Positions 1 to 64,000 of a stretch of 64,000 bases of DNA are shown in pieces. Location of the stretch: contig OY783205.1 of assembly GCA_963678705.1 (NCBI GenBank), forward strand, positions 2,604,001 through 2,668,000, written 5' to 3'. A model generated the notes under the pieces. That model did no database searches. It saw nothing but the letters and a program-made list of their open reading frames with translations, and had not been told where the DNA came from. Origin of the DNA: Panorpa germanica. Taxonomy: Eukaryota; Arthropoda; Insecta; Mecoptera; Panorpidae. Numbering within the stretch: the first letter of the stretch is position 1; every line of letters starts with the position of its first letter. A program made the position numbers and the translations under genes.

Positions 1-842
1 TTTGTGAACAAACACCGCGACACGAGAATTTTATATATTAGAATATTAAATTATTATTTTTGATTATACATTACTTTAACAAACTCTGTTTGGTTTTTTT
101 ATTTTACATGTTTCAGTCCAGAGATATCGAGGTCACCGCAGGATACCTTTTTTGAGAGAAGCTCCTGTAGATCAGTTATAGCAGCAATTATTATTTTTAC
201 AAATATAAACATGCAAACCGTACCATAATATGTGTACAAATTTTTACATTAATACATTTAAAAGTCTCAGGAGAAAATCTAAAAAAAATCGCTTTTTGAG
301 CCAAATAACTGTATATAATTTCTTAACTAACTATTAAGATAACTATGAGTATAGCAACTTGTCTTAAAATATAATATGAGCCGGATTACCGAATATCATT
401 CCTTTAGAAGGGCAATCCTTCTTTCTGGCTTTTTATTCAATACCTTAAGGTTAAGGTCATTAATCACGTGGTGCTGTAATATGTAACTTTTTAATAAATT
501 ATTTCAGTTGCTGTATTTTCACTAATGCTGTTCCTGTTCTCGCGGGAAGTTGGCAACCCTAACAATTCATAACTTATCTACACCACGATAACTTCGAACG
601 TCGCACCAGTTTCAATAATAAAATGTGTTGCAATCTGAAAGTTTCCAATGCACATTTATTGACCGTATTTGATTCAGTAGTTTCGTTATCTGCTCCATTT
701 CATTTTATTCAAACTGGAATCATTTTTTATCTGAATAACTTTATCAACTGAATATCCATGAATGTCGGAAGCGAGATGCACTTGCACCCCCTGCTACGAA
801 AGAATATACACAGAAAAAGGTGAAGAAATACAATTTTTATTA
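1..842. other. AT-rich intergenic stretch
   Basis: I see no open frame of useful length, no RNA gene and no recognisable repeat in this stretch. A pyrimidine-rich TTTCAG near 110 resembles a splice acceptor, but nothing coding follows it. Confidence 0.5.
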
Positions 843-846
843 TTAA

Positions 847-1599
847 GGAGGTACAGGAAGTAAACGTAAATGATGAAAACGTTGTGAAATTTGGAGGGTC
901 GATACAAATAGTTAAAATACATGCTGTCTCAAAATTTTAGAGATCTAGGGTTCCTAGTTTTCTTTTTATACATGATTAAAAATAGTCATTTTCCATACAA
1001 ATCATAATTTTTAGCTCAATTTCACCACATAATATAACTTTTAACTATGAAAAAATGGTGACATGGCTTTCAAAAACTAGGTGTATATAAAATAATCTTT
1101 TCTATAACTATTGCAAAAAAAAAATTATCAAAAGGATACCTATGTACGAAAATATTTAAATAAAACCAGTGAGAAACAGTAAATGTAGGTTATAAGCCGA
1201 CAACGTTGCAAATGCCAATTTGAGCGGGAAATTCAAAATCGGAATAAATGTTATATAAAATGTAACAACTTATTGGTCAAAGAACCAACTCACGCATTAG
1301 TCAACACACGTAAATTTGTAGCGTTGCAAAACTTATTATTCCTTTTTCAAAATATTTAAATTGTATTTAAATTGAATTAATATAAATTTGATATTAATTA
1401 TAGGTAATTTTTAATTTATTTAACTATTATATGCATAAAAAAATCATTTTAACTAGCAAATAGTAGTTTAATAGGGAATTGAAAAATTCATTTTCAAAGG
1501 TACAGTCCCAATATTTGCTCGTACTCATGTACTTCGTATTTTGCATTTCGTATTACCGAGACATAAACTTTTTGCATTGACGGTACGTCCTGTACCTCC
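847..1599. mobile_element. TTAA-flanked MITE, 753 bp
   Basis: The segment is bounded by TTAA at 843-846 and 1600-1603. It begins GGAGGTACAGGAAGTA and ends with the inverted form TACGTCCTGTACCTCC, a 16-bp terminal inverted repeat with one mismatch. There is no coding capacity. A TTAA target duplication is typical of piggyBac- or Kolobok-type transposases, so this is inferred to be a non-autonomous element mobilised by one of them. The family is not identified. Confidence 0.75.
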
Positions 1600-1603
1600 T
1601 TAA

Positions 1604-2211
1604 AGTCACTGTTTCAATAAATTTCTATGCCTTCTACGTTGTTGTCCAAATTTGTTCAACACCTTGTCAATAAATTCAGTGTTCTTCTTTACTCTTTTCT
1701 ATGAACACTTGCGCCTCTCTTGATACAGATGCACTTCCCTGGAACTAATCCTGAGGACGCGACGCCCATGTGAATAGAATTGTGCTTCAACTTTGCTCCT
1801 TCAGTTCTATTTACTTTTGGAAAGACACAATATTATCATTACAAGTTTGACATGTCTGAGTCACGCCATAATTTTTATTCTTCCCATAAAACTTCTGCCC
1901 GGAATTGTATAGAGTTAGGAATTACACTGATATAATTTATGAAATACTAATAAATGAAATATAAATATAAAAGAACTAAACTAAAATATTAAAAGAAGCA
2001 CTAATAGGAATTTATATCGTGTAAGTCATTTATTTTGTGCCGTTAACTGATACACTGCAGAAACATCGTGTAGCGCCAATAGACAGAGAGCCAGTGAACA
2101 CTATTGCGGTATAAAGTAGGAATCTCATTGAACTGTAAAGGGCTAACATAATACTAAAAGCTCGGTATTTCAGCCTTTTTTTAATTATAACAAAATTATT
2201 TTGATAACACG
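1604..2211. other. Intergenic stretch, nothing recognised
   Basis: Ordinary AT-rich sequence. No open frame, RNA gene or terminal repeat could be supported. Confidence 0.4.
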
Positions 2212-2420
2212 TGACTCAATAAGTTCGTAGGATGACATATAGATGGCGCCACTATTGACAAATCCATATGATTTTCAGATAGTACCAACCTGCAAACGAT
2301 ATGTGCCAAATTTTATGACATTACGACAGTTAGTTTTTTAATGTAAAAAATACCGTTCAAGCAAAGCAGTGGCTTGACAAGTGTTATTCGAACTCGGAAT
2401 TTTTCCAGTGAACGAAATTT
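2212..2420 (+). pseudogene. Mariner-like transposon remnant
   Basis: The forward frame near 2350-2400 reads VQAKQWLDKCYSNSE and then stops. It resembles the N-terminal helix-turn-helix region of Tc1/mariner transposases, where a WLDK-Y-(D/N)S motif is common. The leader upstream (CAATAAGTTCGTAGG, TAGATGGCGCC) has the look of a transposon 5' region. No catalytic DDE core or terminal repeat is visible, so this would be a short relic. The call rests on one motif recognised by eye. Confidence 0.35.
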
Positions 2421-4554
2421 ATAGGAATACCATCAAATATTTTATGTATTTGTATATTTTTATAAGTTATAAGCTGGCAACGTCGCATATTTCAATTTAC
2501 GCTGTTGCCACTTTTTGTTTGTATATTTTATAAGAAATTTTGTACTTTTACTATAAATATGGCAGGTACTCGAGTACAAATTTTTTTTTTTCTTATAAGA
2601 ATCTTATCATTATTATATTATCCTTATCGGGATCCTGACAACATTTAGAGTAAAATTCTACTCGGGTAGTAGCTCTCACGATAAAAATAGAACTTATTAA
2701 TCTTATAGAATAATAATAATAATATTTTCTAAAACGTCGTACATTTTGTGTTACTTTTTTTTGCATCTCTAACAAATTTGGAGGTGAAGCACGGCAAAGT
2801 TGAGCACTTCACTAAAAATTAAGAAAACTCTCTATATTCAGCACATACTTTTTTAAGTTTAGCTGCGTTTAGCTCAAGGATTTGCTATTTTATTTCCACA
2901 CCAGGAAGTAGGCGTTGCTTTAAAATTGTACATTTTCGCAGAGAACATAACTAAAATATATTCACTGGCTCTCTAAGTATCCGATAGCCTCGTAAATCGA
3001 GCTTGCTCTTAACTATGAATACGCCATTCTATTCTGTTTATTTGTATTAGTTGATTAATGTATATTCTTTAAGAGAAGTTTATAAAATGAAACATAACCT
3101 TAAATTATTCAAAATAAGAAGTATAGTTTATATGCAATAAACGTGCTTTTAGAAATGTCAATAAAAAAATATATTTTCGGTTTTCTGTAAGAACAAATAT
3201 TAGAGTACAAAACAAAGTAAATAATTTTCCTAAAAATAAAACCGAATTAAAAAAATATATATATAAAAATTAAATAAATAAATGATTTGCTCATACTCGT
3301 ACACAGAACACAGAAATCTGTTCAACTGCTCTCTATGACCAAGTAGACGTAAAATTACTTATGTATTCGTACTCCTATTCTTATGTAAATAATGTACTAT
3401 ATACTTAACTGTGTGAAATTCATGTTTTAAAACTATATCGATGTGTGTACCTTGACGTCATTCGAACGAAACAAAAGTTGACAGATTCAAATAATTAATG
3501 ATTTTTTAAATGTAACCAAAGAGAATTCCTAACACGCAATCTTGAAAGATAAGTAGATTGCTATAGTTCAAATTACGAGATTTCGACACCGACTCATGCT
3601 TAAAAGAAGATACAACGAAATAGCACTGACTCACTTGTTTTTCTATAAAGTATAGATAAGTATAGGAACAAATAAGATAAAATTATTTATCGTGTCATAG
3701 ATTTATACGGCTCTTATAACCTCTTTTATGTATGACTTGCCGCCGACCTCTCATAATTTTAACTATAACTTTAATTAATCACTGTACCCGTAAACAATTT
3801 AGTGAAATGTCAATCAAATAGAAATTTATTAAAATCTATTAATATTTTCACGAATTATTTTGTTCACGGTTTAGTTTCTTACAATTGTTCATATGAGATG
3901 TCAATGGTTGGCTAAAACTGGCGAAACCACTTAACCAGTCAAAATCCAAGCGACGAAAATTCTCTTTAAAATTGATCAATTTAACATTACCGATTACCAA
4001 TTTAACAACAAAACAACACAAAATATGCGCTCGTACCACCTCGAACTGGTGCTGCTGGAAAAATTTCTGTTTTAGTCTACACTTTTGTTGTGTCTCAACT
4101 TTTGTTTTGTTCTTGTACAGTAGAAAAATCATAAAATTTGGAGAACATTTTTTTAGTAATCTAATCTCTAATCTAACGATTAAAACGAAATATGTATATT
4201 GTTGGTATGATGTGACACTTGCACACATGCTATGGAATCTTTTAAAGAAAGAAAATTCTATATTTTTCTGGTAGACCTGGTACCAAAACCTGCATCATGT
4301 AAAGAAGAAACTGGTTTCATATTTCAGTCTTCAGAGTGTAGTGGTCTTTTACACCACTTCGTTTTAGATTTAGGACTGCTTATAACTTTTTTATTATAAA
4401 ATAATCAATTTTAATGTGTGTGTCGTTAGACTTTACATTCTTTCAATATTAAATCACGTAATTACATCTCATTGCCAACCTGAACTTAAAACTGTTCTAG
4501 CACTTTAATATTTCCAACAGCAATGTTTGATATTTATACTCTTGTATTGATTCT
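2421..4554. other. Gene-poor stretch with one overlapping ORF pair
   Basis: Mostly AT-rich sequence without recognisable genes. At 3848-4274 two unrelated open frames overlap on opposite strands (126 codons minus, 100 codons plus). Neither resembles a family I know, neither has splice sites or codon use that argues for coding, and the two would exclude each other. I regard them as chance frames or an undetermined repeat. Confidence 0.35.
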
Positions 4555-4920
4555 GTCCCTTTACTATTTCTTCTTAGCGCTCTAATTTTACTATTTTCTT
4601 TTTGGCTCTATCTCCGCCATCCTCCTCTTGTCTTTCCCTCCTTTCCGCAAATCCACTATTTTCTAAACTGAAGTTTAAGTGTTTCTACCCTTGCTTCTCT
4701 TTCCTCGCTCCTTCTCTCTATCTCCGTTATCCACCGCTTCCCTTCACTGCCACCTTTTAATAGCTACACAATCTCATTTTGACTTTTACTCATTTCTCAC
4801 ATGAATACTTAGTGTGCTCAAGCGTTTCTATCTCTCTTCCGCACACCCTGCACATCCTTTCTCTATTTACCCAGTATCGGTTGCTTTTCTCTTCGTTTCC
4901 TGGTCATCCTCAACAAAAAA
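4555..4920 (-). pseudogene. LINE C-terminus relic (CCHC finger), purine-rich family
   Basis: On the minus strand this CT-rich block reads RERMCRVCGREIETLEH followed by a further Cys. That is the C-x2-C-x(7-8)-H-x(4-5)-C finger that ends many non-LTR retrotransposon reverse transcriptase ORFs. It continues through frames broken by stops. Its last ~130 bp resemble the 35.8-kb fragment closely (the phrases around AACTTCAGTTTAGAAAA and CGGAAAGGAG recur in the same order), so both belong to one purine-rich LINE family seen six or seven times in the window. Dead copy. Confidence 0.7.
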
Positions 4921-5270
4921 TCAAATTTAAATCGATGTTTTTCCATTTATATGTATAACTTTCCAAACAGGCGTGGTGAACCTCCTTTCAACGACGGATT
5001 TCTCCGACTATATATCTCAGAATGAATATTGGTTGAATGTTGGTTGGTTCAGCTTTGAATAATTCAATTTACCGTTAAACATATTTCAAACGGCTTGTAA
5101 TTAATTGTTCTCCAAGATTTAGATGTGCATGGTTGTCTTTTAAATTAAATATTAACTAATTAAAATTTACTATTGTATTCATATTAATTAAATAATCATA
5201 TTGTTAGAGATTCGTACAACAATGAAAACAAATGCACCTCTACTTATGTAAACTGTATATAAACGCACTG
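4921..5270. other. Intergenic stretch before the minisatellite
   Basis: AT-rich unique-looking sequence. No feature could be supported. Confidence 0.4.
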
Positions 5271-5657
5271 TGACGTGCATGACGTGACGTGATGTGCATG
5301 ACGTGACGTGCATGACGTGACGTGCATGACGTGACGTGCATGACGTGACGTGCATGACGTGACGTGCATGACGTGACGTGCATGACGTGACGTGCATGAC
5401 GTGACGTGCATGACGTGACGTGCGTGACGTGACGTGCATGACGTGACGTGCGTGACGTGACGTGACGTACATGACGTGACGTGCGTGACGTGCATGACGT
5501 GACGTGCATGACGTGACGTGCATGACGTGACGTGCATGACGTGACGTGCATGACGTGACGTGCATGACGTGACGTGCATGACGTGACGTGCATGACGTGA
5601 CGTGCATGACGTGACGTGCATGACGTGACGTGCATAACGTGACATACATGACGTGAC
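5271..5657. repeat. 14-bp CpG-rich minisatellite (TGACGTGACGTGCA)n, ~28 copies
   Basis: About 28 tandem copies of the 14-mer TGACGTGACGTGCA with a few point variants (GCGTG, GATGTG, GTACATG) and short register changes near 5455-5490. Each unit holds two CpGs and two ACGTG cores within strongly AT-rich surroundings. The minus strand is open in all three frames. Because 14 is not a multiple of three, every frame encodes the same 14-residue cycle, rich in His, Val, Thr, Ser, Cys and Arg. On the plus strand every frame meets TGA. I treat it as noncoding satellite DNA; the long minus-strand frames are a by-product of the repeat. Confidence 0.95.
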
Positions 5658-6099
5658 AGTGCATCTTGTACAGTCTTATGACTTCAAGTCTTACTACTAA
5701 AGCACCATTACTGAATTAATATAATTAGTTCCCAGTAGATGACCCCAAAGATCTAGATAAGATCCACAACAGGGATGGCCAATACTAAAAACACAATTGT
5801 GCACGTAAAAGTAAACTTTTAAATACAAAACCTAATATTTAATATTGAACGTAGTAACAAATACAACAAATTTTTACTTAAAAGTCATCGACTTGTATTT
5901 AAGATTATAAATACTGTAAGCACAGAAATAAACGCCACTCTGTTGACAATTTAGCAACCGCATCTGCCTGTCGAAGCTGTGAAAGCAGTGCTTGCCTAAA
6001 TCAGCAAATACAGCACCTAACTGTGTGCTTGACGTCAACCTTCTGTATTTTCGTGTTAGATTCTCGTGTCAGCGCTATATTTTCTGCATTTGGTTTTTA
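5658..6099. other. Intergenic stretch, nothing recognised
   Basis: No open frame, terminal repeat or RNA gene can be supported here. Confidence 0.4.
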
Positions 6100-6185
6100 T
6101 CAAAGTACTGGTTATGTGGTTGCATAATCAGAAACATAAATTAGACAGCGGTGTGGTCTACATATATGGGATAACAACATTATAA
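6100..6185 (+). repeat. SINE tail fragment
   Basis: The stretch around GACAGCGGTGTGGTCTACAT matches the 3' part of the SINE copy at 39.3-39.4 kb (GGCAGCGGTGTAGTTTACACAT) in the same order, preceded in both by an ATTATG...CATAATCA motif. It lacks the tRNA-like head. Confidence 0.5.
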
Positions 6186-6459
6186 AAGCTGTCAACAGAG
6201 TTGGTGTTTACAAAAAATGTTAGAAACAAAACATTTTCTTTTACACTTCCTATAATACTCCAAATATGTTTGAATATAAACTGTTGAATACGATTTACAA
6301 TATAAAAAGGTCCGTCGACCTAGGAAGCCATTCGAATTATTATTAAGAAGAAATTAAAAAATATTTATATTACGTATATTCTCTATTTTTTTTTTAATTT
6401 TGTTTAACATCCATCTGTTTCCGATTTTGAGTTCTATCACCTCTTATAATGGTGGCAGC

Positions 6460-6625
6460 AGTTCAGTTTCAACTATATAATCTAGAACTATATATTAATA
6501 GTTAAATTAATTCTGATAACAACCAAACTTAGAAAATATAGCGCTGGTCCAGGTATCGAACCCGAAATTACAGCAGTTTAGCTTCAAGCATAAATCCTCT
6601 GGGCTACTGTGCCGTCTATGTATAT
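6460..6625 (-). repeat. tRNA-derived SINE
   Basis: On the minus strand the head has an A-box-like TAGCCCAGAGG (about 6597-6607) and a B box GGGTTCGATACC (about 6552-6563) at tRNA-like spacing, so it could have carried an internal RNA polymerase III promoter. The body after the B box (ACCAGCGCTA, then CTAAGTTTGGTTGTTA) is shared with the copies at 39.2 kb and 56.7 kb. No TSD or A-rich tail was clearly resolved. Confidence 0.65.
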
Positions 6626-7228
6626 TACGCATCAAATCTTATTTGTTTAAGTATTATGTTTTGAGATTTTGTTGGTGCTACCGTATCGATTCTTATGGTA
6701 CATAAGAATCGATACATTGTATGGAGAAATAAGAATAAATGTTGGACATCCCTTAGTTTAGATCGTGGCTAAGAAAATGAAAGTGAAAAATTAAAGTAAA
6801 ATCTTTTCGTGTAAACAGAGCACGGGTTTAATCCGTAATTAATTAATGGATGCTTTATTCAAATTAAAGTAGCAACGAAGTAGTAAATATCTAAAAACGA
6901 TTTGTTATAGTAGGACATAACCTAAAAATAATAAATTTTACGTTGAAGAGTTATAACCGAAACTTTCATTGGGCAACGACTGATAACAAAGCATAACGCG
7001 GGGAAAAGTTAAGAAGTTAACACAAACACAAGTAGACCTCCTATAACGCGGTTTCAGTGTCACGCGAAGCATGAAATAGCGTTATAAGAGAAGTATGGAT
7101 ACTTAGTACAGATAAGGACACAGTGGCGGGAAGGCAGATTTCATATCCGGGCTTGAAAATTAAATATTTAAAGAAAAGGTACATTTTACGTAAATGTTAC
7201 ATTAATTTGTTTAGTTTCGATAGCGATA
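6626..7228. other. Intergenic stretch up to the Helitron
   Basis: AT-rich sequence with no supported feature. The last base, A at 7228, is the 5' half of the AT dinucleotide into which the Helitron inserted. Confidence 0.5.
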
Positions 7229-7769
7229 TCTTAATATATATAAATTACGTGTCACTGTGTTGTCCTCGATGGACTCCTAAACTACTTCACCGATTTTAAT
7301 GAAATTTGTACACCGTGTGCAGTTTGACCCAGCTTGAAAGATAGGATACCTTAAATCTCAATTTATTTATCTTATTGCTAATTATTTGTCTATTAATTAT
7401 TTGTTATATCCAAATACCAGCCACCCGATGCGTAATGGATGACTCATAGTCACACGGCACTAAGATCTAAGAACGCTGACACATGTTTACTACCAGAAAC
7501 TGCATATTATTGTTTATACTTATATTAGTCGCATGATATTAAATAGTAAACAGTTGTAACCTATATATATAATCTTTAAACATATTGTATTAATCTCAAA
7601 CGTCTAAAGTACAGGTTAAATTTAGTTTGTAGTAAAGCGAAATACAGTGAATTTTACATGTAAGTATTATCACATAATTTATCATTATATATATTGTTTC
7701 AATGCGCTATAATAGCGTGTTTTTCAGTTTTTTTTTCTTCTTTTTTTCTATATTTTTTTTTTCAGTCAA

Positions 7770-10700
7770 ATGCCACCGAAGAAATCTAACCTCAACAACG
7801 CGAGGAGCACAAAGGCACGACGCAAACGCGTTGAAAGAGCTCATCAGTCGGCAGAACAAATCACAATAAGAAATGCAGCAAATGTAGAGCGTCGTGCACA
7901 AGAATGTCAAGAACAGCGTGACGAACGTCTGCGACAGAATATTGCAAGAACAAGAGCGGCACGAGAACGAAACATAGCTACAGCACGAGTACGAGAACGA
8001 CAGAGGCAGCGGATCAGCCGCTCATTAACACGTGCATCATTTGTTCGTCTTGCTTTCGAATATGCACCAGATATTGCTATCGGTGCAATGGATAAAGTAT
8101 GCCAATATTGTCAGGCATTGAAATTTCAAAATGAAACACCCGGCATGTGCTGCACATCGGGAAAAGTTGTGCTGTCACCTCTACCCACTCCGCCGGAACC
8201 TTTATTATCCCTTCTTGCTGGTGATTCAGATGATTCAAAATTATTTTTGCGTAAGATACGCAAATTTAATTCTTGCTTCCAAATGACGTCATTTGGGGCA
8301 ACTAAAATTTGCGATCTCGCATCCCATGGACGTAATTTTGAAACTACATTCAAAATACAAGGCCAAGTGTACCATAAAATCGGATCATTGATGCCGATGC
8401 CTGATAATGATTCGAAATTTCTCCAAATTTATTTTATGGGCAATTGTGAAGAGCGCGTAATAACTCGGTGCCAGTATAATTTCATTGAACAAGCAGAGGA
8501 AAGAGCAATCGTGATGTTGCTGGAAATTTTTTTAGAAGATCAGAATCAACTAATTCGATTGTTTAAAAGAGTTTCGCCACGATTGCAAAATGACAACTAT
8601 CAAATCGTCATAAAAGCCGACAAAGTACCATTAGGTGAAAATGCTGGTAGATTCAATGCTCCAACTGTTGACGAGGTTGCTGTTATTATGGTTGGTGATC
8701 CAGTTGACAACAGAGCTATAAAAATTACACGGCGAGACAACACTGTCAGTACGATTTCAGATCTTCACCGTTCATATGATGCACTACAATATCCATTAAT
8801 ATTTTGGCAAGGACAGGATGAATATCATATTAATATCAAACAGTGTGATCCAAATACCGGTAAATTTGACTATTAACTATGTATTTCCTAACTGTATGAA
8901 CGAATTTTGATTTCTTTTCTCATTTTATTCTTTATTTTTTTAGGCGCTAATGGAAACAAAAAAGTTAGTTCTATGAACTACTACGCACACCGATTGATGG
9001 TTAGACTAAATCAGGACAACTATATCCTTCGATATCGTCAGCTATTCCATCAGTACATTGTTGGTATGTATGCTAAGGTTGAAAGCGAACGCTTGCGATT
9101 TCTTCGATATAACCAGGCTAAATTACGATCAGAAGAATACATTCACTTACGAGATGCTGTTGTTGGAAACATCGACGGAAATTTAAACCCCAATGACATC
9201 GGTAATGTTTTCATTTTACCTTCAAGCTACATCGGCAGTCCACGGAACATGCAGGAATACATACAAGATGCGATGACTTACGTACGTCATTACGGCCGAC
9301 CGGATTTGTTTATTACATTCACATGTAATCCAAATTGGAAAGAGATACAAACTTTACTATCACCAGGACAACAAGCACTTCATCGTCATGATATAACTGC
9401 ACGTGTGTTTAAACAAAAATTGAAATCCTTAATTGATTTTATTGTTAAATATTCAGTTTTTGGTATCACACGTTGTTGGCTGTATTCGATTGAGTGGCAA
9501 AAGCGAGGTTTGCCTCATGCCCACATTTAAATTTGGCTTCAAGATAAAATCCGTCCAGAAGAAATTGATCAAATAATATCAGCCAAAATTCCAGACCCAT
9601 CAATTGATCAAGAATTATTTGATATTGTTACCAAACACATGATCCACGGGCCGTGCGGTGCTTTCAACATAACGTCACCATGCATGGAAAATGGTAAATG
9701 TAAGAAAAATTTCCCAAAGCCGCATACGAATGACACTATCACGGATATTGACGGTTATCCAATGTATCGCCGTAGAAATACTGAGAATGGTGGCCACACA
9801 TTCACAATACGACTGCCGAATTTTACAAATCAAGTTGAACTTGATAATCAGTGGGTGGTACCATACTCACCATTACTTTCAAAAACTTATCAGGCTCATA
9901 TCAATGTTGAGCTTTGCAGTTCTGTAAAATCTATTAAGTACATTTGTAAATATGTAAATAAAGGCAATGATTTAGCTATATTTGAAGTACAGAATGTAAA
10001 TAAAAATGACGAAATAGCACGATACCAAATGGGTAGGTACATTAGCAGCAACGAAGCTATTTGGCATATTCTTAGCTTTCCCATACACGAAAGAGACCCT
10101 TCTGTCCAGCATCTAGCAATACATCTTGAAAACGGTCAACGTGTATACTTTACTGAAGGAAATGTTCTCCAAAGAGCGATTGAGGCTCCAAAAACGACAC
10201 TAACTGAATTTTTTACATTGTGTCAACAATCTGATATTTTTCGAACGGCACATTCAACATTCAAGCTGCCATTGGACATTCATCATAAACCAAATGCAAT
10301 ATGTATCATAAAAAAAAATAGTGGAATAGCTGCAGTGTTGCGGAAGAGTTCAATTATAATTTGGGATGAGTGCACAATGGCTCACAAATATTCACTCGAA
10401 GCATTGCATAGAACTATGCTCTTTTACTTTTGTCTGGTGATTTCCGCCAGACCCTACCAGTTATACCTCGCTCCACTTTCACGGATGAAATTAATGCATG
10501 TTTGAAACAATCATTCTTATGGCGAAATGTTGAAACACTTCCATTGACCATAAACATGCGCGTACGATTGCAAAATGATCCATCAGCACAAATATTTTCC
10601 GAACAATTACTAGATATTGGGAACGGTAAAATAGAACTGCAACCAAATACGCAATGCATTAAACTGCCAGACAATTTCTGCACTGTTTTCCAGGGAAAAA

Positions 10701-11368
10701 ATGAATTGATTCAGAGTATTTTTCCGGATATACAGAGTAATTACTTAAATCATAACTGGCTCAGTCATCGGGCTATTTTAGCAGCCAAAAATGTTGATGT
10801 TGACGAAATTAACTTCCAGATACAACAGTTGGTACCAGGCAATCTGATGTCTTTCAAATCAATAGATACTGTTGTTAATGAAAATGATAGTGTAAATTTT
10901 CCAATTGAATTTTTAAATTCACTAGATATACTTGGAATGCCACCACATAATCTTCGATTAAAGATTGGTTCACCTATTATTCTCCTGCGTAATTTGAATC
11001 CACCTCAATTATGCAACGGTACGCGTTTGGTCATCAAAAAGATCACCGGAAATATTATTGAAGCAACTATTTTAAGTGGAAAGTTTAAAGGGAAAGTGGT
11101 CCTATTGCCACGTATTCCAATGATACCGTCAGATTCTACCATACCCTTTAGAAGATTACAGTTTCCAATTCGTTTAGCTTTTGCCATGTCTATAAATAAG
11201 TCTCAAGGCCAAACAATGTCCATTTGTGGTTTACATTTGGAAAATCCATGTTTTTCTCATGGGCAGCTATATGTTGCATGTTCACGTGTAGGAAAACCGT
11301 CAAACCTATTTGTGTTAGCTAAAGACAGGTTAACCAAAAATATTGTGCACCAATTGGTGCTACATTAA
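7770..11368 (+). pseudogene. Helitron Rep/helicase (RepHel), disrupted
   Basis: RepHel proteins combine an HUH endonuclease for rolling-circle transposition with a Pif1-family DNA helicase. The first ORF (7770-8859) has the basic N-terminal region and the Helitron Cys motif (VCQYCQALKF...CC..GKV). After an intron comes the Helitron-like N domain and the HUH motif PHAH near 9520. A single T-to-A change turns the next Leu codon into TAA at 9528-9530; beyond it the frame continues through the Y2 region (IKYICKYVNKG near 9930). A deletion of roughly 300 codons then joins LCQQSDIF to RTAHSTFKLP, removing the linker and the helicase Walker A. The Walker B-like IIIWDECTMAH remains near 10360. About 45 bp further are lost with a frameshift near 10420. 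The rest runs through GDFRQTLPVIPR to the helicase C-terminal motif (INKSQGQT...VACSR). The start follows a strong polypyrimidine tract and CAG at 7745-7765, so an upstream noncoding exon is possible. Confidence 0.92.
8860..8943 (+). other. Intron inside the Helitron gene, 84 bp
   Basis: The donor G|GTAAAT at 8860 and the acceptor TTTTTTTAG ending at 8943 restore continuity between the two open frames. The spliced junction reads CDPNTG-ANGNKKVS, which matches the uninterrupted spacing of Helitron proteins at the start of the Helitron-like N domain. Without splicing the first frame ends at 8876. The phase (one base of the Gly codon before the intron) agrees on both sides. Confidence 0.8.
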
Positions 11369-11837
11369 ATTGAAATTGAAAGTATTTATAATTCAGAATA
11401 ATAAATATTATTGTTGCCACCCTACCTACCTCATTTATAAGTTTGAGTGTTACATGTTATTTACTAAAAACTTCGTAATGTACTCATTTGTTACAAACTT
11501 GAATAAAAATGATAATGAATTTTGAATTTAATTCTTTTGTATTGATTTTTGCTTTAAATCAACTATACGAAAATTTTAATGAATTGTGTTTAAAGTCCTT
11601 CCCCTTCAAATCCCAAACCAGTAAATTTTTATACCAGCTTTAACGTTTTCGTCTTCGTTCGTAAATAATAATTTCATTGTAATAAGGGGTAACGGTAGTA
11701 TAAAATCAGTCATGAAGGTCGCCATGTTTTTTTTACAAATGACATCTATGTAAAGAAGCATGGTAGTGCCCATGTCTGATGTTCTCCTACCGTTCCTCTT
11801 AAATAGTTTACAACAATGTAATATGCCAAAAACGTTA

Positions 11838-11867
11838 GCCACAGCAACGCGTGGCCGGGTCAGCTAG
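11838..11867 (+). other. Helitron 3' terminal hairpin and CTAG
   Basis: A 5-bp stem, GCCAC at 11838-11842 pairing with GTGGC at 11851-11855 (loop of 8), is followed by CCGGGTCAG and the terminal CTAG. In Helitrons this hairpin serves as the termination signal for rolling-circle replication. Confidence 0.88.
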
Positions 11868-14329
11868 TATAATATAAGTAATATTAAAAATAATTTGACT
11901 TTGGAACAAAAAATAGTTTACCTTGAACTTTATTTTAATTTTTCACTACGTAACAATACATACATATATGTATGTGCTAATTTTTAAGTATATAGGTGTG
12001 TCAACAAACATCTAAATGTATACATAACTTGTGCCAAATCAATTCCATTACTATATTTTCTGTAAATAAATCAGTGAAAGTAATTAAGTAAATAAATAAT
12101 TTATTATATGTTATTATAAGACAATGTTTTATTTCTGTTTTGTTTTATTATTCGTATTGTTTGTCTCTTTCTACAGGTTAACGTTGCACTACATCAAATG
12201 AAATGGAAATAGAGCGAACTAGATTCAAAACCGGTAAAATACTTACTTTAACGAAAGCTAGTGATTTGAAAGTTGGCTTTATATAGCTTCATATAACTGG
12301 CAGGACACATTAGTGTCATTATCAAAATCCATCATCCTCCTAAAACCTTAAAGCTAAAACACTAATAAACCCGAGCCTATCCGCAAAATAAAATCACCAA
12401 TTATATAAATCAGTCAATTATATAAAATTAAAATTAAGAATCAGTGCCAGATTTGGAGGAGTAGAGGCACTGGAACAACGGATTGAAGGCCCCTAATTAT
12501 TTTCCTAATAAAAGGAACAAATTTTTTCCGTCAAGTCTTTCAAAAATTTATTGCTTGCCACAATAGAGATTGTGGAGGTCCCGGGGCAGTAGCTCCGCCT
12601 GCCCTCCCTCAAAGAGTTAAATTAAAACTTCCCACTGTTACCAAAAAAGACCTTGCTCGTGATTCACCGGTTCGCGTAGGACCTAATCCATACTTCTATC
12701 GAGCTCTCACTCATGCAATGTTTTTAATATTGCTGTCGTTCATTATTCATTGTACTCTAATGTTTCTCTGGTTACCGAAGATAGAAATAGCTCCCAATGG
12801 CAAGCGACTTTTACATCAAACAAAGAATTTAGCAACATTTTTTAAGGATTATCTTTCAGTTTAGGTAATTTTCTGAAACAAATAATATTCAAAATCTTTC
12901 CTTGCAATTGTGATTTGTAAAAAAAATTGTAATTTCGAAGGCACAAAGGCCAGGAGTTTATGCCTTGAAAATAGATGGCGCTGAAGCGTTATGCCTATAC
13001 TCAGCCTTTAAGGCAAGTAAAGTATTTATAGCTTGCATAATAAGAAGGGCCTGGTCGTGAGACTATCTGGCGTCACCATACAGTTATTCTTCGAAGCAAC
13101 CTCGTTGAAAATCCCACCGGTAAGTCATTTACGCAACTAAGCAGAGATACCACTAAGAACCGATGTGGTCATTGCATACGCTTTTCGGCTCACTTCTCCT
13201 CTCGTCTATATTTAGATAAATCCAATGCGTTTGATGTAGAATCCACACGAACGTTGATCTTAATAAATTCTTCTACAAAAGTCAGATACGTACGAGTCTG
13301 TAAAATATGAGGTTTTAGTGGATATAATAAAAGCTATATACTCGTGCATAAGTAATTTGTATATAAAATCCATATATTATATTCTATGTGTATGTGTGTG
13401 TTTGTGGTGTATACGTATACACAACACTTGTTTATCCTTTAATGCCATCTTCATAAGGTATTTCAGTATTTCCTGAAATTTCATAAACTTACCCCAAGTC
13501 CTAAACAAGAGAATATTTCACGGAAACTTACTTTGAGATTGTAATCCGGGAGGTTTATGGAAGTGTAAGGGACAGGGAGGTATTCTCTCTCTCCTTCCTG
13601 TCTTCCTAGTGCTGGTATCCCTGTCTTCCTGTCTTCCGATGTCCCCATTTTGCAGTAGATGCCGTACACTCCACTGACAACGAGTTTGTAGTCGGGAGGT
13701 TTCCTGTGTTTAGATAATCACTGACAGTTCTAAAATGGTTCTAAATTTTCATGATAAAATACAGGGTGGGCTACGGGGTTTCGATCATTTTTAAGAAACG
13801 GGAAATAATTTATTTTTGTTTGAAATAACTTTGTTAGAATTAACACAGGTTAATTGGTCGAAACTAGTGAACAACGATGTAAGAATGTCGACAAGGAACA
13901 CTTGAACCGATAGCGAACGTCTTTTGGGTGTTCCAGCGTGGTATAGTACAGCCAGAACATGTACTATTATTTGAAAACCTGCACACGAATACGTTGGTAT
14001 TTTATTATTTTGATATAAGCCATGTTATTGTCTAATTAGCCTCATCATGCGTGAGAACCTGGACTGGAAATTATGTAAGTTATTAGAATGGGATTAAATT
14101 AGATATAAGTTGAGTATTTAAAAAGTTATTAATATGGCGGCTTTTGCCGAGGGTAAAAATTGTGTTAGTTCTTAATTTACAATTTGAATAAAAAAAAGTC
14201 CTACTTTTAAAAAAATAGTTAGACAAATAACGGATATGATTTGAAAACTAAAAATATTTTAAGATTGGACCTGTTATCAAGAGTACATTCTGTAGAAAAC
14301 TATATTTAGGAAAAATAGTAAAAATACTC
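11868..14329. other. Long gene-free stretch
   Basis: No gene is recognised. A block at 12440-12640 (GGGGCAGTAGCTCCGCCTGC) and a CAGGGTGGGCTACGGGGT motif at 13762 resemble transposon ends, but no partner repeat was found. At 13540-13690 there is a short CT-rich region with repeated CCTGTCTTCC. Its 62-codon minus frame is low in complexity and not recognised. Confidence 0.4.
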
Positions 14330-14760
14330 TTATAATATGTAGGTAAGGAGAATAAGCGAAGAACTGAGGAAATAGAGCAGCATGGGGGAACGAAAGGAAG
14401 AAACAGCATTACGAAAGGAATGAAATTGCAGTAGAATAAGCAAAGAGAATGAGGATTAAGTGTGGAGGAATAATTGAGGGAAAGAGACAGAAAGATACGC
14501 CAACAAGGGAGTATTAGACCAAGAAAAATGAAATGAGAAGTACAAGAGAAGTTAGGTAAGGGAAGTTTTACCGTACACAAGGAGACAAGAAACACAAGCG
14601 GGAGGCAAAATTTGTTAGTGATAAAAGAACACGTTGAAGCATATAAGAGAGGATTGCAAGCTGCTAACAGGAGATAAGAAGGAGGAATAGAGAGAAAATC
14701 AGAGTTTAGAATGCTTAAATAGAACAGAAAAAGACAAAAAAGTGACACGAGTAGGTGAAG
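14330..14760 (+). pseudogene. Purine-rich LINE relic
   Basis: A strongly purine-rich plus strand with a frame broken by many stops. One stretch resembles the Cys/His-finger end of the same LINE family (HIREDCKL in place of the usual His-x4-Cys). The antisense 166-codon frame, rich in Leu and Phe, is the expected by-product of purine-rich coding DNA and is not a gene. Confidence 0.45.
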
Positions 14761-14889
14761 GATAAAATATCAGTAGATTTTAGTAAATTAGTTTTAAGTC
14801 AATGATATAAAATGTAATTATCGATTAATGTAGAAAAAATGTAAAGACTATATTGAAAAGATTATGAGTATATTCCAGGAATTAGATGT

Positions 14890-15270
14890 CATAAAATGTA
14901 CTGGCTAATAGGACGCAAATTCACATTATCCATACATAACAAGCTAATGCTGTATAAACAAATATTGAAATCAGTTTGGACATTTGGAATTCAGCTATGG
15001 GGCTGTACTAAGAAATGCAACATCATATGCATTCAGACTTTCCAAAATAAAGTTCTGAGGAACATAGTGAATGCACCATGGTATGTCCGCAATAGCGATG
15101 TACATAGGGATCTCAAAGTAACTACAGTAGCTAAAGAAATTACGAAAATTGCAAGAAAGCACGAGCAACGTATCCAACACCATTTCAACTTGGAAGCGTT
15201 TCACCTGCTGCACACGGATGGACTGACAAGAACATTAAAGAGAACTAAGCCATTTGAGCTAGTATGATGA
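14890..15270 (+). pseudogene. Jockey-like LINE reverse transcriptase C-terminus
   Basis: A 123-codon open end reading YKQILKSVWTFGIQLWG, then FQNKVLRNIVNAPWYVRNSD, and ending LKRTKPFELV just before TGATGA. This is the thumb/C-terminal segment of Jockey-clade reverse transcriptases, where (P/S)(I/V)WTYGIQLWG and NAPWYV are hallmark motifs. The catalytic YADD core and everything upstream are absent, so it is a 5'-truncated copy. A related, more decayed fragment lies at 30.6-31.0 kb on the minus strand. Confidence 0.87.
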
Positions 15271-15387
15271 CCGGCATTCAACAATGGTTAATACTCTGAC
15301 ACAAAAATATTACCATTATTAAAATTAACTAGAACAAATGTTATTAGATAGTTTATATAAATAAGTTATAACAATATAATAGGTACT

Positions 15388-18300
15388 AGCTTTTACCCCC
15401 GTCGCAAACGACGTTTGTTTTTTGTGAGTGGCTTGAATTTCAAGTCAAAATTTAATTTTTAAATTGAAATAATAAATAAACTCGTCCTATATTGATTTAA
15501 CATTTAATAACAATTAATTTTTCATACAAACTGACTAAGAAAATACATTTTTTATATCAAAATAAAAAATATTTTAAATTTATGCGATATTTGAACAACT
15601 TTTTTTCAAAATTTGGGATTTTTTTTTCGATTCGTAAATAAGTTGCCAAGGTTAGGCTATATACAAAATTTCAACTTTCTAGCACAATTTTTACTCTCGG
15701 CAAATACTGCCCCCCAATAAAATTTTAAAATTTTGAATTTTTTTTTTATTAATAATATACTTAATTATTCTAGAATCCAGAAAATGAATTTTCTCCAAAG
15801 TTCCCTGCCGGGCCCCCGAATTTCTTTAACCCCCCCCTTTTTCAATTTTTGAATTTCTAATTTTTGAGAAATGTCAGCATTGAATACCTTAATATACATG
15901 CAAAATTTCAACTTTCTATCTTTTACGAATTAAAAGTAATACAGCAAAAAAGGGCTCACTTTTTTTCCAGTTTTTTCAAAATCACGGGTTTCCAGGAAAT
16001 TCAGGAATAAATCCGGGGACGCCAAAAGTCTTAGAATTTTTTTCTCTACGAAATAGACAATTTTCAAAAACTTTGACGGAGCCGTCTTCGCGCTGCCAAA
16101 CAAAGTATACTACCAAACATATAAAATCATAAATATACATTTGGAACATTATAAATAAGACTGAGTTTACCCCCGTCGCAAAACGACGTCTTTTAGGCGT
16201 GTATCGTTTGAATCCAATAAAATAATTCGTAATTACATTTCATATTTAACTGTTCTATTTTTAAATTGAAATAATAAATAAACTCGCGCACATATACACA
16301 CATATAAATTGATTAAAAAAATATTTTTTTTTTATCAAAATAAAAAATATTTTCAATTTATGCGTTATTTGACCAATTTTTTTTCAAAATTTTGGATTTT
16401 TTTTTTCGATTCGTAAATAAGTTACCAAGGTTAGCCTATATACAAAATTTCAACTTTCTAGCACAATTTTTACTCTCGGAAAATACTGCCCCCGTGCCCC
16501 CAAATAAAATTTTGAAATTTTGAATTTTTTTTTATTAATAATATACTTAATTATTCTACAATCCAGAATATGAACTTTCCATAAAGTTCCCTACTGGGCC
16601 CCCGAATTTCTTCAACCCCCCCTTTTTCAATTTTTAAAGTTCTAATTTTTGAGAAATGTCAACATTAAATAGCCTAATACACATGCAAAATTTCAACTTT
16701 CTATCTTTTCCAAATTAAAAGTAATACAGCAAAAAAGAGATCACTTTTTTTCCAGTTTTTCCAAAATTACGGGTTTCCAGGAAATTCAGGGAAAAATCCG
16801 GGGACGCCAAAAGTCTTAGAATTTTTTTTTCTACGAAATAGGAAATTTTTAAAAACTTCCCAGAAGCCGTTTTCGCGCTGCCATACAAAATTCACTACCA
16901 AACATATAAGAATATAAGATCATAAATATACACCTGGGACATTATAATATACTAGCTTTTACCCCCGTCGCAAGCGACGTCTGTTTTTTGTGTTTGGCTT
17001 GAATTTCGTGTCAAAATTTAATTCCATTTTTAAACTGAAATAATAAATAAATTCGTCCTATATTAATTTTACATATTATAACAATTAATTTTTCATACAA
17101 ACTGACTAAGGAAATATATTTTTTATATCAAAATAAAAAATATTTTCAATTCATGCGTTATTTGACCAACTTTTTTTCAAAATTTGGGATTTTTTTTCGA
17201 TTAGTAAATAAGTTATCACGGTTAGCCTATATACAAAATTTCAACTTTCTAGCACAATTTTTACACTCGGAAATTACTGCCCCCCGTGCCCCCAAATAAA
17301 ATTTTGAAATTTTGAATTTTCTTTTATTAATAATACACTTAATTATTCTAGAATCTAGAATATGAACTTTCTCCAAAGTTTTCTACCGGGCCCCCGAATT
17401 TCTTCAACCCCCCCTTTTTCAATTTTTGAATTTCTAATTTTTGCGAAATGTCAGCATAAAATACATTAATACACATGCAAAATTTCAACTTTCTATCTTT
17501 TACGAATTAAAAGTAATACAGCAAAATAGGCTTACTTTTTTTCCAGTTTTTCCAAAATTACGGGTTTCCAGGAAATTCAGGGAAAATCCGGGGACGCAAA
17601 AAGTCTTACAAAAATTTTCTCTACGAAACAGGCAATTTTCAAAAACATTGACGAAGCCGTTTTCGCGCTGCCATACAAAATTTACTACCAAACATATAAG
17701 AATATAAGATCCCTAGAGTTTACCCCCGTCGCAATGCGACGTCCTTTTGCTGTGTATGATTTGAATCCAATAAAATAATTCGTAATTACATTTGATATTT
17801 AATTCTATTTTTAAATTGAAATAATAAATAAACTCGCCACACATATAAATTGACTAAAAAATATATTTTTTTTATCAAAATAAAAAATATTTTCAATTTA
17901 TGCGCTATTTGACCAACTTTTTTTCAAAATTTGGGATTTTTTTTTTCGATTCGTAAATAAGTTACCAAGATTAGCCTATATACAAAATTTCAACTTTCTG
18001 GCACAATTTTTACTCTCGACAAATACTGCCCCCGTGCCCCCAAATAAAATTTTGGAATTTTGAATTTTTTTTTATTAATAATATACATAATTATTCTAGA
18101 ATCCAGAATATGAACTTTCTCCAAAGTTCCCTACCGGGCCCCCGAATTTCTTCAACCCCCCCTTTTTCACTTTTTGAATTTCTAATTTTTGAGAAATGTC
18201 AGAATTGAATACCTTAATACACATGCAAAATTTCAACTTTCTATCTTTTACGAATTAAAAGTAATACAGCAAAAAAGGGTTCACTTTTTTTCCAGTTTTT

Positions 18301-18508
18301 CCAAAATTACGGGTTTCCATGAAATTCAGGGAAAAATCCGAGGACGCCAAAAGTCTTAGAATTTTTTTCTCTACGAAATAGGAATTTTTTAATAACTTCC
18401 CTGGAGCCGTTTTCGCGCTGCCATACAAAATTCAGTACCAAACATATAAGATCATAAGAATATAAGAATATAAGAAAATAAACATACAGTTGGAACATTA
18501 TAATATAG
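15388..18508. repeat. Tandem array of four ~0.76-0.79-kb units
   Basis: Four head-to-tail units start near 15388, 16162, 16954 and 17715. Spacings measured at the shared TTACCCCCGTCGCA are 774, 792 and 761 bp. Each unit opens with a palindrome CGTCG(C)-A(n)-(G)CGACG, then an AT-rich part, three pyrimidine runs (GGGCCCCCGAATTTC, AACCCCCCCTTTTTC) and a conserved end (TTTCGCGCTGCCA, then CCAAACATATAAGA). Unit three ends early. No long frame is conserved among units; short minus frames sharing NFVWQRENG come from the common 3' part. The opening TACTAGCTTTTACCCCC resembles a widespread insect interspersed repeat (inference from memory). It may be satellite DNA derived from one. Confidence 0.88.
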
Positions 18509-20569
18509 GATGATAATAATAAAAAAATATATATATTCCAGGTAAATATTTTAATTTGATTTATTTTATAGAATTTTATTCATAATAATAAAACAGAATG
18601 TGCAATAGTTCAGTTTATATATCAAATTAAATTAATTCGAGTCTTTGAAACTGCTTTATCGTTCCTTACAAAGAACCCCTACGTACGGCCAGCACCTATT
18701 GTGGCCAGTATCCTATTGTGGTCCATCTCTTGAATATAAGATGCAACATAAAATATAAATTTTAAATGAAACTTGAGGTAAACACTAAAATCCATTGTGT
18801 TCGTAAGAGATCATATACGATACAATGGATATTTGCAGAGATCGGTTCCAGGATTATGGCTCCCTCTGGTCTACTCGTCATGCTTGCAACTACATCCTGG
18901 GGCAGCTACCCCGAGGGGCCATGATAAGCGATATCGGAGAGGTATAAAACTAGCCATCAAACAACAACAGATTATGGTGTTATGAGAGATCAGCCCCGGT
19001 GAGAGAGATTAAAGTGTAGTGTATTGAATATGTCACACATTCTGAAACTGTGCCATGCAATTGAAATAAATGGTGAAATGGTGAAATGGAGTCAAGAGCC
19101 GACGTTTTGATGATCTTGATGTGACGTATTCTTAACAGATCGTCAATCAGTTTGGACCGTTTATAGAAACAAACACTTGCTTTAATTTAATACTTTAATT
19201 CGCGTTGTATTTGTAATACATTTGATTTGAATGTGACGTTGTGTGACTTGTAAGTGATATTAAATATGGATCAATTTGAAGATGTAAAGGATTGATTGTT
19301 GATTTGGTGTGCTTAGTAATGGATGTGCAGTGAATGGTATTGAAAATGATTATTGGACGTGAGCTGTCCAGGTATGTATGATGGCATGCTGGATGGATGT
19401 GAGTAGTGAATGTGAATGTCGTTTAGGAGTGAAGGCAAGGTGGTAGTTGTGAAATGATGAAAGATTTGAATAAGAGAGTTTATGCCATAAACACATTTAG
19501 ATAAGGAAGAATCAAAATGTTTAAAAATGTGGCAAATAGAGAGGATGTTACTAACAGGTACATCTATCATTTCCAATATCAAAACAATTGTACAATACTA
19601 CTGAACCATAGATGGTGCTAATGTTGGTTTTCATCCTAATGGTACGCATCTGGCAATTTGTAAGCACAATAGAGTGTTGTCTGGAGTATCCTTCGCTGCT
19701 GATACTGAGCCGTATATTATGAACTGGAAGTCATTTCGATCTACTCATAGCGCAAATTAACATATCATTGCACCAGATCTTTCGGATTTCCTGCTGCATA
19801 CACACTTGCATCGTCTATTATTGTTAGTACTGTGTATTTGAGTTGTTTCGTATGAATACACTTTATTATGAGATAAATCATCTACTTGAATGATTATTAA
19901 TACCATTGTACTATACTGTCAGAACAGCCTTTTACACTACTCACGTTATGTACGAATATGCATGCTTCTCTCTATGGACAGGACACCATGTGTATTGTAG
20001 TGCGGCTCTTGTTGATGTCTAGTCGTATGAACCATGTTATGAATACGGACATATGAAATACATACAGTGGCGTGTTAATAAACACCAATGAAAATGATTA
20101 CAGTGTGTTGACCCTAAATATCATACATGTATTAAACTGAGTTTTACTGAGAGTTGAAAAATTGCCGTTAATAATATAAAATTTATCAATTACATAAGTT
20201 CATAACATTTAACAAATTACTTTATCCTTTAGGACGAAAAATTGGCATCAATATAGCATAAAAGTAGAAGTTTCATTTTATAGGAAGATGTGCTAATGCG
20301 AATCAACTACAATACACTCATCTGTAAATAGCGGGCCTCGCTAGTTGTCTGTTGCAGCGTCACAGAACCAAGAAGGAAGGGAGAGCACATTGTGAACCAT
20401 AGTCCAAATTTGTTACCTCGGTTGTGTTTCTAGGGATAATACGCACCTGAACTAAATCGCAGATGATTGCCTTATAATGTAATCTTAAAAAATCAATTTC
20501 GACATACATTTATGCCTCAACTCAACGGTAACAGTTCTTTCACTGTAGATAACAGCACTGCGAACCCGA
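18509..20569. other. Gene-free stretch
   Basis: No gene, RNA or terminal repeat is supported. Short open frames at 18797-18985 and 19313-19582 are not recognised. A ten-residue WD40-like phrase near 19620 is too short to call. Confidence 0.4.
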
Positions 20570-20739
20570 GGCACATTAAATATTTTCACTGAGCCGAAAA
20601 TATTACCAAATTTATATTTTTGTACATTAATTCACTTTATTAATTTCTTCACTCGTAATTTTAAAACGTTGTTCGCGAGTTCATATATCGTGGTCGTCGT
20701 TGTTTGTAGGTTGTTAGTATTTGTTGACATTAGTATTAT

Positions 20740-20943
20740 TGTTGGAATTACAATACATTCATTCTTAAATTAAATTACTTAAACTTGTTTTGTTTTTGTT
20801 TATATAAAAAAAAAATATATATTAAATTCAATTGTTTTATGTCTATAAGAAATATTGTATGAGGCTGTATAATTTAAGTCTGAGGACTTATTAATTAATA
20901 AAATATTTAATATATAACTGTGCATATAATATCTGCTTCAATA
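20740..20943 (+). repeat. Copia 5' LTR, 204 bp
   Basis: Starts TGTTGGAATTACA, close to the TGTTGGAATA start of the Drosophila copia LTR, and ends CTGCTTCAATA. It contains a TATATAAAA motif near 20801 and AATAAAAT near 20898 as candidate promoter and polyadenylation signals. The end is unusual in being TA, not CA, but it is fixed by the identical 3' LTR and by the target duplication. Confidence 0.95.
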
Positions 20944-20961
20944 GGTTATGGGACCAAGCTT
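20944..20961 (+). other. Copia primer-binding site
   Basis: GGTTATGGGACCAAGCTT immediately follows the LTR. Drosophila copia uses an internal initiator-Met tRNA fragment with the PBS phrase GGTTATGGGCCCAG; the similarity suggests the same half-tRNA priming here, with a few mismatches. This is inferred from resemblance only. Confidence 0.65.
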
Positions 20962-20978
20962 TAATTAAAAAAATTAAT

Positions 20979-23900
20979 ATGACGACATCAGTGAGTGCTA
21001 CAAGATTTGAGCTGTTGAGTAAGGACAATTATGAAGCCTGGAAAATTCATGTTGAGGCGCTATTGATCAAAAATGATTTGTGGGAATATGTCAGTGGTGA
21101 AAAACCGATTCCTGTTGCTGCGGAAAATAATCAAGAAGAAAGAAATGGATGGATAAAAATTGATCGTAAAGCTAAGTCAGAAGTAATATTAGCAATTAGT
21201 TCAACGGAATTGCAGCATGTCCGAGGTTGTAATACTTCTCATGAAGTTTGGCAAAAACTTGCCTCAGTTTATGCTTCCAAAGGACCTGCAAGAAAAGCTT
21301 TATTACTTAAGCAACTTATGCTTCACAAGATGTCTGAAGGTGGTGATGTCAGGGATCATGTAAACAAGTTTTTGGATATAGTTGATCGACTTGGAGCTAT
21401 GGATATTGAAGTGAATAAAGATTTATTGTCTGTAATGTTATTATATAGTCTACCAGATAGCTATGAAGGTTTTAAATGTGCTATGGAATCACGTGATGAA
21501 CTCTTGGAGGTTGAAGCTCTTAAGGTTAAGATACTTGAGAAGAGTGAAATTGGTTCAAATTCAGTTGTTGAGTTAGCTGGAAATGTAAGGGCTGAAAATC
21601 AACCGAGTTACAAAAATATTTTTAAAGGATATTGTTTTAAATGTGGAAAACAAGGACATAAGTCTCCTGAATGTCCAACTCAATTGAAACCAAATTTCAG
21701 AAGAAATAGACCAGATAGACAGAATAGATACACACAAGAAAACCAATGTTCTCAAGCGGATGATGATACTTTTGCAGTATTTAATGTTGAATTTGCTGGT
21801 AGTGTTCCAAGTTGTCGACCTTGGATTCTTGATAGTGGCTGTACAACACATTTATGTGGTGATAAACAATTATTTAAGTCTTTAAATGAAGAAATTAGTG
21901 GGAAAATAAATTTGGCTAATCAAGCAAATAGTGAAATCAAAGGAAAAGGTACTGTTAATTTGTCGATTAGTAATGGTAAACAGCTGAGGTCAGTAGATTT
22001 TTCAAACACATTATTTGTACCAGATTTAAGGTCAAATCTAGTATCAGTTGCTAAAATTACTAATAAGGATCATGAAATTCTATTTAAAAAAGATTCAGCT
22101 GTAATTATGGATATGACTGGAAATGTTAAATTTGTTGCTGAAAGGCGTGGTGATCTCTATTATTTACAAGAAGGTAATGAAGAAGCTTGTATTGGAGAAG
22201 ATAAAGCTAATTCTGAGTTATTGATGTGGCATTGTCGTATGGGTCATTTAAATGCTAAGGATTTATTTCGGGTGATTAATCAGAATACTACAAGTAAAGT
22301 AACCTCTGAACAATTGAAATGTTTGTCAAGATGTGAAGTGTGTCTACGAGGCAAGATGACAGGGTTACCGTTTTCAGGAAGTGAACGACAGAGTGAAGAA
22401 CTTCTTGAAATAGTTCATACAGATATTGTTGGACCGTTTAGGACACAATCAGTGAATGGAGCAAAATATTTTATTACATTTATTGATGATTATTCTCGAT
22501 GGTGTGAAGTATACTTTCTTAAACAGAAGAGTGGTGCACTAGAAGCTTTCAAAATGTATCAGAATCAAGCTGAACGTATGACAGGGAAGAAGATTAAGTA
22601 TCTTCAAAGTGATAATGGTAAAGAGTATTGTAATACTGAGATGGATTCTTTCCTGCGTAATCAAGGTATTCAACGTCGATTAAGTGTTGTAAGAACACCT
22701 CAGCAAAATGGTGTTGCTGAACGTTTAAATCGAACATTAGTTGAAATGGGACGATGTTTATTACTTCAATCAAATTTATCGGATATGTTTTGGACTGATG
22801 CTGTAGCTACAGCATGTCATTTGAGAAACAGATGTCCTTCAAGAAGTATTAATGGAGATACTCCTTATCAGAGATGGTTCAACAGGGATAAAGTTCATTT
22901 AAATTATTTACGAGCATTTGGATCAACTGTATATGTCTTAGATAAAGATCCAACAAAAGGCAAATTATCTAATAGATCAATGAAAGGAATTTTTGTAGGT
23001 TATCCACGTGAATCAAAAGGATACAGAATTTGGTTACCAGAAAAGAGAAAATTTATTGTTGCTCGTGATGTGAAATTTATTGAAGATAATGTTACTACAG
23101 TTTTAAAGAACCAAGAGATTAAACAGCTGATTATTAATGATTTTGAAAACAAGGATAAACCATGGATTGAATTGATAACAGGATTTAAAAATAGTAATGA
23201 GACAGAAACTTTAGATGGAATTCCAGAAGAAAATTTAGAAGATAATGAAGAAAATGAAAATTCATCTGGTATTCAATCATCTATTCAAGAAACTCCTAGA
23301 AGAAACTCAAGAGAATATACTAGAGAAGAAAGAAGAGGACCAGGAAGACCAAAATTAATTAAAACAGGTTTGAAAGGACGTCCCAGAAAATTATTTTCAA
23401 AAGTTAATAATTGTGAAGTTAAAGAAAGGATTGAATCTGATTCTAATGAAGATAATAATGATAATGATAATATATTTGTTGGAGTAGCTGAAGTTAAATT
23501 GGAAGATGCTATTAATTCTCAAGAGTGTGCTGAGTGGAAGAGAGCAATTAAATCAGAAGTCATAAGTTTATTAAAAAATGATACTTGGAATATTGTAAAA
23601 TTACCTGAAGGTCAAAGTGTTGTGGGAAGTCGAATGATTTTAACAAATAAATTTGGATCAGATGGGCTTATTGAAAAAAGAAAAGCTCGTATTGTTGCAA
23701 AAGGTTATAGTCAGAAATATGGTATTGATTATGATCAAACTTTTGCTCCAGTTGCAAGAATGGAACCAATGAGACTTTTAATTGCATTGTCTGTGGAATT
23801 AAAACTTGTAATAAGACAATTTGATGTTGTAACTGCCTATTTAAATGGAATATTAGAAGAAAATGTTTATATGGAAATACCGGATATGCTACATGAAATT

Positions 23901-25100
23901 TTGATGTGGATAATTGATGATAGTCAGGTGTCTGAAGAATTAAAAAATAAAGCTACAAAAATGTTAAAATGTATTGAAGAAGGAGGTGATGTTTGTAAAT
24001 TAAATAAAACTCTCTATGGTCTTAAACAAGCTGCTCGACAATGGAATGAAAAATTATCAAATAAGTTGGAAAATATTGGACTAAAGTCAACAAAAAAGGA
24101 GAGTTGTTTGTATTATGCAAAACGTGGTAAAGATATTTTATTATTTCTAGTTTATGTTGATGATTTCTTAATTGCATCATCAGATGTTGATTGGATTGAT
24201 GAAATTAAAATTAAACTACAAGAAGAATTTGAAATTAAGGATCTAGGTCTTGCAAAACAATGTTTGGGAATAGAAATTAATCAATCAGATCAATATATTT
24301 TTATTAATCAATCAAGATATATTATCAATTTACTTAAAAAATATGAAATGAATAATTGCAATCCAGTTAAAACGCCAGCAGAATTACAAAAGAAGAAAAT
24401 ATTTTATTCAACTGAAAAAGAAGAAATTAATAGTAAATTTTATAGAGAAGTTATTGGAGCACTAATGTATTTAGTGGTTGGAACTCGACCAGATATTGCA
24501 AATACTGTTTCAAGATTAGCTCAATTTGTAAACAAACCAAGTAAACAAGATTGGTTGGGAGTTAAGAGAATATTGAGATATTTAGCTGGTACAATAGAAT
24601 TAGGAATACTTTATACTAAAGAAACAAAATCTATGATTGGATACTGTGATGCTGATTGGGGAGGTTGTCTTGAAGATCGAAGATCATATTCTGGATATGT
24701 ATTTATGTTGGCAGGGGGTGCTGTGAGCTGGAAATCTCAAAAACAAAGAACTGTGGCACTTTCATCTACTGAATCAGAATATGTTAGTTTATCAGAAGCT
24801 GTAAAAGAAGCAATATATTTAAATTATTTATTGACTGAACTAGAGCAAGAAAAATTTTTGAAAATTAAAATATTAATTGACAATCGTGGAGCTGAACAAC
24901 TGGCAATGAACTCGATTTATCATGCACGTACAAAACATATAGATATTCGTCATTATTTTGTTCGTGATGTAGTTGATGAAGGAATTATTAAATTACGTCA
25001 TGTATCAACTAATGAAATGGTTGCGGATATTTTAACAAAAGCACTGCCAAGAGAGTTACATGAAAAATTCACTGAAGGATTGGGACTTCAAATTATTTAA
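20979..25100 (+). CDS. Copia gag-pol polyprotein, 1373 aa
   Basis: A single uninterrupted frame. Residues 1-200 are the UBN2-type gag. A zinc knuckle C-x2-C-x4-H-x4-C lies near 218-232 (CFKCGKQGHKSPEC). The aspartic protease DSG is at 285-287. The integrase has an HHCC-type zinc-binding region starting near His418 (WHCRMGH) and a catalytic triad D482, D545, E581 (D-x62-D-x35-E). The reverse transcriptase spans about 850-1110 with the YVDD box at 1059-1062. RNase H includes D1224/D1226 (YCDADWGG) and E1265 (SSTESEY). The polyprotein makes virus-like particles and reverse-transcribes its RNA for integration. Copia elements usually make gag in excess by splicing or processing; no frameshift separates gag from pol here. 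Codon use is AT-rich like the host. No lesion is visible, so the copy may be competent. Confidence 0.97.
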   Translation: MTTSVSATRFELLSKDNYEAWKIHVEALLIKNDLWEYVSGEKPIPVAAENNQEERNGWIKIDRKAKSEVILAISSTELQHVRGCNTSHEVWQKLASVYASKGPARKALLLKQLMLHKMSEGGDVRDHVNKFLDIVDRLGAMDIEVNKDLLSVMLLYSLPDSYEGFKCAMESRDELLEVEALKVKILEKSEIGSNSVVELAGNVRAENQPSYKNIFKGYCFKCGKQGHKSPECPTQLKPNFRRNRPDRQNRYTQENQCSQADDDTFAVFNVEFAGSVPSCRPWILDSGCTTHLCGDKQLFKSLNEEISGKINLANQANSEIKGKGTVNLSISNGKQLRSVDFSNTLFVPDLRSNLVSVAKITNKDHEILFKKDSAVIMDMTGNVKFVAERRGDLYYLQEGNEEACIGEDKANSELLMWHCRMGHLNAKDLFRVINQNTTSKVTSEQLKCLSRCEVCLRGKMTGLPFSGSERQSEELLEIVHTDIVGPFRTQSVNGAKYFITFIDDYSRWCEVYFLKQKSGALEAFKMYQNQAERMTGKKIKYLQSDNGKEYCNTEMDSFLRNQGIQRRLSVVRTPQQNGVAERLNRTLVEMGRCLLLQSNLSDMFWTDAVATACHLRNRCPSRSINGDTPYQRWFNRDKVHLNYLRAFGSTVYVLDKDPTKGKLSNRSMKGIFVGYPRESKGYRIWLPEKRKFIVARDVKFIEDNVTTVLKNQEIKQLIINDFENKDKPWIELITGFKNSNETETLDGIPEENLEDNEENENSSGIQSSIQETPRRNSREYTREERRGPGRPKLIKTGLKGRPRKLFSKVNNCEVKERIESDSNEDNNDNDNIFVGVAEVKLEDAINSQECAEWKRAIKSEVISLLKNDTWNIVKLPEGQSVVGSRMILTNKFGSDGLIEKRKARIVAKGYSQKYGIDYDQTFAPVARMEPMRLLIALSVELKLVIRQFDVVTAYLNGILEENVYMEIPDMLHEILMWIIDDSQVSEELKNKATKMLKCIEEGGDVCKLNKTLYGLKQAARQWNEKLSNKLENIGLKSTKKESCLYYAKRGKDILLFLVYVDDFLIASSDVDWIDEIKIKLQEEFEIKDLGLAKQCLGIEINQSDQYIFINQSRYIINLLKKYEMNNCNPVKTPAELQKKKIFYSTEKEEINSKFYREVIGALMYLVVGTRPDIANTVSRLAQFVNKPSKQDWLGVKRILRYLAGTIELGILYTKETKSMIGYCDADWGGCLEDRRSYSGYVFMLAGGAVSWKSQKQRTVALSSTESEYVSLSEAVKEAIYLNYLLTELEQEKFLKIKILIDNRGAEQLAMNSIYHARTKHIDIRHYFVRDVVDEGIIKLRHVSTNEMVADILTKALPRELHEKFTEGLGLQII

Positions 25101-25118
25101 ATTGTTGAAATGAATGTC

Positions 25119-25129
25119 TTGAGGGGGTG
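25119..25129 (+). other. Copia polypurine tract
   Basis: TTGAGGGGGTG lies directly before the 3' LTR and would prime plus-strand DNA synthesis. Confidence 0.8.
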
Positions 25130-25334
25130 TGTTGGAATTACAATACATTCATTCTTAAATTAAATTACTTAAACTTGTTTTGTTTTTGTTTATATAAAAA
25201 AAAAAATATATATTAAATTCAATTGTTTTATGTCTATAAGAAATATTGTATGAGGCTGTATAATTTAAGTCTGAGGACTTATTAATTAATAAAATATTTA
25301 ATATATAACTGTGCATATAATATCTGCTTCAATA
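25130..25334 (+). repeat. Copia 3' LTR, 205 bp
   Basis: Identical to the 5' LTR except for one extra A in the A run near 25196-25206. It is followed by the ATTAT target duplication at 25335-25339. Confidence 0.95.
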
Positions 25335-25646
25335 ATTATAATGAAACATATAGGTATTTAAAAAGTGTTTTTTATTTAACAAATTCAAACTCTAAGTTAC
25401 ACTTGTTTCTTGAACATTAATATTATTTGTTTTTTTTTTTTTTTTATTGATATTCATTTATTTCTTAATATTACAACTGAGGGCAATATATATTTCTCCA
25501 AAAATATTTTTTTCATGAAATTTAATATTTTGTTTTATTTGTTTACCTGTTTTTCTAATTGTTTTAATCTTTTAAAATCTAATTAATTTTTTAAATTCAT
25601 ATGTTATATTTGATGTGGTAAACATTTTATGTCTTTCTGACCTTAA

Positions 25647-26388
25647 TAGACCAGGGTAGAAGCCGTCAAAAATAATTAAAAACATAAAAAAATTAAAGTA
25701 GAATGAAACCTATTGGAAATGGAAGGGAATACTACTAAAATGAAAGGAAAAATAAATTACGGTCGATCTGAGGTTAGGAAGGGGTAGGGGGTGAGGTTTT
25801 AAGGGTAAAAATCGGTAAATCTCGATTTCCGGCAAAACTACAAGTCCTATCGAAAAAAGTTAAATGGCAAAGTTGTAGATAATAAAAAGATCTACAACTT
25901 TTGTATCTACACTTTTACTCCATAACCTCAAAATTCATGTAAAAAATCCAAAAAACCACATTTTTGATTTTTTATTTATATCTTTTACAAAAAAAATTTT
26001 TTTTTCATGATATTTGGTGAAAACTTACCTCTTTATGTCCCAAACACACTGGAATTTTGAAGATTTAAAATATTAATTTTTTCACCCTATTTTGACTCGA
26101 AATCGAAAAAAAAACCCTAATTTTCAATCGAAAATTCTCACGTCAAAATATCTGATTTTTCAAAAAAGTCGGTGGGCTTTTTGTTCGTTGAAATCTCTAT
26201 TTTCTGATGGTGTAAAAAAATATATACATTACTATGGAAAATTTTTTCAGAAAATGCAAAAAAACGAAAAATACTAAAATTCGAAATTTTTTTTTTTAAT
26301 CTTTATGTACAATTTTGAGGTATTCATTAAAATTTTTACTTTAATTACTCGAAAAACGTTAGGTTCCATGTTAGATTAATAAACAAAA
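25647..26388 (+). repeat. Left terminal inverted repeat
   Basis: Pairs with 28479-29209. It ends inward at AATAAACAAAA. It contains a perfect 12-bp stem AAAGTTGTAGAT/ATCTACAACTTT with a 9-nt loop (25869-25901) and a G-rich block near 25780-25800. A 61-codon frame at 26092-26277 occurs in both arms with one amino-acid change only because the arms are duplicates. Confidence 0.9.
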
Positions 26389-26685
26389 AAATTACAAACC
26401 AATTAAACATAAATATCGCAAAAAACATAGTTGTTGTAAATATTAAAAATACGATTTAAAAGGGGATTTTATTAAAAAAATGTGACTACTGCTATTTTTT
26501 TCAGTAATAAAAGTTGATTTATTAAATTTTCATTACATTTATGTATTAGAAAATCTCATTAGATAGAAATATACACGTAAATCGTACTATTGAGTAGAGA
26601 TTTTTTTTAATGATTACACTATACATTCTATTATTTCTAAAAGCATTAATCTTTGTATTTATCAAAACATAGTATTCAATTCGAA

Positions 26686-28356
26686 TCACTTATTCATCAG
26701 TTTCTGTCTTTTTGATGGTATTTCTTGATCGTTAGATTCGACAGGCCTTTCTGATTCTAGTAGATCTTCGACATCTTCAAGACCATCACCGTCTTCGTCT
26801 CTAACATTATTTTCGGTCTGCATTGGTTCTTCATCCGCAATTTCATCTGAATCATTAACTTTCTCGTAGATTTTTTTCTCCACATTGGCGCATTGTTCAG
26901 AACCATCACAATTTGAGCATAAATTTGTGCATTTTAAACCATGTTTTCGGCAGCCACATTTTAAACTATTATATCCAGTTTCACAGCTGCAGCAAATAGT
27001 TTTCAGCAATTTTTCCGGAATTAATTCCATTTCTGTAAATTTGGGCATAATTCCATGTTGATGTTGCTTCCAGCCCCAATCTGTTGCTGTCAATTCATTA
27101 CCCAGCCACGTTTGAAGCTGATAATATGCCCTGTAACAATGTTGTTCTGCTGCACCTTCTGTGGGTGGGAGATTTGCCAATATGAAAGATGATTTAATTT
27201 TTGCCAATTGAAATTTTTGAAATCTTAATTGATTCAGTGATATATTATCCTTTTTACATTTATAAATAGATTTAATTAATTTCAATCCATTTTTTTTTAT
27301 ATCTTCTTTGTTTACATCTTTTTTAAAAAAAATATTAGCCAAATTTGACAAATTTTGATTGTCTAATAATGAATTTACGATAGTTTTCTTTCCTTTTCCG
27401 GCAAATCCAGATGTTGTGTCGCAACCAGAAAAACAATGCAGAAATGCAACGATGTTTTTGACGGATTCACATTTGAAACTATTAGACGTGAAAAAAAGAT
27501 CTTTTATATTTCCAGAACCGGGCTTGAGAAAATAAATTTTATGATTATTAGAATTTAATTGATTCAAAAGGACTAAAAGATCAATATCTTGTCCTACAAC
27601 AATGACAGTTTTATTAGTATCTTTGGCAATTTCTATCGAGGTCTTAATAATGTCAGCATCAGCATCTTCTTTAGCTTGTTTACAGGAAAATCCTTTAGAC
27701 TGTAATACTTGCATTAACGATTTTATTATTTTGTCTTTGTTTTTCTCATTAGATAAAAACTTTTCTTGCAAAAATGATATTTTTGTATGGTTTTGATAAT
27801 TCAACTCTGGAATATTGTCTGACGTCTTTCTACGACTACGTTCTCCTTTTTTAGTTGAATGAACTGCTGGTACTGTTGACACAGTAATTGATTTTTCAAT
27901 TTCAGGGTACCCATCAAAAACTATACAGCTGTCTGCTGCGTAATGTTTTTCTATATAGCGTAAATATATATTCATGATCTCTTCCACCGTTTCATTTTTC
28001 TGCCAAATTACTTTGTGTAGTAAAAATCCACCGTCGACGACATGCACAATGCCGTCAAAATGCGTTGGTCTATTCGTACTCACAAATAATTCGTAGAGCT
28101 GAGATTTAACGTTTTTTCTGAGGCCATTTTCGGTAAAAAGAGATAATGGAAAAGGTGCAAGCTCGTATTGTAAATAAGTTTCCATATCTTTTTTACTGTC
28201 GATCGTTAGAGATATTCTTTGAAATAGCAATAACGGATCAATTGCTATAATATCTCCGTTTACTTTAACAGAAGATTGGACCGTTTTTAGAGACAAGACT
28301 TCACTCAGGTCACTCAGGTATATAGGTATAATTTTAAAATAGCAATAAATAGACAT
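26686..28356 (-). CDS. FEN1/XPG-like nuclease with Cys-rich C-terminus, 556 aa
   Basis: The order of acidic motifs matches structure-specific 5' nucleases of the FEN1/XPG family: D108 (VVDGG), D148 (VFDGY), E230-D231-D233-D235 (EDADAD), D257/D259 (VVGQDIDLLVLL) and D313 in GCDTTSGFAGKGK, which corresponds to the GCD and helix-turn-helix of FEN1. So the metal-binding set looks complete. Residues 390-430 (LPPTEGAA...YYQLQTWLG...DWGWK) are a conserved block in a family of repeat-borne uncharacterised animal proteins, as I recall them. A nine-Cys region follows at 455-489, then an acidic tail and a basic end (PSKRQK) that could be a nuclear signal. The likely role is DNA cutting or end processing during transposition. 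The N-terminus may be incomplete: related proteins seem longer, and the first ATG could follow a missed splice acceptor. Confidence 0.8.
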   Translation of the reverse strand: MSIYCYFKIIPIYLSDLSEVLSLKTVQSSVKVNGDIIAIDPLLLFQRISLTIDSKKDMETYLQYELAPFPLSLFTENGLRKNVKSQLYELFVSTNRPTHFDGIVHVVDGGFLLHKVIWQKNETVEEIMNIYLRYIEKHYAADSCIVFDGYPEIEKSITVSTVPAVHSTKKGERSRRKTSDNIPELNYQNHTKISFLQEKFLSNEKNKDKIIKSLMQVLQSKGFSCKQAKEDADADIIKTSIEIAKDTNKTVIVVGQDIDLLVLLNQLNSNNHKIYFLKPGSGNIKDLFFTSNSFKCESVKNIVAFLHCFSGCDTTSGFAGKGKKTIVNSLLDNQNLSNLANIFFKKDVNKEDIKKNGLKLIKSIYKCKKDNISLNQLRFQKFQLAKIKSSFILANLPPTEGAAEQHCYRAYYQLQTWLGNELTATDWGWKQHQHGIMPKFTEMELIPEKLLKTICCSCETGYNSLKCGCRKHGLKCTNLCSNCDGSEQCANVEKKIYEKVNDSDEIADEEPMQTENNVRDEDGDGLEDVEDLLESERPVESNDQEIPSKRQKLMNK

Positions 28357-28478
28357 CCACGCATATAATTTAAAGAAAATTCGACAATTTTCTCAAAATT
28401 TTGTAGATGTCATATTAAATATTAACTTTATTAACTTATTTAGTTGTTAATTATAGTAGTACATTTCGACTTGCAATC

Positions 28479-29209
28479 TTTTGTTTATTAATCTAACATG
28501 GAACCTAACGTTTTTCGAGTAATTAAAGTAAAAATTTTAATGAATACCTCAAAATTGTACATAAAGATAAAAAAAAAAAATTCGAATTTTAGTATTTTTC
28601 GTTTTTTTGCATTTTCTGAAAAATTTTTCCATAGTAATGTATATATTTTTTTACACCATCAGAAAATAGAGATTTCAACGAACAAAAAGCCCACCGACTT
28701 TTTTGAAAAATCAGATATTTTGACGTGAGAATTTTCGATTGAAAATTAGGGTTTTTTTTTCGATTTCGAGTCAAAATAGGGTGAAAAAATTAATATTTTA
28801 AATCTTCAAAATTCCAGTGTGTTTGGGACATAAAGAGGTAAGTTTTCACCAAATATCATGAAAAAAAAATTTTTTTTGTAAAAGATATAAATAAAAAATC
28901 AAAAATGTGGTTTTTTGGATTTTTTACATGAATTTTGAGGTTATGGAGTAAAAGTGTAGATACAAAAGTTGTAGATCTTTTTATTATCTACAACTTTGCC
29001 ATTTAACTTTTTTCGATAGGACTTGTAGTTTTGCCGGAAATCGAGATTTACCGACTTTTACCCTTAAAACCTCACCCCCTACCCCTTCCCAACCTCAGAT
29101 CGACCGTAATTTATTTTTCCTTTCATTTTAGTAGTATTCCCTTCCATTTCCAATAGGTTTCATTCTACTTTAATTTTTTTATGTTTCTAAAATTATCTAC
29201 CCTGGTCTA
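28479..29209 (-). repeat. Right terminal inverted repeat
   Basis: Inverted copy of 25647-26388, shorter by 11 bp, mainly through a difference next to the outer 14 bp. It keeps the same internal hairpin near 28966-29000. Confidence 0.9.
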
Positions 29210-29803
29210 TAAACAAGATTCAAATGTTAGTTATTATTTAATACACTAATTATTTTAATACACTAATTTCTAAATATTTTGTTAATCTTTATTTTGTTGG
29301 TTTCGTTTGTTGTATTTGATTCGTTTTTGAATCTCTTTTGGTTTTGTGAATATACACTTTTGTTTGTTTCTTTTGTATTTTGTGCTTTTGTGTCTTAAAT
29401 CTAATTTGTGGCAATGCCAAAAATATCCAATAGAAATTGTCTATTACTGAATCCAAATAACAGGTACTGGAATGGTCTTTAATAATTGTACACACCATAT
29501 ACTGGTTTTTTTGTTTAGGTAATCATTTTTGAAATAGGTCGCAATGGTCCCGAAGGAATGTATATTTCTGATAAGCACTTAAGGTTTTAATTGCATTGCT
29601 ATTTTAGTGGTCCTACTTAGTTTATGTTGAAATGTGTTGGAAGTTATTCATTATTTGAGTCAACATAATATTAGAGTTATTTGATATTTCAATTCATTAT
29701 TTATAATAGATATTAATAATGAGTTTATTAGGGTATAATAGTGCCTTTATTTTAGGTAAATATAACAAAAATATAGGTATTACGTAATCGTATGTTAACT
29801 GGC

Positions 29804-30559
29804 GCACCTTTATATAAATCAATTTGAAGGCAATATGTTAAAATTAAAGTTCCCAAACTTTGAGAACCTTTAAATAGAGTACAAGGTGAAGTAGGCAACA
29901 AGAATGTGCGGTTTATAAATAACAAAAGGACCAACAAAGGATCGGAAATGTTATTCAAAAAGGTTGAATCATAAATTCTCTATGATACTCTAAAACGTAT
30001 GAAATATAAACTTATAATATAAATACGACGTTTTCCTTTGATAGTCCCCTAACGTTTCCCTCCTCACCATCACCCCTTGTTTTTCAACGTATACGAAGTA
30101 GATAATTCGTCCCCATGTTGTGTACAATACTCTTATTAAAGATTTTAATTAGGTAATTAGACCGTAAGAATAATATGCTAACGACGACTATTAAATGACC
30201 CAGTACCGCACATGCGTTCTCTTCAAACTTGTATTATTATCACCAAAATGAAGTACAGGAATGAAATGTTTGCGAGAAGTAGAAAATTCAATTCATTGAA
30301 AATTACAATATGAGGAATGGGAAGTAAAGGCATGCACGAAGTAATGCACCTACACTAATGAACATACAAAAACCAATGACACCATTTTATTTTGTTTTTT
30401 TTATTTTTTAACTATTACAATCTAGTCTATTAGACTAATAAGCAATTTAACGTTAACATAACATAATATGAACATTAAAGCTTTTGCTCTTCAGCATACC
30501 TTATTGTATGATATGCAATATTTGACATAAATATGTATTTCCTTTTGCGCGATTACGTT
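29804..30559. other. Intergenic stretch, nothing recognised
   Basis: No supported feature. TTCCCAAACTTTGAGAACC near 29850 resembles the ends of some hAT elements, but no partner was found. Confidence 0.35.
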
Positions 30560-30990
30560 TTATTAAATTAAACTAAGTCAAAAGGTTTAACCCTTTTCAG
30601 TCTTCTCTTTGTTTCTCCATCGTTGTCCAGTAGGTGTGTTACCTCGTCATTAACATGTTGTTGGAGTCTTTCCTGGTGACTCTTGGCAAATTTCCTTATT
30701 ACAGTGTCCACAGTTTCCATTTTTAAGTCCCGGAGAAGATCACTGTTTCTAATAAACCAGGGTGCTTTCACGATGTTTCTTAGCACTTTGTTCTGGAAGC
30801 TTTGAATTAAATCCTAGTTACTCTGACTGGTACAGCCTTATAGCTGGATACCATAAGTCCACACTGGTCTTAGGATCTGTTTGTATATTAGTAAATTATT
30901 TTGTACTGGCAGAGTGGAATCCTTTCCAATCATCAAGTACAATTCCCTGTATTTTATATACTCTGGTTTCCCTTCAGAGCGAATAAATCT
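30560..30990 (-). pseudogene. Jockey-like LINE reverse transcriptase C-terminus, decayed
   Basis: The minus strand reads IYKQILRPVWTYGIQL, a stop, GCTSQSN, a stop, then FQNKVLRNIVKAPWFIRNSD, ending LKRVKPFDLV. This is the same C-terminal segment as at 14.9 kb, from the same family, with at least two in-frame stops. It is truncated upstream. Confidence 0.8.
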
Positions 30991-31020
30991 TTCGCCTTTT
31001 ACTAAATGACACCATGATGT

Positions 31021-31200
31021 TTGAACTTTAACTTAGATGTAACAAATGGTGATGTAAATATAATAGTTTATATATAGTAGTTATATATGAATAGTTTTAA
31101 GTAATTTTTATATATCATAGAATGTAATATTTATTTGTATTTTAGAATGGCAAGAAGACTGAATAAGCCCAATAAATAAAATAAAAAAAAAAATAAAAGG
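31021..31200 (+). mobile_element. Short 5'-truncated LINE copy (3' UTR only)
   Basis: The 180 bp nearly match the 3' end of the LINE at 32461-33772 (from GAACTTTAACTTAGATGTAA through GAATGGCAAGAAG to the A-rich tail). They are flanked by an 11-bp target duplication CACCATGATGT at 31010-31020 and 31201-31211. Retrotransposition with severe 5' truncation explains this. Confidence 0.88.
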
Positions 31201-31211
31201 CACCATGATGT

Positions 31212-31640
31212 CAATATTTGCATGTGGCACGGACATAACGACAATAACGAAATGGAGAAAGCAACGAATAAAGCATAAGAAGCCCAATTAAATACGAGGT
31301 AATCGGTACATATTAATTCACTTGCTCCATAGAAGAAGGAAAGAGATCCCATAAAATTGTAAATATTGTAAACTTGTCAGAGCAGAAGTCAACAAGGAGA
31401 AGATACAACCAGTAGAGAGGAAAAAAGATGTGGAAAGAAGAAGGAAAGAGAAGGAACGGAAAAAGTAAAAGAGAAGGACATAGGAATTCAATGTTAGAAC
31501 TGTAGAAAGGGAACATGGAAGTAGAAAGTAGAAGAAAGAAGAAAAAGAAGGGCAAAGGAAAGTAGAATTATAAAGCAGAGGAGAAATTGGTAATGTGAAA
31601 ATGTATTAGAATGTGAGAAGAAGTTTTAGTTTAAGCGGAA
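31212..31640 (+). pseudogene. Purine-rich block, possible LINE relic
   Basis: A plus strand very rich in A and G, like the recognised copies of the purine-rich LINE family, but no diagnostic motif could be read. The Phe/Leu-rich minus frames here are by-products of the composition. Confidence 0.3.
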
Positions 31641-32094
31641 AATGCATCTAAATATGGATTAAAATACATTTACAAATACGGTAACATGATTATACATGAA
31701 TAGATTCATGTTGAATTTAATTGGACACGATGAAATTTGCACTCATCTTAACAAATGTAATTATTACAAGTAATCTAAGAAGAATGCATTGCTTAGCGGC
31801 ATATACATTGATAATAACTTTTCGAACAAATGCATTGCACTGGAAACAAATGAAGTTTCGGAAAATCTGTATATGTTGTATTTACATGCAACGGTACTGT
31901 TGCATTTTCTTTTGAGTAACCTTTTATTTTTTTTACGTAAAAGTCCGATAAAAATGTTATTTGCATCCTCCCTACAGCTACATAAAGTAGGTGCAGTTGC
32001 TTAAATGTTCTTAAATCCCCGCTAGTGGTTGAGAAGCACTGGTATAATTTGATAAATCAAATCTATATTTATTATTATATTTATTTGGCTTATT
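31641..32094. other. Intergenic stretch, nothing recognised
   Basis: Two short overlapping plus frames (64 and 71 codons) resemble nothing known to me. No other feature. Confidence 0.35.
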
Positions 32095-32460
32095 CAATTG
32101 ACATATTTGTTCATATAGCCGTACACATTTTTTAATTATTTTATCTTACATTTTGTTAATCTTATTTACCTATATATGATAAGTGAATATCAATTGACAT
32201 ATTTGTTCATATAGCCGTACACATTTTTTAATTATTTTATCTTACATTTTGTTAATCTTATTTACCTAATCAATTGACATATTTGTTCATATAGCCGTAC
32301 ACATTTTTTAATTATTTTATCTTACATTTTGTTAATCTTATTTACCTATATATGATAAGTGAATATCAATTGACATATTTGTTCATATAGCCGTACACAT
32401 TTTTTAATTATTTTATCTTACATTTTGTTAATCTTATTTACCTATATATGATAAGTGAAT
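32095..32460. repeat. 96-bp tandem repeat, four copies
   Basis: Units start CAATTGACATATTTGTTC at 32095, 32191, 32271 and 32367. Lengths are 96, 80, 96 and 94 bp; the second lacks the 16-bp TATATATGATAAGTGA part. Units are otherwise almost identical. The last unit is interrupted at its end by a LINE insertion. Confidence 0.95.
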
Positions 32461-33772
32461 TGAAGAACTTCAAAATATATACTTTAAGCCATATTGGATA
32501 AACAAGAACCAACCTCTTCTTTTAATAAGCTACAATCACTACAAAAATATACCTATAGAAAGTTTTGAGATCATGCCCTACTTTAAATCTTCATATGAAC
32601 TAAAAACTATTAAAATAGATACCGAAATTAAATATTTCAACAAAAAAGACAACAGCACTATAATATATCAATGATATATGAATTTTATATGCACTGAAAA
32701 CATAAAATGGGACATATGGTATACAGATGGTTCCGTAAATTGTAAATCAAAAAAAGGAGGTGCGGGCTTATACAACTCTACAACAAACAAGCAATATAAG
32801 TTTAAGTTAAATAATATATCAAGTTCATTCAATGCTGAACTTATAGCTATATTGAAGACAATGAAGATAATTAAAACACTAAAGAGTCTAACATATTAAT
32901 AGTAACAGATGCATATAGTGTATTAGCAGCTATAAATAATAACAACTTCAAAAACAATAATAATAATAAAATTTGTAAAATAAAAGCAATATATTGTAAA
33001 CTGAAAAAGAGTGGAGTGAACATAAAATTTTTATGGGTACCAGGTCATTCTAGAATTTTAGGCAATGAAACTGCAGATAAGTTAGCAAAAGAAGCATGTA
33101 CTGACGGTAAATTAGTTGATATAAAATCTTCCTTAAATGAAATGAAAATTATCATCAAGGAAAAGGCCTATATGAACTGGCAAATAATGTATACGGAGGC
33201 AAGTCAAACCACAGGCAAAACATTCTACCTTTTCAACAATAAAATTAAAGATTACATGTGGATCAATAAAAATTTATCTAGAAAATTCATTTATACAATA
33301 TGCCGACTAAGATCAGGTCATTGTAAAGTCCCATCACATCTAGCAAAAATAAAAACAATACAATCTTCTAATTGCATCTGTGGAGAGGAAGGTACTATAG
33401 ACCACATGGTACTAGGATGTAAATTCAAAAAACAGGCAGTCGACCACTTATGGAGTAATTTATGTAAACATACCATGATGCCAGTAAACGTATTAAGTCT
33501 AATATATGATATATATAGTGCTACTACAAAATGTGTGATTGGATTTATAATTGACAATAAAATTGACATATAACATGTATAGAGAATCTTCAAAGAACTT
33601 TAACTTAGATGTAACAAATGGTGATGTAAATATAATAGTTTATATATAGTAGTTATACATGTATAGTTTTAAGTAATTTTTATATATTATAGAATGTAAT
33701 ATTTATTTGTATTTTAGAATGGCAAGAAGGCTGAATAAGCCAAAGCCTAATAAATTAAAAAAAAAAAAAATA
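32461..33772 (+). mobile_element. 5'-truncated LINE with RNase H domain
   Basis: Bounded by an 11-bp target duplication GATAAGTGAAT (32450-32460 and 33773-33783) with a poly-A tail before the second copy. The coding remnant has the RNase H motifs WYTDGS (32720), FNAELIAIL (32830), TDAYSVLAA (32905) and WVPGHSRILGNETADKLAKEA (33035), then a CCHC end C-x-C-x7-H-x4-C near 33375-33420. A frameshift near 32885 and an upstream stop break the frame, so it is dead. LINEs with a C-terminal RNase H include the I, R1 and LOA groups; I cannot choose among them. Confidence 0.9.
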
Positions 33773-34084
33773 GATAAGTGAATAGAACATATTTTCATGT
33801 TTTATCGAAAGTTTCCTGTAAGAACACTGTACTTCTAAGAAGCAATAAATATTAGTTTATTTGTCCAATTTTCTTAAAATGTTCATTACGAGTCATGAGT
33901 GAAGCGGTTACAGGTCCGCACGCCTCGCACCAGACGTACAGGATCAGTGGGAGGGAAGTGAACGGTTTTTAGTTTTATCCATACGGTTAACCATACAAAT
34001 GTGGAATCGTCGACGTTGACAACGTGGTTATCTGCACACACACACACACAGCATATCTGATATACCTTTTCACAACCCACAACC

Positions 34085-35160
34085 TAAATTTGGATGAAGA
34101 AAACCCAAGAGCAGAAGCACTGGTTCAGGGTAAAACTAAATAATAGTTAACCCTCCGTGTGAACACTATATTTTTCGAGTCATTGTGTGCACACTGGGTC
34201 TTTGAGGGAACAGTTCAGTTGTTTGGGTTTTCTAAGCTTTCAAAAAATTTGAAAAAATTCTGTATTATATTGAAGTGTCTACTACATGGTTCAAAAATTG
34301 TCAAAGTTTAAAACGGATTTTACGAATTCAGGAATGTCATAATAAACGGAACGGTGATTATTCGGCACAAAATAAGCTTTTATTGTTAAAAATACAAAAG
34401 TTATGAAATAATAATAGTTAATAATAATTAGTGTCAAAAAGAGAATTTACGCACGCAACTGAGACAAGAGTGGTTATGATGATGATCGCAAACCGGTGAC
34501 TCGCACGATACACAAGAATACATTATTCTTCTGTTTTCCTATTAAAATAAATCAAAATAAATGAAAAATTGTTTGTGCCATTTGTTTTAATTCATTCAAC
34601 TATAAAAAACCTTTTTTTTGGGTATTGTGAAAATGATCTACAACAATTTATGAAATATGGTTCTTGTTTAGAAATAGTATACATAATTTTTTTTTATTGC
34701 TAGTTTTCCTGGAGTATTATACCATTTTGTAATTCTGAAGAGTAGCGCAAATTTAAAAAAATAACTTGCGATAGTAGTGTTTATACTTTTTTTTTACACG
34801 CCGATGAGTTAAAGTTGACTGAAAGTAAAAATCTTTAAAAATTTTAGGGAAAAAAATAATTTTGATTGAAATTTGTGTAAAAACTACTAGCATTCTGGGA
34901 GTTTTAATGGTTGTGATGGATAGCAGTGCTATTTAGATTGCCGATACAAAAAAAAAAATCAGAAATATTTGTAAAATTGTGGTCATGGTAGTTAAAAACA
35001 TCTTAAGGTGTTTCAATTTTCGAAAAAAAAATATTTTTTTTTCCTAATTCCTAAACAAAATGAGATAAATTTTTTTTTTCTTTTTTTCTTGTGTAGTCAT
35101 GAGCAGGACCACCTTCTGGTGCCGGCTTATCGTTGAATTTTGGGACACCCTGTATACTTA
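34085..35160. other. Insert in duplication copy 1, no gene
   Basis: Present in copy 1 but not between the matching blocks of copy 2. It starts near CCCTCCGTGTGAACAC and ends near GGGACACCCTGTATAC, an end style seen in insect DNA transposons, but no inverted partner was found. No open frame. Confidence 0.35.
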
Positions 35161-35667
35161 TATCAGAAATTCAATCAGTTAATATTAATTGTAAAACTAA
35201 AGGAATAAAAATGGAAGTAAAAACGACCTTAAATAGGAAACACCCTTACCACAACCCGTTTTAAAACGTCTTTTATTAATATATAGTTCGCGCTTAAGAC
35301 GTGTCATTGAGAGACAATTTGAAAAACTGGTCAAAGAATTACTAGTTTTACTGATTAGCGACAGAATAATAACAAACCAGGAAAACCTAAATTTTATTGC
35401 GAATTTAACACTCATAGTTCTACAAACTCTTAAGATAACACGTAATAACCTAACACAAAATTAAATTAATCACTTCAATGCATGTATATTATCGAGCGTC
35501 GATAACGAAACAATGGGACGTGTAAAAGTGGATTGGAACACGAACCTAATGCGTTGGCCACACCAATACGTCACCAACATGCGTTAACATAAGTTAAACA
35601 TGAGTATACCAGATTTATTGAACTTTTAAGGTTCAAACCAATGCGACATTTATATAGTTTCTTTAAA

Positions 35668-36303
35668 GAAAAAAAAAGAACAACAAATAAGCTTGTGGCT
35701 GGGTTGCATAAGGAACATGAATAGAGAGAAAGTACTAAAAGAGGCAGTGAAGGGAAGCAAGAGAAAGAAACAAGTAGCGAGGAAACAGTTAAACTTCAGT
35801 TCAGAAAAAGTGAGGATTTTCGGAAAGGAGAAAAGGACAACAGGTAGATGACGGAGATAGAGATAATAATAACATAGTAAAGGTAAAGAGTCAAGAAGAA
35901 AGAGTAAAGTAAGAGAGTCAAGAGGAAATAGTAAAGATAGAGCGGTTATGCCGGTAATAGACATAAGTGGAGAAGTGAAAACGAAGAGAGAAGGCAGGAA
36001 GGATAGTGAAAAGATAATAGAGGGTTTGTCGAGAGGAGACAAGGAAGGCAAGAGGTGATAGATGAAGATACAGGCAATAAGGAAGGAGAAGCAGGGAACG
36101 GTGTGAATAAAGGAGGAGTAGGGGACACGAAGAGAGAGGATCAAGAAAAGAAGAAACAGAAAGTACTATTCGAAGTAGTAATAGTTTAGAATAGTTTAAG
36201 TTTTTTTTTTTTAACTTTGAATTTATATGAAATGCATTAAGAAATATAATAATGTAGATTGTAAAGCCGAAAGGCACACAATTAATATAATATAAATAAA
36301 AAA
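35668..36303 (+). mobile_element. 5'-truncated LINE of the purine-rich family
   Basis: Flanked by a 16-bp target duplication ATATAGTTTCTTTAAA (35652-35667 and 36304-36319). The plus strand is purine-rich and matches the 4.6-4.8-kb relic. The 3' end GTAAAGCCGAAAGGCACAC precedes an A-rich tail and resembles the end of the 49-kb copy (GTAAGGCCAAAAAGACATA on its minus strand). It has no intact frame. Confidence 0.85.
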
Positions 36304-36319
36304 ATATAGTTTCTTTAAA

Positions 36320-37845
36320 ACTATAAATCGGATTAGGCCTGTCTCACACGGTAACAGACTACTTGCAACGACAAGTTTTTAAGTCGGGTATATTAGAGTC
36401 TTTTCGCATTAGTACACTTTATCAGGAGATGAACCTTCTATTTTAATGTTTATTACCACTATAGTGACAGTACTGTGCATCAGTATCGTTTGCCTCTCAC
36501 ACTTTCACCCCTACTATATTATTTTATTATTTAGAATTTGAGGCGATTTCAACATCAAGGTCATTCTCACCTGAAGTTATTTTATTTTGCATCAATTTTA
36601 CTATCAATTAGGAATATGTCATGCATGTTACGTATCGTCATCTGTTGAACAGCCCGCCTCCGTTCCTGCTCCGTTTGAGTGTGTACCTAAGTTGTTTATT
36701 AGTTTTGCGAATGTTGTTTTCATTTTACTGCTCTGTAGTTTGGGATATAGAAACCGTAGGGCACTAGCAATATCTACTGTGCTTTTCGCATAAGTTTTCG
36801 AGTATTTAATTATTTCGTTTTTCCATTGTGAGTCTTATATGAACTTTTTAGGTTATTAAAATCCATTATGTATTTCTTTGGGTTTTTGTTATTTGTCTTT
36901 TAGGAGCTACAACTCTACATCTATTTCGGATAAATTTCTGGATTGCTACTGGGTTTCTTCTTTTTCGAACATGATTTTTTAGGAACAATGGTCTGATTTT
37001 TAGTCATATGATTTATTTCTGTTGTTTTTATTTCTAAGGGGCTAGTATCCAACTCAGATGACAAGGAAATTGGCCATTTGAAATCTGGATGGATTTCTAT
37101 TTGCGATTTCGTCGAAAACCGTTAGTCGAAAAAAAAAGAGATTTATCTCGTGACTTTATGATTTTGGTTCACGTGGATTTGCAGTCACATATTTCTCAAA
37201 AATCGTTAGTCGTTCGGGAAATAGTCATAAATAAATGTTATATGCATGTTTAGATTTTAATAAATCCATATCTAGTCGCAGACATGTGTGATTTTAATAA
37301 ATCTAAAACTTTTGCATATCTCGTAATAATGTTACGCAAGATCAATAAATAAAATAATTTTTTTCTGGGATTCTCCGATTTTAATGAAATGGCAAGCGCT
37401 AACAAAATGTAACTTTAGAAATAATTACCGCTCTGATATATATAAATTAATAAATAAAATATTTTGTGGACATAGTCCCCAAGATACCCAAATGTCAAAA
37501 AATTTATTTGAGTTTCTATACTTAATGTGTTACTATTTTTTTATAAATATATTAAACTACCTAAGTGAATACGCAGTATTGACAGAGCATGTGGATGTAT
37601 TAAGAACCTCTTCCAACAAATATCACGTAACTGCCGCTCTGGTGTGGACGACGCATTAGAACGCAAACGTTATCATTATCACGGAATATATATTATCTGT
37701 TGCGCAGCTGTTGGTTGTCCAGTACGCTCCCAATTAATTTAACAACTTTAATAACGTTGTACCTTTCATTTGAAACGTTTCTTAAACCAAGGTTTGTATT
37801 TACCGTTCTTTAATTTCAATACTGTATGTCAAGGGAATTATAACA
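36320..37845. other. 5' flank of the caspase A/B gene
   Basis: No coding frame is supported. The last ~230 bp resemble the region before exon 1 of the second locus (50430-50647): shared GGTGTGGACGACGCATTA, GTACGCTCCCA and TTTGTATTTAC(C/T)GTTCTTTAATTTCAATACT. Because both lie directly upstream of an exon, promoter or 5' UTR sequence is the likely reason. No clear TATA box was chosen. Confidence 0.5.
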
Positions 37846-40800
37846 ATGGCGGAAAGCAGTGTAGATGGCAGTTCTTTTCACGGCCCAATCACGTAAGTAC
37901 CGAAATAATTATTCAATAACCAGAAAATAACTTATGCACTGTAAAAAAGCTAATAGACATGGGAAGGTAAATACAATTAGAAAGTTTTTTTACAATTTTA
38001 CGATTTTAATAACCGCAAAACAGGTCATTTACCATCATATTTAGATAATATTTTTTATGTGAGAGAAAACTTATGTTTTACGCAAAAAACCTATGTATGT
38101 TTAGTACTTAGCGACACATTAGAAAGTATTATTTCATTAAAATTTTAGCAATATTCAGAGCTTAGATCATAAGGACTGTTTTTTTTTCTTTTGTTACCAA
38201 GAAACACAGTGGTCATTTGCGTGCAAGTTAACATACGATTACGTAATACTTTATATCTTTGTTATATTTACTTAATATAAAGGCAATGAACTCATTATTT
38301 ACATCTACTATGAATGGTGAATTGAAATATTAAATAATTCTAATATTATGTTGACTCAAATAACAAATAACTTTTAACGCATTTCAACATAAACAAAAAG
38401 TCAGCATAAATACATTTGTTTGAGACCATTCCAGTTAATCTCTAGAATAACACCACAATAGCTGTACGTGTTATTTTGATTCAGTAATAGTCAATTTTTA
38501 TCGCATCTATTGACATTGCCACAAATTAGATTTAAGAAACAAAAGTCGAAAAAGACACAAAAGCACAAAGTGCAAAAGAAACAAACAAAAGTGTTGATTC
38601 ACAAAACAAGAAAGATTCAAAAACGAAACAAGTAAAAAATAAAGATTAACAAATAAATTAGAAATTAGTGTATTAAAATAATCAACCAACTAACAATTAA
38701 TATTAACGTCTTACATAAATATATAATAATCAAAACTAACATGAAACAAGTGTAACTTAGCATTTGAATTTATTAAATAAAATACAGTTTTTTAAATATT
38801 TGTTTTCATTCTAATACTAATGTCAACAAATACTAACAACCTATAAACAACGACGGTCACGATATATGAACTAGCACAACGTTCTTAAAATTACGACTGA
38901 ATAAATATATAATATAAAGTAAATTAATCTACTAAAATATAAATTTGTTAATATTTTCGGCTCTCAGAAAATATATAACTTGCACATACGAGCACGTATG
39001 TATGGAGGGCCGCTGATGGTAGCCAATAATATCGGAATGAAAGATAATAAGCTGATATTTTGCATAAACCTTTGTTTTGACTAAAACTAGGAAGTCTCAT
39101 ATAATCTTGTGCCCAAGTCATAAGACATGCAGAAAAAATGCATTCGATCAAATTCGTAGAGAACTTTATGACTACAAGTTTCTTAATAACTTAGGTTGGT
39201 ATCACGTAACCGTGAGGTGAGACACTACAGGGACCGAAAGCTTTTAAGCTTTGTTACACTGCTGTATCTTTGGGCTCGATCCGCAGACCAGCGCTACCAT
39301 TACTAAGTTTGGTTGTTACCAAAATAAATTTGATTATGGGCTCATAATCACTGATTAGGCAGCGGTGTAGTTTACACATGTAAGACAGGACACCGTAAAT
39401 ACTGCTTACACTATAGAAAGTTGTCGACGATAGGACTCAGTTTCAGAAATAATATGATCTCAAATCAAATGTCCATAAAATAGCGAGGGTAAATATTGAC
39501 AAACCTGACTCCTTTTTGTTTTCAAAAAAATATTATGATAAGATAACTAGATATAAAAAATTAAACCAAACAGAATACTAGAATAACTAAACATTAAAAA
39601 ATCATCGAATATTGAAATTATTACTTAAAATCGATGTGGTTGCTGCGACCACAAAATTATTTCTCCTGTTGCTTTCACAATTTTGTGCTAAACAAGCCAT
39701 CGTTCGATAGTTCTTGAGTTTCCTGGGATACTCGCTGAAAGTAACAGGAAAGTTTTCCAAGGAAACTTTACCTAAAACTGGCCTGGGTTAAGAGTCGGGT
39801 CGGTGATGTTGTCTAGACTAGATGCAGTCCACAATTTCGTTAGGTAACAAATTCCCGAATTCCATTCTTCGCTAGCATGTGGACTCAGTAAATATTTAAT
39901 TATGTAATATTTCAGCCTCTTGTTGTGTAGGATGTTAAAGGATCACACAGTTTGTTTAAAACATTTATTTAATAAAATAATAACGATGATAATAATACAA
40001 TAAGGTTACAATATAAACGTTGGTATTTGCTTTACGAATACTGAACAATGAATGAACACTCTATCTTAATGTTTACTAAACTTAGTTCTTACGTTAATCT
40101 TAGCTTGATTTAACCGCTTCATTTTTATTACTTTAAGAATGCACTTAGTCCGCAGTGGCTAGCAATTTTGCTAAGCACCACACATAATCCTTGTTTTGAC
40201 CTTTACTAATCACATTATTTTACGACTTGCATTGTTTACTATCCCGAGTATTATAATAACGCTCACTTTGTATGCCGGATTCGTTCTTATTCATCCACAT
40301 AAATATATCAAGTAATATCCGCATTTTGTCCAGGGCAACGCCGCCGAGTGGAAACTCTGTCGTGGTATCGGATTATTACAACATGAAACGTAAGCGAACA
40401 GGTGTGGCGCTCATTTTCAATCATTACCAATTCACGAACGGTTTGCCAGTTCGAGAAGGCACAGAGGACGATGTTAGTGCTTTACAAGACACTCTTCCAT
40501 GTTTTGGTTTTGAAGTAAGGATATTTAACGACAGGACCAAAGAAGAAATTATGCAAGAAATAAAAAAAGGTACTTTTATTAATGCTGAATCTTGTTAGTT
40601 TTAACCACGTACGATGTTTGCAATTTATTTTAAATTTATAGTCTGCGCAGAAGATCACTCAGATGCGTCTTGTATAGCAGTTATTGTTCTGAGTCACGGC
40701 GGAAGAAATCATCTGTACGCATATGATGAAAATTACCATGTAGAAGATCTATGGTCACCTATTACTAGTAAGACGTTTTTGTGATATGTCATCTAATCAT

Positions 40801-41839
40801 TGTAATTCTCCTTAGGCTCGTGTTAAATTTGTTAAAGACGATGAAATTCTGTGCTCTAAATTTTTTCGTAAATTACTCCGACTACCATTTGTCGTATCTG
40901 GAATATTCTTATTTTGTCTACGCAAGCTGAACTTAGTCAACGATAGTACAATGCCAATGAAAACAGCAATTGTTTTGTATTTAGTGGTAAACTAATTCAA
41001 TTTCCTCAACGGACATCTTTTAATTGGTATGATGTTTGATGGATTCAGGTATTACTGAAACTATTAGGCAAGTTTTTTTGGTGTTAGCAAATAATTGACT
41101 AAAGTTCTATTTCTGCGACATCCAACAATAAGAGTTTGAACCCGCTCTATATTCTAACGGGTACATTCTCTTAGTTCCTTCAATAGTAGTATCTTTACCC
41201 ACTTCTGCTCTTTCAAATACCATGTCAATCTTTAAACTTCGAGAATCGGGAACAACTGCGATCCGGAGTCTTTTAAACAATATGGGTATGTTTCTTTTCA
41301 GAAAATATTAGTTTGTTTTTTCATGAATAATTATTATAGAGTGCTCCTCCTTGGCTGGGAAACCGAAACTCTTTTTCTTTCAAGCCTGCAGAGGAAATGA
41401 TTCCGATGATGGAATTTATGCTCATGATGCTGATGAAAAAGAACCGTTTTTTACCATTCCTTCAATGGCAGATGTTGTTCTCGCGTATTCCACTGTAGAC
41501 GGTAAATAATCTGAATGTCTTTCACTTAACAATTTATTTAGCGAGGGACTGTAAAGTGATCATATATTTACGAAAATGCTTACATGTTCTATAACTAATA
41601 GATATTGTTTTCCAGGGTACAGAGCGCTAAGATATCCAGCTGATAGCAAATTGAAAGGTTCTCCATTTATTCAAGATCTTTGTAAAGCATTGAAAGAGAA
41701 AGGAGGGTCTTTGCATTTCGAGGAATTAATGGTTCATGTTAGACAAAAGGTAGCTGTTGACTTTGTTGGATTTGATAAAACCAAGCAAGTCCCGCAAACG
41801 AATTCTACATTGACCAAACTCTTCAAATTCATTCCGTAA
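37846..41839 (+). CDS. Caspase A (effector-type), five exons, 264 aa
   Basis: Caspases are Asp-specific cysteine proteases that execute apoptosis. Exons: 37846-37892, 40334-40569, 40642-40767, 41340-41501, 41616-41839. All introns are GT-AG, phases agree, and the total is 795 nt. Exon 1 codes only MAESSVDGSSFHGPI plus two bases, so the prodomain is short, as in effector caspases. The p20 part has the substrate Arg in VREGTEDD, His113 in VLSHGG and Cys153 in FFQACRG. The p10 part keeps the P1-binding Arg in ALRYP, but the usual Trp before it is Leu and the GSWFIQ motif is GSPFIQ, so specificity may differ. Asp-rich DSDDG/HDADE between p20 and p10 is a plausible cleavage linker. It ends STLTKLFKFIP with TAA at 41837. 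The start is the ATG that begins a frame splicing cleanly into exon 2. Intron 1 (2.4 kb) holds a 740-bp repeat and a SINE. Confidence 0.88.
38226..38965 (+). repeat. 740-bp repeat, uninterrupted copy in caspase intron 1
   Basis: Inverted relative to the split copy at 20570-29803. It has no coding frame. It is useful because it gives the target sequences before the Copia and nuclease-transposon insertions. Boundaries are approximate, set where similarity fades. Confidence 0.75.
39195..39400 (+). repeat. tRNA-derived SINE in caspase intron 1
   Basis: The B-box-like GGGCTCGATCC near 39272 is followed by AGACCAGCGCTACCATTACT and AAGTTTGGTTGTTACC, matching the 6.5-kb copy, and then the tail with GGCAGCGGTGTAGTTTACAC. 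The A box is weak. The rest of the intron to 40333 (about 930 bp) holds nothing I recognise. Confidence 0.6.
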
Positions 41840-42449
41840 GTTTTACTATAGATATATTTATTAGTTTACTGATGAAGACGAATGTTTGCATTGCTTTCAT
41901 CCCGTCAGTCAGTAAAGCACTTTTTAAAATGAAATTCACTTTTCCTTGGTGGCACCCCGAACATCATTTACGAAGGCAATTTCATATGGATTGGAACCAA
42001 TCGTCAGTAGATGCAATTTCGCTTGGGAGCTAAAACAAGGAAAGCCCCGATCGGCATTACATTCGCTTCGGCACAGTTTGGAATTATTTATACTATTGGT
42101 GGCATATGGGTTTCAATGTGTAACACTGTAACATCATGAGGCGGCGACTTATATTACCTTGAGACAGTGTTGTTAGTATTACCTATAATATTACGACTTA
42201 TTAAAAATGTATTGGTCCTGATAGCCAACTTAAACCAGATTTGTTTTGAAAACAAATTATTATGTATTAGTCAATGATATTTGAATATTTTACATTTAAT
42301 TATTGATATTGAAAAATGGAAAATGTGTTTGATGTCATAAAATAATAAAACTTAACCTTGAGTAAAATACCACATGAAGTTATCTTATGTATTTAGCTAA
42401 TGTTTATAGATTAATAAGAAACTAAGATAAACAAATGAATTATTCTTAG

Positions 42450-44630
42450 GGTAACTGACAATGTTCGAAGTGCACTGTATGAAAGAGTAACAAAGGTTCA
42501 GAGAAGTTCTAATGAAATTAAAGAAAATAAACCAAGTCCAGAACTATTAAATAAATATAGTGCTAATCCTGAGACTCTAACTAAAAAGATAGATTCACCT
42601 CTTTACAAAATGAATCATCCAAAAAGAGGAGAAGCTTTAATATTTAGTCACAAAGAATTTACAATTCGAAGACTTACTCCAAGATTCGGAACAGAAGTCG
42701 ATGAGAAGAATTTAAAAACAACATTAGAAAAATTAAAATTCAATGTAACGATTCATAAAGATTTAACTAAAGCTGAGATAAAGGAGACGATAAAAGCAGG
42801 TAAACATTGGATGCAGTTCTTTAAATGTGAGTGTAAAGGTAATGATTTCAATTGTTACAGCTGCTGAGAAAGACTATACGGACTGTGATTGCATCATGAT
42901 TGTGGTAATGACCCATGGAACAGACAATAATAGGATTTACGCCAAGGACGATCTTTATTCAGTTGATGATTTATGGAAACCGTTTACTGGTAAGGATAAC
43001 TAACAAGAGTTAGTTAACATGAGACACTGCTTCCTAAAATGTGATAATCTATATTCATAGTTTAGCGTTTTGGTTTGTATCGCCTGTAACTTTCATAATA
43101 GCGGTATATGTATGTATGTTATTCTCGTAATGGTTTTTGTCTTTCTATATAATATATTATATAACCTTACTCTAACAAAATTAACAATTAATTCAATTAA
43201 ACTTACAAATTATACTTAAACTTTAACTTCGTCGCTTCCATTTTCTACTTTTTCATCCACCTCTTTCCTATGACGCTCTTTTAAACCGCTACTTTATCTC
43301 TTTCACCTCTTCTATAATAACCTAGATAGAAATATTCCAGAAATTCCTATCCTTGACCATACTACTTTGCAATGTCCTCTTTCCCACTAATTTCTACCAC
43401 TATGAGCTGGTGAACATATTTTATTTAAACATATATGATATAATTATGAATTAATGACATCTCTTTCTTCTTCTCCTCTTGCCCACTCTCTTTGTCCTCT
43501 ATTTCATCAGTTTCTTTCTTCTTCTTCCTCTTTATGTGTTCGACTTGCACTGCCTCTTTGGAACAATTGCTCTATTTTCTTTTTACATTTTATTTAAAAT
43601 TTCCACTCACTTTTGACTTGTCTTTGTCTTGACTTGTCTTTCTTTCCACACACAGTATTCTGTGTCTAACACTCATCATTTCTTCTTTTGTCCCTCTCTT
43701 GCCTTACCCATACTCTCAGCCTCACTTACACCTACATTTCCTTCCTTATTGGGTCCTGTTTTATTAAGATTTCCCTACGCGTGAACTTGTTTTCACCCTT
43801 AATAGCTTAAATACCGGTACAAAATAGACAAACCATGTGACAACAGGGAAGTTCTCTCAACGAGGTATTTAGTGAATTGTGCCATCTATAACTGTACAGC
43901 GAATCACGTGAAACTTTCTTAAACGGTTGACGGGTTATAACGAACATCAAATTAACGTTATATTCCATAGTAACTCTAAATAACGTTATTTTACCGTTTG
44001 GTTCTTATAAAAATAAATGTACATAATTACTATTCAGTAATGTACCAAATTCTTTTTATGTAACTTATAATATTTTTATGTAAAATATACCTGATATATA
44101 CATAACTATCTTTACTCGGTATAATAGTTCCATATTTCTAAATTATTTTAGGTAGAAAGGCACCATCTTTGGTAGGCAAACCGAAATTATTCTTTGTGCA
44201 GGCGTGTAGAGGAAGTGCTAGAGATCCTGCAAGCCTTGCATACATTGATGGAGACGACCTCCAAGTGTACACCATTCCATCTATGGCGGATGTTTTAGTG
44301 ATGTACGCCACCGTTGAAGGTATTTCATATTCTCTGCTTTGTTAAATCGAAACGAACATTCGACATTAAATACAAGAATGCAATTCATTTATAGGTTACG
44401 TATCATATAGGAATCCGGAAAAAGGAACTGTATTCATACAGGTAATTTGTAACGAGTTTAATAAGAATGCTAAGAAAGTGCATTTGGAAAACATGTTGGT
44501 GAATATCAAACGAAAAGTGGCTATAGATTTCGCTGATTCATTATCACTTGGCGAGTATATAGTTATCAAACAAATGCCCCAACTATACTCAACTTTGACA
44601 CGGTTCGTTTTCTTTCGAGATAAACATTAA
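42450..44630 (+). CDS. Caspase B catalytic exons
   Basis: Exons: 42450-42799, 42861-42989, 44152-44319, 44395-44630, with a 61-bp first intron, all GT-AG. There is no local start codon before the prodomain; the first exon opens at an acceptor (TTCTTAG) with the frame VTDNVRSALYERV. Exon 1 of caspase A (37846-37892) ends in the same phase, giving a 309-aa protein if spliced directly. Alternatively the caspase A end could splice in, giving a 557-aa fusion. The prodomain runs to SPLYKMNHPKRGEALIF. The substrate Arg is in PRFGTEVD. His151 lies in VMTHGT and Cys194 in FVQACRG (numbering for the exon-1 form). The p10 Arg is in VSYRNPEKG. It ends TLTRFVFFRDKH. The linker IDGDD may be the processing site. 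Translation from an internal Met (42610) would remove the prodomain. Confidence 0.85.
43230..43800 (-). pseudogene. Purine-rich LINE relic in caspase B intron 2
   Basis: CT-rich on the plus strand. Parts align with the fragment at 53640-53930 in the matching intron of caspase C (AACAATTGCTCTATTTTCT against AACAATTATTTTATTTTCT, then a TTAAA-TTNCATTCACTT phrase). The insertion therefore probably predates the caspase duplication. No usable frame. Confidence 0.5.
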
Positions 44631-44719
44631 CTATTTCAATTTCCAGAATACCAGTTATAGGAAATTACCTTATGCATTTAAGAAGTCATTTAATTAAGTT
44701 TACAAAAATATTGTCTTAC

Positions 44720-45542
44720 GGCCTTATTCTGTATCTTTTCAAAAAATCGACCTTATTTATTCACCGGTGGAAATATTTAATTTTCTCATCCATAGAATAA
44801 GGTCGCTATATTTAACATCTCTGATGTGGTATTCTGTATGCAAAATTTTCCACGGCTTTTATAATGTACAGCAGTGAAAGAGTATAAACTGGTATTGATG
44901 ATATTTGTCCAATCACGACAAAGTATTAAATAGAAAAAATATAAAATATTTTAAATGACAGTTATTTATATAATTCATACATGTCAAAATCTATTAAAAA
45001 AAGTCAATATGGCATCTACGAAAAGAAAAACGGGAAAATCAGTGGGGAAATAATTATTATAAATAGAATTTCAAATGGCCATGCACAATTTATGCAAAAA
45101 AAAACAATTTTTTTGTAATCCCTAATTCACCTGAAGCAATAATTGACAAACAACATAACCTCACTTTCTGATATATTTATATTTTCATATGTATACAAAT
45201 TATTATATCTAGAGATAGATTGTAATATTCTGGGATGTCAATAAAAAAAAAGAAATATATATGTATACATATAAATACTAACTTATTTTGTACTTCTTCG
45301 TAGAACCCTCCAACTACAGCAAATTATAGTTCAAATTGTTTGACAGTTCTCAAAAATACAGCGATAAAAATTTTTAAAGTCAACGCTGAAGCGATCTTAT
45401 AATTTGGTCGATTTTTTTCCAGTGACAATAATAAAATCGATGAAAATTTCTTATAGAATACCAAATAAAAAATCATCGCTTTTGTGACGTCATTTTACAG
45501 CGATAAATTTTTCCGGTGGAAATACTTTACAGAATAAGGCAC
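44720..45542 (+). mobile_element. TTAA MITE, ~820 bp, downstream of caspase B
   Basis: It begins GGCCTTATTCTGTA and ends TACAGAATAAGGCAC. The right flank is TTAA (45543-45546) and the left flank is TTAC (44716-44719), a mutated copy. It is the inverted relative of 54537-55338. Internal motifs with CACCGGTG occur near both ends. A 14-codon frame MASTKRKTGKSVGK near 45009 is kept in the other copy and may be the start of a lost gene. Confidence 0.85.
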
Positions 45543-45546
45543 TTAA

Positions 45547-46430
45547 AGTAGTTGAATAGTAACAATCGCGTGCAAAGGTATAGTCAAATATAAAGTAGAA
45601 ACGTTACATACTCTCCATATGGATTAGTATTTGATTTTCGTAGAGACTGTACTCAATACATGTAATCTTTTACATACATACGTAGGGTAAATACGATGCA
45701 CTGTTGAGAAACATGGCAACGCTGTCCAGCACAATGAAACCACTGTAGTATAGAAATCTTTGCACTTTTTATACACAATATAAAGCGTTGCCCAGTTGCA
45801 ATAGTTCTTTTCACGTTCGTATTCTGTTTTAATAAAATAACTACTTTAAAGCTTTATATCATTTTTAGAAACATAATTAAATTTTATCAAATTCTGTAGA
45901 AAAGTGTTTTTACTCGTGAGATACCTTGTTGACGAATCTAATTCCTTAAAGTAAAATCTCAATTTGATGTAATATTTTGTACTTTTTTTGATTAATTGAA
46001 ATATTGTATTGTTTTGTTTATTTGTTCATTTTCTTTTATATTATTATGCTTTCTGTTATTAAATATAGTTTAGATTTGCTCTTTTGTTTTTCATATTCGG
46101 GTTTGAAGCGGTCTGTTGCAATTTCAGGCCACTTCATCTAAAGCTCTCAACCCAGCAACAAGAGCAAATTTAATTAATTTAAGAACCATCGTACTTGTAT
46201 TGTTATATGTATCCTATTATTTCAAATTGTTTGTTAATATAGTGTTAAAAAATAAAAACCCAGTATTTTTACTAAATAATAATCAAGAAAGTTCAGCGAA
46301 GGTATTTTTTTCACGAATTAAAACATCTACAACAAAACAGAACCAATCTTAATTTCTAAGAAACTAAAATGTATTGATACGAGTAAAGTTTAATATCAGG
46401 TATCAAATGTATAATTAATAATACTTCAGC
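45547..46430. other. Unmatched segment with a small ORF
   Basis: Absent from duplication copy 2. A TTTCAG acceptor-like site at 46126 precedes a 74-codon frame to 46352 with a hydrophobic segment (TIVLVLLYVSYYFKLFVNIVL), and ATTAATAAAG occurs near 46500. It could be an unrelated terminal exon or a chance frame; no family is recognised. Confidence 0.25.
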
Positions 46431-47213
46431 TTTATGTGGAATGATTGTTATGTAATCATCAACTAGATATAAGTTTTAATTATTATTCTTATTTCCTTTA
46501 ATAAAGTGTACAATATTTTTATAATAAGTTCTTTTAAATGTAAATCTATTATAAAAAGTTAGTAAATATTGAACCATAATAAAATAGAGGTATGTAATAT
46601 AAAACTAAACAAGAAGGAGGATATATTTATAGATATCTCTGGAATAAGAGTTAGGTACAGAAAAACCTGGTTATCTAGTATAAAAAGCAAAGTGACTAAT
46701 AAATCGCTCTCTTTTAGTTTTGTATGTGTTAGAGGTTGTAATATAAATAAACTTTAATTTTGTGTTGAACATAATTTGTTTCATTCCCTAGTAACAATAG
46801 CCTTGTGGTATTTATTTTAATATTCTACGTTCGATTTGAATATATACGAGACGACACATTTCTGAAAACTATTACCACATTCTGCGAGACCCGAGAGTCT
46901 CGTTTCTGCTTTCGATGACGTTATTTAAAATAAAAATGCTAGAAAAATAAACTAACAAGCAATATAAACGTTGAACCTTTTTTTATTACAAAAAAGTTAG
47001 GTCGTAAATTTACTAAATATGAAATCTGGTAAACAAACATCTGTTAAATATTTCATTTTATAATTTTGTCTTTTACAACATTTTGTAGCCGAACGGAAAT
47101 GAATATTTTAAGTGAAAATAAATGTGAATATAAATTATTTACAATGCGATTGTTTAAAGACATTTTAAGCTTCAGTTGCCGCAAAAATATCGTTGGGTAT
47201 AGGTGTTAGCAGA

Positions 47214-47431
47214 GTCAACCTGAAAAAAAGGCGAAATTAGATGAAAGTGATGATGCATTAAGTGAAAATGAACCACTTGATCAACAATGTATAAAAGAAA
47301 ATTCTTCAAAATTTAAATTTTAAAGTAAAAAACAACCACTACAAATAGATAATAATTTACATAGTAAAATAAAAACACAAATGATTTTAAAGTCATTAAT
47401 TCAAAACTTTGAAGAACTGCAAAAACAATAA
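47214..47431 (+). pseudogene. Exon-like segment, unrecognised
   Basis: After a GTTAGCAG acceptor-like site the frame reads PEKKAKLDESDDALSENEPL, continues to FKF and a stop, then stays open through SKKQPLQIDNN and ends ILKSLIQNFEELQKQ before TAA. The composition (nuclear-signal-like basic run, acidic stretch) looks protein-like and unlike the surrounding sequence. One internal stop suggests a pseudogene or a misread exon. No family is identified. Confidence 0.25.
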
Positions 47432-48889
47432 TTGTTATGTATCTACATACATTTTAACTACTACTATTGTAATTTTTATGTTATGTTATTAAATTATTAA
47501 AGTGTTTATAAATATTTTAATTCTATATATGTGCTATTTTCTTAATTTTTGCTGTTACTATCACGTAATATTTATTTTGACAGTTCTGATAAACGAGGTT
47601 ATATTTAAGTCTTTATATAACATATAAAGAAAGGCTTTCTAATGTTTTACAACTTTCATTTAATTTTTTTTTTTTCAATAAACTCAATAGTTTGAACATG
47701 AGAGAAGTTTTGAAATTTAGTTTTTAATAAACTAGAAATCATTAATTGCTTAAATATTTTTACCTCCTTGAGAACGGGTTGGGTTTAACTAACATTTTAA
47801 AAAATTGATCTAAAAACTATCTTTTAAAAAAATTAACTTACGAAATTGTAAGCAACACTTTTAGCGAATTCATGAATTTCCTACTATACTCTGAATTGCA
47901 CCTGAACTTGCAGTAACCGTTGCACTTTGTTTTGAATGAACTTTTAATTTTTTATGTTGCATTTGTCTTTTACGCAGCTTATTTGAACAATTTCTTCAAA
48001 ATGTTCTCTAGAAGTCATAAATGAAGCGTACGCAGGCTCGCAGTATACGCATAGGATTCGTGCAATGGAATGGAAGCGGAAAGAATGTCGTATACAGCGT
48101 TAATGACTGATGATTTTTATAATTATCTGTATGGATGTGCAATCACCGAAAATGGGCCTGTCTTAATTTACCTTTTAATAAGTTACCAACCAACTCAGAA
48201 AATATGCGAAATTCATCAAGCAAAATTATTAATTTTATCGGTTAGCGACAGAATAACATCGAACCAGGAAAACTTTAATTTTATTGCGAATTTAAAATTC
48301 ATAGTTCTACAAACTCGTAAGATAAGATAAACATAAGCTAATACGAAATTAAATTAAACACTTGAATGCGTATAGAAAATTGTTATCAAGAGTTCGATAA
48401 CGTCCAATAGTGAATTTGCACAAAGTCTTAGGCGACGGCCACACCAGTGCGACATCAACATGTGATATCTAACATTTATAAAGATACACGATATTTTTAA
48501 ATTACTCGTATGTCAGATGAGGCCTCACTCACCCGATTTCTTAGGCCGGGTATAGTAGAGTTTTCAAATATTAGTCCAATTTATCATGAACTTTACCTTA
48601 ATGTTTGTTTATACACTACTGTACTGACAGTTTTGTATATTTGTGTCGTTTTCCCATCTCACTGTCCCAAGCATCCCAGCATTGTCTGAAACTTTGCGAC
48701 ATGAAGTAGATCCAACTCTGATGTCCACACATATTATGAGTACTGGCGTATGAAATACATGCAGCATACATGATAAAATGTGCTAATACTACTATACCCT
48801 ACTGACAAATCTAGTTGCAAGGAGACAATTACAGTGTAAAAGAATCCTTAGGGCATTTCATTACATGTATTAAAATATTTATACTGTAT

Positions 48890-50105
48890 TGTATTGTATT
48901 TATTTTATTGTATATGTCTTTTTGGCCTTACAATCTCTTTACATTATTTTCTCATTTTCTTTTCCAAGTTAACAAATGTTAGGATCAAATTTAATTTATT
49001 TCTTTATGTATACATAGTAATTTACAATTAACAATCTATGTTTCTACAGTTTATCCTCCTTCTCTCTTTTCTTTTTCGTTACTTCTCCCATTCTTCATTC
49101 GTCCGCTTCAAATCACAAATCCTCTATTTTCTTTTAACTATCCTTCCTATCCTATCATTTTCCTCTTATATACTCCTCCTTCTCCGCTTTGTTTTCTTTT
49201 TTTCTTTCGTTTCGTCTTTTGTCGAAAATTTAATTCTATTATTGCGCTCATATCCCTTTCTTCTTTTTTTTATTCTTCCCTACTTTCGTCATCCATACTC
49301 TTCCTTCCCTCTTTAATTGCAATAACTCCTCCAATTTACTTTCCACTTTATCCTGACACCTGTACATAATGTGTTCTAATTTTTCCACTACCTTCCCGTA
49401 TATGCTACATAATTTCTCTTCTACTGATCTCATACGCTTCATTTCTCTTCAAGTTTTCATCCCTCTCCATTCCCCAGCCTAAATCATGTAATCATTTTCA
49501 CATCCTCTCCCCCTTTGTTTTCCAGGTACCGTGGGAATCCTTAAGCCCATGATCTTCTATATTATGTATTGTACCCTCCTTCATCCATTTTCCTCATCCT
49601 CTCCTATTGTTGAATCTCATCTCATCTCTTTCATTCGTCATGCTTCTTACCTCCCTACCCTCTGTCCTTATTCCATCTATTTCCGACGCTGCTATTCCAC
49701 TTCCTTCATAATACCTTCCCTTTATTTTCTTATCTCTTCTCCCTCTCACGACATCGTTCTTGTTTCTTTCTTCTCTTCTCATCCGTGGCTCTATTATCAG
49801 ATTATTCCTTTTTACTTCCTCCATTACAAGTAACCCGGAGTACACTTATCTGCCTCAGGAACCCATTTTATATATTTTCCTTGTACTGCCTGCAACTTTC
49901 TTCACTCTTTCCAGCTCCAGATTCCCACTTCATACGTCATCATGCTTCGTACTAATTTATCGAACAACCACCCTCTTCTCCGCCATCCCCATACCCTTCC
50001 CATCTCCACAGCGCCTTTAAGTCTATAAATAGTCTGTAGTCTATAACTACCTCCTTCGCCCTAATTTTCCTCTAGTTCTACCATTTCTCTGTAGTACTTC
50101 CTCAA
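48890..50105 (-). pseudogene. Purine-rich LINE, longest relic
   Basis: The minus strand gives pieces of a non-LTR reverse transcriptase: WLFDKLVRSMMTYEVGIW and IKWVPEADKCTPGYLL (about 49830-49960) and a C-terminal finger EKLCSIYGKVVEKLEHIMYRC (about 49340-49430). The reading frame is broken many times. It ends on the minus strand with GTAAGGCCAAAAAGACATA and an AATAAAATAAA tail near 48900. Plus-strand Phe/Ser-rich frames are by-products. Confidence 0.75.
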
Positions 50106-50647
50106 TTGCATAGTTCAAAATTCATATAGTGTTCATGGTCTAAATATTTATACTGTCTATCGGTAAATGCAAAAGCTTTTATAGCCCAGGGCTAGCCATA
50201 TGCGAGGTATATGCAACTGAGGGTTAGGATACGGAAATATTCCCCACTTAACTTAAAAAAAATTAAATGAATAAAATATTTTTATTCATAATAAAATGTA
50301 CCCAAAAGAATTGATCTGAATTTTATTAATTAATTTATTATTACTTTTTTAAGTACCGTATATGTAGTACCGACAAACCATGACGATTTGTTAAGTTACA
50401 TGTTACTCCGGATTAGACGTGTTGAGAACCTCTTCCACTAAATGTCACATAAATAGTGGATGTTGCACTGGTGTGGACGACGCATTAAAAAGGTAAATAT
50501 TATCTATTGTGCATTATGTATTAAGTGTCCTGTACGCTCCCATTGAATTTTAGTAACTTTATTCACGTAGTACTTTTCGTTCCGAACGTTTCTTTCGTTT
50601 AAACGACTGTTTGTATTTACTGTTCTTTAATTTCAATACTATTCGTA

Positions 50648-50688
50648 ATGGTAATTACAACAAAGACTGAAACCAACATACACATCAC
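50648..50688 (+). other. Exon 1 equivalent of the caspase C locus
   Basis: ATG at 50648 opens 13 codons (MVITTKTETNIHI) plus two bases before a GTAAGT donor, the same phase and the same closing codons (ATC AC) as caspase A exon 1. The ATG used in copy 1 corresponds to AAG here, and the start here lies 15 nt further upstream. Spliced to either acceptor near 52945 it soon meets a stop, so it now reads as a short upstream frame. Confidence 0.55.
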
Positions 50689-52943
50689 GTAAGTACCCAA
50701 ACAATTATTTCAATAACTAGAAAATAACTTATCTATTACTGCATAAAAGCTAAGCCAAAAAGTTACCAAAAATTACGAATCTATGTATATTACATCTTGG
50801 AAAAGTGTTAATAATCAAAAAATTAAGTTTTTATTAATTTATGATTTTAATATCCACAAAATAGGTCAATAACATTATATTTTGAAAATATTTTTAACGT
50901 GAAAGGAAACTTATGTTGCAAAAAGCCTAAAATATATGTAACAGTATTTAGCGAGATACTAGAAAGTAATATTTCATTAAAATTTTACCAATATTCACCT
51001 TAGATCAAAAGAAATAATTTTTTTCATACAACCGTCATGTAAATTTTCTCCTCTGTTATCCATAAATTCAGAGTATATTTTTGAATGTTTTTACATAAAA
51101 AATATTAAGTAATGACGAAGATATACGAAGGAACGTCGAGGATACAAAATCTCAAATTATAATTTCAAATTTCAAACTTCTGTTACAAGAATAACGATTG
51201 ATTCTGTTCGTACAGAAACACACTTTACTCTTGAGTGTGCAGATTTGAATTCAATTAGTTGTTTCAAACAGTTTGATTGAATATATTGAGTTTTTTTTAA
51301 TGGTACAAATTCAGTTCTTTTCATTTCAATTTTAGTTCTTAATTTATTTGTAATATAGCTAGCAACGCCACGTTTTCCTAAACGTTTTCCACATAGTACA
51401 ACATTTTTATTGATGATACAAACTATTACAAAAGAAGTACTAAGTAATGCAATAGGTCTGAATCGATTCTGCTCAGTTGGTACGACCAGCCTTTGCCGAA
51501 TTAAACTTATCCATTTTACCAGTAATTATATACTATTTGCAATTAGAAGTATATCGAGGCGAAGGCGGGCAACATAGAACCCCTAGATAGAATTAATTTT
51601 CCGTGGTTCCTAAGAAAATAAGATATTTTAGATGATTTGGAAGGCTAGTCAAAAAATGCAAGTGATTTCTCATGGTAATTGTGATAAAAGGGATTTCAGG
51701 TAGATTTGATGATATTTGTGAGGTGAGTAATAAAAAGGCCCCATATTAAGTACCTTTGAGTAAGGCTTAGTTCGTTACTGTTTGCAATGTTTATACAACT
51801 GGTGACGTTTTGACTTTAAAGTCAAAACCAGCACCTTGAGTCGATTGCTGCAACTAACTTCATCAAAACCACAAGATGGAACACATAAAAAAACATAGTT
51901 CACACACGCATTAAGATCAGTGTAATATTCAATTTGCTAGTTTGGTAGCTCAGTATATTTACCCATTTAATCTACATTTGAAAATATATTATTACTCGAC
52001 GATGGATCTTATAATGCTTTTGACTTGAATGGCGTATACTTAATGGTTACTTTATAGTGGTAAGTGCGATCCTATCTAACATCAACGAATAATACAACTC
52101 AAAATAAGGTTCTAGGTGCATTTAAGGCAGTCTAGAATTTTTTTAAATTCGATTTCTTCTCTTGATATTTCGAAAGTATAGTCTTTTAAGAATATAGAAC
52201 TGTTAAATTTTTGTAAGTATACGGACAATATTTTTGTTTCTACAGCTGTCTATATATAACACATACCATATAACAATATCCATTCTTAAAACTTTAATCT
52301 CATTTATTTCGAAACTACTTTTTACGGTATGATGTTCTAGAAAAAGACAACTATTCAACCGAATCGTTTGAAATTTAAATATGTTATTCACAACATCTAT
52401 CGTTGCAACAATAGCTAACATTGGAACTACATATAATTATTTTTTTATTTCAATAATTTCGTTTCTTTTATTAAATAACTGATAAAAGAACCCGGTTTTT
52501 AGAACTTCAATTTCAAAAGCCCGCCATTTTGTCAATTTTCAATTTTTTTCTTCTATAGTTCTGACCATAACTCTTACTAATTAATAATTTTCTTTTATTT
52601 CAAAAAAGTTTTTTTTGTATGTAGAAGAAGTGTAACAGTAAGCATAAGTTAAAATAACGTTTTTCATTAGTTTTATTATAAAAAAAACAATCCTCAAAAT
52701 AACTTAAATTTTCGAGCTCTAGACAGTTAAGTATAATATATTTTTTATGTAAATATGAGATCCAGATTATATAAAAAAAATAAATAGAATAGACACATTT
52801 CTAAAATAAATTACATTTTTTAGGTTGTTTATATCTTAGTCAAAGATTTGTATGTATTTTACATTTATTTAACAATATTGAAACGTAAATAATATAAGTT
52901 AACCTTGACAAAAATAACACATGAAGTTACTTTTTGTGTTTAG
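50689..52943. other. Intron 1 of the caspase C locus
   Basis: No coding sequence or named repeat. Its first ~350 bp match the start of caspase A intron 1 (AACTAGAAAATAACTTAT; TATTTCATTAAAATTTTA). Its last ~50 bp match the sequence before caspase B (AACCTTGA...ACACATGAAGTTA), so a caspase A-type domain is absent between two preserved flanks. Confidence 0.6.
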
Positions 52944-53134
52944 AGTGATATCCGGATGAAGATACTGGATGAGATAAACTGAAAATTTATAAAAAGAATT
53001 GAGTGAAAAAGTATCAGAAGCTTATTTAAATTCTGGTCAAATTGAAGAAGCTAATAAGAAGAAAATAAGCTAAATCATTAATTTCTAAATATAGATAGTG
53101 TCGAACCGGAAACTCTAGTTAAAAAGTGAAAAAG

Positions 53135-54209
53135 ATGGATTCACCGTTATACAAAATGAACCATCCTAGAAGAGGAGAAGTTATAATATTTAATCACGAG
53201 AAATATACAAGCCCAAGAATAAGTCCGAGAGACGGGACCCAATTTGATGAGGATAGCTTAATAAGAACCTTAAAAACCCTAAACTTCAATGTTACGGTTT
53301 ATAAAGATTTAACTAAAGATGAGATAAACACGACGATAAAAGCAGGTAAACTTAGATGCAGTTGTTTAAATGTGAGTGTGAAGGTAATGACTTCAATTGT
53401 TACAGCTGCTGTGAAAGACTACACGGACTGTGACTGTTTCATGATTGTTGTACTGACCCATGGATCGGACAATAATAAGGTTTACGCCAAGGACCAGGCC
53501 TACTCAGTGGATTATTTATGGAAATCGTTTACTGGTAAGGCTTAAGGATAACTGCCAAGAATTTCACTACATAACACTTGTAATGTACGAGTATATTATT
53601 TGAATGTGAATTATTGCACCTATATAATATAAATACAAACAAATTCTGTCCTCTACTTCTTCTTGTCTTACTCCCCTGCCATTATTTTCCATTTTCTTCT
53701 TCTCTGTGCCTTCGCGAACCACCTCCCTGTTTCAACAATTATTTTATTTTCTCATCGTTTTTTATCTTAAATTTACATTCACTTCTCATGTTCCAGCATC
53801 TCCTCTTGTTATCCGTTTTCTCTTCCTTGTCTATACCTACCCTACTTACTATGTCGTTTCTCTACTCCACACCTTGCTACTCATCCTTATTAGCTGAGTA
53901 CTCTAAAGAATCGTTATTTAGCAGTTAATCGTTATTAGAAGCAGCGTTAAGTTGTTGAAAACATGTCAACTGAATCGTTATTGCTATGTTATCGGGTATC
54001 ATATCGTTACCTTAGGGGTTCGGATAATGCTTAAAACACTTATAACATTTAAATGTACAACCTACATAATACATTACAAAAAATTATAAAAAAATTAATC
54101 AAATACCTCACATTGCATTTCTTAAATTACTGTTACTACATTTTCTTTAGATTTTACCAATGTATCAAATCTTTTTATGTAACTTATAATATTTTTATGT
54201 AAAATGTAC

Positions 54210-54296
<87 letters not shown>

Positions 54297-55611
54297 ATAT
54301 TTCATTTTTCTAAATTATTCTAGGTGATAAGGTACCATCTTTAGCAGGCAAACCGAAATTATTTTTTCTGCAAGCGTGTAGAGGACACCAGAGAGATGGA
54401 GGGAGCTATGCAACCAGTGATACTGATTATAATTATCTGCAAGTCTACACCATTCCAACTATGGCGGATGTTTTAGTGATGTACGCCACTGTGGAAGGTA
54501 TTTCACATTCTGTATTTTCTTTATGTTCGACATTAAGGGCCTTATTCTGTAAAGTATTTCCACCGGTGAAAAAATTTCATCGCTGTAAAAGGACGTCACA
54601 AAAGCGTTGATTTTTTATTTGGTATTCTGTAAGAAATTTCCATCGATTTTGTTTTCGTCGCTACAAAAAAATCGACCAAATTATAAGGTCGCCTTCAGCA
54701 GTGACTTTAAAATTTTTCATCGCTGTATTTTTGAGAACTGTCACAATTTGAACAATAATTTGCTGTAGTTGGAGGATTCTACGAAAAAATAGAAAATAAG
54801 TTAGTATTTATATGTATACATATATTTTTTATTTTTTTATTGACATTGCAATATTACAATCTATCCATAGATATAATAATATGTATACATATGAATATAT
54901 AAATATATCAGAAAGTGAGGTTATGTTGTTTGTCAATTATTGCTTCAGGTGAATGCTTTTTTACATAAATTGTGCATGGCCATTTGAAATTCTATTTATA
55001 ATAATTATTTCCCCACTGATTTTCCCGTTTTTCTTTTCGTAGATGCCATATTGACTTTTTTTAATAGATTTTGACATATAGGAATTATATAAACAACTGT
55101 CATTTAAAATATTTTATATTTTTTCCATTTAATACTTTGTCGTGATTGGTCAAATATCATCAATACCAGTTTATACTCTTTCACCGCTGTACATTATAAG
55201 GGCGGTGTAAAATTTTGCATACAGAAAACCACTTTAGATATTTTAAATACAGCGACCTTATTCTATCGATGAAAAATTTAATATTTCAACCGCTGAAAAA
55301 ATAAGATCGATTTTTTGAAAAGTTACAGAATAACGCCCTTAATATATGTATATAATTTGTTTGTAGGTTTCGTAGCACATAGGAGTAGGAGTGAAGGAAC
55401 TGTATTCATACAGGCAATTTGTAACGAGTTGAATGAGAATGCCAATAAAAGGCATTTAGAAGACATGTTGGTCAATGTGAAACGGAAAGTGGCTCTAAAA
55501 GTGTTTCCAAACGGTAAGAAACAAATGCCACAACTCAACTCAACTTTGACGCGTTACGTGTTCTTTGGAGATCAGCTGCACTTATTCCAACTTTTTGAAC
55601 ATCAGTTGTAG
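53135..55611 (+). CDS. Caspase C, prodomain-less, four exons, 252 aa
   Basis: Exons: 53135-53345, 53406-53534, 54324-54497, 55367-55611; 759 nt in frame. Paralogue of caspase B. The substrate Arg is in SPRDGTQFD, His89 in VLTHGS, Cys132 in FLQACRG, the p10 Arg in VAHRSRSEG, and the end is STLTRYVFFGDQL plus a short extension. The linker SDTDY may be the processing site. The region equivalent to the B prodomain (52945-53125) has several stops in every likely frame plus an 8-bp insertion (TGAAAAAG) just before the first usable ATG at 53135; an ATG at 53153 is the alternative. So it would be a catalytic domain without prodomain, or a young pseudogene. The 60-bp first intron has no stop and keeps frame, so retention would add 20 residues. 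Intron 3 is almost filled by a MITE. Confidence 0.78.
53640..53930 (-). pseudogene. Purine-rich LINE relic in caspase C intron 2
   Basis: CT-rich on the plus strand and placed like the 43.2-43.8-kb relic in caspase B. It has no intact frame and the plus-strand frames have low complexity. Confidence 0.45.
54213..54293. repeat. (AT)n microsatellite, ~81 bp
   Basis: Pure AT repeat in caspase C intron 2, ending 30 bp before the catalytic-Cys exon. The matching intron of caspase B has only GATATATACATAAC at this point (44093), so the array expanded after the duplication. Confidence 0.95.
54537..55338 (-). mobile_element. TTAA MITE, 802 bp, inside caspase C intron 3
   Basis: TTAA on both sides (54533-54536 and 55339-55342). 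It begins GGGCCTTATTCTGTAA and ends TTACAGAATAACGCCC. It is the reverse-orientation relative of 44720-45542 and fills most of the 869-bp intron. It is in a different position relative to the gene from the other copy, so the two insertions were independent. Confidence 0.92.
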
Positions 55612-56330
55612 GAAATTTCCAGACGCATTTGAGTGGTCGCCTAATTAAATTTTGAAAAATAATATTGTGTAATGATTATTGATTATAATAATCAATTAGT
55701 TATAAGTTTTTAAAACTATCATTATTATTCTTTAGTTGGTTATACTATGTTGTAATATTAAGTTCTGTTAAATGTAAATCTATTGCAACGTTTACCAGTA
55801 GAATTTGGTTCTCGGACTAAAACCAATCATTATTAGGAATAAGGGTATATTTTTTTATAGATATCTTTGGTATTGGGGTTAATCTGTAGAGAAGAAATGA
55901 ATACATTTCTAATATATAAAGCGATATAAGTATTAGCTCTTTTTTAGTTTTGTCTATATTAGTGACATGTCATTTATAAGCTATTTAATTTTTTTTTTTT
56001 AATATTTATATAAGTGCATCAACTTTTGATAGTTATTTGCACTTAAAACAATATATGCATTTATAGACATTTGTAATACATAATTTATAAATACGAGTAT
56101 GGTTATTTAAAAAATAAAGTTGAAATTGATAAAGTCAATAAGGTTTTTTAGACTTCCTCTGCTTTCAAATATCTGTTTATACTCTTCAGGCATATTTCAC
56201 TTTTTTCTGTGTGATGAGTACTTGGAGCGTTGAATATTGTAATATAAATAAACTATTATTTTGTGTTGAACGTAATTTGTTTCTTTCCTTAGTGACAACA
56301 GCATTGTGCTATAATACAATTATCAGGACC

Positions 56331-56624
56331 ACAAATGTGTAATTATTATTTATTAATTAGTCACAATATTAATTGAATATTTGCATAAGGATACGGATAT
56401 ACTTACGAGCACATGGTCAGGAAATGGAAAATAAAGAATAAGTAGAAATGAAGACAAACATTTTTTTTTATATCCATTTTCATTGCATCAACTGTTGATA
56501 GTTATTAGTACTTTAAACCACTTATAATCCGCTTATTCTTATAAAGCTGGGTTTCTGCTTTTTTTTTCTTTTTTATTCCTCTGTCTATTTTCTTTATCGA
56601 TGTTTTCTCTTTGTGATCAAGTTT
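56331..56624. other. Intergenic stretch
   Basis: AT-rich sequence beyond the duplicated block. No supported feature. Confidence 0.35.
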
Positions 56625-56765
56625 TTCTTTTTCATATTCATGATTATGCTTGCACATAACCAATCAAATCCGATTGTAACCAAACCCAGATAATATCGAA
56701 CCCGGAGACATAGTAGTCAGAGTCAAGTGTCAATGCTCTCGCCTACTGTATCGTCACAAACATTA
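56625..56765 (-). repeat. tRNA-derived SINE
   Basis: The minus strand has an A-box-like CAGTAGGCGAGAGCATT, then a B box GGGTTCGATATT, then TTTGGTTACAATC and GGTTATGTGCAAGCATAATCA, matching the bodies of the 6.5-kb and 39.2-kb copies. Confidence 0.65.
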
Positions 56766-57435
56766 TTAATTAAACGGTTCTGTAAATGGTAATTAAACAA
56801 ATAAATAAATATATTTGTAGGTTAATGTAAACAAATTAATGTGAAAAATTCAAGTTTTCAAACAGAGAGGTCATTCGCAATGCTTGACTACTAATAGAAT
56901 GAGATAGATTGCTTTTCCCTTACCCCGGGTAATGGATTCATACCCCTCAATATGGAAAAAATTATTTGTTCACAGTGAATCGTCTATTTAATATGCAAAT
57001 TGTATATTTAATATGTTCCTTTGCAAAAATTAGAATATTCAAACAATTTAGAAACTACAGGTATACAAGAATAATCGCTGATTCACCAATTAAACATCAA
57101 ATAATTAATGTTACTGATGCAGAAATAGCAAGTGGAAAAGTTATTACCTGTCATGTAGTGTTAAAATAACTTAAATATCATCAGTATAAACAAAAAATAC
57201 CAATATACAAGTAAATCAAACAATAAAAGTATTGGAAATAAGAAAATTGCTCTGGGAAGACAAATTAGATTGCTGCCATAGTAATTATTATATATGTACC
57301 ATAAAAGGACAGTGTGGATATCAACCAATATAACGTAAAATAATTTATGTTAATGAAAAACCATCAAGAAAAAGAAAATTAATTACTTTAATAAAATTAA
57401 TACGGCTTGTGTGCACGTAGAAACTATCCTCTTTA
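56766..57435. other. Gene-poor stretch with an unrecognised ORF
   Basis: A 67-codon plus frame at 56966-57169 ends INVTDAEIASGKVITCHVVL. A Cys-containing stretch follows at about 57250-57330 in another frame. I do not recognise either. On the minus strand this would be the internal side of the LTR-like segment, but no gag or pol is present. Confidence 0.25.
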
Positions 57436-57496
57436 GCTTCTAACACCAAATGTTACAAACTTGTAAGGGCGTGAAAGGGGGATGAAGGAAGTCTGG

Positions 57497-57509
57497 CTCT
57501 GGAACCTTC
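57497..57509. promoter_or_regulatory. Heat shock element, near-perfect
   Basis: CTCTGGAACCTTC differs from the three-unit consensus by one base. It shares GAACCTTCTA with the site at 57571, so the two may come from a small local duplication. Confidence 0.4.
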
Positions 57510-57570
57510 TATGACGCCAAAGGTACAAATTTGTATGTGTGAGCGAGGATTAAGGGAAGGGAGATTAGGA

Positions 57571-57583
57571 TTCTCGAACCTTC
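57571..57583. promoter_or_regulatory. Heat shock element, three perfect units
   Basis: TTCTCGAACCTTC matches TTCnnGAAnnTTC exactly. It lies in the U5-like part of the segment, beyond the candidate polyadenylation signal. Confidence 0.5.
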
Positions 57584-57944
57584 TAAATATACGCCGTATT
57601 ACGCCTGCGACTGGGGTTCTTTTAATAGCCGAGCGGAGCAATTGTTTACACTATTTAGTCGCGTTGTAACTTATTAAATTAAGAAATAGCCACAATTAAA
57701 ATAATAAGAAGGATTTACTCTTTTACAGACTTTATTTATTCACACAAAACAATTACAACTACTTTATAATTATTACTGTTTAATATTTCACTGTGCACTT
57801 ATTAGTTGCTCTGGCTGATTGCTTGTTTCTGGCTATTCGCACGGACTGACTCTTGTTGTAAAACTAACTCGCGACGCGATGCTCTGCTCCTCTTAAATCA
57901 GCGGTTTGCGCAGTAGAATGCCCCTGGTCTCGACATCTTTGACT

Positions 57945-57952
57945 TTCCAGAA
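57945..57952. promoter_or_regulatory. Heat shock element, two units
   Basis: TTCCAGAA is a two-unit TTCnnGAA match between the three-unit site at 58034 and the putative TATA. Confidence 0.35.
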
Positions 57953-58033
57953 TATTTCTATAATTATCCAAATACGCCGTTTTGACCTTCCGACTATTTC
58001 TATGACGTTCCACTCAATACGCGTAATATTTGA

Positions 58034-58046
58034 TTCTAGAAAGTTC
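58034..58046. promoter_or_regulatory. Heat shock element, three perfect units
   Basis: TTCTAGAAAGTTC has three alternating 5-bp units (nTTCnnGAAnnTTC), the consensus binding site of the heat shock factor trimer. In the minus orientation of the LTR-like segment it lies upstream of the putative start. Confidence 0.6.
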
Positions 58047-58254
58047 ACAATAAACAATGAAAGTTCACTCGTAAACAATGACACAAGTGCATGGTATGCA
58101 GTTGTTTATGTTATCTCCAACGAACACGCGTATTAGGTTATGCGCCGACGAGTAAACAGCCTCGTTATCAAAATGTCTTGATATTTGTACAGGGATGCGC
58201 AACCTTTTCTGCTAATTCCAGTTATTATTTTATAACTATAATTTTGTATGCTCA

Positions 58255-59562
<1,308 letters not shown>

Positions 59563-60194
59563 GGCCTGTCTCAGTATGGCACCGTATTTAAGCGAATTTC
59601 TGCCGGACGTATACGGGCTACTCAGCTACGAGCTCTCAGACTGCACGCTACAAAGCTGTCCGAATACGGGCGGTACTACCTCGCACATTAGAACCGTATA
59701 AAGGCGAATTTAATCCAAGCCTTACCACTACTACAACGATATCCTATCCGAACCTTTGTAAATGCAAACAGCCGCCTCAGACTGGAGGGGATACCTAAGA
59801 TCGCTTGTCGTTACGCTGCAATACGGTTCAAATGAAATCTATCGGCGACGTCGCTATGTTCTGCATGCAGTTTATGTTTGTATTTCAGTGAATCATGGAC
59901 ACCGATACCGATGCCAATACGATAGAACTAAATTTAAATTCACGCCCACCAGAACTCAGATATATAATAAATGCTAAAGTCCCTTTAATACCAGTAGTGT
60001 ATCGATAAAAATTAAAGTTAAAGTTTGCTCTCATAATAAATTATATTAGTGCTAAAGAACTCCAATACACCCCCTAATACACGACTACAGACATCTGTGA
60101 CACACATAGGCGGTTTGCTTTGTAGCTCATCCAATCCGCCGATTTACGTCCGAATACGCCGTCGCTTAAATACGGTCCCATACTGAGACAGGCC
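59563..60194. mobile_element. Harbinger-like MITE, 632 bp
   Basis: Starts GGCCTGTCTCAGTATGG and ends with its inverted form CCATACTGAGACAGGCC, and the pairing extends through CCGTATTTAAGCG. It is flanked by TTA on both sides (59560-59562 and 60195-60197). A TWA 3-bp duplication and GG-start ends fit PIF/Harbinger. It has no coding capacity. Confidence 0.88.
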
Positions 60195-60395
60195 TTATGT
60201 CTATCGATGCATTTGGAAATGCATAACTCGTAATCGGGATAATTTTTTCATACGTATATTACTTCATGAGATACACAAACTAGCTGTTAGTAGTAAATGA
60301 CGTATTACACAAACACTCGTATAAAAAAGATGGTAAATCGTCAGATGTGATGTATAATGTATTTCCTATAACGTTCGTGTAAGAGCGTGTGAGCT

Positions 60396-60624
60396 GTGAT
60401 AAATGTACGTCACATCCATTTCATCAAGTGTTGGAAGACAACACTCCTCAATCATCCGAACATAACGCCCAGAACTGACTGTAATTACCTTATCGTTCTC
60501 TTCAAAAACATGGGCCATAGTGTCAGTTCTGGATAATGCACATCAAACAGTCACACGTTCTGCATACATGGGCTGTTCATAAAGTTCTCGATGTTTCAAG
60601 TTACTCCAATATCGCATGTTTTGT
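60396..60624 (-). pseudogene. Tc1/mariner-type transposase relic
   Basis: The minus strand reads NMRYWSNLKHRELYEQPMY, then AERVTV, a stop, CALSRTD and later VITVSSGRYVRMIEECCLP. This matches the RFWG...(H/Y)..KVTVW.A.S....GP.F...V.T...RY..ML pattern of the DDE region of arthropod Tc1/mariner-like transposases. It carries at least one stop and lacks both flanks, so it is a fragment. Confidence 0.65.
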
Positions 60625-60948
60625 TATACACGCACTCTGAAACTTACGATTTTTTACTGTCTAAATTTATTGACCAAAACGGAAGCCATCTTTAACATAT
60701 CACCTTCAAGAAGTAATTTAGAATTACTTTAAACATACTTCTAAAGTTCTGCACTTCTATGTAAAGGAACATTAATGTGCATGATATCTCCAATAGTTTT
60801 TGTTTTATGTTTTTTTTTAAATATTAGAAAGTTCCAGCTTTTATAAATAATAAACTTATAGTGATTTTAACGGTACGAGTTTTATTTCTTTGTAGTAAGT
60901 GACTCATCCACTTCAACATCAGAAACACCCGCATATTTAGTGCACACT
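60625..60948. other. Intergenic stretch
   Basis: No supported feature between the transposase relic and the next MITE. Confidence 0.35.
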
Positions 60949-60952
60949 TTAA

Positions 60953-61624
60953 GTGGAGGGTAAAGTCAAACCGATAAAAAAGAGCATATTTTCGATAATG
61001 TTTTTTGACGACACAGTTAATATATAATTATTTCTATAATTGCTACATGATAAAATGACATTTGACGAATACTTTGGAAAATTTTCATAAATAAATATCA
61101 AGAAAAGAGGCATTGACAGCGAATCTCCGCACGTCACAAAAAGAGTAACATTACGGTGCCACTCATAACTCAAAACTGGATTTTCTTAAATCAAAAAACC
61201 AAAATGATTTCATTAGTTGATAAGTTTCTGCAAGTAACTCTGTCGAGCTTCTTTTATTGATTTTTCAATTTTTTACAGCACTAAAAAAATCAGAAACTTT
61301 GCTATATTAAAATACTTTAAAATTTAAAAAAAACTCGACGACGTTACTTCGGCATTTATGTAAAGAAGGAGTGTGCAAAATTTTAAAAGAATCGGTCCAG
61401 AGCTAGAGAGGCACTGACTATGAAAAAGCAATGTGTGAGAAAAACGCGTTTAAAAGTTTCAAAGAAACATGAAACCAGACCAGAGAGGTGAAGCCTTAAA
61501 AGTCTATATCTGCGACAGTTTTACTCCAAACGACTTCAAAATTTCACACAGTAAACTTAATATGTTGTATATTAATATAAATAAATAAAAGAAAGTTGAA
61601 ACCTTACAAACCCCCCTTTCCCCC
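60953..61624. mobile_element. TTAA MITE, 672 bp
   Basis: TTAA at 60949-60952 and 61625-61628. The ends are G-rich (GTGGAGGGTAAAG) and C-rich (CCCCCCTTTCCCCC), an imperfect inverted pair. Internal GAGAAAAACGCGTTTAAAAG is shared with the element at 62579, so the two are related. Confidence 0.6.
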
Positions 61625-61628
61625 TTAA

Positions 61629-62574
61629 AGTAGTTGGGAATTCTATCCCGCGGTACTTTGTTTTCTGCTTATTCAAAATATTGGCCCAGCTTACGTCTGA
61701 AAGCCAAGAGGCAAGAACCTAATTATCTTAACAATCTATCTTAACATCAATCTATAATCTTAACATCAATCGTATTGATTTGGTCTAACTAATCTATTAC
61801 ACTCATGTTGGTTGAGTTTGGACCTATTTATCTATATAAGCTTGAGATTGGCTTATCTGCGATGTTGACGGTATCCAATTTCTCAGATTGATGGATTGCT
61901 TCTAACTCCTTTGATAGCGATAGATTGCGCCAAAGTTTCTCGAAGGACCTTTTTGTTATTAAATAATTAATAACAATTTTTTATTTCTTGCTTTAAATCA
62001 AGTGGCAGCAAAACACTAGTATTTTACATAAAACATTTATTATACGAATACACTTGACGAATTACAATAATTGAAAATTAAATGAATAACTGTATATATC
62101 AATGATACTGTGATACAATTCACTATTAAAATTTTATTATAATTTATCAAACTGTTGAAAATTGGAGCTGATATTTTTAGATGTTTAATGTTCTAGTTGA
62201 TAGCTAATAATTTGGTGTTTATTGTACGACGTTTGAGTTAATAATATTTAAGATGCTTACTGTACGAAGTTTGAGTTAATAATGATTATTTTAATAGTGT
62301 TTTATCAGTACATTGATAGAAAGAATGCATTTGGCAGGCCAGCTGTGTGACCTTGGTACAGACTTGTACAATGCCAGAGTAATAACAATAACTTTGTTAG
62401 TTAATTCAATAACAAAGAAAAATAAATTATTTGGTTAAACAAAAGAATTATTACAAAACTTAAGAGCTAAAAATATACAAAATTATATTCTAATGAAATA
62501 CATTAAGAACGTGAAATATCTATATAAATATATAGGTTGTGCATGCGTTCTTAACCACATGTCTAAAAAACTAT
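61629..62574. other. Gene-free stretch
   Basis: No gene. A short direct duplication around GTACGACGTTTGAGTTAATAAT and GTACGAAGTTTGAGTTAATAAT is present at 62224-62286. Confidence 0.4.
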
Positions 62575-62578
62575 TTAA

Positions 62579-63290
62579 GGGGGTTCTTCCGTGAGACGGT
62601 CTGTTTTTTAAGTATTTTTTGAGAATCTTTTTTGATGTCCAATGAAAAGATAGAAGTTTGAGATTTTTATCAGTTATTTATTACTATTTCAAAAGTATGT
62701 AGAACATATTTCAAGAAAGAATTTTTATTAGAACGTATGCTGTACCACTCTGAAGACACCTGCCTCAAGAAAGGGGGCGCTGATTTCCTCAACGATTTTG
62801 GCTGATTGGGTTATCAGAAAGAAAAGAAACGTCGTTTTTATCTATAGACCAAAATGCATGGAATGAACTACAATCATTTGAAAATGTTAAAAATTGCGTT
62901 TTTTCAGATTTCTAAAAAAAAGTTCTAAATTTCATGATTTTTTTTCACATTTAGAAATAGTTAGAAATACCCGGAATTTTTGGAAGATTTTAGTTCATTT
63001 CGTGCGTATACATGTGCTGAGTCTAACCTATCAATTTTAAGTGAATTGGTCAAACCGTTATCGAGATATGATGGAGGAAACTTTGATAAACACAGGTTTG
63101 AGAAAAACGCATTTAAAGTTCCTAAGACTCAACTACGCGCTCCGAACATCTGTTTCTTCTAACTGCTGTATCTTTATAACGACTTAGCGGAATTTAAAAA
63201 AATCACTTTACCAGCATATTGTGCAAATGCTAAGGAATAAATTTATGGAAAAAAAATCGATTTTTTGAACGCATCACACGGGAGACCCCC
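62579..63290. mobile_element. TTAA MITE, 712 bp
   Basis: TTAA at 62575-62578 and 63291-63294. It starts GGGGGTTCTTCCGTGAGAC and ends CACACGGGAGACCCCC, an imperfect ~14-bp inverted pair. The internal GAGAAAAACGCATTTAAAG phrase is shared with 60953-61624. Confidence 0.78.
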
Positions 63291-63294
63291 TTAA

Positions 63295-64000
63295 ACTAAA
63301 ATATTTGAATGTTGGTGTAGAAACCTCAAGATAGATAAATGTCAGATTCGTGCAGCTCTTCTGAAATATTCTACATATGTTTTAGAGAATAAATTTCCAG
63401 CGACGTAAATTGGCTCCTGTCGCTTCGTACGAGGAACACAGGATACGGGACAGAAATATGAAATTTAGGACTCGAGGGACCAAGATTCAGAAGGATTCTT
63501 TGATGGGATGACGGTGACGGCATAAAGGATAACTCACAAACGATGCGTGTATTATGTTTTCAATTTTACGCTTAAGCGACTATAAACTTTTGACAATAAA
63601 AAAACAAAATACAAAAAAAGTTATTAAAGTTTGTTTTCAAGACAGGTGAAAGAAAGGAATACAACACAGCCGAAAAACAAACAGACACACACACACACTC
63701 ATGTTATGCGCTGTGAGCATATTTAAACTTTCAATAAAATATCATATAAATTGGAAATATATCAGACAAATACTTTGATATAAAAATACATATATTTTCT
63801 TTTACAATTTTTTTAGAAAACTTGAAAACCTCGAGGGTGTGTTATGTTTGCTCGATTGAATTCACATAGGAGTTATAGATGCTTTTCTACACCAGACGGT
63901 TATTTCTAAGCATAAGCGCACACTCTGTCTCACAAAGATTTATAAAATACCATTTGTAACTGGAACGAAGTCAAGACTCGATCCGCTTGAACTATTATTT
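63295..64000. other. Intergenic end of the window
   Basis: No gene or repeat recognised apart from a short CA run near 63690. A gene could continue beyond the edge, but nothing here shows it. Confidence 0.35.

Follow-up and report, generated by a model that had tools for sequence, protein, structure and literature searches.

A candidate tandem caspase gene encoding two catalytic domains in Panorpa germanica

Gene structure and domain content of the locus

The window analyzed in this study is a 64,000-nucleotide stretch of Panorpa germanica DNA (assembly GCA_963678705.1, contig OY783205.1, positions 2,604,001 to 2,668,000 of the forward strand). Positions 37846-44630 of the window were modelled as a short first exon followed by the exons of two caspase domains, A and B (Table 1). 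GT-AG borders were found at all introns used in the gene model, and all three introns inside A are in phase 1. Among the modelled exons, only exon 1 and the end of A provide phase-2 donors upstream of B. Three joins are in frame from ATG to stop: exon 1 with A (264 aa), exon 1 directly with B (309 aa), and A with B (557 aa). Joining the exons reproduced all the exon coordinates, phases and protein lengths given in an earlier sequence-only reading of the locus, and its statement that the three totals are each divisible by three held on recomputation.

Table 1. Features of the putative tandem caspase gene and of caspase C, in window coordinates (a slash marks a splice border)
Feature	Position	Strand	Remarks
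Exon 1	37846..37892	+	ATG, 15 codons plus 2 bases; phase-2 donor AC/GTAAGT
A, first catalytic exon	40334..40569	+	Gene model; caspase similarity
A, exon with catalytic His (SHG)	40642..40767	+	Gene model; motif
A, exon with catalytic Cys (QACRG)	41340..41501	+	Gene model; motif
A, last exon	41616..41835 (fusion); 41616-41839 if ending at TAA	+	Gene model
A-B intron	41836..42449	+	614 nt, phase 2; GTAAGT donor, TAA at 41837-41839
Poly(A)-like hexamers in A-B intron	ATTAAA 42200; AATAAA 42344		
B, first exon	42450..42799	+	Met-less N-terminal extension, then core start
B, exon with catalytic His (THG)	42861..42989	+	Gene model; motif
B, exon with catalytic Cys (QACRG)	44152..44319	+	Gene model; motif
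B, last exon, TAA stop	44395..44630	+	Gene model
Caspase C	53135..55611	+	Exons 53135-53345, 53406-53534, 54324-54497, 55367-55611; 252 aa

The Peptidase_C14 profile matched two stretches of the 557-aa protein (1.5e-111; cut-off 21.4 bits). The predicted catalytic dyads of A and B are both intact, and each domain has both arginines assigned to the aspartate-binding pocket of caspases. Among solved structures, Sf-caspase-1 (1m72) and DrICE (3sir) were the best or near-best matches of B. The same fold is expected, but Sf-caspase-1 and DrICE are single-domain proteins, and the active-site motif of A and B is QACRG, not QACQG. Viral contigs scanned with protein A contained no relatives.

The stop codon within the donor at the end of A

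The sequence-only reading had described the end of A as a donor of the same phase as that of exon 1 that also contains the stop codon of A, and CC/GTAAGT indeed sits there, at 41834-41841. The TAA inside this donor is nothing special. Because any phase-2 intron beginning with GTAAG reads G-TAA-G, the stop in the donor is not an independent coincidence; an in-frame TAA arises from the GTAAG start in all four phase-2 introns examined, including the one after exon 1. Since a phase-2 intron that starts with GTAAGT yields this TAA when read through, no stop needs to be skipped, and the fusion would therefore be the default product. The earlier suggestion of a double caspase made by skipping a stop is thus retained for the two complete domains in one 557-aa frame, but not for the skipping. 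That A and B match in phase is probably due to inheritance, because L036 and L037, two further caspases of the genome, also have core exons behind a phase-2 acceptor (judged by eye).

The start of B and the first exon

One alternative is that the locus holds two separate genes, in which A stops at the TAA, B is transcribed from a separate promoter with a first exon to itself, and the donor is a by-product. The alignments agree with this arrangement in that the end of A is the usual end of a caspase domain. However, among 15 candidates for an own first exon of B in the spacer of 614 nt between the end of A and the B acceptor, none has a GTRAG donor, and a separate first exon of B at this place was therefore rejected.

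The frame of B is open for 53 codons from the acceptor to the first Met, which lies within the conserved YKM motif of the core; the corresponding stretch of its relative B' on another contig, C1, has 61. In 20,000 trials with random sequence of local composition, 1.9% stayed open for 53 codons and 1.2% for 60. In the caspases L031a, L031b, L036 and C, an in-frame ATG precedes the core Met by no more than 11 codons. The core exons of L037 (by eye), A and A'' (also on C1), like that of B, have no upstream Met, which weakens the missing start of B as proof of a fusion; the open frame therefore indicates an upstream exon, not a fusion by itself. The run of the B frame back into its acceptor supports the view that B would need such an exon. 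The earlier claim that B, lacking its own start, shares exon 1 consequently stood as regards the upstream exon, given the 53 Met-less codons; a direct exon1-B join is allowed by phase only.

Exon 1 is the only candidate in 36000-40250 that runs from an ATG to a phase-2 consensus donor. In random sequences of matching dinucleotide composition, such candidates occur at 1.24 per 4.25 kb, and 35% of these sequences lack them. By itself, exon 1 is unremarkable, and each single candidate is weak evidence. It gains some weight because exactly one candidate first exon was found 5' of each of the three A-type genes (the C1 scan covered about 3.4 kb) and 'aca' precedes the ATG in all three.

Another A-B pair, on contig C1

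The genome search covered 464 Mb in 249 contigs and gave at least 44 caspase matches. Among the caspase loci compared, A- and B-type exons were found in the window and on contig C1, and the latter carries two A-B pairs (L032 and L033). A' and B' follow each other on the minus strand of C1 in the same order as A and B in the window, with core identities of 57% between A and A' and 59% between B and B'. A' ends with CG/GTAAGTTTTAC and window A with CC/GTAAGTTTTAC, giving a phase-2 GTAAGT donor in both. B' begins with T-GTA-ACT-GAA (VTEE) and window B with G-GTA-ACT-GAC (VTDN), both behind a phase-2 acceptor and both reading VT[DE]. An equivalent of the window A-B junction is hence present at a second locus. 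The donor run is identical over 11 nt between the two loci; identical runs at six other homologous intron starts span 4-12 nt, so the A-B junction behaves like other introns. The A'-B' product has 602 aa and likewise contains two Peptidase_C14 stretches, and an exon1-B' product of 338 aa is also in frame. The catalytic His and Cys (S/THG, QACxG) are kept in all seven modelled A- and B-type domains. In B', the second pocket arginine is missing (VAFS).

The conserved donor argues against two separate genes, as does the intron between A' and B' (junction at L033 5400 to 5284), which at 115 nt leaves hardly any space for a gene end and a promoter. The second locus also bears on another explanation, occasional chimeric splicing of tandem duplicates that yields a fused protein without function. 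Such splicing between neighbouring duplicates is known in general, and the model presented here is drawn from genomic sequence, both of which count in favour of such chimeras. However, two loci with differences at about 40% of residues have the junction in common, and the extension of B has no start of its own; we therefore regard chimeric splicing as very improbable.

Unfused relatives

The other pair on C1, A''-B'', is different. A'' ends with a weak donor, TA/GTAATT, and joining it to the B'' acceptor would create TAA at the joined codon, so that a fusion through the end of A'' was rejected. A fusable junction is present in two of the three A-B pairs. For B'', one possible own first exon was found at 12860-12966 of the reversed C1 stretch, where about one is expected by chance.

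Caspase C, downstream in the window, is a copy of B with a 66% identical core. It has its own ATG where B has ATA, and the N-terminal extension of B is decayed or lost. C and B share two pieces of the A-B spacer (48/57 and 45/57 positions), and if the stand-alone C is expressed, this shared spacer might hold a promoter. Caspase C has apparently dropped out of the fusion and acquired its own start codon.

Several of these observations fit two separate genes: A'' has a stop and is not joinable to B''; caspase C, which has part of the spacer in common, can be read as an independent gene that starts at its own ATG; and the tandem L031b-L031a is unfused, with ordinary stops that contain no donor. 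Set against the short A'-B' intron, the conserved donor and the spacer candidates that all lack a GTRAG donor, they leave two separate genes in the window unlikely.

We consider it probable (about 0.7) that positions 37846-44630 represent one nine-exon gene, predicted to encode a 557-aa tandem caspase by ordinary splicing across A-B.

Possible alternative products

The locus might also produce several proteins by regulated splicing, namely A alone, A-B and exon1-B, which would be compatible with the fused protein as the main product. All three products are in frame, and the same three are possible at C1. To yield A alone, the A-B intron would have to be retained or a poly(A) site inside it used; this could happen because the intron holds ATTAAA and AATAAA in the window. 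However, neither hexamer occurs in the 115-nt A'-B' intron, and the exon1-B product would have to skip the four A exons and is not singled out by phase alone. The A-only and exon1-B products are possible on the gene models, but regulated production of several proteins is, on balance, doubtful.

Predicted protein and processing

Caspases act as dimers, normally of separately made chains. With two complete, unlike caspase domains on a single polypeptide, a gene would set both the partner and the ratio, and it would offer a natural test of mutual activation between such domains. In the tandem caspase proposed here, the A-B intron would usually be spliced out and the TAA with it, giving a protein in which the exon 1 residues are followed by catalytic domain A, then by a linker of about 50 residues and finally by catalytic domain B. 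We tentatively suggest that the product may be a double zymogen, with A and B made in 1:1 amounts. Cleavage might occur at aspartates inside the domains and also immediately ahead of the B core (KID/S), where it would release B. An aspartate is found directly before the core in all B-type domains compared, as K-I-D-S in B and B'', K-M-D-S in C and K-N-D in B'. The linker could let A pair with B inside one chain. These biochemical features are considerably less certain than the gene model itself.

Less probable still is a whole insect family of tethered, doubly active caspases, in which the 1:1 zymogen would form an intramolecular A-B pseudodimer with two differing active sites and be cut at the linker aspartate, and in which retention of the one intron with the stop codon in its donor would switch between single and double caspases.

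Comparison with known two-domain caspases

Two-domain caspases are already known from a coral and a mussel. According to excerpts of the report on Acropora millepora caspase-X (AmCaspase Xa-Xd; PMC4715348), several gene copies each encode a protein with two caspase domains. The likeness to the genes described here (557 and 602 aa in the gene models) lies in the two domains within one frame. However, the first domain of caspase-X is described there as having no catalytic His and Cys, whereas A of the window keeps SHG and QACRG, and caspase-X is backed by cDNA, whereas the double caspase of the window is known from gene models. In the mussel Mytilus coruscus, 4 of 47 caspase genes have two CASc domains, and the family has expanded by tandem duplication (PMC10967218); the parts of that report consulted leave unstated how the two domains of this mollusc are joined and whether they are active.

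Among insects, the Lepidoptera have tandem Caspase-1 and Caspase-2 genes and splice variants of Caspase-3 and Caspase-5, according to parts of a survey (PMC3141678). Tandem arrangement and splice variants resemble the situation here, but the lepidopteran tandem genes are separate, and intronless in H. armigera, and the outline and results of the survey contain no fused pair. Excerpts of PMC8418000, PMC7836458 and PMC12292325 contain no fused caspases. No insect double caspase was found in our literature search, which covered part of the insect genome papers and annotations. What looks new here is a predicted insect tandem caspase with both domains apparently active.

Relationships and history of the family

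A tree was calculated from 14 caspase domains, with L034/L035 and L038-L041 left out and the L036 row (own_L036) lacking part of the domain. Among these 14, A, A' and A'' form one group (95/91) and B, C, B' and B'' another (100/99). The two types together (99/99) lie outside the insect effector caspases of the set; L031a, L031b, Sf-caspase-1 and DrICE form a separate group (93/93) that includes neither type. On this tree, the A and B types predate the two loci. A' is closest to window A (99/97), whereas B' is closest to its C1 neighbour B'' (99/96). Because the trees of the two halves conflict in detail, one joint duplication of A and B is too simple an account, and besides pair copying, gene conversion or repeated exchange between the C1 neighbours is likely. 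The locus also illustrates a likely way for tandem duplicates to become one gene, by means of a phase-2 intron that spans the end of copy one. Pairwise dN/dS was 0.14-0.45 in seven of the eight pairs and saturated in the eighth, these values being rough.

Other observations in the window and genome

An element of about 0.8 kb occurs twice in the window, in opposite orientations and with 89.6% identity, at 44720-45549 (downstream of B) and at 54530-55337 (in the last intron of C), and is probably a mobile element. Repeats were found at window positions 5285-5664 and 32094-32460, the former being 27 tandem copies of a 14-bp unit and the latter nested perfect repeats of 80, 96 and 176 bp.

Two further caspase regions lie on contig C10. 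The unfused tandem pair L031, at about 13.49-13.50 Mb, resembles Sf-caspase-1 (QACQG), and L034 and L035, at about 6.29-6.30 Mb, are diverged caspase-like copies arranged in an array, with an intron that appears to interrupt the active-site motif (Q/ACRG). Contig C249 is the mitochondrial contig, with 16,386 bases and the tRNA order I-Q-M. A lepidopteran origin, suggested by the caspases, was rejected on this ground, the order of ditrysian Lepidoptera being M-I-Q; the COI protein seems beetle-like. Nineteen of the 20 COX1 matches lie outside C249, and those on nuclear contigs are probably nuclear copies of mitochondrial DNA.
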